A stretch of DNA of 64,000 bases, taken from the NCBI RefSeq assembly GCF_000212855.1, contig NZ_GL890993.1, positions 2,097,939 through 2,161,938 on the forward strand, read 5' to 3'. How positions within the stretch are numbered: position 1 is the first letter of the stretch; each line of letters opens with the position of its first letter. The notes below the pieces were generated by a model. That model saw only the letters and a program-made list of their open reading frames with translations. It did no database searches and had not been told where the DNA came from. Below are positions 1 through 64,000 of this stretch, one piece after another. This DNA comes from Streptococcus sanguinis SK355. Lineage in GTDB: Bacteria > Bacillota > Bacilli > Lactobacillales > Streptococcaceae. The position numbers were made by a program, and so were the translations under genes.

Positions 1-56
1 TTTTAAATAGAGTTAACACACTATTCTTGAAAAATATCCCTTTTAACGGCTAGTTT

Positions 57-332
57 TTAATCTATTATTTCGTCATATAGTTCTTTACAATTTATCCTTC
101 CAAAGCAGCCTTTATAACCAGCAGTTAGATTTCTCCTAACTCCTACAGGCATATTGGGATCATCGTCTTTTATGATGAAACGTTTTTCACTCCCCCATGC
201 TCCCTGTTCTTCATTGTGCTCAAGTACAGTAACAACATTGCTTGAACTTTTTAAATAATTAATAGCCTCTATTTTTTCTGATTCATCTAAAAATTTCACT
301 TGATCTTTTTTCCCATAAGTTAATTTAGTCAT
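57..332 (-). CDS. Small hypothetical protein next to a DNA methyltransferase locus
   Basis: This is a 91-residue soluble protein that I do not recognise. It has no signal peptide or membrane segment and is rich in charged residues. Its C-terminal third carries the only two cysteines (KGCFGRINC), which is not enough for a zinc site. The start is supported by GAGGT eight bases upstream. It lies in the same direction as the two methyltransferase genes, about 170 bp beyond the adenine methyltransferase remnant, and shares their low GC content. It could be an accessory or a remnant of the restriction-modification locus. No restriction enzyme motif such as PD-(D/E)xK or HNH is evident, so no function is assigned. 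Confidence 0.55.
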   Translation of the reverse strand: MTKLTYGKKDQVKFLDESEKIEAINYLKSSSNVVTVLEHNEEQGAWGSEKRFIIKDDDPNMPVGVRRNLTAGYKGCFGRINCKELYDEIID

Positions 333-503
333 ATTTTTACCTCATTAAATTTTTAATTTCCTAAATAATAATTGGTAATGATAAACTCCTTTTTTATCAA
401 ATTCTCTTATAAAGTTATTCCCCCCCTTTTATGACTCACTATCTCTTACTATTTTATCATGAAAACTCTCAAAAATCTATAAAAATAAGTGATATAAAAA
501 ATA

Positions 504-1846
504 TTACTTATAATAGAGACCAAAAAATTTAACAGAATTCTTATCAATGTTTAAACTTCGTGTACTATAGTTTCGTGCAATTGAATAAAATCTTTCAAAA
601 GTTTCGCTACACAGGAAATCAATATGCTCTTTTTTTATTTCTAAATTGGATTTGTTTATTAAAACTGCAACTGATCCATTTATTAAAGTATTTTTCGGTT
701 TTTTAATTACTCTTGGGTAATACGTCATGTTTGGACTCAAATAAACATCTTCCCTTTCAAAATATTTTCCGACAGCATATTTCTCTATCTCATTTTTGTC
801 AATAAAGCTATCGTATCCGTTAATTGAAATAATAGAACTTCCATCTCGTAAGATATTTCTACTTTTTATAACAGGAACTTCTCCAGAAATTTTTAATATA
901 GAATTAGTCAATTGTCTATCTCTGAAGACATCAAATATATCAAACTTCATTTTCGAAGCTATTTCATTAAAAAAATCATTTCTATAAAGTAACCAACTTG
1001 GAAACGCAGAACTCGTTAAAATTTGCTGATTTTGAACATTTTCAATGTCTTTAGTTAACGAATAACTTATTGTCTTATCAGCTTCATGTAGCATATCAAT
1101 ATATAGTGCAATAGTTTCTATCAATACGCCCTTAAAGCCTTTTTCTCCAAAATCTAAAATTCGTTCAATTTTTTTTGCTTTAGTTCTATTTCTTGTAACT
1201 AAAAAATCCGGAGCATTCAAAAAATACTTAGGTAAAATCATCACTACACGATCTGAAATATCCATACATTTTTGTAAAAAGAAACCAGATAAATTTGTTG
1301 TGTTATTATCATTGAAAATAATTGAGTAATCTAATAAACCATTTTTCTTGTTTAATTTTGTAAATGGAGGATTTCCAATTGCTAAATCATATTTCGTTTC
1401 AAAATTTGGAAAAGAAGAACTAAGAAAATCTTCATTTGAATAAATTATCTCGACATTGTCAGGTATATTTCTATGTTTATTTAGAGCTTTAAGAAGTTCA
1501 ATACTTTTTCTATCAATATCATTTACTTGAATGATTAATTTCTTAGCATAAGAATACTTTTTAATAATAATTTCTAAGAAATTTCCCACACCCGCAGATG
1601 GTTCTATAATTTAATTACCGATTTATTTATCTTAGGTAAATATTTCTCTATTTCAGTTAGAATTGAACCATCAGTATAGTAAGCTGATGTATTTATCCGA
1701 CCATTGTTAACAAGTTCCGCAATTCTAGAAAGTGCTTGAAGATCTAAATCATCAGGATTCTTATTAATAAATTCAATAACATCCTCTCTATGATTCAAAT
1801 TATGGTCATTGATAATACGTTTTATTTGTTGTTCAGTTAATTTCAT
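504..1846 (-). pseudogene. Adenine-N6 DNA methyltransferase, frameshifted
   Basis: A class I N6-adenine DNA methyltransferase is split by a frameshift near 1607-1612. The upstream piece (1604-1846, 80 residues) ends KINKSVIKL then stop. The downstream frame, read from just after the break, encodes IIEPSAGVGNFLEI, the expected SAM-binding motif I. Adding one base to the short A run restores a continuous product of about 440 residues. The downstream piece has the catalytic motif IV NPPF and then a probable target recognition region. The gene overlaps the end of the cytosine methyltransferase gene by 14 bp, so the two form one operon. With motif I separated from the rest, neither fragment should methylate DNA. 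A sequencing error, or a strain-specific mutation, is possible. Confidence 0.85.
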
Positions 1847-2996
1847 TTAGAGCATCTCTCAAATTTCTAGCAATTTTTTGAATGATTATTGTTGGTATAG
1901 CTTCTCCTATACTTTGTCTAATATTCATCTCATGTTTTTTTAAGTATAGTTTTTTTTCTTCGTAGCTCATAGCATTTAACTTTTTTTCAGGAATAACTGA
2001 CCATTTAAATGTTTCTGGAATGTTCATCATCTTCATTAATTCTCTGATACTAAATACTCTATCGTCTTCAGGATGAACTGTGTTTTGACTGGCCATAATA
2101 TCGTTTCTAGTGTGAATGCATGGAGCGACTGCTTCCCACTTTTGTCTTGTGTATTTGCCTCCATTTTTCTGGGCGTTTTCTATTCTCTTACCATTCACTA
2201 TTTTATGAGGCCTATTGATTGCCTCCTTATTTTCAAATGCTGAATGACCAGGTTTTACATTATGGATCCAATTTCTCATATCTTCTCGATACACTTTGAA
2301 ATTATGGTATATATCATTTTGATCAATTTCACCCATATCTTTTAGCCTAGGTAAATCATAAATTATTTCTTTTAAAGTTTTTGGTTCTTCTCGCGATGGA
2401 AAAATCTTGTCAAGGACAACCGAATTTGATAAATCTCTTCGTACACCAATCACTAATGTTCTAGTTCTACTACTATTAGCTCCATAATCTTTAAAATTGA
2501 TAATCCTTGACTCGAATATATAATCGGTCTCCAACCAATCGTCAAAAGCTTCTGAGATCTTTTTCTCTTCATTATGATCTATACATTTAGTATTCATAAA
2601 TGATCTCACATTCTCAGCAATGAAAAATTTGGGTTTTATTTTATTTACTATTTCTAAAGCTTCAACTACTAATGAATTTCTTTCAATAGTTCCATCATTT
2701 TTTTTGTGGTTTGCAACAGACATACCTTGACATGGCGCAGTGAAAATAATTACATCAACTTCTTCTTGTTTTTTTCTTTTTTTGAAATTTTCTACAGCAT
2801 CAAACAAATTTTGTTTAACTATTTCATCTGTTATATCTCCAAGTATATATCCATCATCATATTTTAATTTATTATTTGCTTTTTGAACTTCAAGACGTCG
2901 TTCAATAAGTTCTGAACTTGCAATACATTCAAACCCCTCTTCTTTAAAACCATAGCATCCAATACCAGACGAGCTAAACAAACTTATATAATTCAT
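1833..2996 (-). CDS. DNA (cytosine-5) methyltransferase
   Basis: This 387-residue enzyme would transfer methyl from SAM to C5 of cytosine within a specific DNA site. Canonical motifs appear in order: motif I FSSSGIGCYGF near residue 7, catalytic motif IV APCQGMS near residue 88, motif VI AENVRSF near 126, motif VIII SSRTRTLVIG near 176 and motif X GEAIPT near 370. The stretch between VIII and IX is the likely target recognition domain. GAGAGG lies just upstream of the ATG. It is the first gene of a two-methyltransferase operon. Paired m5C and m6A enzymes are typical of type II systems with asymmetric sites, one enzyme per strand; that reading is inference. No cognate nuclease is visible in the window. 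Confidence 0.9.
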   Translation of the reverse strand: MNYISLFSSSGIGCYGFKEEGFECIASSELIERRLEVQKANNKLKYDDGYILGDITDEIVKQNLFDAVENFKKRKKQEEVDVIIFTAPCQGMSVANHKKNDGTIERNSLVVEALEIVNKIKPKFFIAENVRSFMNTKCIDHNEEKKISEAFDDWLETDYIFESRIINFKDYGANSSRTRTLVIGVRRDLSNSVVLDKIFPSREEPKTLKEIIYDLPRLKDMGEIDQNDIYHNFKVYREDMRNWIHNVKPGHSAFENKEAINRPHKIVNGKRIENAQKNGGKYTRQKWEAVAPCIHTRNDIMASQNTVHPEDDRVFSIRELMKMMNIPETFKWSVIPEKKLNAMSYEEKKLYLKKHEMNIRQSIGEAIPTIIIQKIARNLRDALNEIN

Positions 2997-4047
2997 ATCA
3001 TTCCTCTCTTTTATATTTCTAATTTACTTTAAATCTAATTTTCACAAATTTTACTAAGAATTTCTATGGATGTCTCCTCATTTTCGAATAATTAAGAAAG
3101 TGTATAACTCATGATACCGAACTGAACTCTCAAAATAGTTTTGTTTAATTTCTTTTTATATACAAGACTCCATAACTTATATTAGCAAAAAATTATACTT
3201 CCACTTGAAGAGGATTTTGTACGAGTTTTATTATAACAGAATCAAAATTTTCTTACTAGTATTTAAAATAAATCTCTGAATTTTTATAGCGATAATGCCT
3301 AGATTTATAGAAGCGGATAGCAAAATAAAATAGCAATTAAAAAAAACTGTAAATTTTAATAAAAAGCTCTTTTGTATAGTTTATTCAATAGACTTGTTTG
3401 GAAACTAAAAATAATATAGTTAAGCAATAACAAGCATCTTTTTCTCTCATAAGATTAAGTCGTAATAACTGGAAATAATAATCAGGATCAGAAAAGGTAT
3501 CTTTTAGGTCATACTTGAGTACATAAACTCACTTATAAGAGAGAGCAGCACAGAGGCAGTTACCCACAACGTTTATGGTTAATTTAGAGACAAAACAAGC
3601 TCGTCAGTTGGATGCTTCTGATGTGTATTTCCATTATTTAGCACTTTTTAAGGAGAGCATTGAAGATACATTACTGAAAGACTGCTTAATTTTTGTAGAC
3701 TTAATTAATTTAAAACACCTTAAATTCGGATAATAGTTGTTCTAAACTGCATTCATTACCTTAGAACGAGAATCAGGTCACTTTTACCTTATTATCAACT
3801 CGGATAAAAGTAGAGTGCTTAAATGCCAAATTTAAAACTGATTATAAAGAAACATAGAAAAAGGTTTGATTAGCGAATCAAATTAAATTATGACATTATT
3901 AATTTTGAAAGAGATTAATTTTAAAAATTAAATATCTATAATAAAAATAACCTAACAAAATTAATTATATTTCCTAATTTTTTATTTCCTGAATTCTAGC
4001 ATTTTTGTCTTTTTCATGTAACTATTCCATTTTTCTTCCAAATCCCA
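2997..4047. other. AT-rich gene-poor stretch, probably decayed
   Basis: About 1 kb between the methyltransferase operon and the efflux operon has no long reading frame. The best candidate is a 52-codon ORF at 3575-3733 on the plus strand (starts MVNLETKQARQLDASD, ends LKHLKFG), preceded by AGAGG. Downstream of its stop the sequence is broken in all frames. I see no tRNA, clear promoter pair or terminal inverted repeat. The composition matches the methyltransferase genes rather than the flanking core, so this looks like the decayed edge of an acquired segment. Confidence 0.5.
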
Positions 4048-4073
4048 AAAAAGTCTGGTTCCCCAGACTTTTT
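4048..4073 (-). terminator. Rho-independent terminator of the efflux operon
   Basis: An inverted repeat of about 10 bp (AAAAGTCTGG / CCAGACTTTT) lies just after the permease stop codon, with T residues on the minus strand. The symmetric A and T runs may also stop leftward-entering plus-strand transcription. Confidence 0.8.
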
Positions 4074-4079
4074 GTTGTA

Positions 4080-5348
4080 TTATTCATATCTCAGTGCTTC
4101 AATTGGATCCAGTTTGGAGGCCTTGTTAGCTGGCAAGATTCCGAAGAGGACACCGATAGTCGCTGAAAAGAGAAGGCTGATGATGCTGACTGGCAGGGAT
4201 ACCGTTACTGGTGTTCCTTCCAGCATTTGACTCATGGCTGAACCTAGTACAGACGCAAGTCCTGCAGCTAGAAGCAGGCCAATCAAGCCACCAATCAGTG
4301 TCAAAATCATAGACTCAATCAAAAATTGCATCAAAATATTTCCGCGTGTTGCTCCCAAAGCTTTCCGAAGTCCGATTTCTCGGGTTCGCTCAGTGACAGA
4401 TACTAGCATGATATTCATAACGCCGATACCTCCGACAAAGAGTGAGATTCCGGCGATGGCGCCGATAACTCCTGTCATGGCACCATAAATATTTTGCACT
4501 TCCTGATAGAGGGCACTATCATCTGTCACTTGATATTCTCCCTGTTGGAGACCAGCAATTTCTGTTAATTTCTTGGCAACCTTAGGACCAAGTTCTGGAA
4601 CTAAGCTAGTATCATTCACTCGAAGAACAATCTCTGAAATTTCATCAACTCCAAAGTTTGCAGCTATGAGAGTATTGGTCGTAATGGCATTACCACCATA
4701 GACCTGCATGGAGCCAGATGCAGCAGCAGTCTCAGGATCTCTATAAACCCCAATCACCCGATAGTTACTAGCCCCCACTGTCACAATCTTATTGATTGCT
4801 TCTTCAGCGGAAGAAAAGAGGTTCGCAGCCAGATCCTCGTCCAGCAGCACTACACTGGCAAAGCCTTGATAGTCTTGCTGCCTCAGAGCGCGACCAGCAA
4901 TGATTTTGTATTTTTTCACCTGAATATAGGTCATGTTTGCACCGACAAAGTTAACGCGCTCAGCCTGCTTATTTTCGTAGCTAAAGGTTTCCATAGCTGA
5001 GTTGGTCACATAGTAGCCGTCCACTCCCTTGATATGGGTCAATTCCTTAACCCATGCTTCCTGGACCTTGGGTGGCTCCACCACTTCTTCGCTTTCATCT
5101 TCCACATTTACGGAATAGAGATCAGCCGTTTGCGTGTAGGAACCGTCCTTGCTCTTTTTAGGAGAAAAAACAAGACGCATGTTTTTCTGACTTTTGGTAA
5201 AACTTTCATTGACCCGCCGGGTAATGGAATCTCCTAAGGCCATGATAACCACAACTGAAGCCACTCCGATAATAATCCCAATCATGGTCAGGAAAGACCG
5301 CATCTTGTGTCCAAGAATGGAGCTAATGGCAAATTTCCAGTTTTGCAT
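4080..5348 (-). CDS. MacB-like ABC efflux permease
   Basis: This 422-residue membrane protein is the permease half of a MacAB-type exporter. A first membrane helix (about residues 15-38) is followed by a large extracellular MacB-core domain (about 45-290). Three C-terminal helices (about 288-312, 335-360 and 385-405) form the FtsX-like fold. The start ATG overlaps the ATPase stop codon (TAATG), so translation is coupled. Homologues in pneumococcus (the Spr0693-0695 family) form an adaptor-ATPase-permease pump linked to export of antimicrobial peptides. The substrate here cannot be read from sequence. Confidence 0.9.
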   Translation of the reverse strand: MQNWKFAISSILGHKMRSFLTMIGIIIGVASVVVIMALGDSITRRVNESFTKSQKNMRLVFSPKKSKDGSYTQTADLYSVNVEDESEEVVEPPKVQEAWVKELTHIKGVDGYYVTNSAMETFSYENKQAERVNFVGANMTYIQVKKYKIIAGRALRQQDYQGFASVVLLDEDLAANLFSSAEEAINKIVTVGASNYRVIGVYRDPETAAASGSMQVYGGNAITTNTLIAANFGVDEISEIVLRVNDTSLVPELGPKVAKKLTEIAGLQQGEYQVTDDSALYQEVQNIYGAMTGVIGAIAGISLFVGGIGVMNIMLVSVTERTREIGLRKALGATRGNILMQFLIESMILTLIGGLIGLLLAAGLASVLGSAMSQMLEGTPVTVSLPVSIISLLFSATIGVLFGILPANKASKLDPIEALRYE

Positions 5349-6046
5349 TAGGCTAGTCCTCCTTCCTTAGCGCTATCAGATGAGATGACACCGTCACGAA
5401 TGACGATCTGCCGCTTGGCATAGGCAGCAATCTCAGGCTCATGGGTTACCATAATAATGGTTTTCCCTTCTCGATTGAGCTCAGTTAAGAGCTCCATAAT
5501 CTGCTCACCAGTCTTGGTATCCAAGGCTCCTGTTGGTTCGTCAGCCAGAATCAGCGAAGGATTATTGACCAAAGCACGCGCAATGGCTACCCGCTGCTTC
5601 TGTCCTCCGGAAAGCTCTGAAGGCAGATGGTGCATCCGCGTGTCCAACTCCACCTTGGTCAGAAACTGCTCGGCCAAGGACTTACGTTTAGATAGACCGA
5701 CACCTGCATAAATCAATGGCAGTTCCACATTTTGCAAGGCATTAAGCTTAGACAAGAGAAAGAACTGCTGGAAGACAAAGCCGATTTGCTTATTCCGAAC
5801 CTTGGCCAGCTTCTTATCACCTAGCTTAGCTACTTCTTCGCTTCCCAGATGGTATTCACCAGTGGTCGGACGATCCAGCATCCCAATGATATTCATCAGA
5901 GTAGACTTACCAGATCCAGACGGTCCCATGATGGCAACAAATTCGCCCTCTTCAACCTCCAGACTGATGTCTTTTAATACCTGCAGTTCCTGGTCTCCAT
6001 TGCGATAGCTCTTATTAATATTTTTTAACTCAATTAGCTTCTTCAT
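5348..6046 (-). CDS. MacB-like ABC efflux ATP-binding protein
   Basis: This 232-residue nucleotide-binding subunit belongs to the LolD/MacB type. Walker A GPSGSGKST is at 41-49, the signature LSGGQ at 145-149 and Walker B LILADEPT at 165-172. It would dimerise and drive the adjacent permease. Its start lies inside the 3' end of the adaptor gene (17-bp overlap) and its stop overlaps the permease start, giving a tight operon. Confidence 0.93.
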   Translation of the reverse strand: MKKLIELKNINKSYRNGDQELQVLKDISLEVEEGEFVAIMGPSGSGKSTLMNIIGMLDRPTTGEYHLGSEEVAKLGDKKLAKVRNKQIGFVFQQFFLLSKLNALQNVELPLIYAGVGLSKRKSLAEQFLTKVELDTRMHHLPSELSGGQKQRVAIARALVNNPSLILADEPTGALDTKTGEQIMELLTELNREGKTIIMVTHEPEIAAYAKRQIVIRDGVISSDSAKEGGLA

Positions 6047-7193
6047 AAGATTTCACCTCTTGACCGTCTTTCAAGCTATCTGTCGGATTGATGATAACTT
6101 TACTATCCTTTGTCAAACCAGATGAGATTTCTTGATTTTCAGCATCAGCATTTCCGAGCGTCACTTCTGTTTTCTTGGCAACTCCTTTTTCCAAGACCCA
6201 AACATAGTTCTTGTCTCCGTCCATTACCACACTGCTTACTGGAACAATGAGTCCCTGAGTATTGTTTTTAACTTCAATATTGACTGAGAAGCCTTGCTTG
6301 AGCTCACCAATCTCGCTGGTAATGTCAATTGTAAATGGATATTTGGAACCTGAAGCTGTTCCGCTGCCACCTGTTCCAGACGGTTGAGCTGCTGCCTGCT
6401 GGCCGTCTTTCGGATAGTTGGAAATGTAGCTGATTTTACCAGTCCATTTCTTATCTGGATAGACCTTTGATGTAATGGTCACTTCTTGACCGACAGACAA
6501 GTTAGCCAAATTGTATTCGGATAATTCACCCTTAATCTGCAGATTACCATTGCTGACGATGTGAACCAAGGTTTGAGTGGCACCTGTTGTTGATTTTGAA
6601 ACATCGCGGTTGACTTCTACGACCGTACCATCTGCTGTGCTGGTCACTGTCAAGGCATTAAGAGTAGCTTGTGCTTTATTCATATTATCAACTGCATCAG
6701 CTCGAGCATCGCGCAAGTCAGCTGCCTGAGACTCCACAGAACGCTGAGCCTGAGCTTCAGACGCCCCATCAGCTTCTTCGTCGCCAGTTGTATTTACAGT
6801 CACACCATTGGTTTGCAAGTCATGCAATTGACGATCGGCTTTGCTAACCGCCCGAGCAGCTGCATCGTAAGCTGCCTGAGCCTCTGCACTTTTATAAGTT
6901 ACCAAAGCTTGACCGGCAGTCACCTGGTCACCGACATTGACCAACACATTTTCCAAGTCACCCTTGGTGCTGTCATAGTAGATGTACTGCTCGTTGCTGG
7001 CTGTGACATTTCCTGTCAGTAAGACTGAAGAAGCCACTGAGCCTTCCTTGGCTTTCTGAACCAGCGGAGTTGTGTCAACAGGCATCTCAGAAGGATTCCC
7101 TCCGTTTAGAAACATGAAGAGAATTGCTCCTGCAACAACTGCAATCGTAGCTCCAATAATGCTAAATAATTGCCATTTCTTTAACTTTTTCAT
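6030..7193 (-). CDS. MacA-like efflux adaptor protein
   Basis: This 387-residue membrane-fusion (HlyD/MacA family) protein is the extracellular adaptor of the pump. One N-terminal membrane segment (about residues 10-30) anchors it. A lipoyl-like half (GDVTAG-type repeats near 85-100), a helical hairpin rich in Ala and Gln (about 105-175) and a beta-barrel region follow. A Gly/Ser-rich insertion sits near 270-282. It is first in the operon, with GAGGAGG before the ATG and an extended -10 (TGATATAAT) in the intergenic region shared with gor. In Gram-positives such adaptors probably bridge the permease and the cell wall. Confidence 0.9.
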
Positions 7194-7402
7194 CTTTTTT
7201 CCTCCTCTTGATGAAAACGATTTTCTTTTGTTATATTATATCACAAGGCTATCATAATTCTTCTAAAAAAATTTACAGTTTTTCACAAATGGTTGCTATT
7301 TTATCTCAGATAGTCGCTCCACTCAAATCCGTAGCAGATTTTTGCATTCACCTGCTAAAAAAGGTACAATTACCTCATATAATAGAAGGAGATTCTAACA
7401 AG

Positions 7403-8752
7403 ATGAAAGAATTTGATATGATTGCTATTGGCGGTGGCAGCGGGGGAATTGCTACCATGAATCGGGCCGGCGAATACGGTGCCAAGGTTGCCGTTATTGA
7501 AGAAAAGAAACTGGGTGGCACCTGTGTCAATGTCGGCTGTGTCCCAAAGAAGATTATGTGGTACGGAGCTCAAATAGCTGAAGCTATCCAGTATTATGGA
7601 CCAGACTATGGCTTTACCTCTGATAATCAGGCTTTTGATTTTGCTACCCTTCGGAAAAATCGCGAAGCTTATATTGACCGAGCACGTTCGTCCTACGATG
7701 GTAGCTTCAAGCGGAATGGTGTTGAGCTGATCGAAGGCCGTGCCCGCTTTGTTGATGCAAACACTGTCCAAGTCAATGGAGAGCTAATCCGGGCCAAGCA
7801 TATCGTTATCGCGACAGGTGCTCATGCTGCTATTCCAAATATCCCTGGCGCAGGTTACGGAGAAACTTCCGATGATGTCTTCGCTTGGGAAGAGTTACCT
7901 GAATCTGTTGCCATTGTCGGAGCAGGCTATATAGCAGTTGAGCTAGCCGGAGTGCTCCATGCTCTGGGAGTTGAAACAGACCTTTTTGTTCGTAAGGACC
8001 GACCGCTACGCAACTTTGACAGCTATCTGATTGACGGTCTGCTCCAAGAAATGGAAAACTCTGGACTCCAGCTTCATACCCATAAGATTCCGCAAAAGCT
8101 TGAAAAACTTACTGATGGTCAGCTCAAGCTCTATTTTGAAGATGGCAGCAGCCACACAGCCCAGCATGTTATTTGGGCCATCGGCCGTAAGCCAAATGTT
8201 CAAGACCTCAATCTGGAAGCAGCTGGCGTAACTCTCAATGAACGTGGCTTCATCGCTGTCGATGAGTACCAAAACACTGTGGTTCCAGGTATCTATGCTC
8301 TAGGCGATGTAACAGGTGAAAAAGAATTAACTCCTGTTGCTATCAAGGCTGGACGAACTCTGTCTGAGCGTCTTTTCAATGGTAAAACAAATGCTAAAAT
8401 GGACTACTCAACTATTCCAACTGTTGTCTTCTCCCATCCCGCTATTGGGACAGTCGGCCTGACTGAGGTAGAGGCTATCAAGACTTACGGAGCTGAAAAT
8501 ATCCGTGTCTATACATCTAGCTTCACATCCATGTATTCAGCTGTTACCCAGCACCGCCAACAGGCCAAGTTCAAGCTCATCACTGCCGGTGAGGATGAAA
8601 AGGTCGTTGGACTGCACGGCATTGGCTACGGAGTAGATGAGATGATTCAGGGCTTCGCTGTCGCTGTCAAGATGGGCGCTACCAAGGCTGACTTTGATGC
8701 CACAGTTGCTATTCACCCGACTGGCTCCGAAGAGTTCGTGACCATGCGATAA
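7403..8752 (+). CDS. gor: Glutathione reductase
   Basis: This NADPH-dependent flavoenzyme of 449 residues reduces glutathione disulfide. The FAD-binding GGGSGG lies at 10-15, the redox disulfide CVNVGC at 41-46 (Cys41 and Cys46), a second dinucleotide-binding GAGYIAVE in the middle, and the catalytic His438 in HPTGSEE near the end. I chose the ATG at 7403 because GAAGGAG precedes it and the protein aligns with the family from there; an upstream in-frame extension to 7208 crosses the promoter region. It is divergent from the efflux operon, the same neighbourhood as in pneumococcus. It supports resistance to peroxide and thiol stress. Confidence 0.95.
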
Positions 8753-8766
8753 AAAATTCAAAATCA

Positions 8767-8796
8767 GAAGAGGTTTGGTATTCCAGCCTCTTTTTG
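8767..8796 (+). terminator. Terminator of gor
   Basis: An inverted repeat (AGAGG...CCTCT with an inner GG/CC extension) is followed by TTTTT, 15 bases after the gor stop codon. Confidence 0.75.
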
Positions 8797-9070
8797 ACTT
8801 CTGCTACCATTTTATAATAAAGATCATGACCATTCCATAACTTAATCTTTCATTTTACAGACGAATCTTACATTTTTGTAAGATTGTAAATTTTGGCTAT
8901 TTCAGATTCATTTGATATTCCTTTCAAATATCAGTCTAATGGAAGAAATTCAGATTTTTTTCAGACCATAGATTTCTGCATCCCTATTTTAAAGGGTAAA
9001 TTGTCAAATATCCATCAAGAAATTCCAAAGATTATAAAAAGCGATCTATTTATTAGTTATTATATGAGAC

Positions 9071-9106
9071 AAGGAGCCTGAAATGAAACCTCAGACTCCT
9101 TTTTCA
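9071..9106 (+). terminator. Hairpin with plus-strand T run
   Basis: The stem pairs GGAGCCTGA with TCAGACTCC and is followed by TTTTT on the plus strand. It abuts the stop codon of the minus-strand cyclase gene, for which it has no U run. It may end an unrecognised plus-strand transcript or act on read-through from gor. Confidence 0.5.
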
Positions 9107-9838
9107 CTATGGTAAAATAGCTACAGCCCTCACTGGTGAACCGCTGGCTTGATGCCAGTTGGGAAAGCTAATCGAGATGAGAGCACCCTTAGCCGGCAAT
9201 TGATCCAGATTGGTCATAACTTCTAACTGATAAATGTCCTGCTCCAAAAGATAATATTCATTGAGCAGTCCATGCTCCGCTGTGGGGATACCCGCATCAG
9301 TGTCAAACGTCTCATGACCCACAGCTTTGACACCACGCTCCTTTATTAGAAACTCAAGAGCATCTTGTCCCCACCCAGGCGTATGCTGAATCTCCTGATC
9401 ATCCAGATTGCGCATGGCAGATTGACTTGGCCAACGCTTGGACCAGTCTGAGCGAAAGGCAACAAAGGTTCCCGGATCAATTTGTCCGTGCTCCGATTCA
9501 AAGTCCAAAATATCCTGCTTGCCCAGAATAAAATCTGGATTCTCTGCTACTTCCTTAGACTTATCAATAACCACCAAAGGCAGGAAAAGATCTTTTAGCT
9601 CAATCTCTTCCAACCAGCGACCACCCTCCACAAAGTGAATCGGAGCATCAATATGAGTCCCGTACTGGCCAACTACAGAAAACTGCTGAACATGAAAACC
9701 GTCTTTCAAAGTGAAAATATCTTTTTTCTCCAAGGCAGGTAAAGCTGGGAAATGCGGACTGTCTTCCTTAATCTGATGGGATAAGTTGACCCATTTTTTC
9801 TCTTGTAGTTCCTGATAAATTTTTAATAAATCTGTCAT
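9107..9838 (-). CDS. Cyclase family (kynurenine formamidase-like) hydrolase
   Basis: This 243-residue cytosolic protein belongs to the metal-dependent cyclase/formamidase family (PF04199). The metal-binding signature GTHIDAPIH is at about 60-68, and further conserved HETFDTDAG and PNW motifs follow. The ATG at 9838 is preceded by GGAG at the right distance; an in-frame start 22 codons upstream lacks one. No tryptophan catabolism genes are near, so the true substrate is unknown. It appears to be a single-gene unit. Confidence 0.8.
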   Translation of the reverse strand: MTDLLKIYQELQEKKWVNLSHQIKEDSPHFPALPALEKKDIFTLKDGFHVQQFSVVGQYGTHIDAPIHFVEGGRWLEEIELKDLFLPLVVIDKSKEVAENPDFILGKQDILDFESEHGQIDPGTFVAFRSDWSKRWPSQSAMRNLDDQEIQHTPGWGQDALEFLIKERGVKAVGHETFDTDAGIPTAEHGLLNEYYLLEQDIYQLEVMTNLDQLPAKGALISISFPNWHQASGSPVRAVAILP

Positions 9839-10098
9839 ATGCTTCTCCAATCTAGTCTGTCTTGCTTTGGAAAGATGTTGATTACGCACCCACACCTCTA
9901 GCAAAAACTCTTATTTACTTTTGCATTATTATATCAATCAAAGTGTGCTGCTGCAATTCTTTATAGCTTTTTTAGATAATCCTTTTTTATTGATAATAAT
10001 ATAGTTTGAAGCTATAGCTATTTTTTCTAATGAATCCTATTCAAACATTGAAAATTTTGATATGATAGAACAAAGCAATCCAGAAACGAGGAAAACAG

Positions 10099-10206
10099 AT
10101 GAGTAAAACGAAAAAGCTTCTTGCAGCCTTGGGCATCCTTTTCTTTAATATTTTTGGTCTTATCGCCTTCATCATCTTGCTCATCAGAAGCAAGAAACGG
10201 AAATAA
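10099..10206 (+). CDS. Small single-pass membrane peptide
   Basis: This 35-residue ORF reads MSKTKKLLAALGILFF, then a hydrophobic core and a C-terminal RSKKRK tail. It has one membrane helix (about residues 8-29) flanked by basic residues. CGAGG precedes the ATG, and an extended -10-like TGATATGAT lies about 40 bases upstream. No function is known to me. It is 103 bp upstream of bioY, which has its own promoter. Confidence 0.6.
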   Translation: MSKTKKLLAALGILFFNIFGLIAFIILLIRSKKRK

Positions 10207-10246
10207 GAATTTATCTGTCTAATTGTCTCGTCCGATTAAGAAGGGC

Positions 10247-10275
10247 TTGACTTTTTTTTATTTAGCTTTTAAAAT
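10247..10275 (+). promoter_or_regulatory. Promoter of bioY
   Basis: TTGACT (10247-10252) and TAAAAT (10270-10275) are separated by 17 bp. The predicted start near 10282 leaves a leader of about 28 nt with the AAGAGG ribosome site. Confidence 0.6.
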
Positions 10276-10306
10276 AGTTACCATAAAAATAAAAAGAGGT
10301 TTACTG
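10275..10306 (+). promoter_or_regulatory. Candidate biotin-repressor (BirA-type) operator
   Basis: GTTACC (10277-10282) and GTTTAC (10299-10304) are 16 bp apart, each one mismatch from the GTTAAC half-sites of Firmicute BirA boxes. The site covers the predicted transcription start and the ribosome-binding site of bioY. The match is imperfect, so this is inference. Confidence 0.35.
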
Positions 10307-10309
10307 TTT

Positions 10310-10855
10310 ATGAACAAGAACAAAGCATTTCTTCTTGCCCTCCCAGCTATCGGAGCTGCCTTCCTAGCTGTCCTGTCCCAATTAACTATCTCCATTGGCC
10401 CTGTTCCCATTACTCTGCAGACTTTTGCTGTCGGTTTGATTGCAACGATTTTCAAACCTCGCGAAGCGGTTTTGTCAGTCTTTATTTATCTGCTGCTGGG
10501 AGCTATTGGCCTGCCGGTCTTTGCTGGAGGAAGTGGTGGTTTTCAGGCTCTCTTTGGCCCAAGCGCCGGATATCTCTGGTTCTACTTACTCTTTGCATTT
10601 GTGACATCCAGTCTGACCCATAAGGACAGTCCTTTCTATATGATTTTTATAGCCAATGTATTGGGTGATGCTCTCGTCTTTGTCGGCGGTATCCTAGGAC
10701 TGCATTTCTTGGGAGGACTTGATTTCTCTAAGTCAATCGCGGTTGGCCTAACTCCTTTTATCCTGCCAGACTTGCTAAAAATGGTTGCCATCACCATTAT
10801 CAGCATCCCTATTTTTAAGAGTCTAAAATTCCATTCCTACTTTTCAGAGAAATAG
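10310..10855 (+). CDS. bioY: Biotin transporter substrate-binding subunit BioY
   Basis: This 181-residue integral membrane protein is the S-component that captures biotin for an energy-coupling factor (ECF) transporter. It has about six hydrophobic helices and the family motif GLPVFAGGSGGF followed by GPSAGY. The ATG at 10310 follows AAGAGG; an upstream in-frame start overlaps the promoter. The shared ECF ATPases and T-subunit are not in the window, nor are biotin synthesis genes. This fits a biotin auxotroph that salvages the vitamin. Confidence 0.92.
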   Translation: MNKNKAFLLALPAIGAAFLAVLSQLTISIGPVPITLQTFAVGLIATIFKPREAVLSVFIYLLLGAIGLPVFAGGSGGFQALFGPSAGYLWFYLLFAFVTSSLTHKDSPFYMIFIANVLGDALVFVGGILGLHFLGGLDFSKSIAVGLTPFILPDLLKMVAITIISIPIFKSLKFHSYFSEK

Positions 10856-10888
10856 AAAAAACTGATAGAGCTTTCTCTATCAGTTTTT
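10856..10888. terminator. Bidirectional terminator between bioY and ydbC
   Basis: A 13-bp stem (AAACTGATAGAG / CTCTATCAGTTT) has a short loop, an A run on one side and a T run on the other. It overlaps the last codons of the minus-strand ydbC-like gene, so it serves both convergent genes. Confidence 0.88.
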
Positions 10889-11092
10889 AAATGCATCCAC
10901 GAGAACTTGAAATTCTTCATTAGAAAGTGTAATTCCCTTGCCCATTTTGCTGTGGTCTGGACTCCAAGTCCGAATATCGTACTTAGCTGGTGCTCCGTTA
11001 AAGCTAACTCGGTTGAGTTCCTTGGTCCAGCCCTTGTCATTTTCAGACAGGACCAGAAGTTTTTCTTCGATTTCGAATGTAAATTCAGCCAT
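10880..11092 (-). CDS. YdbC-like PC4 single-stranded DNA-binding protein
   Basis: This 70-residue protein resembles the bacterial PC4/Sub1 fold family typified by lactococcal YdbC, which binds single-stranded DNA as a dimer. It shows the family pattern: an N-terminal beta sheet (FTFEIEEKLLVLSE), a WTKELNRVSFNG strand, KYDIRTWSPDHSKMGKGITLS and a C-terminal helix. The start at 11092 is preceded by GAGGTG. It is a single gene, convergent with bioY. The physiological role in streptococci is not established. Confidence 0.8.
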   Translation of the reverse strand: MAEFTFEIEEKLLVLSENDKGWTKELNRVSFNGAPAKYDIRTWSPDHSKMGKGITLSNEEFQVLVDAFKN

Positions 11093-11197
11093 ATTTCACC
11101 TCTTGTTTTATTTTCCAACTAATAATTCGTAAAAGAATTTACAATTTAGGGAATTTTGTTATATAATATATTGTAACAAGTTATGGAGATTTTAGCT

Positions 11198-11539
11198 ATG
11201 AAAAAATATCTCGAAATGATTTTACAAAGAGCCAACGAATTTATCAGTGGCAAAAAGAATGAACAGGGACCAGAGGACAGCGGCCGCATTCTGCGTACCA
11301 TTGAACTAGCTCTGCGAAAACAATCTGGTGTCCACGTTATCTTCCTGGATAAAAGCTTCACCGGCGATATTGTCAAATACGATCGCGAGCGCCTGCAGCT
11401 GATTATCAAGAATTTCAAGAAAAGTATGACCACTATTATCCGCGTGCAGGACATCAAGCGAATCAGTCTCGTACCCAATAATATCCGTGAAGCCCAAAAG
11501 AAAGACATTCGCATCACCAACCGTCGTTTCAAAAGATAA
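11198..11539 (+). CDS. Conserved hypothetical protein, possibly YolD-like
   Basis: This 113-residue soluble, basic protein contains a predicted small beta-barrel (GVHVIFLDKSFTGDIVKYD... then IIRVQDIKRISLV), reminiscent of YolD/Sm-like domains. An N-terminal helix precedes it. I start at 11198 because the GGAG ribosome site lies between the two candidate ATGs. The function is unknown and the YolD comparison is by pattern only. Confidence 0.6.
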   Translation: MKKYLEMILQRANEFISGKKNEQGPEDSGRILRTIELALRKQSGVHVIFLDKSFTGDIVKYDRERLQLIIKNFKKSMTTIIRVQDIKRISLVPNNIREAQKKDIRITNRRFKR

Positions 11540-11565
11540 CTCTTCTATCCAGCTGGATGGAAGAG

Positions 11566-11889
11566 TTATTTATTTGTCTGAAAATAAATTGATCGATGCT
11601 TCTTGCATCCTTGATTAAAAGGATGAGTACAGATAGGACAGGCATCCTCACAGCCAAGATATTGAGAAATAGTCAACTCGGTCCTGCAATAGCCACAGAG
11701 AACTACTCGATCTTCTGACCGACTCATGGGATAGGCCAGAAAAGCATGGTCTTCGTAGCGGTCATGACAGAGAAAGCACGGATAATATTTCTGACAAACA
11801 AAGCACTTAAGGGCTATGATATCTCTCTCACTGTGATAATGCTGGCAGCGAGTCTCCTCATCAAGAATATCTCCGTAAACCTGAATCAT
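11566..11889 (-). CDS. CHY zinc finger protein
   Basis: This 107-residue protein is built around cysteine/histidine pairs: CQHYHSERD, CFVCQKYYPCFLCHD, CGYCR, CPICTHPFNQGCKKH. That is the CHY-type zinc finger layout, binding several zinc ions. The ATG at 11889 follows GAGAGG; an upstream Met lacks a ribosome site. Its cellular role is not known; in eukaryotes such domains occur in ubiquitin ligases. Confidence 0.85.
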   Translation of the reverse strand: MIQVYGDILDEETRCQHYHSERDIIALKCFVCQKYYPCFLCHDRYEDHAFLAYPMSRSEDRVVLCGYCRTELTISQYLGCEDACPICTHPFNQGCKKHRSIYFQTNK

Positions 11890-11956
11890 GCTATTTCCTC
11901 TCTGAAAACCTGTATTCATAAAAATAGCTTTTAAAAAGCCGCCTATGAATAAAAGA

Positions 11957-13246
11957 TTAAGCCCGGACGGTCACGCTAGTGCCATCTTCCTTATAAAGAT
12001 TAATCAAACCTTCCTTACGAGCCCGCACCATATCGCCAGCCTCTACGGGCTGCTCCAAGTGAATGGTCAGGAGTTCCATCGGATTAGGAGCCCGATCAAT
12101 TTTGTTACCATCAGCATCTCGGAGGTCTGTGATAAAGGTTTCAAAATGACGGAAGCCTGGTCCGTAAAACTCAACTTGATCCCCTTCATGGATAACGTTA
12201 CGCTGACGAATAGTCGCTGTCTGACTGTCTGCGTCATAGGCTACTACTTCTGCTACAAATTTGTATTCTGGAATCTTGCGTCGCGCTCCGAACAGCTGCT
12301 CATTTTCAGTTGGAGTATGATAGTAGAATCCTGTGGCCAATTCGCGTTGAGCAACTTTCCACATCTCATCGACCAAATCCTGCTTGATAGCTTCGAACTT
12401 TTCAGGACTTTCTAGATAAGCATTCACAGCTGCTTTATAGCAGTTAGTCACCGTAGAAACGTAATGAATGGACTTCATCCGTCCCTCAATCTTCAAGCTA
12501 TCCACCCCATTTTCAATCATGTCTGGTATACGGTCAATCATGGACATATCAACTGCGGACATAGAAAATTCTTCTGGAACTTCACCCTTCAAGCTCTTAC
12601 GTTCTTGTCCGAAAGGCATGTCGTAGAGGTCGTATTTCCAACGACAGGATTGCGAGCAGCCTCCTCGATTGGCATCGCGCATACTCATGTGGTTGGACAG
12701 TGTACAGCGGCCAGAGTAAGAAATACACATGGCTCCATGAACAAAGGCTTCTATTTCAACGTCAGTCCGTCGGCGAATTTCAGCCAGCTCAGCCATAGAA
12801 ACTTCGCGGGCTAGGACAACTCGAGTCAGTCCTAAATTTTTCCAGAACTCCAGCGTTTCATAGTTGGTCGCACTAGCCTGAGTTGACAGGTGGATTTCCA
12901 GACCTGGTGCTTCTGATGCTGCAATAGCAATCAAAGCTGGATCTGAAACAATGACAGCCGCAATCCCGATGTCCCGCAAACGGCGGAACCACTCACCAGC
13001 TCCCTCTTCATTGCCCTCGTGCATGACCATATTGGCCGCGACATAGACCTTAGCACCATAACTAGCCGCAAACTGAACCCCTTCTTCCATCTGTTCAAAG
13101 GTAAAGTTCCCAGCCCGGCTGCGCAGACCATAGGCCTGTCCGCCAATAAAAACAGCATCTGCTCCATATCGAACAGCTACTTTTAGCTTTTCCAAAGTAC
13201 CAGCAGGTGATAACACCTCTGGTCGTTTCAACTTTCTTGCCATCAT
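11957..13246 (-). CDS. trhP: U32 family protein, tRNA hydroxylation (TrhP-type)
   Basis: This 429-residue protein is of the U32 'peptidase' family whose members (TrhP/YrrO) are needed for prephenate-dependent 5-hydroxyuridine formation at tRNA position 34. The U32 signature EAFVHGAMCISYSGRCTLS spans about 166-184. Additional cysteines at about 197 and 201 complete a likely iron-sulfur site. A C-terminal beta-barrel domain follows residue 330. Either of the two initial Met codons could start it. A shorter paralogue lies upstream, separated by a terminator, so each has its own transcript. Confidence 0.85.
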   Translation of the reverse strand: MMARKLKRPEVLSPAGTLEKLKVAVRYGADAVFIGGQAYGLRSRAGNFTFEQMEEGVQFAASYGAKVYVAANMVMHEGNEEGAGEWFRRLRDIGIAAVIVSDPALIAIAASEAPGLEIHLSTQASATNYETLEFWKNLGLTRVVLAREVSMAELAEIRRRTDVEIEAFVHGAMCISYSGRCTLSNHMSMRDANRGGCSQSCRWKYDLYDMPFGQERKSLKGEVPEEFSMSAVDMSMIDRIPDMIENGVDSLKIEGRMKSIHYVSTVTNCYKAAVNAYLESPEKFEAIKQDLVDEMWKVAQRELATGFYYHTPTENEQLFGARRKIPEYKFVAEVVAYDADSQTATIRQRNVIHEGDQVEFYGPGFRHFETFITDLRDADGNKIDRAPNPMELLTIHLEQPVEAGDMVRARKEGLINLYKEDGTSVTVRA

Positions 13247-13434
13247 TTTCTCCTATTTGCAATATAAAAGTGTTGATGTCTAATCCTTATTATTTTATAG
13301 TAATTTACCCCTAAAAGCAAGGTCCTTTGAATTATTTTCACAATTCTAATTTTCGGATTTTTTCGAATTAATTCAAAAAATAGTTTGAAACATATATTTT
13401 TTAGTTCTATTTTATAAATATCAATTTTGTGCTC

Positions 13435-13459
13435 AAAAAGAACTCCTAAAAGGAGTTCT
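13435..13459 (-). terminator. Terminator after the short U32 gene
   Basis: An 8-bp perfect stem (AGAACTCC / GGAGTTCT) with a 5-base loop is followed by TTTTT on the minus strand, just after the stop of the 309-residue U32 gene. Confidence 0.8.
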
Positions 13460-13470
13460 AATTTCGATAT

Positions 13471-14400
13471 TTATTTTACCATATCAGGATCATAGTCATA
13501 AAATCCTGTATCGAGAAAACGATTTTTCGGATGCAGTTTATGAATCGCCTCATCCAGCACAAAGGCTTGATCTGAGCTAAACTTGCCTGCTTCAATCAAA
13601 TCTCTTGCCTCTACAAAAATCTTAGCAATCTCAACAAAGTTGTGACCAGGTGTGTAGAGCCCTTCCAACTTCCAGTGGCAGAATCCATGGTCAACCAATT
13701 CTATTAGCTTGGTCATCAAATCCAAGTCATTATTGGCAAAAATATGAGTACCATGATTGTCCTCAAAAATCGAATAATGGCTCTGCGGGTCACTAGGTTC
13801 CGCCAGAAAGAGATCCCGTTCTCTAGTCTTCTCATCATCAATATGAGTAAAGTTGTAGTAATTTTGCAAGAGAGGACGCTTGGAGTGATGGATAACACTG
13901 GCCCCATAAACTAAGACTTCAGCAGGAATTTCCAGAATCTCTGGCATCTTAAAAAGCTCAGCAGAAGGAATCTCACGCGCCAAGACAGCTTCTGAAACAC
14001 CAGCGTTCTTAGCCCAAAAATTAATCTGACGGCTGCTGGTAACCATGGTCGAAGCGTCGTAAATGGTTTTTAATTTGTAGCCATCTCGCTGCAGCACATA
14101 GAAAACACCAGCATCGCCAACGGTAATATAATCTGCCCCAATCTCCTGAAGAAAATCAAGATAGGGCTTGATCTTATCCATCATTTCTTGATGCATGAGA
14201 GCGTTCACCGCAACGGTCAACTCTTTTCCTGCTTGGTGAACCAAATCAGAAATTCGATTTAATTCGTTTGAACTAAAATTATGAGGTAAACGAAGGCCAT
14301 AATTTTTCTCGCCAACATAAATTCGATCGACATTTGCCTCCAAAAGTTCCTCAACTTGCTCTATACTTTCAGCTGTTGCTGTAATAATTATCTTTTTCAT
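13471..14400 (-). CDS. U32 family protein, short YrrN-like paralogue
   Basis: This 309-residue protein aligns in layout with B. subtilis YrrN, the partner of YrrO in tRNA wobble uridine hydroxylation. The family region reads EVLVYGASVIHHSKRPLL, so the cysteines of the canonical U32 signature are absent and an Fe-S cluster is unlikely. I start at MKKIIITATAES (14400). An extended -10, TGCTATAAT, lies six bases before this ATG, with no ribosome site, which points to a leaderless mRNA. An alternative start at 14442 lies upstream of that promoter and also lacks a ribosome site. Confidence 0.82.
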   Translation of the reverse strand: MKKIIITATAESIEQVEELLEANVDRIYVGEKNYGLRLPHNFSSNELNRISDLVHQAGKELTVAVNALMHQEMMDKIKPYLDFLQEIGADYITVGDAGVFYVLQRDGYKLKTIYDASTMVTSSRQINFWAKNAGVSEAVLAREIPSAELFKMPEILEIPAEVLVYGASVIHHSKRPLLQNYYNFTHIDDEKTRERDLFLAEPSDPQSHYSIFEDNHGTHIFANNDLDLMTKLIELVDHGFCHWKLEGLYTPGHNFVEIAKIFVEARDLIEAGKFSSDQAFVLDEAIHKLHPKNRFLDTGFYDYDPDMVK

Positions 14401-14406
14401 AAAACC

Positions 14407-14415
14407 ATTATAGCA
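14407..14415 (-). promoter_or_regulatory. Extended -10 promoter of a probably leaderless mRNA
   Basis: TGCTATAAT (TATAAT at 14412-14407) ends six bases before the ATG at 14400. Initiation seven bases after the -10 would fall on the A of the start codon. No good -35 is present, as is usual for extended -10 promoters. Confidence 0.55.
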
Positions 14416-14530
14416 AAAAAATATAAAGGAGTGGTTCTTCATTCGAATTTATTCGTTTTGTAACGTTTTTGTAATATATAAAACTGCAAAAAAATGGTAG
14501 AATTAGAGGGTACTGTAAGGAGAGAGAATT

Positions 14531-14833
14531 ATGCATGTAAGAAAATACCAACAATATGATGACCCAACTGACTACTACTACCAAGAAATTGAATCTGAAC
14601 AAACACCACTCTATCAAGAGTACTTGCCTGAAGCAGAAACATCACCAAGATTAAGCGAACTCTTTTTCTTCTTGAATATTGCTGTTTTCTGTGTCTTGAC
14701 AGTTTTGTTTAGCTTTGTATTTTTGAGCTTAAAAATGAATACATTTATGTCTTTCGCTTTGGCCATTGCTTCCAGCCTGATTAGCATCCAATCTTATCGC
14801 CTGTTCGCAAAGAAACACCAAACTAACAAATAA
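14531..14833 (+). CDS. Small two-helix membrane protein
   Basis: This is a 100-residue hypothetical protein. A polar, Tyr/Glu-rich N-terminal half (about 1-42) precedes two hydrophobic helices (about 43-67 and 72-92) and a basic tail. AAGGAGAG lies before the ATG. It is divergent from the short U32 gene and ends at a terminator. I do not recognise a family; both termini are probably cytosolic. Confidence 0.7.
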   Translation: MHVRKYQQYDDPTDYYYQEIESEQTPLYQEYLPEAETSPRLSELFFFLNIAVFCVLTVLFSFVFLSLKMNTFMSFALAIASSLISIQSYRLFAKKHQTNK

Positions 14834-14875
14834 ACCAACCTTGTGATTCTACGATTTTAAAATATAAGAAAAAAC

Positions 14876-14904
14876 CGAAGACACCTTATGTCCTCGTTTT
14901 TTTC
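14876..14904 (+). terminator. Terminator after the two-helix membrane protein gene
   Basis: The stem CGAAGACA / TGTCCTCG has one mismatch and is followed by TTTTTTT on the plus strand. Confidence 0.65.
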
Positions 14905-14912
14905 ATTCTAGC

Positions 14913-14952
14913 AAACAAAGAAGCTTAGCAAAATTGCTAGGCTTCTTTGTTT
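14913..14952 (-). terminator. Terminator of the hprK-lgt operon
   Basis: A long stem of about 17 bp (AAACAAAGAAGCTTAGCA / TGCTAGGCTTCTTTGTTT) has a 4-base loop, at the 3' end of the YtxH gene. Its symmetry allows it to work in both directions. Confidence 0.85.
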
Positions 14953-15434
14953 TATTTTTCTTCTTGATTATCAGTTTCAGCAGTCTTTTCTTCTTGACCT
15001 TCTGTCGCTTCTGCTCCGAAGTCAATGATGATTTCTTCTGAAGGTTCCTCTTCTTCCTCTTGGAAGATCACAGGCTCTTCCTCTGCAAAGCTGCTTTCTT
15101 CTTTATCAAATTTTTCTTTGATTTCGTTAAACTTATCTTGTGAGTAGTCAACGACTGATTTTGTCGTTTCTTTGACAGATTCAAGAACTGTTTCTGTCGT
15201 GATTTCGCCTTTCTCAACCTTTTCTTTGGTCTGTTGAATTGCGCTAACAGCTTGATTTGAAAAGTCTTTAGCAGACTGAACGACAGCTTCATGAATATCG
15301 TCAGGATTTTCTTGGTAATCCTTAACAAACTCCCGAACCTTGTCTGTCGTTTCCTTTCCTTTCTTACTGGTCAGGAAATAGGCAGCAGCTGCACCTGTAA
15401 TGGCACCCAATAACAGTGATGAAAATTTTCCCAT
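14952..15434 (-). CDS. YtxH domain protein
   Basis: This 160-residue protein has one N-terminal hydrophobic segment (about 5-21), then SKKGKETTDKVREF and an amphipathic helix typical of the YtxH family. A very acidic C-terminal tail (Glu runs, about 110-160) follows. YtxH proteins are linked to general stress in bacilli, but their activity is unknown. It is last in the hprK-lgt-DUF948-YtxH cluster, 15 bp after the DUF948 gene. Confidence 0.82.
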   Translation of the reverse strand: MGKFSSLLLGAITGAAAAYFLTSKKGKETTDKVREFVKDYQENPDDIHEAVVQSAKDFSNQAVSAIQQTKEKVEKGEITTETVLESVKETTKSVVDYSQDKFNEIKEKFDKEESSFAEEEPVIFQEEEEEPSEEIIIDFGAEATEGQEEKTAETDNQEEK

Positions 15435-15449
15435 GGTAGACCTTCTTTC

Positions 15450-15848
15450 TTATTTTTTAAACAATTTTGAAGCAAAACGCAAAGCAGATAAACCAGCTGT
15501 AGTTTTGACGGTTCCCTTACCAGCAGACACTGCTTTTTTACTCAGTGTACGCGCCTGATCGTTTAAATCTGAAACGGACTCAGACAGGTCCGCAACAGCT
15601 GTAAACAAAGGATCAATGGTTGCGACTTTTTGATTGATGTCGTCAGTTAAGACATTGACCTTGGCCAGTAAATCATTGGTTTGGTGAAGGGTCACGTTGA
15701 CATCAGAAGTCAAGACCTTGATAGTATTTTCTGTTTCATCTAGCATCTTACCAGCTTTCTCGCCCAGATTTTTGACAGTAATCGTCAAGTAAATCACGAA
15801 GATAATGAGGGCTAGCGCCAGTAAAGCATAAGCAATTTCAATTATCAT
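15450..15848 (-). CDS. DUF948 domain protein
   Basis: This 132-residue protein has an N-terminal membrane helix (about 3-24) and a long heptad-rich helix containing VNVTLHQTNDLLAKVNVLTDDINQ, characteristic of DUF948. GGAGAG is well placed before the ATG. It lies between lgt and the YtxH gene, a pairing common in streptococci and suggesting a shared envelope or stress role. Confidence 0.82.
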   Translation of the reverse strand: MIIEIAYALLALALIIFVIYLTITVKNLGEKAGKMLDETENTIKVLTSDVNVTLHQTNDLLAKVNVLTDDINQKVATIDPLFTAVADLSESVSDLNDQARTLSKKAVSAGKGTVKTTAGLSALRFASKLFKK

Positions 15849-15905
15849 ATTTCTCTCCTTTCATTGCAGACATCTCTTACAAGAGTCAGCGGCTCTAAGC
15901 ATTTC

Positions 15906-16691
15906 TTATTCTTGATAATAAGGAGCTTGCTTTTTTCTTTGGTAAATGATAATGCCAATTCCGACAAAAATAAGAATCAGCGACAGCCATTGGGAAACAC
16001 GCAGACCAGCAAACATGAGACTGTCCGTCCGCATACCCTCAATAATCATCCGACCAAATCCATACCAGATTAGATAGAAGGCGGCGATTTCTCCCTGTCT
16101 CAGCAACTTAGGCCGACGGCGTAGAACAATAATCACGATAAAACCAAGTAGGTTCCATAGAGATTCATAGAGGAAAGTTGGCTGTCTGTAACTGCCTTCG
16201 ATATACATATTCTCACGAATAAAGCTTGGTAGGTAGTTCAAACTCTTAACTGCCGCACCATAGGCCTCATGGTTGGCAAAATTTCCCCAGCGTCCAATAC
16301 TCTGGGCAATCATCACACTTGGTGCTGCGATATCTAGAAAATCAACCGGATGAATCAGCCTTCTCCGACAGAAAAAGTAGAGAACAATGGCACCAGCTAT
16401 CAGCCCGCCGTAAATGGCAATACCTGCTATTCCGCCATTCCAGAAATCAATGATTTTTATCAGATTCTTACCGTAATAATCCCATTCGAAGGCCACGTAA
16501 TAAAGCCGGGCACCAACGATAGCTACGGGAAAAGCCACTAGGATAAAATCCAAAATATCATCAGGAATAATCTTCCGACGCGGAGCTTCTTTCATGGCAA
16601 GATAAACGGCTAAAACTAAGCCCGTGACAATACAGATGGCATACCAGCGAATACTGATAGGCCCTAGTTGGATAGCTACTGGATCAATCAT
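15906..16691 (-). CDS. lgt: Prolipoprotein diacylglyceryl transferase
   Basis: This 261-residue, roughly seven-helix membrane enzyme attaches diacylglycerol from phosphatidylglycerol to the lipobox cysteine of prelipoproteins. Conserved features are [12 protein letters not shown] near residue 87 and the Lgt signature [13 protein letters not shown] near 132. It starts inside the hprK 3' end (8-bp overlap). Substrates in this window would include the iron-binding lipoprotein at 52474 and the lipoprotein at 39353. Confidence 0.96.
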
Positions 16692-17619
16692 GTTTCACCT
16701 CATTCCGGCTAATTAAATCGGTGAGGCGCTCTTCAAAGATCTTAGTAGCATCATAGCCCATTTGCTTAGCTCGATAGTTCATCGCTGCAGCCTCAATCAC
16801 GACTGAGATATTGCGACCAGTCTTTACAGGAATCCGAATACGTGGAATTCTAACACCGGCAACCTCCAGCTCCTCTGTATCATTACCTAGACGGTCAAAA
16901 GTTTTTTGAGTATCGTAATTCTCCAAATAGACAGCTATCTGAACTTGAGAAGAATCTTTGACTGCACTGGCTCCGTATAAGCTCATGACATCAATGATAC
17001 CAACACCACGAATTTCTAATAGATGTCGCAAGATTTCAGCCGGCTCTCCCCAAAGGGTCACTTCATCCTTAGCATAGATATCCACTCGATCGTCCGCAAC
17101 CAAACGATGGCCACGCTTAACCAATTCAAGTCCTGTCTCACTTTTACCAATTCCACTGTCCCCTTGGATGAGAACTCCCATGCCATAGATATCCATCAGG
17201 ACCCCATGAACACTGGTTCTCTCAGCCAGCCGAGAATCAAGATAACTGGAAATTTCTCCAGACAAGCGGCTAGTAGAGGCTTTGCTTCTAAGAATAGCAA
17301 CCTGCTTCTCATCAGCCGCATCAATCATTTCTTTAGGAATCTCTAAATTTCGAGCAATGATAACCACCGGCGTCTCAGGCTGGAACATTTTCAGCAGTAC
17401 TTGATGGCGATTATGAGAGCTCATCTTCATCAGATAAGACCACTCTTTCATCCCAATCAGCTGTATCCGCTCGGGTGTATAAAAATCAAAATATCCAGTC
17501 ATTTCAAGTCCAGGCCGAGAAATATCTGAAGTTTTAATTTCTTTCTCCAGTAAAACTTTATCTCCGTACTCCTGAGACAGACGAGACATTTTTAAGAGGT
17601 CTTTGACCTTTACTGACAT
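16684..17619 (-). CDS. hprK: HPr kinase/phosphorylase
   Basis: This 311-residue bifunctional enzyme phosphorylates Ser46 of HPr or removes the phosphate, setting carbon catabolite control. Conserved His138 (HGV) precedes Walker A GDSGIGKS at 153-160, and the C-terminal HprK signature follows near 200-215. GGGAGAA precedes the ATG. Its product P-Ser-HPr is the corepressor of CcpA, encoded at 47919. It is first in the operon with lgt. Confidence 0.96.
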
Positions 17620-17757
17620 TGTCTTCTCCCTTCAAATTTGTCTGCTTCTATTATAGCAAATTTTTACCTCAAAAGAATCTTTAAGATTGATTTTAGGTCG
17701 AAAAAATATTTTGATTTAAATCAACTTTTTAGTAAAAATAGAAAAACAGCCATGGTC

Positions 17758-18249
17758 TTAGTCAAGCAGGCTGTTAAGAATCTTCTTTTGGTTATTAAAA
17801 CAAGGATGGTTTTCTACAAAATCTGGGACCTCTTTCAGAGGCAACCAGACATGGGCATCTGTTTCGCCTTCCTGATAGCGGACTTGACTCTTATCGCCAG
17901 ATACAACCACTTCAAAATAGTCGAAATGGCACTGATCTTTGATAGAGCACACCTGCTCCAAAAGTCTGATGCTGTCAGGAACCAAGCCTGTTTCTTCTTC
18001 TAATTCACGTAAGGCGGCTGTCAGACTATCCTCTCCAGCCAGCACACTGCCACCTGCTCCGAACTCATAATAGCCAGGATAAAGGCTTTTATTGGCTGAT
18101 CGCCGCATAAAGAGAATATCACCATCCTGGTGACGAACCAAGACATTAACACATAGATGAAACTGTCCTTCAGGAATTTTTTCTCCTCGAACCAGGAGAT
18201 GAGGGAGTTGATTTCGATTTAAGTCATAAGCATTCCAAATTTCTGCCAT
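17758..18249 (-). CDS. NUDIX hydrolase
   Basis: This 163-residue protein carries the Nudix box G-x5-E-x7-RELEEETG (about residues 69-91: GSVLAGE...RELEEETGL), the metal site for cleaving nucleoside diphosphate derivatives. The N-terminal layout WNAYDLNRN resembles the group related to isopentenyl-diphosphate isomerase and YfcD. The substrate is undetermined. It appears to be a single gene. Confidence 0.88.
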   Translation of the reverse strand: MAEIWNAYDLNRNQLPHLLVRGEKIPEGQFHLCVNVLVRHQDGDILFMRRSANKSLYPGYYEFGAGGSVLAGEDSLTAALRELEEETGLVPDSIRLLEQVCSIKDQCHFDYFEVVVSGDKSQVRYQEGETDAHVWLPLKEVPDFVENHPCFNNQKKILNSLLD

Positions 18250-18410
18250 ATTTCCTCCTTGGATGAATTACTAATATTTTAGTGGAGTTTTTAAGTGTAA
18301 ATTTACCTGGTTTTCTAGCCTGCTTCTTTTTGAAAGTTTATCTAAAAGAAGCAAGCAGAAAATTAATCAAGGCATAGAAAAGTCTTACCCCAACATTCCC
18401 GACTTCAAGT

Positions 18411-18440
18411 AAAAAATCGGGAGTGCATCCCGAAATTTTC
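18411..18440 (-). terminator. Terminator after the PspC-domain gene
   Basis: The stem TCGGGA / TCCCGA has a 5-base loop, with TTTTTT on the minus strand. It sits 15 bases past the stop codon of the PspC-domain gene. Confidence 0.75.
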
Positions 18441-18454
18441 TATCTTATTAAGAA

Positions 18455-18730
18455 TTACCAAAACCAGCCGTCTTTATCGTCTTTGATAGCTTCCGCTTCT
18501 TTTCGTTTGCGTGGGCCAGTTCCGTACATTTCCTCTTCTATGTCTTCTTTATAAGGCATAACCATAGCTAGCAGGATATAGATGAGAATTCCCAAGCCGA
18601 AATTGACCACAGTAAAGATAATAAAGAGGAAGCGCACTAGGCTCAGATCAAAATCAAATTTATCAGACAGACCAGACAAGACACCGGAAATCAGTCGATT
18701 CTTTTTCAACTTATAGAATTTCACGTTCAT
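18455..18730 (-). CDS. PspC domain protein
   Basis: This 91-residue membrane protein has the PspC fold. The signature KLKKNRLISGVLSGLSDKF leads into LVRFLFIIFTVVNFGLGILIYILLAMVMP, one or two membrane helices, with a charged C-terminal tail. I start at MNVKFYKL (18730), which GAGG precedes. PspC-domain proteins respond to envelope stress; in streptococci and lactococci, regulators of the LiaR/CesR type often control them. No such site was identified here. Confidence 0.88.
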   Translation of the reverse strand: MNVKFYKLKKNRLISGVLSGLSDKFDFDLSLVRFLFIIFTVVNFGLGILIYILLAMVMPYKEDIEEEMYGTGPRKRKEAEAIKDDKDGWFW

Positions 18731-18830
18731 GATAGAGACCTCAATGATCATATTTACTTTATTCTACCATATTTCACAGAAAAACAATCGGGCCAAAGGC
18801 TGATTATAGTTTAGAAAATTCATTCTTTTA

Positions 18831-18860
18831 AAAAAGAGAGTTCTTCAATGAACTCTCTTG
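18831..18860 (-). terminator. Terminator of tex-sprT
   Basis: A 10-bp stem (AAGAGAGTTC / GAACTCTCTT) is followed by TTTTTT on the minus strand, close after the SprT-family stop codon. Confidence 0.8.
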
Positions 18861-18868
18861 CTGGTTTA

Positions 18869-19306
18869 TCAAGCGTTCTCCGACAAACGGAGCTTGCCCA
18901 TACAGCGTCCGCACCGGTATTTTTGAAGATTGACTCTGCGTCTGCGACGGATAAGTGCTCCGCAGCTCAGGCATTCATAGATGAGAAAGGTTTGCAAGTT
19001 GGACAAGGATGGAGCGTAGCGTAGACCATCAACTCGCTTGAGCAGGTCTTTAAAATCTCTATCCCCATGGCGGTAACCTTTGCCCTGATAATAGAGGTGA
19101 TAGTGAGCTAACTCATGGCGCACAATTTTTCGAAAGGTCGCCAGCCCAAAAGTTTCATAGATTTTTGGGTTGAAATCCAGATGACCATCTTTAGGAAAGA
19201 AGCGTCCCCCTGTAGTGCGGAGACGCTTGTTCCAATAGGCTTGGTGGCGGAATTCCCAGCCAAAATCTTCAACTGAAACCCGCTTGACGTACTCAGTTAG
19301 ATTCAT
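18869..19306 (-). CDS. sprT: SprT family metalloprotease-like protein
   Basis: This 145-residue SprT-like protein has the zinc motif HELAH (His64, Glu65, His68) in the N-terminal half. A C-terminal zinc ribbon is formed by CLSCG and CGRC (about 112-135). The gene begins 14 bp before the tex stop, so it is translationally coupled to tex. Bacterial SprT proteins are poorly characterised; relation to the eukaryotic Spartan protease is by fold only. Confidence 0.87.
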
Positions 19307-21425
19307 TTGGTGCTATCAGAGAGAGGTTGACCTTCTCCCGCTCCACATCCAATTTATCCACCCAGACTGTGACTAAATCACCAACAGATAGGACCTGACT
19401 AGGATGCTTGATATAGTCTGTGCTCAGCTTGGAGATATGAATAAGACCATCTTCGTGGATACCGATATCCACAAAGGCTCCGAAATCAACGACATTGCGG
19501 ACGACCCCTTCCAGCTTTTGACCGATGCGCAGATCCTTGATATCCAAGACATCTTGCCGCAGAACTGGTGCGTCAAAGGAATCTCGCAAATCTCTGCCAG
19601 GCTTGAGCAAATCAGCAATAATATCTTTGAGGGTTTCTTCTCCCAATCCTAGCTCTGCAGCCAAACTAGCAGTCTGCACTGCTTTTAATTTGGCTTGGGC
19701 TGCTTCATCCAAACTGCTAATTTCAAGACGCTTAAAGAGCTCCTCCACTGCCTTATAAGACTCTGGGTGAACGCCTGTATTGTCTAGCAAGTTATCACTT
19801 TCGGGAATACGCAGGAAGCCGGCTGCCTGTTCAAAAGCCTTTGCGCCTAGACGCGGCACTTTCTTGATAGCCTCGCGAGACCGAATCAAGCCTTCCGTTT
19901 CCCGGTACTTGACAATATTTTCTGAGATAGTTTTATTAAGACCAGCTACGTGAGCCAGAAGGGCAGGACTAGCGGTGTTGATATTGACCCCGACTTGGTT
20001 AACCACGGTATCAACGACAAAGTCCAGACTTTCAGACAGCTTTTTCTGGCTGACATCATGCTGGTACTGACCAACCCCGATAGACTTAGGATCAATCTTA
20101 ACCAGCTCAGCCAAAGGATCCTGCAGACGGCGGGCAATGGAAATAGCTGAGCGCTTTTCAACAGTCAAATCTGGAAACTCATGACGAGCCAGTTCACTAG
20201 CAGAGTAGACAGATGCTCCGCTCTCATTGACGATGACATAGCTGACATTTGGATGAGATTTCAAAACTTCTGCTACAAAGGCTTCGCTTTCTCGGCTGGC
20301 CGTTCCATTTCCAATGGCAATGATTTCCACGCCAAACTGCTCAATCAGCTCCGATAACTCTTTCTTAGATGCTTCAATCTGAGCTGGCTTTGCTGGTGGA
20401 ACGGGATAGATGACATGAGTCGTCAGCATCTTACCTGTTGCATCAACAACAGCTAGCTTGGCTCCTGTCCGAAAGGCTGGGTCAAAGCCCAGTACTACAC
20501 GACCTTTGAGAGGAGCAATTAGGAGGAGATGACGGAGGTTATCTGAGAAGAGTTGAATCGCCCCATCCTCAGCAGCCTCAGTCAGCTCGGTCCGAATACG
20601 GCGCTCCATGGCTGGAATGATTTTCTTTTTAACCGCTTGCTGAACTGCTTCAATAATATAGGCATTTTTCACCTTGAAGCGTACTTCAAAGAAGCGCAGA
20701 ATTTTCTCAAGATTGTGCTCAAAACCAACCTTGAGAATACCTAGCTTCTCACCACGGTTAAGAGCCAAGGTACGGTAGCCTTGCATGATCGCTACTTTTT
20801 CGGAAAAATCATAATAAATCTGGAAGACCTGCTTTTCATCCAAATCCCCGTCTTTGAGACTGGATACGATAGAAGAATTGGTCTGCATCTCATAGTAGGT
20901 CCAAGCCCGCAGCTTGGTATCTTCAGAAATTGCTTCAGTCAGAATATCCACTGCTCCAGCTAGAGCTGCTTCTGATGTTGGAAAGGCTTCACTAGTAAGT
21001 TTCTCAGCTTCTTCCTTCAGATTAGCCGCATCCTGTAGGATTAAGCGGGCCAAAGGAAAGAGACCTGCTTCACGGGCAATGGTTGCCTTGGTACGGCGCT
21101 TCTCCTTGTAAGGCAGATAAATCTCTTCCACATCTGCCAGCTTTTCAGCAGCTTCAATCTCAGAGCGCAGAGCATCCGTAAGTTTTCCCTGCTCCTCAAT
21201 CTTAGCTAAAACCGTTGCTTTACGCTCTGCCAAAGCAGTCATGCTCTTATCTAGGTCAATGATTGCCTTAATCTCGACCTCATCCAGATTTCCTGTCATT
21301 TCCTTACGGTAACGAGCAATAAAAGGAATCGTATTTCCCTCAGCGGTCAGATCTAGGACCTGTGATACTTGGCTTTCTTTAAGGCCCAATTTCTGGGCAA
21401 TCTTTTCAATATTTATATTTTCCAT
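19293..21425 (-). CDS. tex: Tex family transcription accessory protein
   Basis: This is a 710-residue nucleic-acid-binding protein. An N-terminal helical region is followed by a YqgF/RuvC-like domain ([18 protein letters not shown], about 318-335), helix-hairpin-helix elements (about 480-560) and a C-terminal S1 RNA-binding domain ([19 protein letters not shown], about 634-700). In Gram-positives Tex affects transcription and fitness, and its precise task is unsettled. The start at 21425 has AGGA five bases upstream, but this directly follows a TATAAT, so the mRNA leader may be nearly absent. Confidence 0.94.
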
Positions 21426-21603
21426 AACAATCCTATTATATCACAAGTGCTTTGAAAGATAGGCAGTTTTAGAACTATTTAGTACTATTTGTACAAAAAA
21501 ATTTAGGGTAAATTTTATGTATTGAGTGAGCTATGTTTCAAAATTTCATTTTTTGATAATTGGTAGTATAATAGAATTATTATTTTAGAAATGAGGTGCC
21601 TTT

Positions 21604-21741
21604 ATGGCTGTTAAATTTACTAGATCAGATGATTTGGACAAGATGTTCGAGGAGTTTGCGACCCTGCCCAAGATTGAAAAAGTAGAGTTCCCTGGGGAAG
21701 ACAAGAAAAAATCTAAAAATGAGAAGGATAAGAAAGAATGA
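21604..21741 (+). CDS. SPJ_0845-like small protein
   Basis: This 45-residue protein reads MAVKFTRSDDLDKMFEEF, then LPKIEKVEFPG and a Lys/Glu-rich tail. It matches the short conserved streptococcal family annotated as SPJ_0845. ATGAGGTG lies 8-10 bases before the start. Its stop codon overlaps the start of the permease gene (ATGA), showing coupled translation. The function is unknown; no membrane helix is present. Confidence 0.75.
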   Translation: MAVKFTRSDDLDKMFEEFATLPKIEKVEFPGEDKKKSKNEKDKKE

Positions 21742-22643
21742 GCTTCTTCTCTCAGCTGCCGGCCAGTGTCTTGCAAGCCGGCGCCATCTTTCTCTCCATT
21801 ATCATTGAAGCCCTGCCTTTTGTCTTGATTGGAAGTATCATTTCTGGCTTTATCGAGGTGTATGTCACGCCGGACAAGGTTTATCGTTTCCTACCCAAGA
21901 ACAAATGGGCTCGGATTTTCTTTGGGAGCTTGATTGGTTTTGCCTTCCCCTCTTGCGAGTGCGGAATTGTTCCCATTATAAATCGGTTTCTTGAAAAGAA
22001 AGTTCCCAGTTACACGGCTGTCCCTTTTCTGGTAACGGCTCCAGTCATCAACCCCATCGTGCTCTTTGCGACCTATTCAGCCTTTGGTAATTCCTTCCGA
22101 ATGGCTCTGCTTCGTGCTTTAGGTTCTATGGTCGTGGCTATTCTTTTAGGGATTTTTCTGGGCTTCTTTGCAGACAGCAATATTCAAAAAGAAAATCGCA
22201 AGGCTGTTCATGAGCATGACTTTTCACATCTCAGCAAAGGACAAAAGCTATTTCAGGTATTTGTGCAGGCCATTGATGAATTTTTCGATACAGGCCGCTA
22301 TCTGGTCTTTGGCTGTCTCTTCGCCAGCCTGGTCCAGGTCTATGTTCCAACCAGAATCCTGACCTCTATTAGCTCGACACCGGCTGTTGCTATTCTCCTC
22401 CTCATGCTGCTGTCCTTCCTGCTCTCACTTTGCAGCGAAGCTGATGCTTTTATCGGGAGCTCCTTGATTGCTAGCTTCGGCTTATCGCCAGTCTTAGCTT
22501 TCTTGGTCATTGGGCCTATGCTAGATGTCAAGAATCTTCTGATGATGAAAAACTACTTTAAGACACGCTTTATCTGGCAATTTATCAGCCTAGTTACCGT
22601 CGCCGTCTTTCTTTACTCTTGGCTTGTGGGGGTGGTGCTATGA
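21738..22643 (+). CDS. DUF318-type permease (YcgR-like)
   Basis: This 301-residue permease of the COG0701 family has about eight helices. Conserved elements are FAFPSCECGIVPIINRFL (about 73-90), with a CxC typical of this family, and SLCSEADAFIGSS (about 232-244). Relatives include ArsP-type transporters and B. subtilis YcgR. It is coupled by ATGA overlaps both to the small protein before it and the TIGR03943 gene after it. The substrate is unknown. Confidence 0.82.
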   Translation: MSFFSQLPASVLQAGAIFLSIIIEALPFVLIGSIISGFIEVYVTPDKVYRFLPKNKWARIFFGSLIGFAFPSCECGIVPIINRFLEKKVPSYTAVPFLVTAPVINPIVLFATYSAFGNSFRMALLRALGSMVVAILLGIFLGFFADSNIQKENRKAVHEHDFSHLSKGQKLFQVFVQAIDEFFDTGRYLVFGCLFASLVQVYVPTRILTSISSTPAVAILLLMLLSFLLSLCSEADAFIGSSLIASFGLSPVLAFLVIGPMLDVKNLLMMKNYFKTRFIWQFISLVTVAVFLYSWLVGVVL

Positions 22644-23458
22644 TTCGATTTCTAATCTTAGTCGGCTACTTTGAGATCACCATGTATCTGCAGCTGACGG
22701 GCAAGCTAAATCAATATATCAATCTCCACTATTCCTATCTGGCCTACTTGTCTATGATTCTGTCTTTTGTCTTGGCAGTTGTGCAGCTTATCATCTGGAT
22801 GAAGAAGATGGAGGTTCACAGTCATTTAAGCACTCGCTGGGCCAAGTTAGGCAGCGTGCTGCTCCTTGTCATTCCGCTTTTTGTAGGAATTTTCTTTCCA
22901 ACTGTAACCTTGGATTCGACAACAGTTTCGGCTAAAGGATTTCATTTCCCGCTGGCTGAGGGAACTTCAACTGCTATTCAGCAGGACGAAGGCACAACCA
23001 GCCAATACCTGAAGCCCGACACCAGCACCTACTTTACTAAAGGGGCTTACGAAAAAGAAATGCGGGCAGCCGCTAAGAAATATGTTAAGCAAGATACCAT
23101 TCAGGTCACAACTGAGAACTACATGGAAATCATGGAAGTCATCTATGATTATCCCGACGAGTTTGTGGGTAAGACGCTGGAGTTCACCGGCTTCGTCTAC
23201 AATGACCCCAGCGACCAGAAAAGTCAGTTTCTCTTTCGCTTCGGTATTATCCATTGTATCGCCGACTCAGGTGTCTATGGCCTCTTGACGACTGGAAATA
23301 CCCAGCATTTCGAGAATAATACCTGGATTCATGCCAAGGGGAAAATTACCATGCACTACCATAAAAGTCTGGGGCAAAGCCTTCCAACTCTAGAAGTTGA
23401 AAGCTTTGATAAGGTAGAAAAACCGGACAACCCTTACGTTTATCGGGTATTTGAATAA
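22640..23458 (+). CDS. TIGR03943 family protein (YcgQ-like)
   Basis: This 272-residue protein almost always occurs next to a COG0701 permease. Two or three N-terminal helices (to about residue 90) precede an extracellular domain with the conserved FVGKTLEFTGFVYND and RFGIIHCIADSGVYGLL motifs. The ATG at 22640 overlaps the permease stop as ATGA; a TTG seven codons upstream is less likely. The pair has been proposed to act in metal or small-solute transport, which sequence alone cannot settle. Confidence 0.82.
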   Translation: MIRFLILVGYFEITMYLQLTGKLNQYINLHYSYLAYLSMILSFVLAVVQLIIWMKKMEVHSHLSTRWAKLGSVLLLVIPLFVGIFFPTVTLDSTTVSAKGFHFPLAEGTSTAIQQDEGTTSQYLKPDTSTYFTKGAYEKEMRAAAKKYVKQDTIQVTTENYMEIMEVIYDYPDEFVGKTLEFTGFVYNDPSDQKSQFLFRFGIIHCIADSGVYGLLTTGNTQHFENNTWIHAKGKITMHYHKSLGQSLPTLEVESFDKVEKPDNPYVYRVFE

Positions 23459-23464
23459 AGAAAA

Positions 23465-23505
23465 CGAGGCTGGCACAATCGTGTCTTAGCCTCATTTTTT
23501 TTTAT
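23465..23505 (+). terminator. Terminator of the permease operon
   Basis: The stem GAGGCT(GG)CAC / GTG(TCTT)AGCCTC is followed by a nine-T run. Confidence 0.75.
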
Positions 23506-23633
23506 TTGAATATGTTTCAAGCAGCGGTCAAATTCTTTCCATTTGTCTCCCTTTTCAGAAACCGAATTTCTGAATACAATCTTTAGAAAAATTGTGATAA
23601 AATAGAGACATCATTTAGAAAATAGGTATCAGG

Positions 23634-25094
23634 ATGTCTTCAAAAGTTATTGTAACAATTTTCGGAGCCAGCGGTGACTTGGCCAAAAGAAAACTCTATC
23701 CATCCCTCTTCAGGCTCTATAAGTCTGGCAATCTTTCCAAGCATTTTGCAGTTATTGGAACAGCCCGCCGGCCTTGGAGCAAGGAGTATTTTGAGTCTGT
23801 CGTCGTCGAGGCAATCGCTGATTTAGCTGACAGCCCAGAGCAAGCCCAAGAGTTTGCCAGCCACTTCTACTATCAAAGTCATGATGTGCAAGATACCGAG
23901 CACTACATTGAGCTGCGCAAGCTTCAAAACCGACTCAATGAGCAATACCAAGCCGAGCACAATAAACTCTTCTTTCTGTCCATGGCTCCGCAATTTTTCG
24001 GTACCATTGCCAAACACCTCAAGTCTGAAAACATTGTAGATGGCAAAGGATTTGAACGTCTGATTGTCGAAAAACCTTTCGGAACAGACTTAGCAACTGC
24101 CAGCCAACTTAATGAAGAACTCTTGGCTGCCTTTAATGAAGAGCAGATTTTCCGTATTGATCATTATCTAGGCAAGGAAATGATTCAGAGCATCTTCGCT
24201 ATCCGCTTTGCCAATCTTCTCTTTGAAAATATCTGGAATCGTGACTACATTGACAATGTCCAGATTACCTTTGCCGAAAAGCTTGGTGTCGAAGAACGCG
24301 GCGGTTACTATGACCAGTCCGGTGCTCTACGGGATATGGTGCAGAATCATACCTTGCAGCTCCTGTCACTCTTAGCTATGGACAAGCCGAAAAGCTTCAG
24401 CAAAGAAGACATTCGGGCAGAGAAAATCAAAGTTTTTGAGCGCTTGGTACAGCCCGATAAAGAAGACTTAAAACGCTTCTTTATCCGCGGTCAGTATAAG
24501 TCTGGCACAGTCAAAGGCAAGAAATACATCTCCTACCGAAGTGAACCTAATGTCAATCCTGACTCCATGACCGAGACTTTTGCTTCAGGAGCTTTCTTTG
24601 TAAATAGCGATCGTTTCCGTGATGTTCCATTTTTCTTCCGAACTGGTAAACGCCTCACTGAAAAAGGCACTCTTGTCAATATTGTCTTTAAGCAGATGGA
24701 GTCTATCTTTGGTGAGGAATTAGCACCAAATGTTCTGACCATTCATATCCAGCCGACTGAGGGCTTCTCTCTCAGCATGAATGGCAAAGAGGTTGGCGAG
24801 CGCTTCAGCTTAGCTCCTCTCTCTCTGGACTATCGAACAGACGCAACAGCCAGCGGTGCTTCCCCTGATCCTTACGAAAAATTAATCTTTGACGTCCTCA
24901 ACAATGACTCAACCAACTTCAGCCACTGGGATGAAGTCCGCTCCAGCTGGGAGCTGATTGATCAGATTGAAGAGCTCTGGCATAGCAATGAAGTGCCTCT
25001 CCATGAGTATCCTGTCGGTTCTATGGGACCAGATGCTTCCTTTGAACTCCTTAGAGAATTTGGAGCTGACTGGCAGTGGTCTCCAAACAAATAA
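23634..25094 (+). CDS. zwf: Glucose-6-phosphate 1-dehydrogenase
   Basis: This 486-residue enzyme oxidises glucose 6-phosphate with NADP+ at the entry to the pentose phosphate pathway. The NADP-binding GASGDLAKRKLYP is at about 9-21, and the active-site signature RIDHYLGKE at about 179-187 carries the catalytic His. The NADPH made here would feed glutathione reductase at 7403. It is convergent with ftsY across a shared terminator. Confidence 0.96.
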   Translation: MSSKVIVTIFGASGDLAKRKLYPSLFRLYKSGNLSKHFAVIGTARRPWSKEYFESVVVEAIADLADSPEQAQEFASHFYYQSHDVQDTEHYIELRKLQNRLNEQYQAEHNKLFFLSMAPQFFGTIAKHLKSENIVDGKGFERLIVEKPFGTDLATASQLNEELLAAFNEEQIFRIDHYLGKEMIQSIFAIRFANLLFENIWNRDYIDNVQITFAEKLGVEERGGYYDQSGALRDMVQNHTLQLLSLLAMDKPKSFSKEDIRAEKIKVFERLVQPDKEDLKRFFIRGQYKSGTVKGKKYISYRSEPNVNPDSMTETFASGAFFVNSDRFRDVPFFFRTGKRLTEKGTLVNIVFKQMESIFGEELAPNVLTIHIQPTEGFSLSMNGKEVGERFSLAPLSLDYRTDATASGASPDPYEKLIFDVLNNDSTNFSHWDEVRSSWELIDQIEELWHSNEVPLHEYPVGSMGPDASFELLREFGADWQWSPNK

Positions 25095-25112
25095 AATTTA
25101 AAAATTGTTCAT

Positions 25113-25141
25113 AAAAAGCCAGTACGTGTACTGGCTTTTTT
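25113..25141. terminator. Bidirectional terminator between zwf and ftsY
   Basis: A perfect stem (AAAAAGCCAGTAC / GTACTGGCTTTTT) has only two loop bases and runs of A and T on either side, between convergent genes. Confidence 0.9.
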
Positions 25142-25144
25142 GTT

Positions 25145-26683
25145 TTATACCAAGCCTTCAAGCAGGCCTTTCATAAAGTTCTCTGAGTTGAACTCACCGA
25201 TATCATCAATCTTTTCTCCAAAGCCAATCAGCTTGACCGGAATATCCAATTCCTGACGAATAGCTAACACAACCCCGCCTCGAGCTGTTCCATCAATCTT
25301 CGTCAGTACAATTCCTGTGACTGGGGTGATTTTAGAAAATTCCTTGGCCTGAACCAGAGCATTCTGACCAGTTGAAGCATCGAGAGCTAGGAAAGTTTCA
25401 TGCGGTGCTTCTGGATCCACCCGCTTAATAATACGGCCAATTTTCTCTAGCTCTGCCATGAGGTTGTCCTTATTTTGCAGGCGGCCAGCCGTGTCAATCA
25501 TAAGAACATCAACCTGCTCTGCCTGAGCACGCTCCATACCGTCATATACCACGCTGGCAGGATCGCTCTTCTCAGGCCCCGTCACTACAGGAACATCTAC
25601 GCGCCGACCCCATTCAGCCAGCTGAGCTACTGCTCCAGCTCGGAATGTATCTGCTGCTACTAACATGACTTTCTTGCCTTGTTGTTTGTACTTATAGGCT
25701 AGTTTGCCGATAGAGGTCGTTTTACCGACTCCGTTGACCCCAACAAAGAGCATGACAGTCAGCCCATTTTGGAAATTGATTTTTTCATTAAAGCGGCCAT
25801 CTTTCTCATAAATGTCCACCAATTTTTCAATAATCAGCTGGCGCAGAGCAGCTGGTTTTTTAGCATTTTCCAGACGGGCTTCATAGCGTAGTTCCTCAGT
25901 CAGACTGGAAGCCACTTGAACTCCTACATCACTAGTGATGAGCAGCTCTTCCAAGTCTTCGAAGAACTCTTCATCTACTGAGCGGAAATTAGCAAAGAAG
26001 GCATTGAGCCGTGCTCCAAATCCTGTCCGAGTCTTCTTTAGGCTGCGGTCATATTTTTCCTGAGTGGATTCCTCTTGAGGAAGTTCAGCAGAATCTTCTG
26101 TAGCTACTGCTTCTGATTCTTCAGCAACATCAGCTGATTGATCGACCTGTTCAGATTCTGTTAGTGGCCCAGCTTCTGTTTCTAGCTCGAACTCATTAAT
26201 TGAATCAGTTGTCACCTCGTCATAAGAAGTAGCTTCATGTTCAGTATGAGATAATGCTTCATCTGACAGGTCTGTTTGTTCAACAAGTTCTTCTACCGTT
26301 TCGTCACTGCTTTCAGGCTGGTGCTCTTCTAGAGTTTCTTCAGTCTGAGTTGCTCCTTGAGCCACTTCTTGATTTTCTGCAATAGTTTCTCTTTCATGCT
26401 CTGGCCCCTTGCTTTCTTCTTGGATAGCTTGAGATGCAAGCTCTTCTGTTACTAACTGCTCTTCAACATCAGCCAAACTATCTTTTGTATCCGAAATTTG
26501 GTCATCAAGTGGCTGCTCGTCCTGATAGGACTGAACAGCTTCCGCTTCAAGATTTTCTCCTGCTTCTGGAACAGACGCTGTTTCTTCTTCAAGCTCGCCA
26601 ATGTTTTCCAATGCTTCCTTGACAACTTCTTCAATCGGCGGTTCTTGTTTTTTTCGGCCGAAAAGGCGGTCAAATAATCCCAT
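25145..26683 (-). CDS. ftsY: Signal recognition particle receptor FtsY
   Basis: This 512-residue GTPase docks the SRP-ribosome complex at the membrane. The first about 200 residues form a very acidic Glu/Gln/Ser-rich A domain, followed by an NG domain. The G1 loop GVNGVGKTT lies near 321, DTAGR near 402 and TKIDG near 462. The C-terminal IGEKIDDIGEFNSENFMKGL is the standard FtsY end. It is last in a run of minus-strand genes starting at vicR, four bases after a Cof-type phosphatase. Confidence 0.96.
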   Translation of the reverse strand: MGLFDRLFGRKKQEPPIEEVVKEALENIGELEEETASVPEAGENLEAEAVQSYQDEQPLDDQISDTKDSLADVEEQLVTEELASQAIQEESKGPEHERETIAENQEVAQGATQTEETLEEHQPESSDETVEELVEQTDLSDEALSHTEHEATSYDEVTTDSINEFELETEAGPLTESEQVDQSADVAEESEAVATEDSAELPQEESTQEKYDRSLKKTRTGFGARLNAFFANFRSVDEEFFEDLEELLITSDVGVQVASSLTEELRYEARLENAKKPAALRQLIIEKLVDIYEKDGRFNEKINFQNGLTVMLFVGVNGVGKTTSIGKLAYKYKQQGKKVMLVAADTFRAGAVAQLAEWGRRVDVPVVTGPEKSDPASVVYDGMERAQAEQVDVLMIDTAGRLQNKDNLMAELEKIGRIIKRVDPEAPHETFLALDASTGQNALVQAKEFSKITPVTGIVLTKIDGTARGGVVLAIRQELDIPVKLIGFGEKIDDIGEFNSENFMKGLLEGLV

Positions 26684-26686
26684 CGG

Positions 26687-27505
26687 CTAATCCTCCTTTA
26701 GTACATATTCTTCAATAGCCCAAGCCACTGCATCCTCATCATTGCTCATAGGTGTCACCACATTGGCTGCTTCTTTGACGATGGCTACTGCATTCTGCAT
26801 GGCCACTCCCAGACCAGCCCACTCAATCATAGACAGATCGTTGGCTTCATCACCACAGGCCATGACCTGACTTCTCTCAATGCCTAAATGGGCAATCAGT
26901 TTCTCCAAACCATTGGCCTTATGGACATTTTTAGGGGACCACTCCAGCAGCATTTCTCTAGATTTGAAAATCTCATAGCGCTCAAATAATTCTGGAGAGA
27001 TTTGTTCAATGGCCGCATCCAGTGGTTCTTGAGCATAAGCGGTGACACACTTATTATAAGTCTGCTGGCTGGACAAATCACTGAAATCAATAGACTCAAA
27101 AGTCAGAGCAGGATTGAACTGAGCATAAAGCGAATCTTGATCGGATTGAATCTGATAGACAAGTCCTTCGCAGATAGCATCAAGCGGGATATGGAGCTTG
27201 TCCGCCTCCTCATAAATCCGGGCTACATCATCATAAGAAAAGACTGTTTTATCGAGGATTTCTCCAGTGTTGCGCTGAACAAGACCACCATTAAAAGTAA
27301 TGGTGTACTCATCCTCTCGACCGTCTGTTCCCAGCTCATGCAGGAAAAAGTCCATGGCCTTAAGAGGGCGTCCAGTAGTCAGAACTACCTTAACTCCCTT
27401 GGCCTGAGCTGCTTTTAAAGCCGCTAAATTACGCTCAGAAATCTTCTTGTCTGAATTCAGAAGAGTTCCATCCAAGTCCAGAGCTATTAGTTTTATATCT
27501 GCCAT
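26687..27505 (-). CDS. Cof-type HAD phosphatase
   Basis: This 272-residue haloacid dehalogenase phosphatase has motif I DLDGTLLNSDKK (nucleophile Asp near 9), motif II TTGR, a C2 cap domain, and GDEANDLSMIEWAG (about 216-229) for motif IV. It probably dephosphorylates small sugar or cofactor phosphates. Its start shares a base with the stop of the next Cof-type gene upstream, indicating tandem duplication and coupled expression. Confidence 0.9.
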   Translation of the reverse strand: MADIKLIALDLDGTLLNSDKKISERNLAALKAAQAKGVKVVLTTGRPLKAMDFFLHELGTDGREDEYTITFNGGLVQRNTGEILDKTVFSYDDVARIYEEADKLHIPLDAICEGLVYQIQSDQDSLYAQFNPALTFESIDFSDLSSQQTYNKCVTAYAQEPLDAAIEQISPELFERYEIFKSREMLLEWSPKNVHKANGLEKLIAHLGIERSQVMACGDEANDLSMIEWAGLGVAMQNAVAIVKEAANVVTPMSNDEDAVAWAIEEYVLKED

Positions 27506-28299
27506 TATAATCCCTCCATGTAAGTGATAACCGACTGAGCATCATGGTGACCGATGACTTCCTTGGCGACTTCTAAAATCTCAGGGCGAGCATTTTCAGT
27601 CGCAATCGGATAGCCAACCACCTGCATCATGTGCAAATCATTGAGATTATCACCAAAGACCATAACCTGAGAAAGATCTATGTCTAGCTTCTTGGCTAGC
27701 TCGACAATGGCAACCCCCTTATCCACATGGTCCAGAACGATGTCAATGGACTTGTAGCCAGTTGTCATGGCCTTGACTCCATCGATATTCTCATTGACCC
27801 AGGCTTCACCAGCTGCGACTTGGTCCTCAGCAAAATTGGTCGTAAACTTAAAAATATCATCGTCGATATCAGCCAGGCTAGCCACTTTTTGAATGTTTTC
27901 ATTATAATGAGCACTGAAAGAAAGATAGGTCGGATCCACAGTCTCCAAGACATAGCAGGCACGTTTGCCTGTCAAAAGCAGCTCGTTGACATTGACATAG
28001 GGTGATTCCTGCAGCTTGTCAAAAACCTTGAGGTAAAAGTCCCGAGGCATAGTTGCTTCATAGAGATCCTCGCCATGAAATTCCACTAAACTACCGTTTT
28101 CAGCAATAAAAATAATCTCATTGCGCACTTCCTCAAACAGCTTTTCCAGCGACAAGAGGCCCCGTCCGCTGGCTACGGCAAAATACATGCCTTTTTCTTT
28201 GAAGCGAGCCAAAACTTGCTTGAGGCGATCCATATCAAACTGACCTTTACTGTCTAAAAAGGTGCCATCCATATCCGTTGCTACTAATTTTATACTCAT
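27505..28299 (-). CDS. Cof-type HAD phosphatase
   Basis: This 264-residue paralogue of the neighbouring phosphatase has DMDGTFLDSKG for motif I, ASGRG for motif II and FGDNLNDLHMMQVVG for motif IV. The cap region differs from its neighbour, so the substrates probably differ. It lies one base after smc in the same transcription unit. Confidence 0.9.
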   Translation of the reverse strand: MSIKLVATDMDGTFLDSKGQFDMDRLKQVLARFKEKGMYFAVASGRGLLSLEKLFEEVRNEIIFIAENGSLVEFHGEDLYEATMPRDFYLKVFDKLQESPYVNVNELLLTGKRACYVLETVDPTYLSFSAHYNENIQKVASLADIDDDIFKFTTNFAEDQVAAGEAWVNENIDGVKAMTTGYKSIDIVLDHVDKGVAIVELAKKLDIDLSQVMVFGDNLNDLHMMQVVGYPIATENARPEILEVAKEVIGHHDAQSVITYMEGL

Positions 28300-28300
28300 G

Positions 28301-31300
28301 TTACATACTTTCTAAATCTTTTAACTTGACCGAGACAATCTTGGAAACCCCAGACTCCTGCATGGTAACTCCGTAAATAGAGTCTGCAGCTGACATGGTT
28401 CCCTTACGGTGAGTGACCACGATGAACTGGCTGTCCTTGTCAAATCGATTGAGATAATCCCCAAAGCGTTTAACATTGGCTTCGTCCAGCGCTGCTTCCA
28501 CCTCGTCCAAGATGACAAAAGGAATGGTCTTAACGCGGATGATAGAGAAGAGCAGAGCCAAAGCTGACAAGGCCTTCTCACCACCGCTCATCAGATTAAG
28601 CGACTGGATTTTCTTGCCAGGTGGCTGCACGGAGATTTCTACACCAGCCGTCAGCAAGTCTCCCTCCGTCAATATCAGGTCTGCAGAACCACCGCCAAAC
28701 ATCTGACGGAAAGTCACCTTGAAGCTTTCACGAATGGCTTCAAAGGTTGATTTAAAGCGTTCCTTGACTTCGTCATTCATCTCTTCAATCGTCTCTAAGA
28801 GCAGATTTTTGGCTGATAGGACATCGTCTCGCTGCTCGTTTAGGAAGTTCAAACGATTGCTGACTTCTTCAAACTGCTCAACTGCTTCCAGATTTACCGG
28901 ACCTAAAGCTCGAATGGCTTTTTCCAGATCCTTCACCTGGCTTTCAGCAGCTGGTAAACTTTCTAACGGACGAGCCTGGCTGCTCGCTTCTTCGAAGCTC
29001 ATCTGATAGTCATCTGTCAGATTGCTTGCCAGACGGCGCATGACATCCATGAGCTTATCCTTTTCTGCCTCTGCCTTGGCTTGCCGGCGAATCAATTCTT
29101 CATTTTGATGGCGGGCTTGCTCCAAACGACTGGCAATATCGTCAGACTGACCTTCTAAATCTTCAAGCTCAAATTTCAGACGAATCAGTCTTTGATCCAG
29201 CTCACTCTTTTCTTGCTTGGCGGTCTCTAATTGACCTTCCAGAATCGTAATATCCACCTTTTGCAAGCTGGACTGCTCCTTTTGCTCCATCAAAAGTTCC
29301 AAGGTCGACTGCTCTTTTGCAAGGCTGGCTTTTTCCTTGGACAGACGTTCCAAGTCATTCTTTTCAAAGCGTTGGTTGGAGGTCAGTTCTGTCCGCTGGA
29401 GCTTGAGTTCTGCTAGGCGAGAGGAAAGCTTGTCGAAACGAGCCTGAACAGCATCTTTGTTTGACTTAACCTGCTCTATTTCTGCAGTGATGTCCGTTTT
29501 TTCTTGCTCAACCTCGGTCAAGCGGGTCTGCAGTCGGTCTTTCTCTTCTGAAATATCCAAAGCAGATTGATCAGCCAACTCCTGTTCTTGTAGATTTTTC
29601 AGACTTGTGAGCTCTTCTACGCGCTTGGCTAACTGTTCATAGGCTAGATTAGCCTTTTGCTCAGCCAAGCGAGCCTGCTCACCGTCTGTCTTGATTTGTT
29701 CCAATACCTGCTTAGCCTGACTTAGCTGGTTTTGCAGAATTTGCACTGCTTCTTCCTGCTCTTTCAAGCTGACATTTTTCTGCTTAATCTCCTCAAGCAA
29801 AGCATCTAGCTCCGGCTTGATAAAGATAGTATTGTTATTGCGGTTGGCACCACCGGCATAGGAACCGCCAGTCCGAAGCTCTGTTCCATCCAAAGTCACC
29901 ATACGAACCTGATAGCGCACTTGATGAGCCGCTGCTCGGGCATGCTCCACTGTATCAAAAATAGCGGTCGTTCCCAGCAGATTTTGAAAAATACTGTCTA
30001 ACGATGGGTCATAACTGACTAGAGAAGAGGCTAGTCCCAGAAAACCAGCACTTTTTTCAATCGTAGCACGGTTATGGTCAGGCAGCTGACGCGGCTTGAT
30101 GGTTGTTAAAGGTAGGAATGTTGCTCGGCCAGCCCGATTTTTCTTCAGAAATTCGATAGCCCGAGTCGCTGCCGCCTCATCTTCCACGATGATATTCTGA
30201 CTGCTGGCTCCCAGCGCAATTTCCAGCGCTGTCTGATAGTGGGGATCGAAGCTAAGCTTTTCGCTAACAGCTCCAACAATGCCACCTAGACGGCCAGCCT
30301 CCTGCAGCACACTCTTAACCCCAGCATAGAAATTGCTGTGATTTTTAAGAATGGCCTCCAAGCTATTGGAACGTGCTTGCTTGTTTTTGAGGTCGTCCAA
30401 AAGCTCAAACATCTTAGTCTGCTGATGCTTATAATCAGCCTCTAGCTTCTCTACCAACTGAACCTGACTTTGGTAGTCTGCTAGTAGATTCTTGAGGGCT
30501 TGGCGAGCAATTTCTAACTCCTCCAAACCAGCTTGCTCCTGCGCCTGACTAGCCTCCAAATCAGCCTGCAGCTTAGCATAGTCAGCTTTCTTGCTCTCAG
30601 CCAATTTAAGCTCACTAGCCAGCTGACTCTCCAGAGAAGTCAAGTCATTAGAAAGATTTGCCTCTTCCTGCATGAGCTTGACATACTGCTCACGCAGATG
30701 TTCAATCAGCTGGTCTGGATCATCTGAAAAGTCTACTAATTCTGCTTCCAAAGAAGCGATAGACTGCTCATTGTCACTCAGTTTGGCAGCTATTTGGCTC
30801 AATTCAGCCTGCTTGTCTTCTATGTTGCTTTCTATCTGAGCCAGTTTTTCTGACAGAGCAGCCAAGCGTTCTTCATTTTCCCGACGGCTCGTCGCTGCCT
30901 GGCTGGACTCCAACTTAGAAAGGTCAATCTGACGCTCCAAATCACTGATTAAGCGGGTCAATTCCAGCAAACTAGCTTGATCATCAGACAAAGTTTGATT
31001 GAGCTCATGGCGCTTGGCCTTCAAGGTTTGGTTTTCAACTTCCAGCTCATCGCGCTTGCTGTAGTAGGCTGCCAGCTCCTGCTGGATATTCGTTAAATCT
31101 TCTTCAGCCTTGATCAACTTTTCCTTATTAGCTGTCAGCTGAGCGACCAAAACATCCAAGTAAAGCTCTCGGCGCTGGCCATCCAGACTCAAGAAGCGCT
31201 TAGCAGTTTCAGCCTGCTTCTCCAAGGGCTTGATCTGGCTCTCCAGCTCGTAGATAATGTCTTCCAGACGGTCCAGATTATCCTGGGTTTGACTAAGCTT

Positions 31301-31837
31301 GCTTTCCGTTTCCTTACGACGCGTCTTATACTTAAGCACTCCAGCAGCTTCTTCAAAGATTGCCCGACGTTCCTCTGGCTTGCTGTTGAAGATTTCCTCA
31401 ACCTTCCCTTGGGAAATGATGGAGAAGGAATCTCGTCCCAGCCCTGTATCCATGAAAAGATCATGGACATCACGCAGACGGACTTTTTTACCGTCAATCT
31501 TATACTCACTATCACCGCTGCGGTAAATGTGACGCTCCACCCGAATCTCATTGGCAGCATCCTTGATAAATTGGTCGCTGTTATCCAGAACCACTACCAC
31601 TGATGCGTAATTAAGGGGCTTGCGGGTTTCTGTTCCCGCAAAAATCACATCGGGCATCTTGCCGCCCCGCAGACTTTTCACACTGGACTCTCCCAAGGCC
31701 CAGCGCAGGCTCTCTGTAATGTTGGACTTGCCGGAACCGTTTGGCCCAACAACCGCTGTCACTCCCTGATCAAAGACAACTTTAGTCTTATCAGCAAATG
31801 ACTTGAAGCCCTGAATTTCAATTTCCTTTAAAAACAT
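28301..31837 (-). CDS. smc: Chromosome segregation protein SMC
   Basis: This 1178-residue ATPase is the core of the SMC-ScpAB condensin. It has Walker [10 protein letters not shown] (32-40), a long coiled coil (about 170-500), a hinge (about 510-670, [16 protein letters not shown]...GGSYAGG) and a second coiled coil (about 680-1010). The C-terminal signature [14 protein letters not shown] and Walker [16 protein letters not shown] complete it. Its start overlaps the rnc end by 10 bp. The length and domain order are typical. Confidence 0.97.
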
Positions 31838-32526
31838 GAAGAACTTTCCTTTTCAAATGCGTTTTTAGCAGCTTCCTGCTCGGCCAGCTTTTTAGAACGC
31901 CCCTGGCCTTGACCGGACTTGCGGCCATTGATAAGAACAGCCACCTCGAAATTTTTGGCATGAGCCGGCCCTGTCTCAGAGACGACCTGATAGGCAATTT
32001 CCACATCACCATTAATCTGCAGCAACTCCTGCAGCTTGGTCTTATAGTCCGTCACCCGCTCAAAATCTCCCGCTTCAACCTTGGGAATCATGACTTGATA
32101 GAGAAAACTTTTGACTGCTTCCACACCCTTATCTAAGAGCAAGGCACCTAAAAAGGCCTCGAACAAATCACCTAAAATCGTATCACGATTCCGGCCGCCA
32201 GACTTCTCCTCTCCGCGTCCCAGCTTGATAAACTGATCAAACTGACAATCTCGGGCAAAGCCTGCCAAGCTCTCCTCCCGAACAATCATGGAACGCAGCT
32301 TAGACAGGTCTCCCTCTGGCCTCTTAGGATACTTGGTATACAGATACTCCGAAATAATCAGTTGCAGAACAGCGTCTCCTAAAAATTCCAAGCGTTCATT
32401 GTGTGAAATTTTTAAGAGGCGGTGCTCATTGGCATAGCTCGTATGGGTAAAAGCCGTTTCCAACAAGGTCTCATCAGAGAAAACCAAGTCAAACTGCTCC
32501 AGCAATGCTTTTTTCAAATTTTCCAT
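31828..32526 (-). CDS. rnc: Ribonuclease III
   Basis: This 232-residue endonuclease cuts double-stranded RNA in rRNA maturation and mRNA decay. The catalytic signature [12 protein letters not shown] is at about 43-54, with a second acidic site [14 protein letters not shown] (about 117-130). A C-terminal dsRNA-binding domain has the sequence [11 protein letters not shown]...[17 protein letters not shown]. Overlap with smc couples the two. No ribosome site stronger than a weak purine stretch is visible upstream of the ATG. Confidence 0.96.
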
Positions 32527-32647
32527 TACTATTTTATATCATGCTGGCTTCAGTCAGATAAGCAGCATGATACCTTTTCCTTTCCAAAGATATACAGTCT
32601 CTATTATAACAAAAAACAGGCGCAAACGCACCTGCTGACAGTGATTT

Positions 32648-33007
32648 CTATTCCTTATCCGGAATTACTTTGAACAAATAATAGGTGATAAAAACAGTCA
32701 GACCAAACAGTCCAATCTTAACCCAAATAATAGGCGCTAGCAAAATGGAAATGCCCATCAAGATATAGATGGAAACGATGATCTTTTTCTTACGCTCCTT
32801 GGCAATCGTTCCTGTCTCTCGAAAATCTGCCACATAGGTCTGATACATCTTTGTATGATAGAGCCAATTTTCAAAACGCTTGGAACTGCGTGAAAAGCAG
32901 GCAATGGACAAGAGAAGAAATGGTGTAGTTGGCAGGAGAGGCAGAAAAATCCCCAAAACTCCTAACCCTAAAGATAAGAGACCTACCACAAAGTAAATTG
33001 GCCGCAT
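32648..33007 (-). CDS. DUF454 (YbaN-like) membrane protein
   Basis: This 119-residue inner-membrane protein of the YbaN/DUF454 family has the motif LGVLGIFLPLLPTTPFLLLSIACFSRSSKRFENWL (two helices, about 8-40). A linker and two further helices (about 78-115) follow. Its role is unknown. It lies between vicX and rnc, about 90 bp after the vicX terminator hairpin. Confidence 0.85.
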   Translation of the reverse strand: MRPIYFVVGLLSLGLGVLGIFLPLLPTTPFLLLSIACFSRSSKRFENWLYHTKMYQTYVADFRETGTIAKERKKKIIVSIYILMGISILLAPIIWVKIGLFGLTVFITYYLFKVIPDKE

Positions 33008-33070
33008 ACAAGCTCCTTTGCAAAATAAAACCGTTGCTTTTTAAATATTTAATGGATACCGCACTAGAGC

Positions 33071-33096
33071 AAGAAAACCAAACCTTTCGGTCTGGT
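33071..33096 (-). terminator. Terminator of vicRKX
   Basis: The stem ACCAGACC / GGTTTGGT has a stable GAAA loop and is followed by TTTTCTT on the minus strand, next to the vicX stop codon. Confidence 0.7.
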
Positions 33097-33098
33097 GT

Positions 33099-33899
33099 CT
33101 AAATACTCGTCAAAGGCGTTGCGGTATCAGGTGAGGTATCATAGACCTGAAAATCGTGGCCGACTGCCATATCGGCTTGAGCCAGTTGATTGACCATGGT
33201 CATATGAGCCAATTCCTTGATATTATTTTCCTTACTGAGATGCCCTAGATAGATCCGTTTGGTGCGATTGCCTAAAGTCCGAATCATGGTCTCTGCTCCA
33301 TCTTCATTGGACAAGTGACCCATATCAGACAGAATCCGCTGCTTGAGACTCCATGGGTAGGCACCGCTGCGGAGAATTTCAATATCATGGTTGCTCTCAA
33401 TCAGGTAAGCATCGGCATTTTCGATAATTCCAGCCATCCGGTCACTGACATAGCCCGTATCCGTCAGCATGACAAAGCTTTTGTCATCCTTCATAAAGCG
33501 GTAAAATTGTGGACAGGCTGCGTCATGACTAACACCAAAGCTCTCCACATCCAAGTCTCCAAAGGTCTTGGTCTTGCCCAATTCAAAGATATGCTTTTGA
33601 CTAGCATCCAGCTTGCCCAGGTCCTTTTCCATAGCCTTCCAAGTGGCCTCATTAGCATAAATATCCAGATGATACTTGCGGGCCAACACTCCAACGCCAT
33701 GGATGTGGTCCTTGTGCTCATGAGTCACTAAAATGGCATCCAAATCCTCAGGCTTGCGGCCAATTTCGCTCAGCAAGCTCGTAATTTTCTTGCCTGATAA
33801 GCCAGCGTCAACCAGAATCCGCTTTTGGTCTGTTTCCAGATAGAAACAATTACCGCTTGATCCTGACGCCAAAATACTGTATTGAAATCCTTTAGTCAT
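33099..33899 (-). CDS. vicX: VicX/WalJ metallo-beta-lactamase fold protein
   Basis: This 266-residue metallo-beta-lactamase-fold protein has the metal motif THEHKDHIHGV (about 59-69). Further ligands lie in FGVSHDAACPQ and MLTDTGYVSD, with GHLSNEDG toward the end. In streptococci vicX follows vicRK and influences the output of that signalling system and competence or biofilm traits; its substrate is uncertain. It starts nine bases after the vicK stop. Confidence 0.93.
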   Translation of the reverse strand: MTKGFQYSILASGSSGNCFYLETDQKRILVDAGLSGKKITSLLSEIGRKPEDLDAILVTHEHKDHIHGVGVLARKYHLDIYANEATWKAMEKDLGKLDASQKHIFELGKTKTFGDLDVESFGVSHDAACPQFYRFMKDDKSFVMLTDTGYVSDRMAGIIENADAYLIESNHDIEILRSGAYPWSLKQRILSDMGHLSNEDGAETMIRTLGNRTKRIYLGHLSKENNIKELAHMTMVNQLAQADMAVGHDFQVYDTSPDTATPLTSI

Positions 33900-33908
33900 G
33901 TTTACTTT

Positions 33909-35258
33909 CTATATATCATCTTCATTATCCCAGTCGTCATCCCGGACGCCATCATTCTCATAAGGCAAGACAATGGTAAAGGTCGAGCCCACACCATACT
34001 CACTCTTAGCCCAGATAAAGCCCTGATGCTGCTTGATAATTTCCTTGGCAATAGCCAGCCCCAGACCCGTTCCGCCCTGTGCGCGACTGCGTGCCTTATC
34101 CACTCGATAAAAGCGATCAAAAATCTTAGGCAGGTCCTGCTTGGGAATTCCCAGACCTTCATCTGCAATCGAGAGAATCAACTGCTCATCCGTTGTCTTG
34201 ATGGAAACAGTAATGGTTCCACCATCCGGCGAATACTTGATGGCATTGTTCATGATATTATCAATCACCTGGGTCAGCTTATCTGTATCAATCTCTACCC
34301 AAATCGGTGTTATAGGATAATCACGGATAATCTCATATTTCTTGGTCTCGTCTTGATTTTTTATCTTGTCAAAGCGATTGAGGATAAAGGTGATAAAGGC
34401 CGTGAAATTCGTCAGCTCCACTTCCAGATGACTGGTCTCATTGTCAATACGGGACAGACTAAGCAAGTCCGTTACCATCCGCATCATGCGGTTGGTTTCA
34501 TTGAGCGATACCTTGACAAAGTCGGGTGCTACAGGCTCAGACAAGGCTCCCTCATCTAGGGCTTCCAGATAGGACTTAACACTGGTCAGCGGAGTCCGCA
34601 ACTCGTGGCTGACGTTGGAAACAAAGAGGCGACGCTCCCGCTCTTCCTTGTCCTGCTCTGTCGTGTCATGCAAGACAGCTACCAAACCAGAAATGAAGCC
34701 CGACTCCCGCCTTACCAAGGCAAAGCGAACCCGCAAGCTCAAGTACTCACCATTTTCATCCTGAGAGTCAATCGTCAGCTCAGGAACATTGGTAATCAGA
34801 TCCCTCAAATCATACTCGTCTGAAATCGAAAGCAGATCCAAAATACTCATATTTTGGACCTCATCTCTCTTAACTCCCAACTGCTTGGTTGCCATATCGT
34901 TGATAGTGATAATCTGCCCCCGGCGGTTGGTCGCAAGCACGCCATCTGTCATATAGGACAGGATACTGGAAAGGCGTTTTGTTTCTTGCTCAAGGTTTTC
35001 ATGTGTCAGTCGAATGACCTCTGATAGATCATTGATACTGTTGGTCATATCTGTGATTTCTGGACTCCCTTGCATGTCCAGCACTTCAGAATAATCCCCT
35101 GCGATCAAATCTTTAACCTTTTGATTAAGTTGTACAAGCTTTTGGTTATCCCGGCGATTTTCCAATAAAAGCAAGGCCACAACTACAATGAAGCCGATAA
35201 TAATGATTGCAAAGACGAAATCCGCAGAAATCACAAATTGTTTAATTGCTTCAATCAT
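33909..35258 (-). CDS. vicK: Sensor histidine kinase VicK (WalK)
   Basis: This 449-residue kinase is the sensor of the essential cell-wall two-component system. It has one membrane helix (about 11-33), as in other streptococci, rather than the two with a loop found in Bacillus. HAMP (about 34-88), PAS (about 95-200), the H-box SHELRTPL with His218, and the ATP-binding region ([19 protein letters not shown]) follow. The gene overlaps vicR by 8 bp. Confidence 0.96.
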
Positions 35259-35952
35259 TATTTCTCATATAATAGCCAACTCCGCGGCGAGTCAAGATAT
35301 ACTCAGGACGGCTTGGCGTATCTTCAATCTTTTCACGCAGACGGCGAATCGTCACATCCACTGTACGTACATCGCCAAAATAGTCATAGCCCCATACTGT
35401 TTCCAGCAAGTGCTCACGTGTCATCACCTGGCCGATATGTGTCGCCAAATGATGAAGAAGTTCAAACTCGCGGTGGGTCAGCTCCAGCTCCTTGCCATGC
35501 TTCTTAGCAACAAAAGCATCTGGCAAAATCTGCAGTTCCCCAATGGTCAGCTCGTTCGGGCCACTTTCTTCTACTTGATTTTCAACAACAAGGTCTGCCC
35601 GACGAAGAAGTGCCTTGACACGCGCCTGCAGCTCACGATTTGAGAAAGGCTTGGTCACATAGTCATCTGCACCGATTTCAAGACCGATAACCTTGTCAAA
35701 CTCACTGTCCTTAGCAGACAATACAATAATCGGCACATTACTAGTCTTACGAATAGTCCTAGCAACTTCCAGTCCGTCCACTTCTGGCAGCATCAAGTCC
35801 AGAATCAAGATGTCTGGCTGTTCTGCTTCAAACATTTCCAAGGCTTCCTTACCATCAAAGGCAGTCAAAACCTCATAGCCTTCCTTGGCCATATTAAACT
35901 TAATAATATCTGAGATTGGTTTCTCATCATCTACAACTAATATTTTCTTCAT
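35251..35952 (-). CDS. vicR: Response regulator VicR (WalR)
   Basis: This 233-residue OmpR-family regulator has the acidic pocket DDE at 8-10, the phospho-acceptor Asp52 in LILDLMLP, Lys near 105 (VTKPF) and a C-terminal winged helix (about 135-230). It controls peptidoglycan hydrolases and related surface genes in streptococci. It is first of vicRKX. The 130-nt region upstream contains inverted repeats and is divergent from the amino acid transporter. Confidence 0.96.
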
Positions 35953-36229
35953 ATATTCACCTTAACATAAGATTGGGATTGAATCAACTCCATGATAGAA
36001 AAGTTGTGACATAGTCAGCTAAGTCGTCCTGCATCAAAACGTGCAAAAGGCAATCTAGTTTGCCTAGCTAGACTCCCAATCCAATTTTATTTATTTATCT
36101 AGTCTTATTATACCAAAGTTTTCTTAAAAAACACTAATTCAAGCCATTTTTATTCCACATTTGTAGAAAATGGACAATTCTCATCCAAAAAAATTTTTTT
36201 CTAAATGGAAATACTCATTTTTATTCAAT

Positions 36230-36258
36230 TTGACAGTTTATTTATTCTATGGTAAAAT
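36230..36258 (+). promoter_or_regulatory. Promoter of the amino acid ABC importer
   Basis: A perfect -35 TTGACA (36230-36235), a 17-bp spacer and a -10 TAAAAT (36253-36258). The ATG follows 35 bp later. Confidence 0.75.
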
Positions 36259-36292
36259 CTATGTCATATTATCTAACACAAAGGAGAAAGAT

Positions 36293-37054
36293 ATGGCTTT
36301 AGTTGAATTTAAAAATGTCGAAAAGTATTACGGAGATTACCATGCTCTGCGCAATATCAATCTCAGTTTTGAAAAAGGTCAAGTAGTTGTACTGCTGGGA
36401 CCATCCGGCTCTGGAAAATCTACTCTTATCCGTACAATCAACGCTTTAGAAGACATTGATCAGGGAAGCTTGATCGTCAATGGCCACGAGGTCGCGAACA
36501 CTGCTGCCAAAGATTTGGTCAACTTACGCAAAGAAGTCGGAATGGTCTTTCAACATTTTAATCTTTACCCCCACAAAACGGTGTTAGAAAATGTTACCTT
36601 GGCGCCTATTAAAGTCCTAGGAATGGATAAACAAGAAGCTAACAAAATCGCTCAAAAATATCTAGAATTCGTCAACATGTGGGACAAGAAAGACTCTTAC
36701 CCAGGCATGCTATCCGGAGGACAAAAGCAAAGGATTGCCATTGCCCGCGGTTTAGCCATGCATCCTGAGCTCCTGCTCTTTGATGAACCGACTTCTGCCC
36801 TGGACCCTGAAACAATCGGGGATGTTCTGGCTGTTATGCAAAAATTAGCCAAAGACGGCATGAATATGATTGTGGTCACACACGAAATGGGCTTTGCCCG
36901 TGAGGTAGCTGACCGCATTATCTTCATGGCAGACGGTGAGGTGTTAGTGGATACTACTGATGTTGATGCTTTCTTTGACAATCCTACCGAACCCCGCGCT
37001 AAGCAGTTTCTCAGTAAAATTATCAACCATGAGAGTGATAACGTGCTTTCTTAA
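36293..37054 (+). CDS. Polar amino acid ABC transporter ATP-binding protein
   Basis: This 253-residue ATPase is of the GlnQ/HisP type. Walker A GPSGSGKST, the signature LSGGQKQRIAIARG and Walker B LLLFDEPTSALDPE are intact. I start at 36293 (MALVEFKNVEK) because AAGGAG precedes it; an upstream in-frame start would include the promoter. It is first of a four-gene import operon. The amino acid carried, perhaps glutamine, glutamate or aspartate, cannot be determined. Confidence 0.94.
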   Translation: MALVEFKNVEKYYGDYHALRNINLSFEKGQVVVLLGPSGSGKSTLIRTINALEDIDQGSLIVNGHEVANTAAKDLVNLRKEVGMVFQHFNLYPHKTVLENVTLAPIKVLGMDKQEANKIAQKYLEFVNMWDKKDSYPGMLSGGQKQRIAIARGLAMHPELLLFDEPTSALDPETIGDVLAVMQKLAKDGMNMIVVTHEMGFAREVADRIIFMADGEVLVDTTDVDAFFDNPTEPRAKQFLSKIINHESDNVLS

Positions 37055-37068
37055 AAAGGAGAAGATCT

Positions 37069-37881
37069 ATGAAACTACAAAAAATACTCATTAGCCTACT
37101 CTTACTCCTATTGACTCTAGGCTTGATTCACGCCGCTCCTGCACAAGCCGATTCCAGTACCAGCCAACAGGTCAAGGCCATCCAGAAACGCGGAGTCCTC
37201 AATGTCGGTGTCAAGCAGGATGTACCTAACTTTGGTTACCTCAATCCTGATAGCAATACATATAGCGGTTTAGAAATCGATATTGCAAAAAAGATTGCCA
37301 AGGAACTAGGCGTCAAAATCAACTACGTCCCAGTTACCGCACAAACTCGAGGACCACTTCTGGACAACGGACAAGTTGATATGGTAATTGCGACCTTTAC
37401 CATCACAGATGAGCGTAAGGAAATCTATAATTTCACAACCCCTTACTACACAGATGCTTCTGGTTTTTTGGTTAATAAATCCAGCAAAATTACAGATGTC
37501 AAGGACTTGAATAATAAGACTATCGGCGTCGTTCAAGGCTCTATTACTCAAACCTTGCTGGAAGAAATCGCTCAAGAGAAAAAACTCAACTTCAAATATG
37601 TAGAGTTAGGTTCCTACCCTGAACTAGCTGTTTCCTTGCGAGCTCACCGTATTGATGCCATCTCTGTTGACAAGTCCATCCTGACCGGCTATGTAAGTTC
37701 CAAGTCAAACATTCTGGATTACAGCTTCAAAAAAGCCGATTATGGTGTGGTAACAAAAAAATCCAATACTCAATTGAATGACTATATAGATGGCCTAATC
37801 TCTAAATGGAAGGAAAACGGCAGTCTGCAGAAACTTTATGACAAATATAATTTAAAACCATCTGCTTCAACAGATGATTAG
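37069..37881 (+). CDS. Amino acid ABC transporter substrate-binding protein
   Basis: This 270-residue secreted receptor of family 3 (SBP_bac_3) starts with a signal sequence: MKKLQKI-type basic start, a hydrophobic core and AAPAQA before the mature chain. It lacks a lipobox cysteine, which is unusual for a Gram-positive binding protein; an uncleaved signal may anchor it. Conserved IDIAKKIAKELGVKINYV and NFTTPYYTDASG features are present. It lies 14 bp after the ATPase. Confidence 0.9.
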   Translation: MKLQKILISLLLLLLTLGLIHAAPAQADSSTSQQVKAIQKRGVLNVGVKQDVPNFGYLNPDSNTYSGLEIDIAKKIAKELGVKINYVPVTAQTRGPLLDNGQVDMVIATFTITDERKEIYNFTTPYYTDASGFLVNKSSKITDVKDLNNKTIGVVQGSITQTLLEEIAQEKKLNFKYVELGSYPELAVSLRAHRIDAISVDKSILTGYVSSKSNILDYSFKKADYGVVTKKSNTQLNDYIDGLISKWKENGSLQKLYDKYNLKPSASTDD

Positions 37882-37893
37882 AAAGGAGATCCC

Positions 37894-38574
37894 ATGAGTT
37901 TTAGTATTTCTTCTTGGCAGGCCTACTTTGCGGACTTTGGCAAGTTTTTCCAAGGATTCCTCTTTACCTTAGCCATTTCTATCGGTGCTCTAACCTTGGC
38001 TCTTTTACTAGGGATTTTCTTCGGAGCTATCAGCACAGGTAAGCATAAAGTTCTACGTGGTCTAGCTCGTGTTTTTGTTGAGTTTTATCAGAACACACCA
38101 CTCTTAGTGCAATTTGTGATTGTCTTTTACGGTCTTCCGCTAGTCAGCAATTACACCATCATGCCCTCAATCTATTGGACTGCAGTGCTCTGTGTGGGAC
38201 TGTATCACGGTGCTTATATCGCCGAAGTCATCCGCTCAGGTATCCAGTCCATTCCTCGCGGGCAGACCGAAGCTGCACTCTCTCAGGGCTTTACCTATGT
38301 AGAAACCATGCGATACATCATCCTGCCCCAAGCTTTTCGGATTATCCTTCCACCGCTAATCAATCAGGTCGTCAATCTGATAAAAAACACTTCTACCGTC
38401 GCTATTATCTCTGGTATGGATCTGATGTTCGTGACCAAGTCTTGGTCTGCTCTGAACTCCAACTACATCCCAGCCTTTGCCGGAGCAGCTCTACTCTACT
38501 TCCTCCTTTGCTTCCCAATCGCTAGCTGGGGACGTAAGGTAGAGGAAGCCAATAAACAAGCTTACAGCATCTAA
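37894..38574 (+). CDS. Amino acid ABC transporter permease
   Basis: This 226-residue HisM/GlnP-type permease has about five helices. The coupling-loop motif SGIQSIPRGQTEAALSQGFT (EAA motif, about 116-135) contacts the ATPase. The N-terminal region EFYQNTPLLVQFVIVFYGLP is typical. AAAGGAG lies before the ATG. It pairs with the next permease to form the heterodimeric channel. Confidence 0.93.
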   Translation: MSFSISSWQAYFADFGKFFQGFLFTLAISIGALTLALLLGIFFGAISTGKHKVLRGLARVFVEFYQNTPLLVQFVIVFYGLPLVSNYTIMPSIYWTAVLCVGLYHGAYIAEVIRSGIQSIPRGQTEAALSQGFTYVETMRYIILPQAFRIILPPLINQVVNLIKNTSTVAIISGMDLMFVTKSWSALNSNYIPAFAGAALLYFLLCFPIASWGRKVEEANKQAYSI

Positions 38575-38584
38575 GGAGGTCTCT

Positions 38585-39244
38585 ATGGAAAATATTTTAA
38601 AAGTCTTAACCGCAAACAACCTACTCTTTATCCTTAAGGGGCTCTGGCTGACTCTGCAAATTTCTTTCATTTCCATTGTCCTATCCACGATTTTTGGAAC
38701 TATTCTAGCCGTCATGCGAAATGGGAAAAATAAACTGCTCAAGCTGATTGCCAGCATTTATATCGAATTTGTCCGTAATGTACCCAATCTGCTCTGGATT
38801 TTCACCATCTTTTTAGTCTTTCAGATTAAGTCAACACCAGCCGGTATCATCAGCTTCACTGTCTTTACTTCTGCTGCTTTGGCAGAAATTATCCGGGGCG
38901 GTCTCAATGCCATTGATCCAGGTCAGACTGAAGCTGGCTTATCTCAAGGATTTACTCAGTTTCAGATTTTGCGTTATATCATCCTACCTCAGGCTATTCG
39001 GAAAATGCTGCCAGCCATCATTTCTCAGTTTGTAACAGTGATTAAGGATACCAGCCTGCTCTATTCTGTTATTGCGCTCCAAGAACTCTTTGGTTCTGCT
39101 CAAATTCTAATGGGACGCTATTTTGAAGCTGAACAGGTCTTCGCACTCTACCTACTAGTAGCAGCCATCTATTTCCTGATTAACTTCGCCATTTCCAGCT
39201 TCTCGCGCAAGCTATCTCAACGCTGGGCTCAAGCTGCAGAATAA
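38585..39244 (+). CDS. Amino acid ABC transporter permease
   Basis: This 219-residue second permease has the family entry EFVRNVPNLLWIFTIFLVF and the EAA motif GGLNAIDPGQTEAGLSQGFT (about 101-120). AAGGAGG lies just before the ATG. It is last of the importer operon, ended by the hairpin at 39274. Confidence 0.93.
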   Translation: MENILKVLTANNLLFILKGLWLTLQISFISIVLSTIFGTILAVMRNGKNKLLKLIASIYIEFVRNVPNLLWIFTIFLVFQIKSTPAGIISFTVFTSAALAEIIRGGLNAIDPGQTEAGLSQGFTQFQILRYIILPQAIRKMLPAIISQFVTVIKDTSLLYSVIALQELFGSAQILMGRYFEAEQVFALYLLVAAIYFLINFAISSFSRKLSQRWAQAAE

Positions 39245-39273
39245 ATAACTCAAATACAGACCTACTGTGCAAA

Positions 39274-39305
39274 AGTTGAGTTTACCAACTCAGCTTTTTT
39301 ATTTT
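39274..39305 (+). terminator. Terminator of the amino acid importer operon
   Basis: The 8-bp stem AGTTGAGT / ACTCAGCT is followed by TTTTTT. Confidence 0.8.
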
Positions 39306-39352
39306 TAATATTTGTGGTAGAATAATATCAAAGGATAGACAAGGAGAACGAT

Positions 39353-39751
39353 ATGAAAAAACTAACATGGCTTTTCATCACTTTCTTAACACTAATCTTT
39401 CTCAGCGCCTGCGGTCAGCACGCTAGCTTCCAGGGAAAATGGAAGGCTCAGAAAGCAAACGGAGAGGACATTGACATTGTCTTCAATGACAAGACCGGCA
39501 AGCTAGGTGATAAAGAATTTCACTATAAGATAGATAAGTCAGGCTATCAAGATAATACTAAATATTATAGTATCACTGTCAGCGACACCTATCACTACAC
39601 CATCCTTTTCCCAGATGATGATATGAAAATAGCTACTCTTCTAGAACCTGACGACCCGTCTAGCGACCCTCTCTATGGGGAAATTCTCTATGCCATGAAC
39701 CGAAATGAGTATCCTGATTTTGATGATTATGTGGATAAATACTTGAATTAA
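39353..39751 (+). CDS. Small hypothetical lipoprotein
   Basis: This 132-residue protein has a lipoprotein signal ending LSAC (Cys at about 20), so it is a predicted Lgt substrate anchored outside the membrane. The mature part is mixed beta structure (GKWKAQKANGEDIDIVFND...) and acidic toward the C-terminus. No named domain is recognised. AAGGAG precedes the ATG. A repeat element starts 12 bp after the stop. Confidence 0.75.
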   Translation: MKKLTWLFITFLTLIFLSACGQHASFQGKWKAQKANGEDIDIVFNDKTGKLGDKEFHYKIDKSGYQDNTKYYSITVSDTYHYTILFPDDDMKIATLLEPDDPSSDPLYGEILYAMNRNEYPDFDDYVDKYLN

Positions 39752-39762
39752 AACTAGAAAGG

Positions 39763-39917
39763 GGCTGGGACAAAAGTCTAACTTTAAATATAAAAAGCGA
39801 ACAAAACGGAGTTATCTGACACTCAGAATTCTGTCTTGTTCACTTTTTTGTCTAATCTATCGATTTTAAAAATTTATAATAAAGAATTCCTAAAATCAAA
39901 ATCTTTTTGTCCCAGCC
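39763..39917 (+). repeat. 155-bp dispersed repeat, copy 1 (MITE-like)
   Basis: The element is bounded by GGCTGGGACAAAA and its inverse TTTTGTCCCAGCC. Internally it shares TAAATATAAAAAGCGAA, CAGAATTCTG and TTCACTTTT with copy 2, which is in the opposite orientation at 40929-41083. It has no coding frame, so it is non-autonomous. The terminal repeats and T runs could also end transcription from the lipoprotein gene. Confidence 0.85.
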
Positions 39918-40083
39918 TCGTTCAGTCTTATTTGTCAAGAAAAAATCAGAAGTATTCATTGAAGAGGTAAAAAGGCGAAATTCCAACTTACAAAATTGTA
40001 AGAAAAATGAGAGAAATGTAAGCTAAAGAAATGGAAAGAAGAACCTCTTTCTTGTATCATAGGAAAGGAAAAAGGAGGATCCT

Positions 40084-40812
40084 ATGAAAAAAATGATTGA
40101 CAATAGCAGTTTGAAACTGTTTGCTATGCTTGCCATGCTGATTGACCATATCGCCTGGGTATCTTTTCCACTGGCTACCAATATGAATATTCTCTCTCCT
40201 AACTGGCTGGCCAATAGTATGCACATAATAGGCCGCCTGGCTTTTCCAGTCTTTGCCTTTTGTATCGCGGAAGGCTATCGGCACAGTCATGATGTGAGCA
40301 AGTATATGAGACGATTGGGGCTACTGGCTCTTATCAGTATCATCCCTTTCTCTCTGATGGGCTGGGTTACTGGTCTTGGCTTTATCATGCAAAATACGGT
40401 TGTTACTCTCTTTTTGGGGCTCTGTGCTCTTTATTACAGTGATCAGCAAACAGCAACCTGGAGAAAAGTTCTAATTATTCTACTCTGTTTTACCCTGTCC
40501 ATTATCGCTGACGGCGGACTGACGGGAGGAGTTTTTGGTATCTATGCCTTTGCAAAGATTAAAGACCCAATCTTCCGAAAGATTGGCGGTGTCTTGGCAC
40601 TGAACAGTGTGCAAATCCTAATTTTGGCCTTCAATTTCTCCTATGATGGTTTGGCTGATCTGGCTGCCACCTGTCTTCTGTTTCTCCTCGCGACCTCTTT
40701 CTACAACGGTCAAAAAGGGGCCAATATTGGAAAAGTATTTTACTGGTTTTATCCCCTGCATTTGCTCGCTCTGTCTCTATTTCGAATTGCCTTTCTCTTA
40801 TTTCTAATGTAG
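40084..40812 (+). CDS. TraX family membrane protein
   Basis: This 242-residue integral membrane protein has about eight helices. The N-terminal pattern LKLFAMLAMLIDHIAWVSFP and IIGRLAFPVFAFCIAEGYRHS match the TraX family, named for an F-plasmid pilin N-acetylase. The related fold occurs in acyltransferases. Chromosomal streptococcal members have no assigned role. AAAGGAGG precedes the ATG. No conjugation gene is nearby, and the gene is bracketed by inverted copies of a 155-bp repeat. Confidence 0.85.
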   Translation: MKKMIDNSSLKLFAMLAMLIDHIAWVSFPLATNMNILSPNWLANSMHIIGRLAFPVFAFCIAEGYRHSHDVSKYMRRLGLLALISIIPFSLMGWVTGLGFIMQNTVVTLFLGLCALYYSDQQTATWRKVLIILLCFTLSIIADGGLTGGVFGIYAFAKIKDPIFRKIGGVLALNSVQILILAFNFSYDGLADLAATCLLFLLATSFYNGQKGANIGKVFYWFYPLHLLALSLFRIAFLLFLM

Positions 40813-40928
40813 TTAATGAATGTGTTAAAAGTTTCAGTAGAATACCTGTTAAGTTAATTTTTCTTTTGGTAAGTCTCAATAGTAGAATAAAAGAATCTGG
40901 GACAATAGTCTCTTTGCTACAAAAAAGA

Positions 40929-41083
40929 GTTTGGGACAAAAAGATTTCAATTTTTAAAAATCTTAATTATTAAGCCCTTCTAATCTAGAATATAATGCGA
41001 AAAGTGAATAAAGCAGAATTCTGATTACCAGAAAAGTAGTTTTATTCGCTTTTTATATTTGAGGTCGGACTTTTGTCCCAGCC
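40929..41083 (-). repeat. 155-bp dispersed repeat, copy 2 (MITE-like)
   Basis: This inverted copy has the same length as the one at 39763-39917. Its right end GACTTTTGTCCCAGCC is well conserved; its left end reads GTTTGGGACAAAA. A further partial end (CTGGGACAATAGTCT) lies immediately to the left near 40904, suggesting an older or nested fragment. It probably also serves as terminator for the decarboxylase-family gene that ends at 41092. Confidence 0.85.
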
Positions 41084-41091
41084 TCTTTTTA

Positions 41092-41469
41092 TTATTCTTT
41101 TTTAAATAGTTTCTCAGCTAGAAAAACAGCATTTAGTACTCTAGGAAATCCAACGTAAGGGATGCACTGCAAAAAGCATTCTATAATCTTTTCGGGGGTT
41201 AAGCCAACATTTAAAGCCGCTTGAATATGTACTTCCAGCTGTGCTTCACAACCTCCCTGTGTCAAAAGGCTAGCAAGAGTGACGATTTCTCGCTCCTGTA
41301 GATTCAGTCCCTCACGACTATAGATATCACCAAAAGCAAATTCTACAATATAGTCTCCTAAATCGGGAGCTATTTCTTTCAGAGAGGAAATGACCTTCTC
41401 ACCGCCCTCACCATCAATCTGATTGAGTCTTTCCAATCCACGTTCAAATCGTTTGTTTTTCATTTGCAT
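41092..41469 (-). CDS. Carboxymuconolactone decarboxylase family protein
   Basis: This 125-residue protein of the AhpD-like fold has the family core REIVTLASLLTQGGCEAQLEVHIQAALNVGLT (about 60-91), with one Cys and His in a C-x5-H arrangement. It lacks the CxxC of true AhpD. Members are often redox-related or unknown. AAGGAGG fits a start at either 41469 or the second Met at 41463. It is divergent from, and probably activated by, the MerR gene next to it. Confidence 0.85.
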   Translation of the reverse strand: MQMKNKRFERGLERLNQIDGEGGEKVISSLKEIAPDLGDYIVEFAFGDIYSREGLNLQEREIVTLASLLTQGGCEAQLEVHIQAALNVGLTPEKIIECFLQCIPYVGFPRVLNAVFLAEKLFKKE

Positions 41470-41489
41470 TTACCTCCTTAAATGATTAC

Positions 41490-41528
41490 AATGACATTAT
41501 AAATCTTAGACCATACTCTAAGTCAAGA
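41490..41528 (-). promoter_or_regulatory. MerR-type promoter/operator
   Basis: On the minus strand, -35 TTGACT and -10 TATAAT are separated by 19 bp. The dyad CTTAGA-N6-TCTAAG (41504-41521) overlaps the -35 and fills most of the spacer. The over-long spacer with a central palindrome is the hallmark of promoters that MerR-family activators untwist. It drives the decarboxylase-family gene. Confidence 0.75.
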
Positions 41529-41546
41529 AATCAAAGGAGCTTTTTT

Positions 41547-41909
41547 ATGAAAATCGGTCCATTTGCCCAAAAAGTGAATTTATCAACGCATACGCTCCGA
41601 TATTATGAGAAACGAGGACTGATTAAAGTTGATAGGGATCAAAGCGGTCAGCGTTTCTATGACGAGAACGATCTTGCTTGGGTTCAGTTTATTCAGCGTT
41701 TAAAAGATACGGGTATGCATTTGAAAGATATTCAGAAATATGCTGACTTGCGCTACCAGGGTGATAGCAGCCTGAAAGAACGCCTAGAAATGCTGCAGAA
41801 GCACCGCAGTTTTGTTCAAAAACAAATTAAAAATTGGCAAATATCACTAAAAAAATTAGATAATAAAATTGAATGGTATCAAGCAGAAATCAAGCATCTT
41901 CCTAAATAG
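41547..41909 (+). CDS. MerR family transcriptional regulator
   Basis: This 120-residue regulator has the MerR HTH (MKIGPFAQKVNLSTHTLRYYEKRGLI) and a C-terminal dimerisation coiled coil with YQGDSSLKERLEML. It resembles the AdhR/NmlR group, but the usual sensing cysteine in the FIKC-type position is replaced (FIQRLKDTGM) and the protein has no cysteine. Thiol-aldehyde sensing therefore cannot apply in the same way. AAAGGAG precedes the ATG. Confidence 0.88.
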   Translation: MKIGPFAQKVNLSTHTLRYYEKRGLIKVDRDQSGQRFYDENDLAWVQFIQRLKDTGMHLKDIQKYADLRYQGDSSLKERLEMLQKHRSFVQKQIKNWQISLKKLDNKIEWYQAEIKHLPK

Positions 41910-41920
41910 TCTATAAACGA

Positions 41921-41943
41921 AACCCGAGCTAATTGCTCGGGTT
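41921..41943. terminator. Terminator between the MerR gene and thrS
   Basis: A 9-bp perfect stem (AACCCGAGC / GCTCGGGTT) lies between convergent genes. Confidence 0.75.
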
Positions 41944-41963
41944 TAATCGTTAGCCAATGAATT

Positions 41964-43907
41964 CTACTCTTCAACGCGGGATTTGCTGGCAATGTCTGCT
42001 AAGATCTGCTCTACAAATTCGTCTACTGGTATTGTATGTGTTTCTTTTTGACCATAGCGGCGGACATTAACAGTACCGTCTTCTACTTCTTTGTCACCAA
42101 CGATGAGTTGATAAGGAATTTTGCTAGTTTGTGAGGCACGAATCTTGTACTGCATCTTTTCATTACGCTCATCTACATCAGCACGGACACCCTTGTCACG
42201 CAACTTCTTAGCCACTTGCCAAGCGTAGTCAATATGTGCTTCGTTAGAAACAGGAATCAAAGTCACTTGATGCGGAGCCAGCCAAGTCGGGAAGGCACCC
42301 TTGTAATTTTCAATCAAGATGGCTGTGAAGCGCTCCATGGTTGAGATAACTCCACGGTGAATCATAACTGGGCGATGCTCTTCACCGTCAGCTCCGACAT
42401 ACTTGAGGTCAAAACGCTCTGGCAAGAGGAAGTCCAGCTGGATAGTTGACAGAGTTTCCTCATTTCCTAGGGCTGTTTTAACCTGGATATCAAGTTTAGG
42501 ACCGTAGAAGGCTGCTTCTCCTTCTGCTTCAAAGTAGTCCACACCCATTTCGTCCAAGGCTGCTCGTAGCATGGTTTGGGCATTTTCCCACATCTCATCG
42601 TTATCAAAATACTTATGCGTATCCTGAGGGTCTCGAAGAGACAGACGGAAACGATATTCTGTCAAGTTGAAGTCAGCGTAAACATCGATAATCAACTGCA
42701 GCGCACGCTGGAATTCTTCTTGAATCTGTTCTGGCGTTACAAAGAGGTGACCATCGTTCAAGGACATTTCACGCACCCGCTGCAAACCAGTCAGGGCACC
42801 AGATTTTTCATAACGGTGCATCATGCCAATCTCAGCGATACGGATTGGCAACTCGCGGTAAGAGTGAACATGGTGCTTGTAGACTTGGATGTGGTGAGGG
42901 CAGTTCATGGGACGAAGAACAAACTCTTCTCCATCACCCATATCCATGGTTGGGAACATATCCTCTTGGTAGTGCTCCCAGTGGCCAGAAGTCTTATAGA
43001 GCTCCACAGAAGCCAAAGGCGGAGTGTAGACGTGTTGGTAGCCTGAAGCCAACTCTTTGTCAACGATGTAGCGCTCCAACTCTCGACGAACCGTCGCACC
43101 ATTTGGCAGCCAGAAAGGCAAACCTTGACCCACTTCTTGAGAAATCATGAAGAGATCCAGCTCTTTACCTAACTTACGGTGGTCACGTTCTTTGGCTTCT
43201 TCCCGCATTTGCAGATATTTCTTCAGGTCTTTCTTGTCAAACCAAGCAGTACCATAGACCCGCTGCATCATAGCATTGTCGCTGTTCCCGCGCCAGTATG
43301 CTCCTGCCACGTTCAAGAGGTGGAAGATTTGGATACGGCCTGTAGATGGAACGTGAGGTCCACGACAGAGATCCACATATTCACCCTGACGGTAGATGGT
43401 CAAACCGCCCTCATCTTCTGAGTGCTCTTCAATCAATTCCAACTTGTATGGATCGTTTTTGAAAATGTCACGCGCCTCATCCTTGGTCACTTCTTCACGG
43501 ATGGATGGGAAGTTTTCTTTGACGATTTTCTTCATTTCTTCTTCGATACGAGGCAGATCTTCATTTGAAATTTGCCCTGCTTCATTATCTGTATCATAGT
43601 AGAAACCATCCTGAATGGCAGGACCAACACCCAAGTGAATATCTGGGAAAAGGCGGCGAGCTGCTTGCGCAAACAAGTGGGCTGCAGAGTGACGCAAGAT
43701 ATCTAAAGCATCTTCGTGATCAGGTGTCACGATTTCAATGGCACCATCTTCAGTGATAGCACGCGTCGTATCAATCAATTTGCCGTTGAATTTACCAGCC
43801 AAAGCTTTTTTAGCTAGGGAATTGCTGATAGATTGAGCAATTTCAAAAGTTGTCACGCCAGATTCGAATTCACGAACAGCGCCATCTGGGAAAGTAATCT
43901 TAATCAT
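41964..43907 (-). CDS. thrS: Threonine--tRNA ligase
   Basis: This 647-residue class II synthetase has an N-terminal TGS domain (1-62), an editing domain with [10 protein letters not shown] and CRGPHVP (about 72-220), a catalytic core (motif 2 region [11 protein letters not shown], about 375-390) and an anticodon-binding domain (about 545-640). Its ATG overlaps the stop of a P-loop kinase gene (ATGA), and the pair lies downstream of a threonine T-box. Confidence 0.97.
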
Positions 43908-44545
43908 GAGTTTTCTCCTTTAATATCTATTCTATTTATATTGGATAATTTAAAGATTCGAGCAATCTCTTCTGCAGTCTCCTTTTCCGATCGACTGCCA
44001 TCTGTCATGAGACTAGGATAGCCTAATTTTTTTGCTTCCTTCCGCACCATTTGGGCAAACAGAATGTCCCGCTGCATCCAGTTTTCAAAAGCTTGCTCAG
44101 GATTGGATGTTCCCTCTAAGACATAAGGAACCCATTCTCTCTGTTTATAATGCTTTTTCTGAAAATCAGCTGTCGGAGTCAAGCATAGATAGGAAACCGC
44201 TGGTTCTTCAAGACTTTTTATCAGGTGAGGCAGAAGCCCTGCTCCCTCCACCAAAAGGGCTTTGTCTTGATTTTTTATCAAGCAAGATTTTACATAAGGA
44301 AAAATCTCTTCATAAAAGCGCCATTCTTCATCTGCCATCTCTTCTGGATTTCTCATCCAGATTTGTTCCGGATTTCTGTCCTGTCTAAGAAGGCAAATCG
44401 GCTGTGAGTCTGCACTTGCTTGACTCATCATCTCGTCTACCAAATCATCCAGTTTGATATGAAGTAGCTGATACTGTCTAGCAAGAAGTGAAGCAATTGT
44501 TGACTTCCCACTACAAGGCGATCCGCCAATCATATAAAGCACCAT
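43904..44545 (-). CDS. P-loop kinase-like protein upstream of thrS
   Basis: This 213-residue protein begins [16 protein letters not shown], a Walker A loop ([10 protein letters not shown], about 7-16) at the very N-terminus as in small-molecule and nucleotide kinases. A lid-like basic region ([11 protein letters not shown]) follows. The ATG at 44545 has AAGGAGG upstream; a longer frame would run into the T-box terminator. The substrate is unknown. Placement between the T-box and thrS, with an ATGA overlap, means threonine starvation controls both. Confidence 0.82.
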
Positions 44546-44559
44546 TCTCCCTCCTTCTG

Positions 44560-44768
44560 ACAAAAGAAAAACGACATCCAAAAGGACGTCGCAACGTGGT
44601 TCCACCTTCATTTATGCAAGTCAAAAGACTCACACCTCGAATCGGCTCTAACGTAGCCACCGTTTTATGTTTGCATAAAAGCTAATAGAGTAGTCCCAAC
44701 TGCATCCTCTACGCGATTTCCAGCTCCACGCGCTCTCTAAAAGATTTCCTGCAGGTGATTTGTCTCTA
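44560..44768 (-). ncRNA. Threonine T-box leader
   Basis: A tRNA-sensing leader precedes the kinase-thrS operon. The conserved T-box AAGGTGGAACCACG lies at 44608-44595. It is followed by a terminator stem (CGACGTCC / GGATGTCG, 44591-44572, TTTT loop) and a T run. In stem I, GGGACTACTCT places an ACU threonine codon (44694-44692) followed by A in the expected specifier position. Uncharged tRNA-Thr should favour the antiterminator and allow read-through. Confidence 0.88.
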
Positions 44769-45287
44769 GAAAACATTATAGCACGATTGGAGAAATTTGC
44801 AAGAGCTATTGACCATCAAAACCAGAAAACGATTGAGAGTCTCTTGACTCAAAGTGGCTACTTGACGTTTTTTACGATGTTGCTCTGCCAGCAGCATTCC
44901 TCCCAAAGAAAGGAATAACAAGACATGAATATCCCTAGCATTGTAAAGCGTGGAAGTGATTGGATTATAAATCTTGTCTCCTGAGTAAAAAAGGCCATTA
45001 AAAAAATTTTTGAATAAATAATAATAATGAACCCCTGGAATCAAAAGGAGAAAAGGCAGTGAAAAGCCTTGCATCCGAGTATTTATATAAGCAATCCCTG
45101 CACCAACCAAGGGCAGCAGTAAAAGATAATACAAAATATTAAGGTTTGAAAGCCAGTTCAAAACACTTTCTACACTTTCTGTATTGTCTATAAGATATCT
45201 CCAAAGCTCTTGCCAAATCCAATCTGAAGCAATGAAAATGCCATAGAACAAAAGTAGCCAAGGCAACTGTTTGAGATATTTTTTCAT
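44766..45287 (-). CDS. Hypothetical membrane protein
   Basis: This 173-residue protein has about four hydrophobic helices (about 8-25, 50-65, 75-90 and 120-135). It has an aromatic-rich loop (PGVHYYYLFKNFFNGLFYSG) and a basic C-terminal segment. GAGGAG precedes the ATG. No family is recognised. The last codons double as the -10 region of the thrS T-box promoter, so the 3' end is under two constraints. Confidence 0.7.
   Translation of the reverse strand: MKKYLKQLPWLLLFYGIFIASDWIWQELWRYLIDNTESVESVLNWLSNLNILYYLLLLPLVGAGIAYINTRMQGFSLPFLLLIPGVHYYYLFKNFFNGLFYSGDKIYNPITSTLYNARDIHVLLFLSLGGMLLAEQHRKKRQVATLSQETLNRFLVLMVNSSCKFLQSCYNVF
44776..44803 (-). promoter_or_regulatory. Promoter of the T-box/thrS operon
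   Basis: TTGCAA, a 16-bp spacer and an extended -10 TGCTATAAT. The -10 lies inside the last codons of the upstream membrane-protein gene (its C-terminal CYNVF). Confidence 0.7.
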
Positions 45288-45358
45288 AAGATTTCTCCTC
45301 TATTTCTAAACAAAACCTTGCATAAATAGCTATTGCCACAATGACGCAAGGCATGTTT

Positions 45359-46681
45359 CTATTCTAATAACTTAGTAATATTCCTGATTTTTTTCACTTG
45401 CTTACTCGAAGCTTTGAGGATACGAACGGATCCATTGATTGGTAGAGAAATGACTTTTCCAGGCAGATAGGCCACTGTCTTGGCCAGACGCTTGGCAGCA
45501 CTTTCCTCTGGGCTGAGCTCGTTATGGAAGTCCTTGGAAATAGTTAAATCTAGATAAAACTCATAAACCCTGCGACCAAAGTTCTCCGCTGAAATCTCGT
45601 AGAGCTTGTCTGCTAGCTTCTGCTCATCCATGTCAGGCGTCGCAATAATCGCCTCTAAAATAGCGCCTGATAAATCCCGCTCTTGGTAATAAAGGGTCCC
45701 AAAAATCTTGTCGCTGATAACATTATCCAGATAAGGATTTCCATGGGCAATAATCGGTGTGCCGCTGGCTAAGCTTTCCAGATAAGTCAGACCTTGAGTC
45801 TCACTAGTTGAGGCAGATATAAAGAAATCCGCAGCTTTGTAGTAAAGGGCCGTATCACTTGGAGCAATCATCCCCGTAAAGATGACAGCTTCTTCAATCT
45901 GAAGCTTAGCAACCAGTTCTTTCAAGTCTTCCGCATAGGGACCGTCGCCGACAATGACTAGCTTGACTTTGTCATTTTCTTCAAGGACGGCAGGCATCGC
46001 CTCAACGATAGCTTGGATATTCTTTTCATAAGAAATACGGGACAGACTGAGTAGCATAATCTCATCTTCAGCCAGTCCTAGCTTGAAACGAAGCTTCTTG
46101 ATATCCTCACGAGAAATTTCCGGCCGCTCAAACTTCGCCAGCTCAATCCCTGTCGGAATCACCCGCTTTTCTGCTTCGATTTTATAATTAACCAAGAGGT
46201 CATAAACAATCTCACTAGGGCAGATAACCCCATCCAAGTCACTCATAAAACCACGGACGATGTACTTGACCATGCTAGGACGGATGACCATCCCCTTGGC
46301 AATATAGTGCACATAATCTTCATACTGAGTATGATAGGTATGTACTACCGGAATCCGCAGCTCTTTAGCAATCCAAATCCCCAGCAGACCTAGTGAAAAC
46401 TCAGTCTGGGTATGGATAATATCCAGCTGGTACTGACGAGCAATTTCTAAGGCATGAGAAAAGCCTCGGTAAGCCACTCTTCGGTCCTTAAAGGCAAAGA
46501 AAGGTACGCTGGGAATCCGAATAATCTGCCAATCCTCATAACGATTGACATCCTTGTCCGTCGTCGTAAAAATAAATACCGTGTGACCTAATTTTTCCAG
46601 CTCCGTCTTCAAAGTCCGAATACTGGTAGCAACCCCAGAGACCTGAGGAAAATAGGTATCTGTAAAAAGACCAATACGCAT
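45359..46681 (-). CDS. Glycolipid glycosyltransferase (diacylglycerol glucosyltransferase type)
   Basis: This 440-residue GT4-family, GT-B fold enzyme begins MRIGLFTDTYFPQVSGVATS, which is typical of 1,2-diacylglycerol 3-glucosyltransferases. The donor-binding region reads SLSRISYEKNIQAIVEAMP and the E-x7-E motif lies in STSETQGLTYLESLASGTP. Pneumococcal Spr0982, which makes monoglucosyl-diacylglycerol, has this length and position. Its product would be the substrate of the CpoA-like enzyme encoded one base upstream in the same operon, and an anchor for lipoteichoic acid. Confidence 0.88.
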   Translation of the reverse strand: MRIGLFTDTYFPQVSGVATSIRTLKTELEKLGHTVFIFTTTDKDVNRYEDWQIIRIPSVPFFAFKDRRVAYRGFSHALEIARQYQLDIIHTQTEFSLGLLGIWIAKELRIPVVHTYHTQYEDYVHYIAKGMVIRPSMVKYIVRGFMSDLDGVICPSEIVYDLLVNYKIEAEKRVIPTGIELAKFERPEISREDIKKLRFKLGLAEDEIMLLSLSRISYEKNIQAIVEAMPAVLEENDKVKLVIVGDGPYAEDLKELVAKLQIEEAVIFTGMIAPSDTALYYKAADFFISASTSETQGLTYLESLASGTPIIAHGNPYLDNVISDKIFGTLYYQERDLSGAILEAIIATPDMDEQKLADKLYEISAENFGRRVYEFYLDLTISKDFHNELSPEESAAKRLAKTVAYLPGKVISLPINGSVRILKASSKQVKKIRNITKLLE

Positions 46682-46682
46682 C

Positions 46683-47681
46683 TTACATCTCCAAAACTGT
46701 TTGATAAGCCTTAACTAACTGATCTGCAACATCGTCAATAGACCGGCTTTTAGCTACCTGATAGCCTGCTTCGCGCTTGTCCACCTTTTTATCTAAGATA
46801 TTTCTCAGAGACTGGACAAACTCATCTACATTGTTGCAGAGCTCGGCTGAACGCTCATCCACCCAGCCCTGATAGACCGGGATATCACGCAGCACAACAT
46901 TCTGCTCACTGGCCAAGGCTTCCAGGACAACAATTCCTTCAGTTTCCTCATAGGACGGGAAAAAGAAAGCATCCGCTCCAGACATGGCTCCCTGAAATAC
47001 TGCTCCCTTAAAATAGCCAGGGAATTCGACATTATCAGGGTGGTCAAAGAGGACCAGACGGCGAATCTTACGCGGAATCAGCCAGAGATTGATAGAGCCC
47101 AGCCAGATAAAGCGCACATCTGGCATCCTGCGGGCAACCTCTACAAAATCCTCAATCCCCTTGCGGCGGAAATAAAGGCCAGCACAGACAACCACCTTCT
47201 GCCCTTCTTCAATCTTAAAATACTTTTTAAAAACTTCTTCCTTGCGAGCATCTTTCTTATACTTAGGCAGGTCAATACCGTTTGACACAGCCACCATAGG
47301 CGTAGTGACTCCATAAGACTGGATCAGCTGCTTAGAATACTCCGAAGGCGTGATAATGAAATCCGCCTTTTTATACATGTGAGTTAGGTATTTACCAAAA
47401 AGCGGAGCAAAAAGATTGGATCCAATAAAGGAATTTTCAAAGTCCTCCTTGGTCGAATGCCCATGCATAATCACTTTTTTATTGCCCCTCTTGGCAGCAT
47501 GCAGGAGAAGCAAGCTACGGGGACCATAGGTATTGATGTGGACCACATCATAATCTCCTAAAACGTCCGTCGTATAAGGAATCCCAGCCAAATCCAAGGC
47601 ATGCATCTGATGCTGGAGGGCTCGGCCGATTCCTGATTTCTCCAAAACGGACTTTCCTTCAAGATACAGTAATACTTTCAT
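46683..47681 (-). CDS. cpoA: Glycolipid glycosyltransferase CpoA-like
   Basis: This 332-residue GT4-family enzyme matches pneumococcal CpoA, which adds galactose to monoglucosyl-diacylglycerol; loss there alters glycolipids and penicillin susceptibility. The N-terminal half has GIGRALQHQMHAL and a GHSTKEDFENSFIG loop, and the C-terminal half has FPSYEETEGIVVLEALA. It is first of the two-gene operon. The sugar specificity is inferred from the family and order, not from sequence alone. Confidence 0.87.
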   Translation of the reverse strand: MKVLLYLEGKSVLEKSGIGRALQHQMHALDLAGIPYTTDVLGDYDVVHINTYGPRSLLLLHAAKRGNKKVIMHGHSTKEDFENSFIGSNLFAPLFGKYLTHMYKKADFIITPSEYSKQLIQSYGVTTPMVAVSNGIDLPKYKKDARKEEVFKKYFKIEEGQKVVVCAGLYFRRKGIEDFVEVARRMPDVRFIWLGSINLWLIPRKIRRLVLFDHPDNVEFPGYFKGAVFQGAMSGADAFFFPSYEETEGIVVLEALASEQNVVLRDIPVYQGWVDERSAELCNNVDEFVQSLRNILDKKVDKREAGYQVAKSRSIDDVADQLVKAYQTVLEM

Positions 47682-47794
47682 ACTTCCTATTATACCTAAA
47701 ATAAAATAAAAAGGAAAACCACAAGGGCAAATGAGGTAAAAAATCTATCCAAAGCCTGAAGCTACTTAGCTAAATTGCCCTGACTGAAGATTAA

Positions 47795-47826
47795 CAAAAA
47801 GGCTGAGGTAAGATTACCCCAGCCTT
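47795..47826 (-). terminator. Terminator downstream of ccpA
   Basis: The stem AAGGCTGGGGTAA / TTACCTCAGCCTT has a 2-base loop and is followed by TTTTTGTT on the minus strand, about 90 bp after ccpA. Confidence 0.82.
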
Positions 47827-47918
47827 GATTCATTATCCTATAAAGTCCTTGATATGCAGCTTTTTCGAGTTTTCAGCCAATTTTTAAGTTCAGAAAAGTT
47901 GCTAATCAGACTTATCTT

Positions 47919-48923
47919 TTATTTACGAGTTGATTTACGCTCGCTAATGCTGTGAGCCAGGAGAACTTCGCGTTCTTCCAATTCTTCCTTATGCATAATC
48001 TTAGTCAGCATGCGCATACTGATAGCACCGATGTCATAGAGGGGCTGACCGATTGTGGAAAGGTTAGGACGAGTGAAACGAGCTACTTGCGAATCATCAC
48101 TGGTAATGATTTCAAAATCTTCTGGAACCTTGATGCCTTGATCAGACAGACCATTTAAGAGGCCTGCTGCCAGTTCATCTCCTGTGACAAAAGCTGCAGT
48201 TGCTTTGGAAGCAATGACACGCTCTGCCAAGTGGTAGCCATCATCATAAGAATATTTTGATTCAAAAACCAAGCCTTCGCTGTATGAAAGTTTCTTGTTC
48301 TTCAAGCCATCTTTATAGCCTGATAGACGGATTTTCCCGTTGATATCATCTACAAGCGGTCCGCTGACAAAGGCAATTTTCTTATTGCGCTTAGCCAGTA
48401 ATTCTACAGCATCAACCGTTGCTTGCTTGTAGTCAATATTGACGCTCGGAAGCTGATGCTCCACATCGACAGTACCCGCCAAAACGACCGGTGTGCGCGA
48501 ACGTGAAAACTCTGAGCGAATTTTCTCCGTCAGATGATAGCCCATGAAAATGATACCATCCACCTGCTTAGAAAAGAGAGTATTGACAACGGAGACTTCC
48601 TTATCATCGTCCTCATCACTGTTAGCTAAGACAATGTTGTATTTATACATTTCAGCAATATCGTCAATCCCTTTTGCCAAGGTTGAGAAATAGCTATTGG
48701 TAATATTTGGAATGACAACGCCGACGGTTGTAGTCTTCTTGCTGGCTAGTCCACGTGCTACTGCATTTGGACGATAGTCAAGACGATCAATGACCTCTAA
48801 AACTTTTTTACGTGTGTTTTCTTTGACGTTCTTGTTTCCATTCACTACCCGACTGACTGTCGCCATCGAAACTCCCGCTTCACGAGCGACATCATAAATG
48901 GTTACTGTGTCGTCTGTGTTCAT
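47919..48923 (-). CDS. ccpA: Catabolite control protein A
   Basis: This 334-residue LacI-family regulator binds cre sites with P-Ser-HPr to repress or activate carbon-regulated genes. The HTH TIYDVAREAGVSMATVSRVVNGN is at about 8-30 and the hinge helix RPNAVARGLASKKT near 51-64. The effector core follows. AAAGGAAA lies before the ATG. It is divergent from pepQ, the usual order in streptococci and lactobacilli, and a cre lies between. Confidence 0.96.
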   Translation of the reverse strand: MNTDDTVTIYDVAREAGVSMATVSRVVNGNKNVKENTRKKVLEVIDRLDYRPNAVARGLASKKTTTVGVVIPNITNSYFSTLAKGIDDIAEMYKYNIVLANSDEDDDKEVSVVNTLFSKQVDGIIFMGYHLTEKIRSEFSRSRTPVVLAGTVDVEHQLPSVNIDYKQATVDAVELLAKRNKKIAFVSGPLVDDINGKIRLSGYKDGLKNKKLSYSEGLVFESKYSYDDGYHLAERVIASKATAAFVTGDELAAGLLNGLSDQGIKVPEDFEIITSDDSQVARFTRPNLSTIGQPLYDIGAISMRMLTKIMHKEELEEREVLLAHSISERKSTRK

Positions 48924-48989
48924 ATAGTTTCCTTTCTTCTATTGAAAATATCGTTTTCACTTTCCTACATTCACCATTTTATCACTTCT

Positions 48990-49003
48990 TGTAAACACTT
49001 TCA
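48990..49003. promoter_or_regulatory. cre site in the ccpA-pepQ intergenic region
   Basis: TGTAAACACTTTCA matches the TGWAANCGNTNWCA consensus at all but one fixed position (central G to A). It lies 67 bp from the ccpA start and 83 bp from pepQ, so it could mediate CcpA autoregulation or control of pepQ. Confidence 0.6.
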
Positions 49004-49085
49004 AGTATTTTGATAAGTTTTTGAAAAGTCTTGCTTTTTTTGACATTTTTTGCCAAAATAGAGGCATAGAAAGAAGGTTGTGACC

Positions 49086-50168
49086 ATGACAAAAATCCAA
49101 CAAATCATCCACTATCTCGAGAATGAAAAGCTAGATGCTGCTGTCCTGTCTGATCCAGTCACTATCAATTATCTGACTGGTTTTTATAGCGACCCGCATG
49201 AGCGGCAGATGTTTTTGTTTGTCTATCCTGACCATGAGCCCCTGCTCTTCGTACCAGCTCTAGAGGTTGAGCGCGCTTCAGGTTCTGTTCCCTTTTCAGT
49301 CCTTGGCTACATGGACTCCGAAAATCCTTGGCAGAAGATTAAAGTTGCCCTGCCGGCTCACTCTTTTAAGACTGTCGCTCTTGAGTTTGATAACTTGATT
49401 TTGACCAAATATCATGGATTGAAAACTGTCTTTGATAGCGCAGAATTTACCAACCTGACACCTTACGTCAACCGCTTGCGCCTGATTAAGTCTGCCGATG
49501 AAATCCAGAAAATGCTGGTAGCTGGCCAATATGCTGACAAGGCTGTCAATATCGGTTTTGACAATATCTCACTGGACAATACTGAAACAGATATCATCGC
49601 TCAGATTGACTTTGCCATCAAGCGAGAAGGTTATGAGATGAGCTTTGAAACCATGGTGCTGACGGGAAATAATGCAGCTAATCCGCACGGAATTCCCGGT
49701 GCCAATAAAGTCGAAAATAACGCCCTCCTGCTCTTTGACCTTGGCTGCATGGTTAATGGCTATGCCAGCGATATGACACGGACCGTTGCTGTTGGCCAGC
49801 CGGACCAGTTCAAAAAAGATATCTACCATCTGACATTGGAAGCCCAGCAAACTGCTCTTGACTTTATCAAGCCAGGGGTCACAGCTCATGAAGTAGATCG
49901 CGCAGCTCGGCAAGTCATTGAAAAAGCTGGCTATGGTGAGTATTTCAACCACCGTCTCGGCCACGGCATCGGTATGGATGTTCACGAATTTCCATCCATC
50001 ATGGAGGGCAACGACATGGTCATCGAAGAAGGCATGTGCTTCTCTGTTGAGCCTGGTATTTACATCCCTGGCAAGGTCGGTGTCCGCATCGAAGACTGCG
50101 GCCATGTCACTAAGAATGGTTTTGAACTCTTCACCGAAACTAGCAAGGACTTGTTGTATTTTGAATAG
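49086..50168 (+). CDS. pepQ: Xaa-Pro dipeptidase
   Basis: This 360-residue M24-family prolidase cleaves X-Pro dipeptides. An N-terminal creatinase-like domain (1-130) precedes the pita-bread catalytic domain. Metal ligands lie in FDLGCMVNGYASDMTRT (two Asp), GHGIGMDVHE (His), EPGIY and VRIEDCG (Glu). I start at the ATG at 49086 with AAGAAGG upstream; a GTG two codons earlier is less likely. Its divergent partner is ccpA. Confidence 0.95.
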   Translation: MTKIQQIIHYLENEKLDAAVLSDPVTINYLTGFYSDPHERQMFLFVYPDHEPLLFVPALEVERASGSVPFSVLGYMDSENPWQKIKVALPAHSFKTVALEFDNLILTKYHGLKTVFDSAEFTNLTPYVNRLRLIKSADEIQKMLVAGQYADKAVNIGFDNISLDNTETDIIAQIDFAIKREGYEMSFETMVLTGNNAANPHGIPGANKVENNALLLFDLGCMVNGYASDMTRTVAVGQPDQFKKDIYHLTLEAQQTALDFIKPGVTAHEVDRAARQVIEKAGYGEYFNHRLGHGIGMDVHEFPSIMEGNDMVIEEGMCFSVEPGIYIPGKVGVRIEDCGHVTKNGFELFTETSKDLLYFE

Positions 50169-50534
50169 AATTTTATAAGCCTATATTATGTCTTGAATGA
50201 TTATTAGGCTTGGCAAAAGCCATCTGACTATTTTAGCTATCATTGTTAAATATCGTTATAGTTATCTTAGTCTTTACGCATTTATAATTTCAAAAAACGA
50301 TAGAAAAGTTTCTGTCGTTTTTTCGTGTTTCCTAGTAATTATACTAAGTCATTTAGGTTCACCTGCTTTTCCTCCAATGACGTCGTCTGTCAGAGACATT
50401 CCGAAAAACTCAATTACTCCGCACTAACCAGTTCTTACACCAGAAACATGTTTTCATCACTGAAAAGATTTAAAAATTTTTTACCAATAGAAAGCGACAT
50501 TAAGCCTTATCATATCAGAGTTTTTTATCCCTTC
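50169..50534. other. Intergenic region after pepQ, one hairpin
   Basis: About 370 bp contain the terminator at 50292-50324 and no convincing gene. Short plus-strand frames of 70-odd codons exist, but they lack ribosome sites and sensible composition. Confidence 0.5.
50292..50324 (+). terminator. Terminator downstream of pepQ
   Basis: The 13-bp stem AAAACGATAGAAA / TTTCTGTCGTTTT has a 2-base loop and is followed by TT and CG, about 125 bp after pepQ. Confidence 0.7.
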
Positions 50535-50563
50535 TTGCCCTTCTGATTTAAAAATGTTATAAT
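50535..50563 (+). promoter_or_regulatory. Promoter of the iron importer operon
   Basis: TTGCCC (50535-50540), a 17-bp spacer and TGTTATAAT (extended -10, TATAAT at 50558-50563). The leader to the ATG is about 45 nt with AAGGAGG. No clear Fur, PerR or MntR palindrome overlaps it. Confidence 0.65.
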
Positions 50564-50614
50564 TTTTTATGAAATTATCTAAAAATTCTAATCTTTGCTG
50601 TTAAGGAGGTCTGG

Positions 50615-51661
50615 ATGCTCTTCAAAGGGTCAGAAAATCAAGTATTTTTTCGCTATATCTGCCTGCTCTTGCTTCTCATCATTTTTCTGGCTTTCTCCCT
50701 CTTTTTAGCTGTATCTTTGGGATCGGTCACTATTGATATACAGGATACTTACCGGATTATTTTCAGCAAGCTCAGCTTTAACCTTGGCACAGGCAAACTA
50801 TCGTCGTCTACAATCGCTATTGTTTGGAACATGCGGGTTCCAAGAGTGCTCTTGGGAATCCTAGCCGGTGCTGGCCTTTCTGTCTGTGGCAGCGTCATGC
50901 AATCTACTGTCAATAATCCCATCGCAGAGCCTTATATCCTAGGAATTTCAGCGGGTGCAACCTTCGGAGCCACACTGAGCATTATCTTAGGGCTCAAATC
51001 CATTACTGGCACAGGTGCCTTTATAGGAGCCATTCTGGCATCGGCAGTGGTCCTTTTTATCGCATCCATGCAGGGAAAAATGACGACAAGCAGTCTGATT
51101 TTATCAGGAACAGTTGTAAATGCCCTTTTTATCGCCTTTTCCAACTTTATCATTTCTGTCGGTGCTAATGCTGACAGCCTTATGACAATCAAGTTCTGGA
51201 CCATGGGCTCACTGGCCGGAACTTCTTGGTCAGATCTTGCCTTGCCGGCTCTTGTTGTTGGTCTCTCCTTTTTGTTTTTCTGTTCCCAGTATCGAATTTT
51301 CAATGCTATGATGATGGGGGACGAAGCAGCTTTGACACTGGGGGTACCTCTACATTTTTACTGGTTCCTTTATATCACAGTTGTCGCTATAATGACTGCG
51401 GTACTGGTTGCCTGCTGCGGTATTATCGGCTTTGTCGGACTAATCACTCCGCACATTGCTCGAAGATTAGTCGGTACCAACTACAAAAGGCTCTTTCCTA
51501 TCGCTACCCTGCTCGGCTCTCTCTTTCTGGTCTGGGCAGATGTTTTGGCTCGAATTTTGGTCAAAAATGCCGAGCTGCCGATTGGAATCTTCACTGCTTT
51601 GGTCGGTGCACCCTTCTTTATCTACATTGTAGCCAAAAGCCGAAAGGAGGTAAGCAGCTGA
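50615..51661 (+). CDS. FecCD-family iron-complex ABC permease
   Basis: This 348-residue, about ten-helix permease of the BtuC/FecCD family has family motifs RVPRVLLGILAGAGLSVCGSVMQSTVNNPIAEPYILGIS-like (about 71-109) and GLITPHIARRLVG (about 271-283). A single permease gene implies a homodimeric channel. AAGGAGG precedes the ATG. It is first of a four-gene importer-esterase operon. Confidence 0.93.
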   Translation: MLFKGSENQVFFRYICLLLLLIIFLAFSLFLAVSLGSVTIDIQDTYRIIFSKLSFNLGTGKLSSSTIAIVWNMRVPRVLLGILAGAGLSVCGSVMQSTVNNPIAEPYILGISAGATFGATLSIILGLKSITGTGAFIGAILASAVVLFIASMQGKMTTSSLILSGTVVNALFIAFSNFIISVGANADSLMTIKFWTMGSLAGTSWSDLALPALVVGLSFLFFCSQYRIFNAMMMGDEAALTLGVPLHFYWFLYITVVAIMTAVLVACCGIIGFVGLITPHIARRLVGTNYKRLFPIATLLGSLFLVWADVLARILVKNAELPIGIFTALVGAPFFIYIVAKSRKEVSS

Positions 51662-51662
51662 T

Positions 51663-52418
51663 ATGGATCTAACTTGCCAAAATATCCACTATGCTGTCGG
51701 CCAAAAAGAAATCTTAAGAGGGATTTCACTCACGGTCGAGGGAAATCAGTTTCACACCATTTTAGGGCCCAACGGAAGCGGCAAAACTAGTCTGCTCAAA
51801 ACCATCTACCGCCAAATCAAACCTGACAGCGGGGACATTTATCTAAACGGTAGACCACTTGAACAGGTCAGCATAAAAAAAGCAGCCCAGAAAATAGCCG
51901 TTGTAACTCAGTTTAACCATCTTCAATTTGACTGCACTGTCCAAGAAATCGTTATGCTGGGCAGGACGCCACATCTGTCCCTTTTTCAAAAAGAAAGCGA
52001 AAAAGACTATGCCCTTGTTCGTCATGCCTTGAGACAGGTGGACATGCTGGATAAGGGAGAGCGAACCTATCTCTCCCTGTCTGGTGGTGAGAAGCAAAGA
52101 GTCTTGCTGGCACGTGCTTTAGCCCAGCAGCCAAGCCTATTGCTCCTAGACGAGCCGACCAATCATCTGGATATCAAATACCAGCTGGATATGCTGCGTA
52201 TAGTCAAAGACCTGAACATCAATGTTTTGTCTGTTTTACACGATATCCAACTGGCTTGTCGGTATTCAGACTATTTGTATCTCATGAAAGGAGGTGAGAT
52301 TGCATACCAAGGCGCTCCAAAGGAGGCCATCACCCATGATTCACTGCAAGCCGTTTACGGTATTCAGAGCAAAGTAATCTGGACCAAGGATCGACAGGCC
52401 ATGATTCAGTATCTATAA
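51663..52418 (+). CDS. Iron-complex ABC transporter ATP-binding protein
   Basis: This 251-residue FecE/FhuC-type ATPase has Walker A GPNGSGKTS (about 34-42), the signature LSGGEKQR (about 139-146) and Walker B LLLLDEPTNHLD (about 159-170). It starts one base after the permease stop codon, with AAAGGAGG in the permease tail as ribosome site. Confidence 0.94.
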   Translation: MDLTCQNIHYAVGQKEILRGISLTVEGNQFHTILGPNGSGKTSLLKTIYRQIKPDSGDIYLNGRPLEQVSIKKAAQKIAVVTQFNHLQFDCTVQEIVMLGRTPHLSLFQKESEKDYALVRHALRQVDMLDKGERTYLSLSGGEKQRVLLARALAQQPSLLLLDEPTNHLDIKYQLDMLRIVKDLNINVLSVLHDIQLACRYSDYLYLMKGGEIAYQGAPKEAITHDSLQAVYGIQSKVIWTKDRQAMIQYL

Positions 52419-52473
52419 GAGCCTGCTCTCAGCTTTATCTATACAAGCTCCAAGCCCAAGAAAGGAAGGCAAT

Positions 52474-53502
52474 ATGAAAAAAACATTTAGTATCTTACTC
52501 GTCGCAACTGCTGCACTGACAATGGCAGCCTGCAATTCTTCATCTAAGGAGAGCACGAAAGAAAGCTCAACTTCACAATCTTCCTCCAAAACAGAAAGCG
52601 CGAAAAAGAGCACAGCAGAGACAAAATATCCAGTGACAATCAAAACTTACGATGCCGAAGGCAAGGAGATTGACCAGGTCTTTGAAAAGGCACCGGAAAA
52701 GGTCATCACCAACAACCTTTCAACGACCGAAATCTTAATCGAACTAGGATTGAAAGACAAAATCGCCGGTATGCTCAATCCAGACAATGATGTTACAGAT
52801 AAATACAAGGCTGATATTGCCACCATTCCGCAAGTCGGCGACAAGAAAACCGTATCACAGGAAACTGTGCTATCCTATGAGCCAGATGCTCTTCTTGGCC
52901 GAAACATGATGTTTTCCGAGAAGTCTTTGGGGACAGTCAGTGCCTGGAATGAAAACAAAATCCCTGTCTATACACAGAAAGCTTCCCTGTCCAATACCAA
53001 GCAAGACCTAGGCAATATCGTTGAAGATGTCAAGAATATAGGAACCATTTTTAATGTCCAAGACAAGGCCAATCAGTATGCTGACCAGCTACAGGCAAGA
53101 ATTGACAGTGTCAAGAAGACCAATAAAGCTAGTCAAGGGGAAAAGAAAAAAGCACTCATCATGTGTGCCTACAACGATGAGACTTTCGGTGCCTATAAAT
53201 CTGCCCTGCAAGAGAGTCTGCTCAACCAGCTCGGCTATACCAATGTAGCGACTGGAACTTCTGACCTAACCTTGGAAAATCTGGTCTCTATGGATCCAGA
53301 AGTCATCATCTACGTAACCAGCGACCGCAACAAAGCCATGGATGAGCAAGCAGTTGATCTAATGAAAGCCAATCCAGTTCTGGAAGATGTCCCAGCGGTC
53401 AAAAATCAGAAAATCATGACCATCTCCTATGATGAGTTCATGGATTATGGTCCTGCTGTAATCGACTCACTCGAGAAAATCAATGACTTTATTAATAAAT
53501 AA
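52474..53502 (+). CDS. Iron-complex binding lipoprotein
   Basis: This 342-residue extracellular receptor has a lipoprotein signal ending MAAC (Cys20), a Ser/Lys-rich linker (about 21-50) and a class III (TroA/FepB-like) binding domain with conserved SLSNTKQDLGNIVEDVKNIGTIF. It would present a ferric siderophore, heme or cobalamin-like ligand to the FecCD permease. AAAGGAAGG precedes the ATG. The ligand cannot be read from the sequence. Confidence 0.92.
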   Translation: MKKTFSILLVATAALTMAACNSSSKESTKESSTSQSSSKTESAKKSTAETKYPVTIKTYDAEGKEIDQVFEKAPEKVITNNLSTTEILIELGLKDKIAGMLNPDNDVTDKYKADIATIPQVGDKKTVSQETVLSYEPDALLGRNMMFSEKSLGTVSAWNENKIPVYTQKASLSNTKQDLGNIVEDVKNIGTIFNVQDKANQYADQLQARIDSVKKTNKASQGEKKKALIMCAYNDETFGAYKSALQESLLNQLGYTNVATGTSDLTLENLVSMDPEVIIYVTSDRNKAMDEQAVDLMKANPVLEDVPAVKNQKIMTISYDEFMDYGPAVIDSLEKINDFINK

Positions 53503-54175
53503 GACCTTTGTCTGGGAGGGTATCACTGTCAATATTGCCCTGCCCCAAGATTATGACGGATCACGACCTTATCCAGCAATCTTGCTAAATGATGGACAGA
53601 CAAACTACCTGAGCAGGCTTTCTTCATCGGTAATCTTGATCGGACTGATATCAAACAACAGGCTGGACGATTATACACCTTGGAAAGCCAATGCTCTAAA
53701 GCCTGGCAATCCTGATTTTGGTGGCAGAGCGGATAGCTACCATCAGAAACTATTCAACGGTATATTAGCAGAAATCAGACAACACTACCTACTGGATGAC
53801 AAGAGAATTGCCTATGGTGGCTACTCTCTCGGTGGACTAGCGGCTGCTTACAGTCTCTATAGTGTCAGCGAAGTTCCCTGTGTTTTTTCTATCTGCGGTT
53901 CCTTTTGGTACCCAGATTTTACCGACTTTTGCCAGTCTCAGGAGTTAAAAAACAAGGACTGTCTAGTCTATTTGCAGAATGGAAAGACAGAAGGCTCGAA
54001 TCACTCAAATCGACTTTCCAACGCTCCTTTTTATGCTGCAGAAATTCATCGCTTGATTCAGAAAAAAATTCTTACCACTTGCTCCGTCTTTGACCCTTAC
54101 GGTCATCATGAAGCCCTCAAAGAGCGCTATGCTGCCTTTTCCGACTGGCTGGCCACACAATGGCATATTGACTAA
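53483..54175 (+). CDS. Putative esterase (Fes/IroE-like alpha/beta hydrolase)
   Basis: This 230-residue alpha/beta hydrolase of the PF00756 esterase group has the nucleophile elbow GGYSLGG with Ser115 and a likely catalytic His in PYGHHEALKERY near the end. It has no signal peptide, so it is cytosolic. The gene starts inside the last 20 bp of the binding-protein gene. Linked to a siderophore-type importer, it may hydrolyse an imported ester-type ferric siderophore to release iron. That role is inference; other ester substrates are possible. Confidence 0.8.
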   Translation: MTLLINKTFVWEGITVNIALPQDYDGSRPYPAILLNDGQTNYLSRLSSSVILIGLISNNRLDDYTPWKANALKPGNPDFGGRADSYHQKLFNGILAEIRQHYLLDDKRIAYGGYSLGGLAAAYSLYSVSEVPCVFSICGSFWYPDFTDFCQSQELKNKDCLVYLQNGKTEGSNHSNRLSNAPFYAAEIHRLIQKKILTTCSVFDPYGHHEALKERYAAFSDWLATQWHID

Positions 54176-54176
54176 T

Positions 54177-54220
54177 GAAAATCCCTTTGTCACTCACAGT
54201 AGCTGACAAAGGGATTTTTA
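54177..54220 (+). terminator. Terminator of the iron importer operon
   Basis: A 15-bp stem (AAATCCCTTTGTCA / TGACAAAGGGATTT) is followed by TTT, directly after the esterase stop codon. Confidence 0.88.
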
Positions 54221-54284
54221 GTTTATTGCTGTACGTAAAAAAGACTCTCACCAGTAAAATGGTAAAAGTCTTGAGTAGAAATAC

Positions 54285-54788
54285 TTATTCAGTCTTCTCC
54301 CCCGCTTCTAGTTTCAACAGAAAGGCTTTTTTATCAAGGCCTCCAGCATAGCCGGTCAGCTTGCCATCACTCCCGACAATCCGGTGGCAGGGAATCAGAA
54401 GGGAAATGGGATTATGGCCGATGGCACCACCGACTGCTCTGGCCGATCCAATCTTACCGTACTCGGCTTGTAATTCTCGTAGAATGTCTGAATAAGTAGC
54501 CGTTTGTCCATAGGGAATCTTCTGCAACACTGTCAAAACCTTGCTTCTAAACTCAGTCACTTGAGGTGCCAATGGAATTTCATCTGTCGCGGGATTTTCT
54601 CCCTTGAAATAATCATCCAGCCAAGCAGCAACATGCTGGCTAACTTCTGTCTCCTCCTGCTGCGCTTGCTCCAGATCATAGCCTGCTCCAAAATATTTCT
54701 GATCCTCAAGCCAAAGTCCCAGCAAGGCATTTGCGTCCGTCAAGATAAGAATCTGGCCAATCGGTGATGCATAATAAGTCTTGTACAT
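54285..54788 (-). CDS. ogt: Methylated-DNA--protein-cysteine methyltransferase
   Basis: This 167-residue suicide repair protein removes O6-alkyl groups from guanine. The active site IPCHRIV with Cys134 is followed by GYAGGLDKK; the HTH IPYGQTATYSDIL...RAVGGAIGHNP is intact. The N-terminal domain is of the short Ogt type. It is a single gene ending 65 bp from the iron operon terminator. Confidence 0.95.
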   Translation of the reverse strand: MYKTYYASPIGQILILTDANALLGLWLEDQKYFGAGYDLEQAQQEETEVSQHVAAWLDDYFKGENPATDEIPLAPQVTEFRSKVLTVLQKIPYGQTATYSDILRELQAEYGKIGSARAVGGAIGHNPISLLIPCHRIVGSDGKLTGYAGGLDKKAFLLKLEAGEKTE

Positions 54789-54824
54789 ATTTTTTTCTTT
54801 CTTCGATCTTCTTGATATGCCTTA

Positions 54825-55682
54825 TTATACCACTTTTGTCTTAACTTTTGTCACAATCCCATCTGGGTCTGTGACTTCTAGCTCTTGGGAGCTAATCCAT
54901 CGGGCTGGTGCCTGCAAGTCCAGAGCATTTTCATAAATAGCTACTAGGTCTTCTTTTCCTTCTACTTGCGCCTCAAAATAGGCTAGTCCCATTTGCTTAG
55001 GTTGACGATGATTCAAGTGAGAACCTCCCCATTCATTGACTGCTAAATGATGATGATATTTTCCGGATGCCAGCCAGCTAGCAGAAGGTACAGAAAATTT
55101 GTCCTCAAAGCCTAGAAGTTTTTGGTAAAAATGACTGGCTGCTCTGCTATTTTTCACAGATAGATGGACATGGCCCATACGAGTGCCTTCAGCAATACTA
55201 AACGGCTGGACTTCCTGACCTAGTTCATAGATTTCTTGAGCCGCTAGAGCTTCCGTCACTCCGATAATGCGGCCATCTTCCCGAATATCCCAATCAGTCT
55301 GAGGCTTGTCCCGATAAAGCTCAATGCCATTGCCTTCTGGGTCCTCCAGATAAATGGCTTCACTGTAACCGTGGTCCGCCCCTCCAACCATAGGAACTTT
55401 ACTTTCTGATAAGTGCTTCAGGATATCCGCCAAAGCTTGACGACTTGGAAGCAAGAGTGCCAGATGATAAAGACCATAAGCAGACTTGACGGTCTGCCGG
55501 TCACTGGTTGCTAAAAGCCTCACCAGAACTTGTCCGTCCCTGCCCAAAGCCACCTCTCCATCCTGCTCTTCCAAAAGTTCCAAGCCTAAAACGCGCTGAT
55601 AAAAATCCCTTTGTCTTGCTAAATCGGCCACATAAAGTGCCACCTTTCCTAGATAAAACTTGCTTTGATATTCAAAAGTCAT
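54825..55682 (-). CDS. Two-domain VOC protein (CatE-like)
   Basis: This 285-residue vicinal-oxygen-chelate protein has two tandem glyoxalase-like modules (about 8-125 and 165-280), similar in layout to Bacillus CatE catechol 2,3-dioxygenase. Likely metal ligands include LYHLALLLP (His), ENGIELYRD-like GNGIELY (Glu) and GHVHLSV, HHLAVNEW in the second half. It may degrade catechols or quinone-type electrophiles, an inference from the family. Two matching operators lie over its promoter, and an Rrf2 regulator gene is immediately upstream. Confidence 0.85.
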   Translation of the reverse strand: MTFEYQSKFYLGKVALYVADLARQRDFYQRVLGLELLEEQDGEVALGRDGQVLVRLLATSDRQTVKSAYGLYHLALLLPSRQALADILKHLSESKVPMVGGADHGYSEAIYLEDPEGNGIELYRDKPQTDWDIREDGRIIGVTEALAAQEIYELGQEVQPFSIAEGTRMGHVHLSVKNSRAASHFYQKLLGFEDKFSVPSASWLASGKYHHHLAVNEWGGSHLNHRQPKQMGLAYFEAQVEGKEDLVAIYENALDLQAPARWISSQELEVTDPDGIVTKVKTKVV

Positions 55683-55819
55683 GTTTTTTACTCCTTTCTT
55701 TCAATCCAATCAAAGATTCAGCAGTCCGCTTGCTCAATTTTTTTATTTTCCTAAAACAGATATAGGTTCCTTGAGGCGGATGCCTGCCTTTCCATTTACT
55801 CCGAAAGATTATTTTAAAT

Positions 55820-55838
55820 TGTAATTATTTGTGTTACA
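55820..55838. promoter_or_regulatory. Operator 2 of the VOC gene
   Basis: TGTAAT-N7-GTTACA lies just downstream of the -10 of the VOC promoter, 42 bp centre to centre from operator 1. Confidence 0.6.
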
Positions 55839-55844
55839 TCTATT

Positions 55845-55872
55845 AGTATAGCACATTTTAATGTAATGTCAA
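55845..55872 (-). promoter_or_regulatory. Promoter of the VOC gene
   Basis: -35 TTGACA (55872-55867), a 16-bp spacer and an extended -10 TGCTATACT (TATACT at 55850-55845). Confidence 0.7.
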
Positions 55873-55881
55873 CAATTACAT
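55861..55881. promoter_or_regulatory. Operator 1 of the VOC gene
   Basis: A perfect dyad, ATGTAAT-N7-ATTACAT, covers the -35 element of the VOC promoter. Confidence 0.65.
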
Positions 55882-55914
55882 CTCAGAATATTATTCACCA
55901 AAAAAACAATCTGC

Positions 55915-56367
55915 TCACTGGGAAACAGATTGTTCTTTAATTTCTTTCTCGGTTGCTGCGACGACCTCGTCGAGGCTGGTCTGAGCCAATTCAGCTTCCA
56001 TGGCTGCCTGAATAGCCGCCAAGCGGTCGTCTAAGACATTGTGAATGTTCTTGCCGATAGGACAGTCTGGATTGGGCTTGTCATGAAAGCTAAAGAGCTG
56101 GCCGCTCTTGCCCAGACACTCAACCGCGCTATAGACATCCAACAGGCTAATGTCTTTCAAATCTTTGGCAATCTCTGCTCCTCCAGTCCCACGAGCAACG
56201 GTAATCATCCCGGCATTCTTGAGCTGGGACAGGGTCTTGCGAATAATAACTGGGTTGACGCCAACACTGCCGGCAAGAATATCACTTGTCAGTTTTTGTT
56301 TTTTCCCCTCCAAAGCCAGTACAATCAGCATATGGGTGGCAATGGTAAAACGGCTAGAAATCTGCAT
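55915..56367 (-). CDS. Rrf2 family transcriptional regulator
   Basis: This 150-residue winged-helix regulator has the Rrf2 pattern SSRFTIATHMLIVLAL, then SVGVNPVIIRKTLSQLKNAGMITVARGTGGAEIAKDLKDISLLDVYSAVE in outline. Only two cysteines (about 88 and 104) are present, not the three-Cys iron-sulfur set of IscR/NsrR, so it resembles YwnA-type members. The sensing mechanism is unknown. Its own promoter and the downstream VOC promoter share TGTAAY-N7-RTTAC dyads, which implies autoregulation and control of the VOC gene. Confidence 0.88.
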   Translation of the reverse strand: MQISSRFTIATHMLIVLALEGKKQKLTSDILAGSVGVNPVIIRKTLSQLKNAGMITVARGTGGAEIAKDLKDISLLDVYSAVECLGKSGQLFSFHDKPNPDCPIGKNIHNVLDDRLAAIQAAMEAELAQTSLDEVVAATEKEIKEQSVSQ

Positions 56368-56404
56368 TTTTCTCCTCCCTCATCATTTTCTCTCACTATT
56401 ATAT

Positions 56405-56434
56405 CTCAAAAATGGTGTAACTTCAAGAGTTACG
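56405..56434 (-). promoter_or_regulatory. Promoter and operator of the Rrf2 gene
   Basis: -35 TTGAAG, a 17-bp spacer and a -10 TATAAT on the minus strand. The dyad TGTAAC-N7-GTTACG (56416-56434) covers the -35 and overlaps the stop codon of the metallophosphoesterase gene. Confidence 0.6.
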
Positions 56435-57271
56435 ACTGGACTTTAAGAAAGCTGCAATCTCATCTGCATAGCCTTCCCGCTCACTGATTTCCCTCAGCAG
56501 GTCGTGGTTATGGGTATGGTGGATACCATTGACCAAGCTCTCCCGATAAATCTCATAGTAAGGCAAGTGGAGCTCCCGAGCCAATCTCAGCTCCTGCTCC
56601 ACATCATAGGCCACGCGCCTCAGGTCAACATCAGCCAGACCCGTCTCATCTATCTCTAAAATGGCATACTGGGCTCGCAAGTCCTGACGCAAAGCCGAAT
56701 CTAGAAAGAATGGCTGACCAATAGAGCCGGGATTGATAATCAGCTGGCCCTTAGTCCCGTAGCGGAGAAACTGCTGGTGAATATGACCATAAACAGCGAC
56801 AGCGCAGTCGTTTCCCTCGAAAAGTCGGTCGAAATCACTCTGCTCGCCAATATGAATCAGCTCCCGCCCCCAATTCTTATCTGGCAGATGGTGGCTAACC
56901 GCAATCTTCAATCCCTCTACTTCTGTCAAGATATGCAGAGGAAGTTCCTGCATGCGGTCAATCTCTTCAGGACGGATTTCCTCTAGGACAAAATGGCAGA
57001 GCCGCGTCAGGTAGAGATGGCTGGGACGTGTCAAGTCTAACTTTTGGTGCAGGGCATGCCAGAGACTATCTTCCCAATTCCCTCTGACCTGGAGGCTGAT
57101 GTGCAGCTGCTCCATCCTATCTAAGATATTTCTGCGACCAGTTCCTGGCAGGAGCAAATCCCCCAAAAACCAATAATCTGTCACCTGCTGGCTTTCCGCA
57201 TCCGCCAGTACTGCTTCCAAGGCTGTGCTATTTCCATGCACATCAGATAATAAGGCAATTTTTCGTGTCAT
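56423..57271 (-). CDS. Metallophosphoesterase
   Basis: This 282-residue calcineurin-like phosphoesterase has metal-binding DVHGN (Asp10, His12), GDLLLPG, GNWEDS, SHHLPD and GHIHQQF motifs in order. Family members hydrolyse phosphodiesters or nucleotides; the substrate here is unknown. I start at MTRKIALLSDVHGN (57271), the natural start of the fold; an in-frame extension of 33 codons would cross the promoter-like TATAAT. The ribosome site is weak (AAAGAGAAAG). Confidence 0.87.
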   Translation of the reverse strand: MTRKIALLSDVHGNSTALEAVLADAESQQVTDYWFLGDLLLPGTGRRNILDRMEQLHISLQVRGNWEDSLWHALHQKLDLTRPSHLYLTRLCHFVLEEIRPEEIDRMQELPLHILTEVEGLKIAVSHHLPDKNWGRELIHIGEQSDFDRLFEGNDCAVAVYGHIHQQFLRYGTKGQLIINPGSIGQPFFLDSALRQDLRAQYAILEIDETGLADVDLRRVAYDVEQELRLARELHLPYYEIYRESLVNGIHHTHNHDLLREISEREGYADEIAAFLKSSRNS

Positions 57272-57366
57272 CGTGTGTCTTTCTCTTTCTTTACAAGGAA
57301 TATTATACCAAAGTTCAAAAAAACTTCCACCCATCAAGTGAGTGAAAGTTTTGAAGTATTTTTTTA

Positions 57367-60090
57367 TCAATCGACAGACTTAAGTGCTTCCAGCATATCT
57401 ACTCTTCTGAGACGGTAGTTGACAAAGAAGCCAAGTAAGGTCAAAATAAGAGTCACTGCTGTTAGAGGAAACAGATAGACGGAGAGACTTACTTGAGTAT
57501 TTAAGCTAATAATGCTAGGCGCAACCTTCTCAATCAAAAAACGATGCAAGAAGAAACCACCTAGAAGCCCAACTGCCATCCCAATCACTGAAAGAATAAT
57601 GGTCTCTCGATAGATATAGAGAGTCACTTCCTTATTATGGAAGCCCAGAACCTTGATAGTGGACAGCTCGCGAATCCGCTCAGCCACATTGATATTGGTC
57701 AGATTGTAGAGAATGACAACTGCTAGAAGAACGGAGATCACCACCAAAATAAGCATCGTATTATTAAGAGAATCAGCTAGAACGTTGAACTGCTTCACCA
57801 TGCTAGCATTTTGTGAAACACTCTTGACAGACTTGAGGCTCATAAATTTATTGGCCATATTGACAATATTTTTACTGGAAGAATCCTTGAGCTGCACTAG
57901 ATAAGTATTTTTCTCAGGTTTTTCCCCATAAATCTTCTGATAGTCAGTCGCCTTCATAAAGGCAAAATGCCCAAAATGATTCTCATTGACTGCTGCGAGC
58001 TTGACAGGCTTGCCACCCAGCTCTATACTACCACCAGGGCTAACGCCAGCTATGCGAGCCAATTTATCCGAAACCACTGCACCGTCCTTGAGAGTCAGCT
58101 TTTGCTGCTTGTCGGGACTTTCTAGGAAGATGAAAGGTTCAAAATTTTCTTTGTCCGTGACCATCAAAGTGACTGTTTCTGTCTCTTTTCTTCCTTTGTA
58201 TTTCTCTGTCAAGATTTCACTATAGATCTCCTGATAATCAGCAATCGAGCCATCTGACAGCATCTTTTTCAGCTTGTCCTGCTCAGCTTGATTCTCCCCA
58301 GGATTGACAGCGATAATCAAGTCGTATCGCAGAATCTCCTCAAACTGACGTTTTGGAATACCACCAATAGAAGATTGGAGCCCTAGACCGGCAAAGAGCA
58401 GGGCAACGGAACCCGCTACACCAAAGATGGTCATGAGCATTCGCTGCTTATAGCGAAAGATATTGCGAGCAGTGACCTTCTGAGTAAAGCTAAGACGTCG
58501 CCAGATAAGGGACAGTCTTTCCAAAAAGATCTTAGAGCCTTTGACCGGTGGCTTGGGCAAAAGCAAGTGGGCTGCTTCTTCTGTTAGCTCCCGGCTTGCC
58601 ACTAAATAGGCAGGGAGAACACTGGATAGAAGGGAAAGTCCAAGGGCAAGTAAACTATAGGAAACATAAAAATATGCATGAGGGGCAGAAAGCACCATCC
58701 CTCTGGTAATAATAGAAGAAATCACACCTGACAAGAAATAATGCCCCAACAGAATTCCTATGAGGGTACCTAGACTCCCCGCCACCAAGCCGTAAAGAGC
58801 AAACTTGCGAATGATATCTCGGCTATGATAGCCTAGAGCCTTAAAGACACCTGCATTTGTTCGCTCCTCGTCGACAAAGCGCGTCATGGTGGTAAAGGTT
58901 ACCATCGCTGCCACCAGATAGAGCACCACCGGGAAGATATTACCAATCGACGCAATACTATTCATGGAGTTTTTATACATATGATAGCCATTACCACCTG
59001 GCAGGGACTTGCGGTCATAGCTATGATAGGCAGGCTCTTTCAAACGACTCAGGTCTGCCTTAGCGTCAGCTAGCTTGTCCTTGCTAGCTGATAAGTCTTT
59101 CTCTGCCTGTGCGAGGTCTGCTTTTTTCTGATTGAGCTGGGACTCAGCTTCCTGAATCTGCTGCCGGCTCTGACTGAGCTGATCGGGAGCTAGGATAGAA
59201 GCGGATTGAGCTGCCGCTAGCTGGCTTTTTTGCTGGTCTAGCTGATTCTGAGCTTGCTCTAATTGTTTTTTACCTTGGGTCAGTTCACTCTCAGCCTGAG
59301 CAATCTTATCTTCACCCTTCTGAATGGTACTTTTGGCATCTGCCTCTAATCGCTTAAACCGGGCCGATCCATTATCCGCTAGGCTCTTGTCCAAAGCTGT
59401 CTGGTGCTCCTCCAAACGCTCCTGATAACTTGCAGAGAAGGGAGCCAGCTTTTCTAAATCATGATAGCGCAGGCGGGCAATACTGTAAACATCTGTATCA
59501 AAGGTCTTGGGGCTGACTACAGCATAGGCTGATAAAGCCCCGCTGCCACTAGTCGCATTGCCCAGATTTCTATCAGACCAGAGCTCTGCTGAGTTGACAA
59601 AACCCACAATCTTATAAGTCTTGTTTTTCAGAACTGACCGACTGCCTGCTTTCTCAGTCAGATCAATCTCCTGACCAAGCTTGTATTTTTTAGACCAAAA
59701 GCTAGCCAGGGCAATTTCTTGCGCATTCTTGGGAAGACGGCCAGAGGTCACTTGAAAGTTTGAAATATCCTTGGTATCTGAGAATACTCGGAGAGCCTCT
59801 TCGTCTACGGTGACATCTGTCAGATAGCCAAATTCGACATCAGCTCCCTTGATAGCTTCCAGCTCTTTCTGATCCGCCTTATCCAAACCATAGTCCGCCA
59901 TAACAGCCAAGTCCATGGTTCGTTGCTCTTTCAAATAATCTGTTGCTGTTCTGCGCATATTGGGTGGAGCGACCTTGAGGCCCACGAGAGCTAAAGAGCC
60001 CAGCATCATGAGGATTAAAATAGATAGGAAACGTCCTTTAGAGCTAGTGAAGGAGCGCAGAATATCTTTCCAATAAATCTTTCTCTTCAT
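57367..60090 (-). CDS. Large FtsX-like ABC exporter permease
   Basis: This 907-residue permease has two FtsX modules. An N-terminal helix (about 18-38) and extracellular domain come first, with a coiled coil rich in Gln/Ala/Lys (about 245-350). A helix bundle (about 380-500) and a second set (about 555-580 and 770-890) follow. Such proteins work with one ATPase, encoded one base upstream. Drug or peptide export is plausible but undefined. A divergent TetR gene with two operators regulates the pair. Confidence 0.9.
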   Translation of the reverse strand: MKRKIYWKDILRSFTSSKGRFLSILILMMLGSLALVGLKVAPPNMRRTATDYLKEQRTMDLAVMADYGLDKADQKELEAIKGADVEFGYLTDVTVDEEALRVFSDTKDISNFQVTSGRLPKNAQEIALASFWSKKYKLGQEIDLTEKAGSRSVLKNKTYKIVGFVNSAELWSDRNLGNATSGSGALSAYAVVSPKTFDTDVYSIARLRYHDLEKLAPFSASYQERLEEHQTALDKSLADNGSARFKRLEADAKSTIQKGEDKIAQAESELTQGKKQLEQAQNQLDQQKSQLAAAQSASILAPDQLSQSRQQIQEAESQLNQKKADLAQAEKDLSASKDKLADAKADLSRLKEPAYHSYDRKSLPGGNGYHMYKNSMNSIASIGNIFPVVLYLVAAMVTFTTMTRFVDEERTNAGVFKALGYHSRDIIRKFALYGLVAGSLGTLIGILLGHYFLSGVISSIITRGMVLSAPHAYFYVSYSLLALGLSLLSSVLPAYLVASRELTEEAAHLLLPKPPVKGSKIFLERLSLIWRRLSFTQKVTARNIFRYKQRMLMTIFGVAGSVALLFAGLGLQSSIGGIPKRQFEEILRYDLIIAVNPGENQAEQDKLKKMLSDGSIADYQEIYSEILTEKYKGRKETETVTLMVTDKENFEPFIFLESPDKQQKLTLKDGAVVSDKLARIAGVSPGGSIELGGKPVKLAAVNENHFGHFAFMKATDYQKIYGEKPEKNTYLVQLKDSSSKNIVNMANKFMSLKSVKSVSQNASMVKQFNVLADSLNNTMLILVVISVLLAVVILYNLTNINVAERIRELSTIKVLGFHNKEVTLYIYRETIILSVIGMAVGLLGGFFLHRFLIEKVAPSIISLNTQVSLSVYLFPLTAVTLILTLLGFFVNYRLRRVDMLEALKSVD

Positions 60091-60091
60091 A

Positions 60092-60793
60092 TCAATACTC
60101 CAATGTACTTATATCCTGAGGCTCTTCATTGACTGTAACACTCTTAACTCTCGCATCGTGCATGCGGATAACCCGGTCAGCAATGGGAGCTAAGGCAGCA
60201 TTGTGGGTTACGATAATAACAGTCGCTCCTTGATTGCGAGACATGTCCTGTAAGATTTGCAGCACTTGCTTGCCGGTATTGTAGTCCAGAGCTCCTGTCG
60301 GTTCGTCGCAGAGCAAAATTTTGGGATTTTTTGCCACCGCCCGAGCAATAGAGACCCGCTGCTGCTCACCTCCTGATAGCTGAGCTGGAAAGTTATTGAG
60401 GCGATTTTCCATACCAACCGCAGTTAGAACGGCCACTGGATCTTGAGCATCCTTGACAATCTCCGAAGCCAATTCGACATTTTCCTTGGCCGTCAGGTTG
60501 GGCACCAAATTGTAAAATTGAAAGACGAAGCCCACATCATTGCGACGATAGTCCGTCAGCTGGTGGGAATTGTAGTCAGCAATATTCTGGCCGTCTATCA
60601 GGATGTCTCCCTCATCATTGGTATCCATACCGCCGAGGATATTGAGCACCGTAGACTTACCGGCACCAGAAGCACCTAGGATAATAACCAGTTCCCCCTT
60701 TTCAATCTCAAAAGAAATATCGTGATTGGCGACTATTTCAGTATCCCCCATCTGATAACGTTTAAAGCTATGTTTCATTTCAATATAAGCCAT
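60092..60793 (-). CDS. ABC exporter ATP-binding protein
   Basis: This 233-residue LolD/MacB-type ATPase has Walker [10 protein letters not shown] (about 40-48), the signature [14 protein letters not shown] and Walker [19 protein letters not shown] precedes the ATG. It is first of the exporter operon, with two 19-bp palindromes in the promoter region. Confidence 0.93.
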
Positions 60794-60827
60794 ATCGTTT
60801 CTCTCCTTTTCAAAGCTCGTTTCCTTA

Positions 60828-60846
60828 AATCAACAAACTGTTGATT
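60828..60846. promoter_or_regulatory. TetR operator A
   Basis: A perfect palindrome, AATCAACA-AAC-TGTTGATT, 35 bp upstream of the exporter ATPase start. Confidence 0.75.
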
Positions 60847-60896
60847 CCAAATCACAGATATTATATAATGAGCTTAGATAAAAAGCAATAACCAAA

Positions 60897-60915
60897 ATTC
60901 AACAAAGTGTTGATT
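60897..60915. promoter_or_regulatory. TetR operator B
   Basis: ATTCAACA-AAG-TGTTGATT is a near copy of operator A, 69 bp away centre to centre. It lies 22 bp upstream of the TetR gene start. Confidence 0.75.
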
Positions 60916-60936
60916 TAAGCAAAAAGGGAAGAAAAA

Positions 60937-61497
60937 ATGATCCAGAAACGAAAAACCAGCACTAAGGAAGACATCAAGGAAGCCCTGATTCAGCTGCTTT
61001 CAGAAGAAAAATTCGAGAACATCTCTATCAGTAAGCTCTGCAAGAGGGCTGGGATTAATCGCGGCACCTTCTACCTCCACTACCAAGATAAGTATCAGAT
61101 GGTTGATAGTCTCAAAAGCGAAATTATTTCCCAACTTTCTAGTTATAGCATGTTTGAAGTGGAGAACGAATATCCCAAAAAGTTAATGATAGCAAAATTT
61201 CATATACTGCGCGCTAATGAACGTCTTATCAATGCCCTGACCAGAAGCCATTATATTGACTTTCGAGAGGCTATTCGGGAGTACATAACCACTATCATTC
61301 TGAGTGACAAGCAAGAGACTGCTACCCAGCGTTTTTTAGAGGAGAACTTTCAGATTCCTCCGAAATATGCACTGGAAATCTTCCTATCCAGTGTTGAGGG
61401 GATTATTTCTCTTTGGATAGCCGGTGGTGCTCAAGAGGAACCCGAAGAAATCACGGATATGATTTTAACTACTTATAACTATGATTATTTGAGATAA
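60937..61497 (+). CDS. TetR family regulator of the ABC exporter
   Basis: This 186-residue repressor has the N-terminal HTH NISISKLCKRAGINRGTFYLHYQDKYQ (about 28-54) and a helical ligand domain. GGGAAG precedes the ATG. It is divergent from the exporter operon. Two nearly identical palindromes between them support local repression of both directions; the inducing ligand is unknown. Confidence 0.88.
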   Translation: MIQKRKTSTKEDIKEALIQLLSEEKFENISISKLCKRAGINRGTFYLHYQDKYQMVDSLKSEIISQLSSYSMFEVENEYPKKLMIAKFHILRANERLINALTRSHYIDFREAIREYITTIILSDKQETATQRFLEENFQIPPKYALEIFLSSVEGIISLWIAGGAQEEPEEITDMILTTYNYDYLR

Positions 61498-61548
61498 GGG
61501 CTCTAGCTTGAAGGTTGACCTAGACAAAAGTCGTTTTTTCCACTAAGA

Positions 61549-61580
61549 AAGGCCGAACATATTGCTCGGCCTTCTTTTTA
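61549..61580. terminator. Terminator between the TetR and dipeptidase genes
   Basis: The 8-bp stem AAGGCCGA / TCGGCCTT is followed by CTTTTTATTTT on the plus strand, between convergent genes. Confidence 0.75.
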
Positions 61581-61587
61581 TTTTAGA

Positions 61588-63639
61588 TTAGTTTTTCTTT
61601 GTTTTCTTCAAAAGGAAGAAGACTCCTGCTAGGATAATCAAGCCTGCAAGCCCCATGATGGTGACTTGCTCACCTGTTGATGGCAGGTCTTTTTTCTTGG
61701 CCTTGACGGACTGCTCATTTCGATACTGCACTTGGTAAACAGAGAAATGATTGGTCGTGAAGCTGATAGTCTGATTTTGATTAACCGTTACATCAAATTT
61801 CTCAACCTGCTTGCCATTTTCATCCAGAGCATAGACAGCATCCACTGGCAGATCTTTGCGGACTGGAATCGTCACAAGGGTTGGACTGACCTGATGTACC
61901 GGCTGACCATTCGGATCGATCAAGCGAATGTCATAGGTATCTGTCAGCTGATTCTTGCTTTCCAGTTTTTGCACTGACAGCTGAAGACCGGCCTTGACCA
62001 AGTCAGCATTTTTCAAGCGAATGCCAGTTGCAACATCCACCAAGCTGTCATCTTCTACATTGACTTCCGTCCGTGTATCAGAACTGCTAGAAGTTGCTGA
62101 AGAGGAAGAACTGGATGAGCTTTGAGATGAAGAAGAACTGCTAGAATCTTTGTTGGAGCTGGAAGGAGTAGTTTTTGCTGCTTCCTTGATTTTAGCTTCC
62201 ATTTCAGCTTCTAGCTCTTTCATTTCCTTAAAGACTTGCGCTGCTCGAGCCTGTGTTTCTTCTGTAACTTTTGCTGAAGAGTCTGGCAGAGCTGCATTGG
62301 CTGCATCTAGAGCATTTTGTTCCTCAATAAAGCGAGCTTCCAAAGCCTTCCACTTGTCTTGGACAGAAGTACCAAAGAGGTCCTGATGCTTGGCTGCCAT
62401 ATCGTAGATATGAGATGCTACCCAGTACCAAGAGTCTGGACTGTAGCTAGTTGTGTTGACCTTATAAGCATCGTAAGTATCTGTGATATTACCATTATAA
62501 GGCAGGTAAGGTGAGAAGCGAGGGCTGCCTACCGCTAGCCACATAGTGCCTCCGCCCATATTGGCTGGAACGCCGTCTTTGAGCTGGAAGATATGAGCTT
62601 CCATGACATTCGGATTGCCCAGCGGATATTTGTAAACAGGGTCTGTCGTACCACGTTGTGGCAGCCCCTTACCATCTAGCTCCATTTGGTCCAGCGGTTT
62701 GAACTGAGTGCCCTCAAAGCGATTGCGCTGCATGGCCATGACATCTGCTACACTGATCTTTCTGTCTGTGGAGTGCATGAGATCAAAGTAAGAGTCGTTA
62801 TAAGACACGGCCGCATTTGGATCCAGACTGGTGATACCTGCCCAGGCACGTGAACGATCTGCCTCTGCCATCGGTGGATTGTAGGACTGAGAAATATGGA
62901 ATTTGCCGTCAATTTCTTTATAAGAGTTAGCCTGCTTGGCTACATCCTGAACACCCTTTGAGGCAATAACATTTTCTGTATCGTCAAAGTCAACACTGCC
63001 CAAGAAGAAAGTATTAGGAAAGACCGCATACTTGTCATCTGGGAATTTAATGGCAACATATTGGTGGCCAGATAGGATTTCCATATACCAGACACCAGTC
63101 TTATCAGCAATGGTTATAATATTGCCCTCTGCTGCTCCCTGCTCTCTGACAATCTGCGCCATCAGCTCCACTCCCTGACGGGCTGTCTGAACGTGGGGAA
63201 GAACAACAGTTGTCAGGATAGACTCTGCCAAGCCATTTTCTACATAAGGATCCACCTTTTGAATGGCATCATTAGCCTTGGCAGAAACAGTCGCAGAAAT
63301 CGAAACACCGTACTCATTGAAGCCAACCTCGTCAAAAATACCTTGGGATGGGGTCACATCTGATACCGAGGTATACTTGTAGCTTTCTGCCGGCAGGGTC
63401 CATTCAAAGCCGTTGGTTTCATCGATCAGCTTGGCACCACTCGCATTGGTCTTTCTCGGATGAACCAGAAAGACCTTATTGTGATTGGGCTCCAAGTCCT
63501 CCGTCCGACCGTAAAGCGTCGTACCATCTGCAGTCAGGTCTTTCCCGACAATAAATCCTGTACAGGCTTCAACCACTTGGAAAGGAAAGAGAAAAATGGT
63601 CGAAAGAGCTAGCAAGGAACGAAACAATATTTTTTTCAT
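61588..63639 (-). CDS. LPXTG-anchored C69 family dipeptidase
   Basis: This 683-residue cell-surface peptidase has a signal peptide (1-25) that ends just before Cys26 in ACTGFIVGKD. Family C69 enzymes use the exposed N-terminal Cys as nucleophile, so signal cleavage would activate it. The catalytic domain reaches about residue 470. A Ser-rich wall-spanning linker (about 480-515), a beta domain and the sortase motif LPSTG (about 652-656) with helix and KKTKKN tail follow. Most C69 relatives are cytosolic and lack the anchor. It may free amino acids from peptides at the surface. Confidence 0.9.
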   Translation of the reverse strand: MKKILFRSLLALSTIFLFPFQVVEACTGFIVGKDLTADGTTLYGRTEDLEPNHNKVFLVHPRKTNASGAKLIDETNGFEWTLPAESYKYTSVSDVTPSQGIFDEVGFNEYGVSISATVSAKANDAIQKVDPYVENGLAESILTTVVLPHVQTARQGVELMAQIVREQGAAEGNIITIADKTGVWYMEILSGHQYVAIKFPDDKYAVFPNTFFLGSVDFDDTENVIASKGVQDVAKQANSYKEIDGKFHISQSYNPPMAEADRSRAWAGITSLDPNAAVSYNDSYFDLMHSTDRKISVADVMAMQRNRFEGTQFKPLDQMELDGKGLPQRGTTDPVYKYPLGNPNVMEAHIFQLKDGVPANMGGGTMWLAVGSPRFSPYLPYNGNITDTYDAYKVNTTSYSPDSWYWVASHIYDMAAKHQDLFGTSVQDKWKALEARFIEEQNALDAANAALPDSSAKVTEETQARAAQVFKEMKELEAEMEAKIKEAAKTTPSSSNKDSSSSSSSQSSSSSSSSATSSSSDTRTEVNVEDDSLVDVATGIRLKNADLVKAGLQLSVQKLESKNQLTDTYDIRLIDPNGQPVHQVSPTLVTIPVRKDLPVDAVYALDENGKQVEKFDVTVNQNQTISFTTNHFSVYQVQYRNEQSVKAKKKDLPSTGEQVTIMGLAGLIILAGVFFLLKKTKKN

Positions 63640-63763
63640 AAAAATATCTCCTTTGTTTTTTGTAAAAAAATTACAAAATTAAATACTATATTCAGTATAG
63701 CCTTTTACTCCAGGTTTTGCAAGCGATTACAAAGCCTTATTTTATAAATATCCTCAAAATTAT

Positions 63764-64000
63764 TTAAATTTCTAAATCTGTCTTTTTCTCCTTCAAAACG
63801 AGGCGGTAGACTTCTATAAAGGTAGCAACGAGAAAGGCAAATAAGAAACCGACAACGATGTTAATCCGATGCTCTGTTTCGAAGAAAGGAGAGTTCCAAA
63901 TAAAGTGATTGGCAACTGTTGACACGACACACCAGAGACCAAAGCGACGGTATTTCTTGTAAGCCGTGGAGAAGAGAAGATAAACCCCAACGGTCACCAC
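63764..64000 (-). CDS. PrsW-like membrane protease, C-terminal part
   Basis: The 3' 78 codons of a gene continue past the window edge; no true start is visible. The fragment has two or three membrane helices (about 2-12, 18-34 and 46-64) and a basic end (LKEKKTDLEI). The motif VANHFIWNSP resembles the last conserved H-x2-WN element of PrsW-family intramembrane metalloproteases. The assignment rests on that motif and the hydrophobic pattern only. Confidence 0.5.
   Translation of the reverse strand: MVTVGVYLLFSTAYKKYRRFGLWCVVSTVANHFIWNSPFFETEHRINIVVGFLFAFLVATFIEVYRLVLKEKKTDLEI

What the first reader, a model, noticed from the sequence alone, without database searches (positions are those of the whole stretch)
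504..2996. Two-methyltransferase restriction-modification locus with one half broken
The m5C gene is intact with all core motifs. The overlapping m6A gene lacks one base just before motif I (stop at 1604-1606; IIEPSAGVGN resumes in the next frame). If a cognate nuclease exists left of the window, losing one strand's methylation should be harmful, so either the nuclease is dead, the frameshift is reversible, or the base call is wrong.
Basis: partly seen in the sequence, partly recalled or inferred. Interest (0 to 1): 0.6.

Follow-up and report, generated by a model that had tools for sequence, protein, structure and literature searches.

The report
Decayed Hin4II-type restriction-modification system

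Summary
An intact m5C methyltransferase gene (2996-1833, minus strand) overlaps an m6A methyltransferase gene that changes frame just before motif I (stop at 1604-1606; remainder 1589-504). The locus is a decayed Hin4II/HpyAV-type Type IIS restriction-modification system. HpyAV and Hin4II recognise CCTTC; specificity here is only inferred. The nuclease gene, which the nearest relative (Streptococcus gallolyticus BI02) carries after the m6A gene, is gone: 171 bases remain (333-503), still matching that relative's nuclease leader. The family profile finds no nuclease elsewhere in the genome, although the four other same-genus genomes with this m5C gene (of 284 searched) all have one. The controller gene is also a wreck. 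The 4.7-kb insert is absent from a 95%-identical relative. Without the nuclease, losing the m6A gene should cost nothing, which answers the puzzle. A base-call error is unlikely (no clear frameshift among 44 compared ORFs) but not excluded; phase variation is disfavoured, as no repeat tract lies at the site. One side finding may be new: the intact 91-aa ORF belongs to an unnamed small-protein family, so far found only in such loci (7 of 13 nuclease-bearing loci found without using it as bait).

The parts
3041..3196 (-). remnant of an XRE/Cro-type controller gene with two in-frame stops in the matched stretch
   Evidence: tblastn to the XRE gene in front of m5C in L003: 50% over 52 residues, E 1.5e-12, two stops; the L003 gene matches Pfam HTH_26
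1833..2996 (-). intact m5C methyltransferase, 387 aa (M1.Hin4II-like)
   Evidence: PF00145; PADLOC PDLC03370, E 1.3e-134; 75% identity to L003
1604..1846 (-). N-terminal piece of the broken m6A methyltransferase, 80 aa
504..1589 (-). C-terminal piece of the broken m6A methyltransferase (M2.Hin4II-like); the ORF starts inside motif I
   Evidence: PF07669 Eco57I; PDLC03382, profile 88-443 of 445, E 4.9e-88
333..503 (-). scar of the deleted nuclease gene: leader and at most about 26 codons of the start
   Evidence: local alignment to the L003 nuclease leader and start scores 84; 1000 dinucleotide shuffles reach at most 64.5. Two mid-gene stretches score 26 and 24.5 (754 and 441 of 1000 shuffles reach them); the nuclease's 3' end is not above shuffles either (185 of 1000)
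57..332 (-). intact 91-aa ORF of an unnamed family tied to Hin4II/HpyAV-type loci
   Evidence: 59% identity to the 90-aa ORF directly after the L003 nuclease gene
1..4046 (.). window part of a 4.7-kb insert that is absent from relative G009
   Evidence: G009 joins the lysS side directly to the sequence matching window 4047 onward; GC of 504-2996 is 28.6% against 43.6% for 4100-40000

Best explanation
A horizontally acquired Type IIS restriction-modification system of the Hin4II/HpyAV kind (controller, m5C methyltransferase, m6A methyltransferase, HNH nuclease, small ORF) was inserted beside lysS and has since decayed. Shown: no nuclease gene of the family is left but a short scar, the controller has stops, the m6A gene is frameshifted before motif I, and m5C and the 91-aa ORF remain open. 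Inferred: the m5C enzyme still works alone and marks only one strand of its asymmetric site (CCTTC, if specificity is as in HpyAV); the m6A mark is absent; loss of the nuclease came first or together and made loss of the m6A gene harmless.
For: The same gene order is present in L003 (S. gallolyticus BI02), also beside lysS: XRE, m5C, m6A, nuclease (itself split by a frame change), 90-aa ORF. The family nuclease profile PDLC03488 gives nothing in the own genome while the same profile finds it in genomes of the same genus. m5C occurs in 5 of 284 genus genomes; the four besides the own genome are the same four with a strong nuclease match. The scar still aligns with the nuclease leader. The controller is a remnant. 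The empty site is seen in G009. Relatives' nucleases show the HpyAV HNH spacing in 11 of 11 sequences tested (against residue numbers in passages of PMC2816704).
Against: Only one genome carries this version, so the order of losses cannot be read. dN/dS against L003 is saturated (dS 1.5-2.1, undefined for the 91-aa ORF), so present selection on m5C was not tested. HpyAV and Hin4II sequences themselves were not at hand, so family and specificity rest on PADLOC profiles, matching lengths and motif spacing. PDLC03488 rang in none of the 14 control genomes, so its only positive control is the genus search. L009 (Ornithinibacillus) has m5C and nuclease and no m6A match in its held genome, so the premise that a nuclease always needs the m6A partner does not hold throughout the family.
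Confidence: 0.88

Rival explanations
1. The m6A frameshift is an assembly or base-call error and the strain has both methyltransferases, with only nuclease and controller lost.
For: A single frame change separates the pieces, and no reads were available. L003 keeps both methyltransferases although its nuclease gene is split.
Against: No clear frameshift among 44 G009 ORFs of 100 aa or more compared over about 42 kb of the same assembly: 42 full length in one frame; of the other two, one is matched over 87% without a stop and one is a 156-aa ORF with two stops that may not be a gene. No homopolymer of 4 or more in 1563-1660.
Confidence: 0.1
2. The frameshift is a reversible phase-variation switch.
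For: Phase-variable methyltransferase genes are known in other systems (established knowledge).
Against: No homopolymer of 4 or more in 1563-1660; the nearest are T5 at 1558-1562 and (TAA)3 at 1562-1571, more than 30 bases from the stop. With no nuclease there is no system left to switch.
Confidence: 0.02
3. The two m6A pieces are joined by programmed ribosomal frameshifting or work as a split enzyme.
For: Both pieces are otherwise well preserved (61% and 64% identity to L003).
Against: The larger ORF starts inside motif I and so lacks part of the SAM site. No XXXYYYZ heptamer in 1604-1700.
Confidence: 0.02
4. The m5C gene has been kept by selection as a working solitary methyltransferase (gene regulation, or protection against a related nuclease). 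This can be true together with the best explanation.
For: It is the only enzyme gene of the locus still intact. In L006 an m5C relative stands without a nuclease relative or a close m6A relative beside it.
Against: No selection test was possible (saturated dS); it may simply not have been hit yet. L006 is a weak parallel: a neighbouring 982-aa ORF on the other strand matches m6A weakly (26%, E 6e-5), and the same genome holds an m6A relative, whose place fits the complete system of L004.
Confidence: 0.3

Closest known systems
Hin4II restriction-modification system (Haemophilus influenzae RFL4; isoschizomer of HpyAV)
   Same: Separate m5C (M1, 387 aa) and m6A (M2, 445 aa) genes preceding the nuclease gene (PMC2816704, sections 5 and 10). 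The window m5C is 387 aa and the order is the same.
   Different: Here the nuclease is deleted, the m6A gene is frameshifted, and there are a controller remnant and a 91-aa ORF that the passages and sections seen do not mention.
HpyAV system (Helicobacter pylori; CCTTC 6/5, HNH nuclease)
   Same: Methyltransferase profile of the fused kind matches both window genes (PDLC03277). Relatives' nucleases share the HH-x15-N-x8-H spacing of HpyAV H294, H295, N311 and H320.
   Different: M.HpyAV is one fused 823-aa protein; here the two are separate. HpyAV is active.
Streptococcus gallolyticus BI02 locus (L003, NZ_NETH01000016.1)
   Same: Same five genes in the same order, same neighbour lysS, m5C 75% and 91-aa ORF 59% identical.
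   Different: Both methyltransferase genes are intact; the nuclease gene is present but split into two frames.

Membership tests
Hin4II/HpyAV-type Type IIS restriction-modification | m5C methyltransferase of the M1.Hin4II kind | tested here: met
   PDLC03370 E 1.3e-134 over residues 2-386 of 387; also the m5C half of the 823-position fused profile PDLC03277, E 1e-133. That these profiles represent Hin4II and HpyAV is inferred from equal lengths.
Hin4II/HpyAV-type Type IIS restriction-modification | m6A methyltransferase of the M2.Hin4II kind, intact | tested here: not met
   Family match is strong (PDLC03382 E 4.9e-88) but the gene is frameshifted.
Hin4II/HpyAV-type Type IIS restriction-modification | HNH nuclease gene in the locus or genome | tested here: not met
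   Only a scar at 333-503; none in the own genome with PDLC03488, while the search works in same-genus genomes. So this is a remnant, not a working member.
Hin4II/HpyAV-type Type IIS restriction-modification | Relatives' nuclease carries the HpyAV HNH spacing | tested here: met
   11 of 11 sequences tested: 10, L062. Nucleases of L058-L061 and L063 were not tested.
Hin4II/HpyAV-type Type IIS restriction-modification | Specificity for CCTTC (m5C) and GAAGG (m6A) | not testable with these tools
   M.HpyAV marks are from PMC3936762 (passages); none measured here.
Phase-variable methyltransferase | Simple repeat at the switch site | tested here: not met
   No homopolymer of 4 or more in 1563-1660; T5 at 1558-1562 and (TAA)3 at 1562-1571 lie more than 30 bases from the stop.

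The most novel reading that the evidence does not exclude
The 91-aa ORF represents an undescribed extra protein of Hin4II/HpyAV-type systems (core E-x-N...(Q/D)GAW..E.R...R(I/V/L)N), perhaps steering or restraining the nuclease. Here it has outlived its nuclease and may still bind DNA or the m5C enzyme.
Probability: 0.4. Interest if true: 0.45.

Novelty: new member of a known kind. Interest (0 to 1): 0.25.

Why it matters
It settles the puzzle: a restriction-modification system that has lost its cutter can lose one strand's methylation at no cost. If m5C is active, the strain should carry a one-strand-only m5C mark at an asymmetric site, a clean natural case of a solitary methyltransferase arising by decay. 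The wider lead is the small-protein family that keeps company with these nucleases and has no name in the libraries searched.

Tried and rejected
Looking left of the window for a nuclease: there is lysS, then a fragment of an ISL3-type transposase (PF14690) and a stretch that reads N; the nuclease's place is inside the window instead. HphI as prototype: searched first (listing), dropped when the HpyAV paper fitted better. Fold of the 91-aa protein: model pLDDT 87.7, but no PDB or viral match at E 0.001 or better. Rfam: nothing in window 1-9000. Viral contigs with m5C as bait: no relative. dN/dS: saturated. Origin of window 3200-4046 not found: no second copy in the own genome. PDB by sequence with the L005 nuclease: no match.

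Rows dropped before counts: L011-L014 and L020 (same places as L023-L025 and L003), L064 and L065 (repeats of L059 and L058), L015-L019 (weak matches to the HNH end only), L006 (no nuclease relative beside m5C), phage record MT838994 (matches only the C-terminal tail of the L059 protein). Not examined: phage record MT835591 and Pseudomonas plasmid NZ_CP030914.1.

Full report
Observation. On the minus strand, window 2996-1833 encodes an uninterrupted 387-aa m5C methyltransferase (PF00145 nearly end to end). Overlapping its end, an m6A gene starts at 1846 and stops at 1604-1606; motif I (IIEPSAGVGN) and the rest, to 504, lie in another frame. Relatives' m6A proteins are covered end to end by the two pieces, and the other differences are small in-frame gaps, so a single frame change close to motif I explains the break. 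Intact copies of this gene exist in relatives.

What the locus is. The PADLOC profiles that fit best are m5C PDLC03370 (387 positions), m6A PDLC03382 (445) and the fused PDLC03277 (823). These lengths equal M1.Hin4II (387), M2.Hin4II (445) and M.HpyAV (823) in Table 2 of PMC2816704 (section 10 read); that the profiles stand for those proteins is my inference. Hin4II has separate m5C and m6A genes preceding the nuclease gene (section 5 read), the order seen here. The nucleases of relatives belong to PDLC03488 (L003 as two pieces, L004 and L005; four genus genomes). They have HH-x15-N-x8-H in 11 of 11 sequences tested, the spacing of HpyAV H294, H295, N311 and H320 (passages). HpyAV cuts CCTTC 6/5 (abstract), and M.HpyAV leaves m5C in CCTTC and m6A on the other strand (passages of PMC3936762). 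Specificity here is inferred only.

Where the nuclease went. In S. gallolyticus BI02 (L003) the order is XRE controller, m5C, m6A, nuclease, 90-aa ORF, then lysS on the other strand. In the window 171 bases between the m6A stop and the 91-aa ORF stand for about 1.3 kb there. They align with the L003 nuclease leader and first codons (score 84; best of 1000 shuffles 64.5). Two mid-gene stretches (754 and 441 of 1000 shuffles reach the score) and the 3' end (185 of 1000) are not above chance, so the right-hand edge of the deletion is not located. The family profile finds nothing in the own genome. It matches 9 of 284 genus genomes: 4 strongly (3 with one open frame; 1, BI02, split) and 5 weakly at E 1.6e-5 to 9.9e-4 over the HNH part only; none of 14 control genomes rings. 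m5C occurs in 5 of 284 genomes, the own one and those same four; in three of the four it lies in one open frame of 836-866 aa that also covers the m6A gene. So this is the only one of five without the nuclease. The controller is a remnant with two stops.

Arrival and age. Relative G009 (95% identical over 12 kb) lacks the 4.7 kb between the lysS side and window 4047; its flanks meet at a short junction between two terminator-like hairpins (the right one also). The methyltransferase stretch has 28.6% GC against 43.6% for 4100-40000. It is most simply an acquired insert. BI02 has its system beside lysS too; whether that is one insertion or two was not tested.

Is the frameshift real? Of 44 G009 ORFs of 100 aa or more with a counterpart in the compared own stretch (about 42 kb aligned), 42 are full length in one frame. 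One is matched over 87% without a stop, and one 156-aa ORF has two stops; neither is a clear frameshift of a real gene, but I did not study them further. There is no homopolymer of 4 or more in 1563-1660; T5 at 1558-1562 and (TAA)3 at 1562-1571 are more than 30 bases away. There is no slippery heptamer of the XXXYYYZ form. A real, irreversible loss is most likely. No reads were available.

Why it is harmless. With no nuclease, the m6A mark has nothing to protect against (established knowledge of restriction-modification). The premise is also not absolute: L009 (Ornithinibacillus) has m5C and nuclease side by side and no m6A match at E 0.001 in its held genome. Nuclease damage with methyltransferases kept recurs: in BI02, and in H. 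[quoted passage not shown]

The 91-aa ORF. It has no match in Pfam, NCBIfam, PADLOC or PHROGs. Of 15 nuclease-bearing loci examined, 9 hold a relative (L003, L007, L024, L025, L058, L059, L060, L062, L063) and 6 do not (L004, L005, L008, L009, L023, L061). L058 and L059 were found with the small protein as bait; among the 13 loci found with the enzymes as bait the count is 7 of 13. The stretches of L008 and L061 end soon after the nuclease gene, so absence there is less sure, though the plasmid searches gave no match in the L061 record. Seven of the nine lie after the nuclease gene and two (L024, L025) between methyltransferase and nuclease genes. Those two link to the window protein only through other members (direct E 0.11 or no hit; E 4e-13 to 1e-10 to L058 and L059, in a database of eight). 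With the small protein alone as bait, viral contigs, plasmids and phages gave 5 records with its core, and 5 of 5 also hold m5C, m6A and nuclease. Wider searches found it in 2 of 284 genus genomes, own included (it missed the diverged L024 and L025), and in 1 of 398 phylum genomes, the own one. The HpyAV paper holds none of five terms I tried for an extra small gene, and the listings of three paper searches on HpyAV and Hin4II terms showed no title on such a protein (with 20 of 620 listed, 66, 88). Its function is unknown. A nuclease-linked accessory role is my guess, and HpyAV was overexpressed in E. coli with only its M gene alongside, so it is not needed in every system.

Noticed in passing
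57-332 and L003, L007, L024, L025, L058-L060, L062, L063: Unnamed small-protein family so far found only in Hin4II/HpyAV-type loci (7 of 13 nuclease-bearing loci found with enzyme baits, 9 of 15 in all), with no library or fold match.
   Followed up: partly
L009:5935-8397: Ornithinibacillus has an m5C gene and a nuclease gene of this family side by side with no m6A match in the held genome: either a different site or a different protection scheme.
   Followed up: partly
L004:8519-11134 and L059:3145-6251: Two nuclease genes of this family near each other, with one m5C and one m6A relative (separate genes in L004, one fused gene in L059, where the small ORF lies between the two nuclease genes).
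   Followed up: no
L003:3252-4489: The nuclease gene of S. gallolyticus BI02 is itself split into two frames while both methyltransferases are intact.
   Followed up: partly
420-426: Seven-C run (G7 on the gene strand) in the nuclease scar, not present in the aligned L003 leader.
   Followed up: no
left of window, L002: ISL3-type transposase fragment at the edge of the insert beside lysS.
   Followed up: partly
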